This document shows, piece by piece, positions 1-5,539 of a stretch of DNA of 5,539 nt. Origin of the DNA: Thermococcus sp. (GTDB lineage Archaea; Methanobacteriota_B; Thermococci; Thermococcales; Thermococcaceae); contig JAGGWM010000073.1 in assembly GCA_021157445.1 (NCBI GenBank), positions 1-5,539 on the forward strand, read 5' to 3'. The notes beneath the pieces are model-generated. The model saw nothing but the letters and a program-made list of their open reading frames with translations. It ran no database searches and was not told where the DNA came from. Every line of letters starts with the position of its first letter. Position 1 is the first letter of the stretch. The translations under genes and the position numbers were made by a program.

Positions 1-224
1 ATGAAGCCAATTATTATGCCAACCGTGGAGTACCCTTTCCAGAATTTTCTATACTTCGTTCCAACTTTGTCTATAAAATCGACAAATCTTTTAGTTCTCC
101 ATATCGCAACGAAGGCACCAATTTGTAGCCCTTCTTCGCTTTCTTCGGCTTTTCTTCCAAATGCAAGATACAGAACTCCCCAGAAGCCAAGTATTAAAGC
201 TATTGCTGCAGGCAGGTTCACCAT
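1..224 (-). CDS. N-terminal part of a probable membrane protein, M50/site-2 protease-like (partial)
   Basis: The reading frame stays open for 74 codons from an ATG at 224 to the left edge, so the C-terminus is outside the window. The start follows AGGTGAG at 229-235, a good Shine-Dalgarno match with about 5 nt spacing. The product begins with a hydrophobic segment (about residues 3-22, LPAAIALILGFWGVLYLAFG), then a short acidic linker, then an amphipathic stretch containing WRTKRFVDFIDK and YRKFW, then the start of a second hydrophobic segment (TVGIIIGF). From memory this matches the N-terminus of archaeal site-2-protease-like M50 metalloproteases, which cleave substrates inside the membrane. 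The diagnostic HExxH motif would lie beyond the edge, so the assignment rests on family resemblance only. It is transcribed in the same direction as lplA but has its own promoter-like element. Confidence 0.6.
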   Translation of the reverse strand, partial: MVNLPAAIALILGFWGVLYLAFGRKAEESEEGLQIGAFVAIWRTKRFVDFIDKVGTKYRKFWKGYSTVGIIIGF

Positions 225-244
225 TTTGCTCACCTAACTTCAGT

Positions 245-285
245 CCTAAAAGAGGTTTAAAAAGATAGTGCATAGCCTTAAAAAC
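245..285. promoter_or_regulatory. Overlapping promoter elements for the protease-like gene (-) and the C/D sRNA (+)
   Basis: On the minus strand TTTTTAAA (263-256) lies about 25 nt before position 234, which would give a very short leader beginning at the Shine-Dalgarno site of the gene starting at 224. On the plus strand two TATA-like elements can be read: AAGAGG followed by TTTAAAAAG (250-264), which resembles BRE plus TATA and predicts transcription from about 285, and TTAAAA (278-283), which predicts transcription from about 305, right at the first base of the C/D sRNA. This is promoter reading by eye. Confidence 0.4.
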
Positions 286-303
286 AAAAGCCCTCAAGAA
301 AAA
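277..303 (-). terminator. T-rich stretches after lplA (candidate terminator)
   Basis: On the minus strand, downstream of lplA, there is a TTTTT run (303-299) followed by CTTTTGTTTTTAAG (290-277). Oligo-T tracts are the usual archaeal termination signal. No strong hairpin is evident. If termination occurs here, the lplA 3' UTR covers the full complement of the C/D sRNA at 307-363. Confidence 0.35.
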
Positions 304-306
304 TAT

Positions 307-363
307 GCGATGATGAGTGATGGGCGAACCGAAGGATGAGGATGGAAAGGTGATCGCTGAGCG
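307..363 (+). ncRNA. C/D box guide sRNA (2'-O-methylation guide), plus strand
   Basis: All four boxes occur in order with archaeal spacing. The C box ATGATGA (310-316) is perfect. A 12-nt guide GTGATGGGCGAA (317-328) precedes a D'-like box CCGA (329-332, one change from CTGA). After a 3-nt spacer comes a C' box ATGAGGA (336-342, one mismatch), then a 14-nt guide (343-356) and a perfect D box CTGA (357-360). Flanks can pair: 305-308 with 361-364, extended by A-U pairs between 300-304 and 366-370 around a one-base bulge. Such RNAs bind L7Ae, Nop5 and fibrillarin and direct methylation of the target base paired to the fifth guide base before D or D'. It ends directly beside the lplA stop codon and is antisense to the lplA 3' flank. 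The T-run at 367-371 could end the transcript. No protein frame explains this stretch. Confidence 0.8.
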
Positions 364-1113
364 TTATTTTTGAAAGTTCCATTTTTCATTTCCATATCTC
401 TCTTCTATAAGCTTTTCTGCAAGTTCAAGCTCATAATCTGTAAGTTTTCCCTCCTCAAGGGGAAACTCCTCAAAGAACTTCACCTTCAATAACTCATAAA
501 CTTCATCTCTGCTGAGCTCTACCCCTTCTCTTTCTAGTGTTGTTACCCTTTCCCATATGCTTGAAACGCCCTTATCTTGTAGCTTTTTCTGGGAAACCTT
601 GAGTACTGAAGCGAGAACTTCAAGCCGAGTTGCATACATGAAAGTGCCATGCTGTAAGATAATTCCTTTTCTTCTCGTTTGAGCAGACCCACTGATTTTC
701 TTACCATTAGCTACTATATCATTCAGCCCAGCAAATCCTCCCTTTATTCCTACTTCATCAAGCGCTTTGACGAGTGGGGCAGCTAAGAACCTATAGCTCT
801 TTTCTATATTCTTCAAGCTCTCGTGAAAATCCTCTCCTATGATTACGCTGTAGGTTATCTCCCCGTAATGATCGTGAAACACACTTCCCCCGCCTGTAAT
901 TCTTCTCACCACGGGAATGTTAAGCTCCCTGCACCTTTCTAAGTTAACATCGTGCTCAATACTCTGAAATCTGCCAATAGTGATGGAGCTCGGTTTAAAG
1001 ACGTAAAGTCTCACGGTATCCTCCACTTTTCCTTCAATTCTTGCCTTCATTATTGCCTCATCTATTGCCATCTGCACTTCAGGTCTTGCAACTATTAGGG
1101 GAATAAATCTCAT
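364..1113 (-). CDS. lplA: Lipoate-protein ligase A (LplA), large catalytic domain
   Basis: This cytosolic enzyme activates lipoate with ATP and transfers it to a lysine of lipoyl domains such as GcvH or 2-oxoacid dehydrogenase E2. The 249-residue product carries the LplA/BPL catalytic fold: RRITGGGSVFHD at 70-81 (substrate-binding loop), FAGLNDIV at 127-134, the catalytic-lysine motif NGKKISGSAQ at 136-145 (Lys139), HGTFMY near 155-160, and the typical end RYGNEKWNF. It has about the length of the archaeal (Thermoplasma-type) large subunit and lacks the bacterial C-terminal accessory domain, which archaea supply as a separate LplB; no lplB is visible here. The only cysteine is Cys61, so the catalytic cysteine of LipM-type octanoyltransferases is absent, favouring a ligase. 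The ATG at 1113 follows GGTGAT (1122-1117) with 3 nt spacing. Confidence 0.9.
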   Translation of the reverse strand: MRFIPLIVARPEVQMAIDEAIMKARIEGKVEDTVRLYVFKPSSITIGRFQSIEHDVNLERCRELNIPVVRRITGGGSVFHDHYGEITYSVIIGEDFHESLKNIEKSYRFLAAPLVKALDEVGIKGGFAGLNDIVANGKKISGSAQTRRKGIILQHGTFMYATRLEVLASVLKVSQKKLQDKGVSSIWERVTTLEREGVELSRDEVYELLKVKFFEEFPLEEGKLTDYELELAEKLIEERYGNEKWNFQK

Positions 1114-1116
1114 ACC

Positions 1117-1151
1117 ATCACCAAGGAGTGAAGAGAGTTAGGACTTAAAAA
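1117..1151 (-). promoter_or_regulatory. Putative lplA promoter and Shine-Dalgarno site
   Basis: TTTTTAAG (1151-1144 on the minus strand) is TATA-like and would place transcription start near 1122-1125, just before GGTGAT (1122-1117). This Shine-Dalgarno site exactly complements the archaeal 16S 3' end and lies only 3 nt before the ATG at 1113. It separates lplA transcription from the signal peptidase and sRNA unit upstream. Confidence 0.4.
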
Positions 1152-1169
1152 TGTGTGTGCTTGAATAAT

Positions 1170-1235
1170 AAAGGTAGGATGGGAAAGGTTCGGTCAGAGG
1201 CCGATTAGTTCATCACTCATCAGCAACCTACCTTT
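1170..1235 (-). repeat. 9-bp inverted repeat joining the sRNA D' guide to its 3' flank
   Basis: AAAGGTAGG (1235-1227 on the minus strand, inside the D' guide of the sRNA) is perfectly complementary to CCTACCTTT (1178-1170), which lies just 3' of the sRNA and is followed by ATTATT. The loop is 48 nt. The downstream arm resembles a copy of the guide's own target, or half of a long-range stem in a precursor. Confidence 0.6.
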
Positions 1236-1246
1236 CACATCATCCC
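1191..1246 (-). ncRNA. C/D box guide sRNA (2'-O-methylation guide), minus strand, in the signal peptidase 3' end
   Basis: Reading the minus strand: C box ATGATGT (1243-1237, one mismatch at the last base), a 13-nt guide GAAAGGTAGGTTG (1236-1224), a perfect D' box CTGA (1223-1220), a 3-nt spacer TGA, a perfect C' box GTGATGA (1216-1210), a 12-nt guide ACTAATCGGCCT (1209-1198) and a perfect D box CTGA (1197-1194). GG before the C box (1245-1244) can pair with CC after the D box (1193-1192). Two perfect CTGA boxes plus a perfect C' box at standard spacing are unlikely by chance in a gap this small. The C box contains the TGA stop of the signal peptidase (1242-1240), so the sRNA is probably processed from, or initiated within, the 3' end of that mRNA. 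Products would act in the L7Ae/Nop5/fibrillarin RNP. Confidence 0.82.
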
Positions 1247-1749
1247 AGTCCAAGTCTTTCTCTCACAATGAGAGGGGGATATCCAATTTTTGGAAAGACA
1301 AGCAGTGCTTTTGCCTCAATGGCTTCCTGGGGGATGCATGGGAGGACATCTCCTTCGGCCAGGCTTATATAGTCTTCAAGATATGGGAACTCCTTTATGT
1401 CAAGGGGATAGAAATCATGTATCCAGTTGTTGTCTCCTTGAATGACAAAGCACCTTTTTCCATTGTACTCAATTATATTCCTAACCCTGTGAATTATTGG
1501 ATACCTTGTATATGGCCTTCTGTAAACCACAACGTCTCCTACCTTTATCTCGCTCGGGGGAACTCCTTTGAGAAGAACCACATCTCCCCGATAAAACGTT
1601 GGTTCCATTGAACCGCTTATTACAATAACGAGTGGCGAATCAGTGTGAAGGACAACCTTTAAACCATTATGCACGGCAAAAACAACCACAAGACTTATAA
1701 CCAGAAATGCAATGTCCCCTTTCCATCCACTTAATAGCTTCTCCTCCAT
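1240..1749 (-). CDS. Signal peptidase I, archaeal/ER type (S26B)
   Basis: This is a membrane-bound endopeptidase that removes signal peptides from exported preproteins. The 169-residue product has one N-terminal membrane segment (about 13-34), then ISGSMEPT with the nucleophile Ser47, the hydrophobic box GDVV/VGDVVVYRRP (55-79), IIHRV with His87 in place of the bacterial Lys general base, and QGDNN followed by Asp111, the Asp105/Asp111 pair spaced by 6 as in the characterised Methanococcus enzyme. This Ser-His-Asp pattern marks the archaeal/eukaryotic Sec11 type. The ATG at 1749 follows GGAGG (1761-1757) at good spacing and overlaps the end of the DUF531 gene by 19 nt, so the two are co-transcribed and probably translationally coupled. 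The stop codon lies inside the C box of the sRNA. Confidence 0.92.
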   Translation of the reverse strand: MEEKLLSGWKGDIAFLVISLVVVFAVHNGLKVVLHTDSPLVIVISGSMEPTFYRGDVVLLKGVPPSEIKVGDVVVYRRPYTRYPIIHRVRNIIEYNGKRCFVIQGDNNWIHDFYPLDIKEFPYLEDYISLAEGDVLPCIPQEAIEAKALLVFPKIGYPPLIVRERLGLG

Positions 1750-2279
1750 TTCAACTCCTCCATGATCGTTCTAATTTTTGCTGGTATTGATCCTATGGCA
1801 GTGCAGGTTTCCAAACTTATTCTCTTCCCGTCGGTGATATCTAAATGATAGTTAGCCAACTTAAAGATTTCCTTCGGTAATCCATGTCTCCCAAGTCCTA
1901 CAATCAGCATAAAGCTCTCCCCTTTGAGTGCCCTTTCTGCAAGATGACGTGGAGAGATCTCCTTGTTCTCGTTGGGTTTTCGTGTAGTTGCCACAATGTG
2001 CCCAAACTGAGGAGGAAAACCTCCTTTTGGAAACTCAAGGAGATGAAGCTTATTGGTTCTTGCAAGCTCCAAGAGGTACTTCCCACCTTCTCCGATGGTT
2101 GTACTTTGGGATATCCCCTTGGCTATTTCCACAGGCTTCTTTTTTTCAAAGGGAAACCCTATAAGGGCAAGATGAAAATCAAAGGCATAACAGATAGGAG
2201 CTGCCCTAGCGATGGCTCTTAGATGGGCCTCGTGAAGCTTCTTAGGATCGTATGAATTGTAGAGTGCCAAGGTAAGCAT
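1731..2279 (-). CDS. DUF531 family protein with SPOUT-methyltransferase-like C-terminal motifs
   Basis: I recognise this 182-residue protein as the archaeal DUF531 family from its N-terminal pattern (LYNSYDPKKLHEAHLRAIARAAPICYAF). Its function is, to my knowledge, unassigned. The C-terminal third has the look of a SPOUT knot: a strand FMLIVGLG (123-130), the loop GLGRHGLP (128-135, compare GxGPxGLP of TrmH/TrmL enzymes), the strand HLDIT (145-149), then SLETCTAIG (155-163) where SPOUT enzymes have the SLN/SLE-type AdoMet-binding knot loop. The inference is an RNA ribose or base methyltransferase; the evidence is motif order only. No membrane segment is seen. The ATG at 2279 follows AGGGGAG (2290-2284). 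The gene leads an operon with the signal peptidase and, behind it, a C/D sRNA. Confidence 0.82.
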   Translation of the reverse strand: MLTLALYNSYDPKKLHEAHLRAIARAAPICYAFDFHLALIGFPFEKKKPVEIAKGISQSTTIGEGGKYLLELARTNKLHLLEFPKGGFPPQFGHIVATTRKPNENKEISPRHLAERALKGESFMLIVGLGRHGLPKEIFKLANYHLDITDGKRISLETCTAIGSIPAKIRTIMEELKWRRSY

Positions 2280-2290
2280 CTCACTCCCCT

Positions 2291-2342
2291 ATATTAAGAA
2301 AGTGGGAACGTTTATTAAGTTGTTTCTCCAATATATTTTTTG
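2291..2342. promoter_or_regulatory. Divergent promoter region with a nearly palindromic TATA element
   Basis: TTTATTAA (2311-2318) reads as a TATA box on the plus strand and as TTAATAAA on the minus strand. On the plus strand start would fall near 2341, right at the ATG of the TPR-like gene (2343), which has no Shine-Dalgarno site and is therefore probably leaderless. On the minus strand start would fall near 2290, at the beginning of the DUF531 Shine-Dalgarno site. A second minus-strand AT-rich element, AAAAATATATT (2340-2330), is an alternative TATA giving a leader of about 28 nt. Confidence 0.5.
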
Positions 2343-3419
2343 ATGGCAATGGTCGAGATTGATGACATTGTATTTTTGGTGAGGAATGGAAAATATGAAG
2401 AGGCATTGGAGTTAGTTAACAATTTAACCAATAATTCGGATAAAGTATCAGCTCTTAGTATTATGGCCAAGGAGATTTATCCACAAGATATGGAGACAGC
2501 TTATGGTTTTTTGGAAGATGCAGAGTACTTTTCCAAGAAAATTAAAGACAGAGGAGAGAAAGCGAAAGCACTCGCAAATATTGCCTTCGTATATTACGAA
2601 ATAGGGGACACAGAATACGCTATGGAGATGTTTAACGACGCAGTAAAGGAAGCGGAAAAAATAAAGAAGCTCGAGGATCGGATATATCCTCTGGCAAGTG
2701 TTGCGTACTATCTAGGCATTTCTGGACTTGTTGATCTCTCAATGGATCTATTTGAGAGGGTGTTTGATATAGTGGTTAACCTAAGGGTAAACTACGTAAA
2801 GAAAACTGAGTACTTAATAGACCTGGGCAACATAATAGAGAACGTTGGAGATGAGCTCCCCTCGGAAGAAGCACTTAAATTTTACGAAAGAGCTCATGAT
2901 TTGTTTGAAAAGCTCCACGTACCTGCGAGAGCTGCAACCGTTGAGAGGAAAATCGACCTAGCTAGGACTCTTATCACAGTTGGTTTACCTGAAATAAGAA
3001 AAGCCATCTCCGAGGGAAAATATATCTACGCCACCAAGTTAATTATAAGGACATTCAACGATGAGAAGATATTTATTGGTCTTTTAGAAGTAGCACTATG
3101 GATGAAAAAGAACGAAACCCTTGGATATAGTCACATCGTTGAAACTGCCCTCAAATATCTACAGGAACTTCAGATATCCGAGCGCTATCTACATTATGTG
3201 ATCAAAGTATTAACCGAGCTTGAAAGATTTGAGGAAGCGTTAAAGCTTTCCATAAATCTCGAAGATGTGGAACTACGCTCCGAACTTCTGGCAGAGATAG
3301 CCATTGGAATGTTAAAGAGCGGGGAAGTGGAGGGTGCTTTCAAGATAGCCGGTTTGATACCAGATATCCACATCCGCACCGCTACAGTGGCGGAGCTAAG
3401 AAAAATACTAAAATACTAA
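2343..3419 (+). CDS. TPR-like helical repeat protein of unknown function
   Basis: The 358-residue product is all-helical in appearance, with repeating hairpins of about 33-40 residues bearing TPR-like signatures (for example KALANIAFVYYEIGDTEYAMEMF, then PLASVAYYLGISGLVDLSMDLF, and near the C-terminus RFEEALKLSINL and LLAEIAIGMLKSGEVEGAFKIA). No signal peptide, membrane segment or catalytic motif is seen, so it is probably a cytosolic protein-binding scaffold. I do not recognise a named gene. The start is uncertain: TTG 2340, ATG 2343 and ATG 2349 are all in frame and none has a Shine-Dalgarno site. The TATA element at 2311-2318 predicts a transcript beginning at about 2341, so the ATG at 2343 as a leaderless start is preferred. 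It lies 26 nt before the dipeptidase gene, suggesting co-transcription. Confidence 0.75.
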   Translation: MAMVEIDDIVFLVRNGKYEEALELVNNLTNNSDKVSALSIMAKEIYPQDMETAYGFLEDAEYFSKKIKDRGEKAKALANIAFVYYEIGDTEYAMEMFNDAVKEAEKIKKLEDRIYPLASVAYYLGISGLVDLSMDLFERVFDIVVNLRVNYVKKTEYLIDLGNIIENVGDELPSEEALKFYERAHDLFEKLHVPARAATVERKIDLARTLITVGLPEIRKAISEGKYIYATKLIIRTFNDEKIFIGLLEVALWMKKNETLGYSHIVETALKYLQELQISERYLHYVIKVLTELERFEEALKLSINLEDVELRSELLAEIAIGMLKSGEVEGAFKIAGLIPDIHIRTATVAELRKILKY

Positions 3420-3445
3420 AGGTAATAATTGAGTGGGGTGGAAAG

Positions 3446-4378
3446 ATGATATTTGATGCACATTCTGATTTACCAACCTATATCTATGAGGAAAGAAAGA
3501 ATGGCAATGCAGTTCTGGAGAGAAACTTTGAAAGGTTCTTTGGGGACGCTATAAAGTCGCGGGTAATGGCCATCTGGACGCCACCAGAAAAAAGAGCCAT
3601 GGCTTTGAGATATGCCTTAGAGGTTTTGAACAATTTCCACAAAGACGTCATTGAAAGCCAAAGCTTTGAGATTGTGACCAGTGTAAAAGACATGAGAAAC
3701 GCCATTAAGAATGGGAAAGTTGCACTCTGGCTTGGGCTGGAAGGTGGAGAGCCAATAGAAGACAGCTTAGACCTGCTTGAAGTATTTTACGCCTTGGGTT
3801 TAAGAGTTCTAACGCTAACGTGGAGTCTGAGAAATGCAATTGGGGATGGTGTCTTTGAGAGGACAAATGGAGGCTTAACCAACTTCGGCATAGAAGTGCT
3901 GGGAAAAGCGGAAGAGCTCGGCATAATTGTGGACGTGAGCCATTTAAATGAGCAGGGCTTTTGGGACGTTATTGAGACAACGGCATTTCCAATCATAGCA
4001 TCCCATTCAAACGCCTACTCCCTTTGTCCCAATCGCAGAAATCTTAAAGACGATCAAATAAAAGCCATAGCGGAGAGGGACGGAGTCATAGGGGTCAATG
4101 CAATTCCAAGTTTTGTTGATAATGAAAAACCAACACTGGAAAAAATGATCACCCACTTAGAGTACATTGTGGATTTGGTGGGCTATAAACACGTTGGATT
4201 CGGTTTTGACTTTGTGTACTACCTCAAAGGATGGAGTGAAAAAAGTGTTGAGGGATTTGAAAACGAAAGCAAAATCCCGGAGCTTTTAAAGAAGTTAAAT
4301 GAAACTTTCAGCAAAAAAGAGGCCGAAGCAATAGCCTTCAAAAACTTTGAAAGGGTTTTTGAAAGAGTTGTTGGATAA
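3446..4378 (+). CDS. Membrane dipeptidase family (M19) metallopeptidase
   Basis: This is a binuclear zinc peptidase of the amidohydrolase fold that hydrolyses dipeptides in the renal dipeptidase family. The ligand set is complete: DAHSD at the N-terminus (His6, Asp8), LGLEGGEP with bridging Glu99, VDVSHL (His166), IASHSNAY (His187), the RRNLKD segment with Arg198, and HVGFGFDF with Asp255. At 310 residues it has the usual length of prokaryotic members. No signal peptide or anchor is visible, so despite the family name it should be cytosolic, probably salvaging dipeptides during peptide fermentation. The ATG follows GGGGTGG (3435-3441), a strong Shine-Dalgarno site. It is second in an apparent operon with the TPR-like gene. 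Substrate specificity cannot be read from sequence. Confidence 0.92.
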   Translation: MIFDAHSDLPTYIYEERKNGNAVLERNFERFFGDAIKSRVMAIWTPPEKRAMALRYALEVLNNFHKDVIESQSFEIVTSVKDMRNAIKNGKVALWLGLEGGEPIEDSLDLLEVFYALGLRVLTLTWSLRNAIGDGVFERTNGGLTNFGIEVLGKAEELGIIVDVSHLNEQGFWDVIETTAFPIIASHSNAYSLCPNRRNLKDDQIKAIAERDGVIGVNAIPSFVDNEKPTLEKMITHLEYIVDLVGYKHVGFGFDFVYYLKGWSEKSVEGFENESKIPELLKKLNETFSKKEAEAIAFKNFERVFERVVG

Positions 4379-4384
4379 CCAAAA

Positions 4385-4414
4385 CCTTTTAACCCATTTA
4401 TATTTTTCTCTTTT
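4385..4414 (+). promoter_or_regulatory. Putative promoter for the methyltransferase operon, overlapping a T-rich terminator
   Basis: TTTATAT (4397-4403) is a good archaeal TATA box and predicts transcription start near 4425, almost exactly at the ATG at 4426. The same stretch continues as TATTTTTCTCTTTT (4401-4414), a pyrimidine-rich T-tract that could end the dipeptidase transcript. One short segment may therefore do both jobs. Confidence 0.5.
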
Positions 4415-4425
4415 GAGTGGAGAAT

Positions 4426-5265
4426 ATGGAAGAAGTTTATTTTCTAACCTTCAGAGAGGCCAGAATGCTATTGCTTTCCAAGGGAGAGGTTAGGGTAAAC
4501 CTTGATTTGAGGAAGACCAACAGATCACATGCAGTTATCATTGAGGAAGATAAAGCCGTCTTCCCAGATGGAAGCAAAGTGGAGAAAGATGTCCTAAAGA
4601 AGATAGCAAGAGACGAGGATACGGTCTATTTTTTGAGGAAAGGACATTTATATAAAGCCGCAATCGCTGCCGGAGGCTTTTATAAGTTAGTTCCCACAAT
4701 ACCGCCCACCATAGAAATAAACGGCATTAGAATGCACCGCACTAAGGATACAAACCCCTTAAAAGACACCCGAAATAAAATAGAAACAGTAAATCCAAAA
4801 GAAGGAGAGCTCGTTTTGGACACCTGCATGGGGCTTGGTTACACCGCAATAGAAAGCGCAAAAAGAGGAGCCTATGTAATTACAATCGAAAAGGACCCAA
4901 ACGTTATTGAACTTGCCTGGCTTAATCCGTGGAGCAGGGAAGTTTTTACCTCTCAGAACATTCAGCTTATCCAGGGGGATGCGTTTGAGGTCGTAAAAAA
5001 GTTTAATGGGGGAAGTTTTGATGCTATAATACATGACCCTCCAAGGTTTTCCCTTGCTGGACAATTGTATAGTGAAGAGTTCTATGCAGAGCTGTTTAGG
5101 ATTTTAAAGCCGAAAGGAAGGCTGTTTCACTACGTGGGGAATCCCGGCAAGAAATACAGGCGAAAGGATCTCCAGAGGGGAGTAATGGAAAGACTGAGGA
5201 ACGTAGGATTCAGGAAGATCAAACGAGTCGAGGAGGCTCTGGGAGTAGTTGCCTTAAAGCCATGA
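4426..5265 (+). CDS. Predicted archaeal class I SAM-dependent methyltransferase (COG2521-like)
   Basis: The 279-residue product has an archaeal N-terminal domain of about 90 residues followed by a Rossmann methyltransferase domain: motif I VLDTCMGLGY (130-139) binding AdoMet, the acidic loop TIEKD with Glu155 contacting the ribose, QGDAF for the adenine side, and DPPRFS (204-209) as motif IV, then LKPKGRLFHYVG. The DPPR motif resembles those of amino- or RNA-base methyltransferases, but the substrate is unknown. I recall the family as a predicted archaeal methyltransferase. A GTG at 4417 would add three residues; the ATG at 4426 is preferred because the TATA box at 4397-4403 predicts transcription from about 4425, making the mRNA near-leaderless. 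It lies 12 nt before the PP-loop gene, so they are co-transcribed. Confidence 0.82.
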   Translation: MEEVYFLTFREARMLLLSKGEVRVNLDLRKTNRSHAVIIEEDKAVFPDGSKVEKDVLKKIARDEDTVYFLRKGHLYKAAIAAGGFYKLVPTIPPTIEINGIRMHRTKDTNPLKDTRNKIETVNPKEGELVLDTCMGLGYTAIESAKRGAYVITIEKDPNVIELAWLNPWSREVFTSQNIQLIQGDAFEVVKKFNGGSFDAIIHDPPRFSLAGQLYSEEFYAELFRILKPKGRLFHYVGNPGKKYRRKDLQRGVMERLRNVGFRKIKRVEEALGVVALKP

Positions 5266-5277
5266 TTAGGTGATGAG

Positions 5278-5539
5278 ATGCTCTCCAAAGCTCTAAAGGA
5301 GCTAAAGGAATTTGCAAGTAAAGAAGGACTCTATGAAAAAAAGATTCTATTAATGTTTAGCGGAGGTAAGGACAGCAGCCTGGCACTTTATCTCCTTAAA
5401 AATGCTGGCCTAGATGTATCTGCAATAACCTTCATCCACAGGTGGAGCTGGAAGGAGCCTCTCCCGCATATGCTCAAATTTACAAGCTCTATGGGCGTAG
5501 AGCACTATCTTGTTGATATAACTGAAAGCCTTCTAAGAA
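5278..5539 (+). CDS. PP-loop ATP pyrophosphatase superfamily protein (partial, C-terminus beyond the window)
   Basis: The frame is open for 87 codons to the right edge. An N-terminal helix is followed by KILLMFSGGKDSSLALYLL, holding the PP-loop SGGKDS at residues 28-33, which binds and cleaves ATP to AMP and pyrophosphate. The next strand (LDVSAITFIHRW) and VEHYLVDITESLL fit the alpha-hydrolase fold of this superfamily (tRNA thiolases, TilS, QueC/ExsB, NAD synthetase, GMP synthetase). No CxxC zinc motif precedes the PP-loop, unlike some archaeal tRNA thiolases. The specific reaction cannot be decided from this fragment. The ATG follows GGTGAT (5269-5274) with 3 nt spacing, 12 nt after the methyltransferase stop. 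Pairing with a methyltransferase hints at nucleotide or RNA modification; that is inference. Confidence 0.85.
   Translation, partial: MLSKALKELKEFASKEGLYEKKILLMFSGGKDSSLALYLLKNAGLDVSAITFIHRWSWKEPLPHMLKFTSSMGVEHYLVDITESLLR

Follow-up and report, generated by a model that had tools for sequence, protein, structure and literature searches.

Introduction

Most archaeal C/D box sRNAs are reported to be trimmed out of longer transcripts (PMC7994747, citing Tripp 2017). In the available portion of that review, only 20% of the genes for these RNAs are credited with a promoter-like motif, and 25% carry the stop codon of the upstream gene, almost half of these within the C box. Maturation is described there as depending on the boxes and not on the flanks, and overlaps at the 3' end of a gene had a neutral or slightly negative effect on a reporter. 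The transcriptome of Thermococcus kodakarensis yielded 69 verified small RNAs, 54 of which belong to the C/D box class, according to the excerpted text of PMC4247193. For double-guide C/D sRNAs, the two targets are described as lying within 100 nt of each other (PMC4644070, in excerpt). One family, sR36, has been mentioned as a possible counterpart of the eukaryotic SNORD60 in a passage quoting Gaspin 2000 (PMC3511168). The sR36 locus is absent from the T. kodakarensis circular RNA table in the accessible part of PMC9014305.

Here we analysed a stretch of 5,539 nucleotides from Thermococcus sp. (assembly GCA_021157445.1, contig JAGGWM010000073.1), hereafter called the window. A preliminary description, made from the letters alone, had noted a C/D box sRNA at 1191-1246 on the minus strand that overlaps the stop codon of a signal peptidase gene, and had suggested that the RNA was born from or processed out of the 3' end of the mRNA. 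The source genome is an incomplete assembly of 1.16 Mb, estimated as 61% complete. We compared the locus with 94 genomes of the family, presumably the Thermococcaceae; a search at the level of the order gave the same 94.

Results

An sR36 gene takes up the stop codon of the signal peptidase gene

The sRNA noted in the preliminary description is real. With cmscan, the covariance model of sR36 (Rfam RF01124) matched the window at 1247-1192 on the minus strand with 60.9 bits (gathering score, 55) and an E-value of 2.5e-13, starting at 1247, one base further out than had been described. The same locus scored 48.1 bits over model positions 2-54, below the cut-off, in the whole-genome search, which had its own settings. 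The features that matter for the following analysis are listed below.

1191..1247, minus strand: sR36 C/D box sRNA (RF01124), terminal-stem bases included (cmscan and box scan)
1245..1247, minus strand: 5' side of the terminal stem, within CTG GGA, the final two codons of the peptidase gene (covaries with the 3' flank among relatives)
1237..1243, minus strand: C box ATGATGT, in the form typical of the family (box scan)
1224..1236, minus strand: D' guide, 13 nt, with its predicted 16S rRNA partner around C116 (numbered as in the relative G074)
1220..1223, minus strand: D' box CTGA (box scan)
1217..1219, minus strand: spacer between D' and C', 3 nt (box scan)
1210..1216, minus strand: C' box GTGATGA (box scan)
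1198..1209, minus strand: D guide, 12 nt, predicted to pair with 16S rRNA around C233 (G074 numbering)
1194..1197, minus strand: D box CTGA (box scan)
1191..1193, minus strand: 3' side of the terminal stem (covariation in relatives)
1240..1749, minus strand: signal peptidase-like ORF (peptidase S26), the host gene, with its stop codon TGA at 1242-1240 (ORF list)
1731..2279, minus strand: DUF531 gene, overlapping the peptidase start (ORF list and family search)
364..1113, minus strand: lipoate-protein ligase-like gene, downstream on the same strand (PF21948, 181 bits)

The boxes that characterise an archaeal C/D box sRNA (RUGAUGA and CUGA in the order C-D'-C'-D) are all present in the window. 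The C', D' and D boxes are perfect, and the C box has one mismatch to RTGATGA. The 13, 3 and 12 nt of the D' guide, the spacer and the D guide agree with what is usual for such RNAs, namely guides of about 10-14 nt and a short D'-C' spacer, and the bases next to C and D form a terminal stem of the pairs G-C, G-C and U-G, of the kind that contributes to the k-turn. The peptidase stop codon, as had been claimed, lies within the C box and occupies its positions 2-4. The boxes are short, and the coding and 3' flank sequence might have resembled them fortuitously. An explicit scan for the C-D'-C'-D architecture, allowing at most one mismatch each in C and C', exact CTGA boxes, guides of 10-14 and 10-13 nt and a D'-C' spacer of 2-6 nt, found one match over both strands of the window and none in 400 Markov-1 surrogates. 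Together with the E-value and with matches in 72 of the 94 genomes, this result led us to reject chance, whose probability we regard as negligible.

The peptidase ORF reached 22.1 bits with PF10502, slightly below the cut-off of 22.9. The DUF531 gene and the peptidase gene are probably carried on one transcript. The window also contains a second C/D box sRNA, sR1 (RF01152), at 306-362 on the plus strand, with 52.7 bits against a cut-off of 45. It belongs to another Rfam family and lies on the opposite strand. Unlike sR36, it sits on the other side of the lipoate ligase gene, whose end at 364 it faces tail to tail. The D' box (CCGA) and the C' box (ATGAGGA) of this sRNA are imperfect. sR1 was also present at three of the ten loci scanned (L055, L073 and L075).

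sR36 is widespread in the family and largely keeps its C and D boxes

sR36 was found in 72 of the 94 family genomes, including 63 of the 74 of good quality, by a search with stricter filters that can lose weak matches, so that a missing match is no proof of absence. The matches cover all six genus groups and exceed the cut-off in 56 genomes. The peptidase query matched in 92 of the 94 genomes. Among the 22 genomes without an sR36 match, 17 have a readable peptidase locus with no sR36 after the gene. In G084 the peptidase is cut by the contig end, and the remaining four have a weak peptidase match or none.

We also sought relocated copies of sR36 by pattern in 20 genomes, with up to three mismatches. 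Among the matches listed, the counts were near those of the reversed-pattern control in the five g1 genomes searched and above the control in most of the other genomes. A one-mismatch match in G042 looks, by eye, like coding sequence.

For the comparison we used 71 loci; the partial match in G053 was dropped, as the box parser failed on it. The D guide core CTAATCGGC served as the anchor of all loci, and its invariance is therefore by construction. In 69 of the 71 loci, the window included, sR36 follows the signal peptidase gene on the same strand, which is a trait of the relatives and not part of the Rfam definition. The D box is CTGA in 68 loci, and the C box is ATGATGT in 61, with the window counted. 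Thus, the C and D boxes do not drift freely among relatives, a behaviour that the preliminary description had set against its own reading. The variable parts are the D' box (CCGA in 20/71), the C' box (ATGAGGA in 15/71) and the length of the D'-C' spacer. In 20 g4 loci (L040, L042-L050, L052, L053, L059-L062, L064 and L067-L069), the D' box is CCGA and the spacer measures 7-9 nt instead of 3, and the inner k-loop may differ there.

The stop codon lies at positions 2-4 of the C box in 54 of the 71 loci, as TGA in 53 and as TAA in one. In 15 further loci, the stop codon starts 5-15 nt upstream of the C box (TGA in ten, TAG in three, TAA in two). The last two are G021 and G002, where sR36 lies elsewhere and on the opposite strand, respectively. 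One could expect the imperfect C box to be a compromise with the stop codon. However, all 17 loci with the stop elsewhere have the same ATGATGT, so we rejected this explanation: the single deviation is not a coding compromise. The last T of ATGATGT falls outside the stop codon. The single TAA, in G049 (L038), goes with the C box ATAATGG; the remaining boxes and the two guides are intact. In this draft genome, it may be a natural C-box mutant, an early stage of loss or an assembly error.

The terminal stem of sR36 extends into the coding end

All 54 overlapping genes have GGA as their final codon, compared with 118 of the 631 other glycine codons of these genes (19%), and GGA ends 8 of the 18 peptidases without an adjoining sR36. 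TGA is the stop codon in 53 of the 54 overlapping genes, versus 10 of the 18 without adjoining sR36 (Fisher p 3e-5) and 10 of the 15 with the stop upstream (Fisher p 1e-3); as the rows are related, these p values are descriptive only.

Positions -2 and -3, counted from the C box, take part in the terminal stem. In overlapping genes, the final codon contributes -2 as its first base, and the penultimate codon contributes -3 as its wobble base. The penultimate codon is CTG in 36 genes, GGT in 9, GGG in 4, AGG and TTG in 2 each and GGC in 1. Positions -3 and +2 pair in all 51 distinct flank pairs (G-C in 44, U-A in 6, C-G in 1), and this wobble base pairs with the 3' flank of the sRNA in every overlapping gene. 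Only the nine genomes of g3 have the U-A form, and only G022 has the C-G form. The covariation therefore amounts to only about two independent compensatory events.

Shuffling the flanks, with the relatedness of the rows ignored, never reached in 2000 trials the 114 pairs observed at stem pairs 2-4 over all 51 flank pairs (mean 80). The same was true for the 35 overlapping flank pairs (0/2000), and the pairing of the 16 distinct non-overlapping ones was equalled by 51 of the 2000 shuffles. Sliding one side by a single base lowered the pairing from 165/204 to 140/204 or 95/204, depending on the direction. With the invariant GGA codon and the paired wobble base, the claim that coding and RNA demands meet on one stretch of DNA stands, and the covariation suggests that RNA structure shapes codon choice at the end of the gene.

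The overlap has switched several times

In G021, sR36 lies 113 nt after another ORF and before an ORF that we read by eye as malic enzyme-like. In G002 (L039 1573-1627, minus strand), it is on the strand opposite the peptidase and directly follows an ORF read by eye as radical-SAM-like, which is a host switch in place. The peptidase tree requires 7 changes for the overlapping, 6 for the separate and 12 for the absent state, and the starred branches alone force 5, 3 and 6. The tree comprises 87 rows from a short search, with 34 of 80 inner branches open, and makes no distinction between gain and loss; L018, whose locus has no peptidase, and the truncated L056 were left out. From these counts, the arrangement of stop codon and sR36 has switched several times. 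The nearest pair to the window in the tree (SH-aLRT 85, not starred) has no sR36.

We considered whether the sRNA could have arisen de novo from the 3' end of the peptidase mRNA, with the TGA stop codon seeding the C box. Start and stop codons have been proposed to speed the evolution of k-turn motifs (PMC7994747, in the portion available), the overlap is the commonest state, and GGA also ends some of the peptidases that have no sR36 beside them. Against this origin, sR36 occurs in all six genus groups and also away from the peptidase, the tree asks for 7 changes for the overlapping and 6 for the separate state, and no sRNA-free ancestor was identified; the tree is blind to gain versus loss. 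We therefore hold a birth from this message to be unlikely, and the corresponding suggestion of the preliminary description is not supported, in view of the positions of sR36 in G002 and G021. The other half of that suggestion, processing of sR36 out of the mRNA, is likely and matches the published model.

Both guides are predicted to face cytidines in 16S rRNA

In the 52 genomes in which both RNAs were read, the D guide always forms at least 10 consecutive pairs with 16S rRNA, and the D' guide forms 9-10 in 51 of them. The exception is G002, with 8 pairs, a mismatch and two more pairs. The guide base that faces the target in C/D box sRNAs, the fifth upstream of the D or D' box, lies opposite a cytidine in both cases: C116 in G074 (about E. 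coli 132) for D' and C233 (about E. coli 241) for D. G024, which has the separate form of the locus and corresponds to T. kodakarensis in its 16S coordinates, has a D guide shorter by one base, and the fifth base of this guide faces the neighbouring G instead of the cytidine.

A search for 16S and 23S rRNA in the source assembly, which is incomplete, gave no match, and the guides of the window were therefore tested on the rRNA of G074. The D guide forms 10 consecutive Watson-Crick pairs with 16S rRNA at C233. Against 16S and 23S rRNA of G074, shuffled guides equalled the real one in 2/300 cases for the D guide of the window, 3/300 for the D guide of G074 and 2/300 for its D' guide. The window shares a 13-nt D' guide ending in TTG with the six other sR36 loci of its genus, and it alone among these seven has a substitution in this guide that weakens the 16S duplex, leaving 8 consecutive Watson-Crick pairs plus G-U. 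The best 16S match of this guide was equalled by 50 of 300 shuffled guides, and its score of 16.5 is nearly equal to the 16.0 for 23S rRNA. Apart from this near tie, 16S rRNA gave higher best scores than 23S rRNA, and we rejected 23S rRNA as the target.

The weakened D' guide, the sR36-free nearest pair in the tree and a whole-genome score that is the lowest but two of the 72 might indicate that the copy of the source organism is decaying, with the gene on its way to loss. However, all four boxes, the terminal stem and the duplex formed by the D guide are intact, which makes decay rather improbable.

Both target sites are intact in 16S rRNA of eight of nine genomes without an sR36 match. The sole sequence without the sites, that of G003, differs widely from the others in the stretches compared. 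Consequently, conservation of the targets alone is no evidence for a guide role, and loss of the guide leaves no trace in the rRNA sequence.

The guides also bear on whether the k-turn at the peptidase stop acts in cis, with bound L7Ae controlling how stable the mRNA is or how well it is translated, and without production of a free guide RNA. Such a role would suit the 54 loci with the stop codon inside the C box, and regulatory k-turns have been suggested for some T. kodakarensis transcripts (PMC4247193, in excerpt). Yet a cis element would need neither of the two regions that match 16S rRNA, sR36 is not next to the peptidase in G021 and lies on the opposite strand in G002, and the 15 loci with the stop upstream keep the same C box. 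We consider this role very unlikely.

Elements adjoin the 3' edge of sR36

A near-identical element (CGAAAGACAAGGGGGCT...), a candidate mobile repeat, starts at the same offset after the D box of sR36 in 12 of the 71 loci (L031, L041, L043 and L050 among them), and five of eight genomes searched contain 2 to 4 copies of it with at most three mismatches. In other genomes, different hairpin-like elements begin at about the same place. The 3' edge of sR36 may be an insertion point or a terminator site. Directly after sR36 in L011, L012 and L027, the sequence GCTCAGTGGTGACCGCTTTCATCACC, read on the opposite strand, resembles by eye a further C/D box sRNA arranged tail to tail with sR36. The first part of this sequence is also found in L071; Rfam returned nothing above the cut-off there in L012 and L071.

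Discussion

We are highly confident that the window encodes an sR36 guide RNA that takes the peptidase stop codon into its C box, that is likely trimmed from the message and that is predicted to guide modification of 16S rRNA. We observed the boxes and their spacing, the family match, the conservation, the complementarity to 16S rRNA in relatives and a covarying stem that extends into the last two codons. We infer that sR36 is transcribed with the peptidase gene, trimmed by nucleases, assembled into an RNP and used in methylation. In the proposed course, sR36 would be transcribed as part of the peptidase message, and upon binding of L7Ae, Nop5 and fibrillarin it would likely be trimmed out. 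Once free, the RNA would direct ribose methylation to two cytidines within the 5' portion of 16S rRNA.

Why the coding frame should end inside the RNA can be rationalised by the sequence that sR36 would need at its 5' edge, ...GG-ATGA, on whose TGA a frame could end cheaply. The cost of the overlap to the gene would be small, namely two wobble bases and the choice of the stop codon. The overlap most likely persists since the 5' edge of the RNA supplies a usable TGA at little cost. Other lineages end the frame a few codons upstream and have the same C box.

Excision of sR36 would remove the peptidase stop codon and split the last codons, and one transcript might then yield either the peptidase or the 16S guide, not both. 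If this were true, the either-or processing would couple the capacity for protein export to ribosome maturation in the overlapping lineages, and the lineages with the stop a few codons earlier would have broken this link. The neutral reporter result for 3' overlaps, as reported in the portion of PMC7994747 available, speaks against a strong coupling, and we regard the coupling as unlikely. The family offers a natural experiment, in which one and the same sRNA is found with the stop in its C box, upstream of it, on the other strand, at another locus, or is absent altogether. Such a series makes it possible to examine the cost of the overlap for gene and RNA alike, and the question of whether release of the sRNA destroys the host mRNA.

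Compared with the known systems, the sR36 copy of the window is an ordinary case in most respects. It matches RF01124 over its full length, with the order of the boxes, the guides and the place after the signal peptidase as in relatives. The two predicted sites of sR36 are 117 nt apart in one rRNA and fit roughly to the pattern described for double-guide C/D sRNAs. The geometry is that of the archaeal C/D sRNAs whose C box includes the stop codon of an upstream gene (Tripp 2017, covered in the available part of PMC7994747). Both sR36 and stop codons inside C boxes have already been described, and the window presents a catalogued guide RNA in a catalogued arrangement. Beyond Tripp 2017 as reviewed there, we traced the overlap over 71 loci, where it comes and goes while the C box remains constant, and found a terminal stem that enters the two final codons and covaries at a wobble position. 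This comparative picture of the overlap and the stem covarying within the coding end are the new part, with no such analysis contained in the portions of the literature examined.
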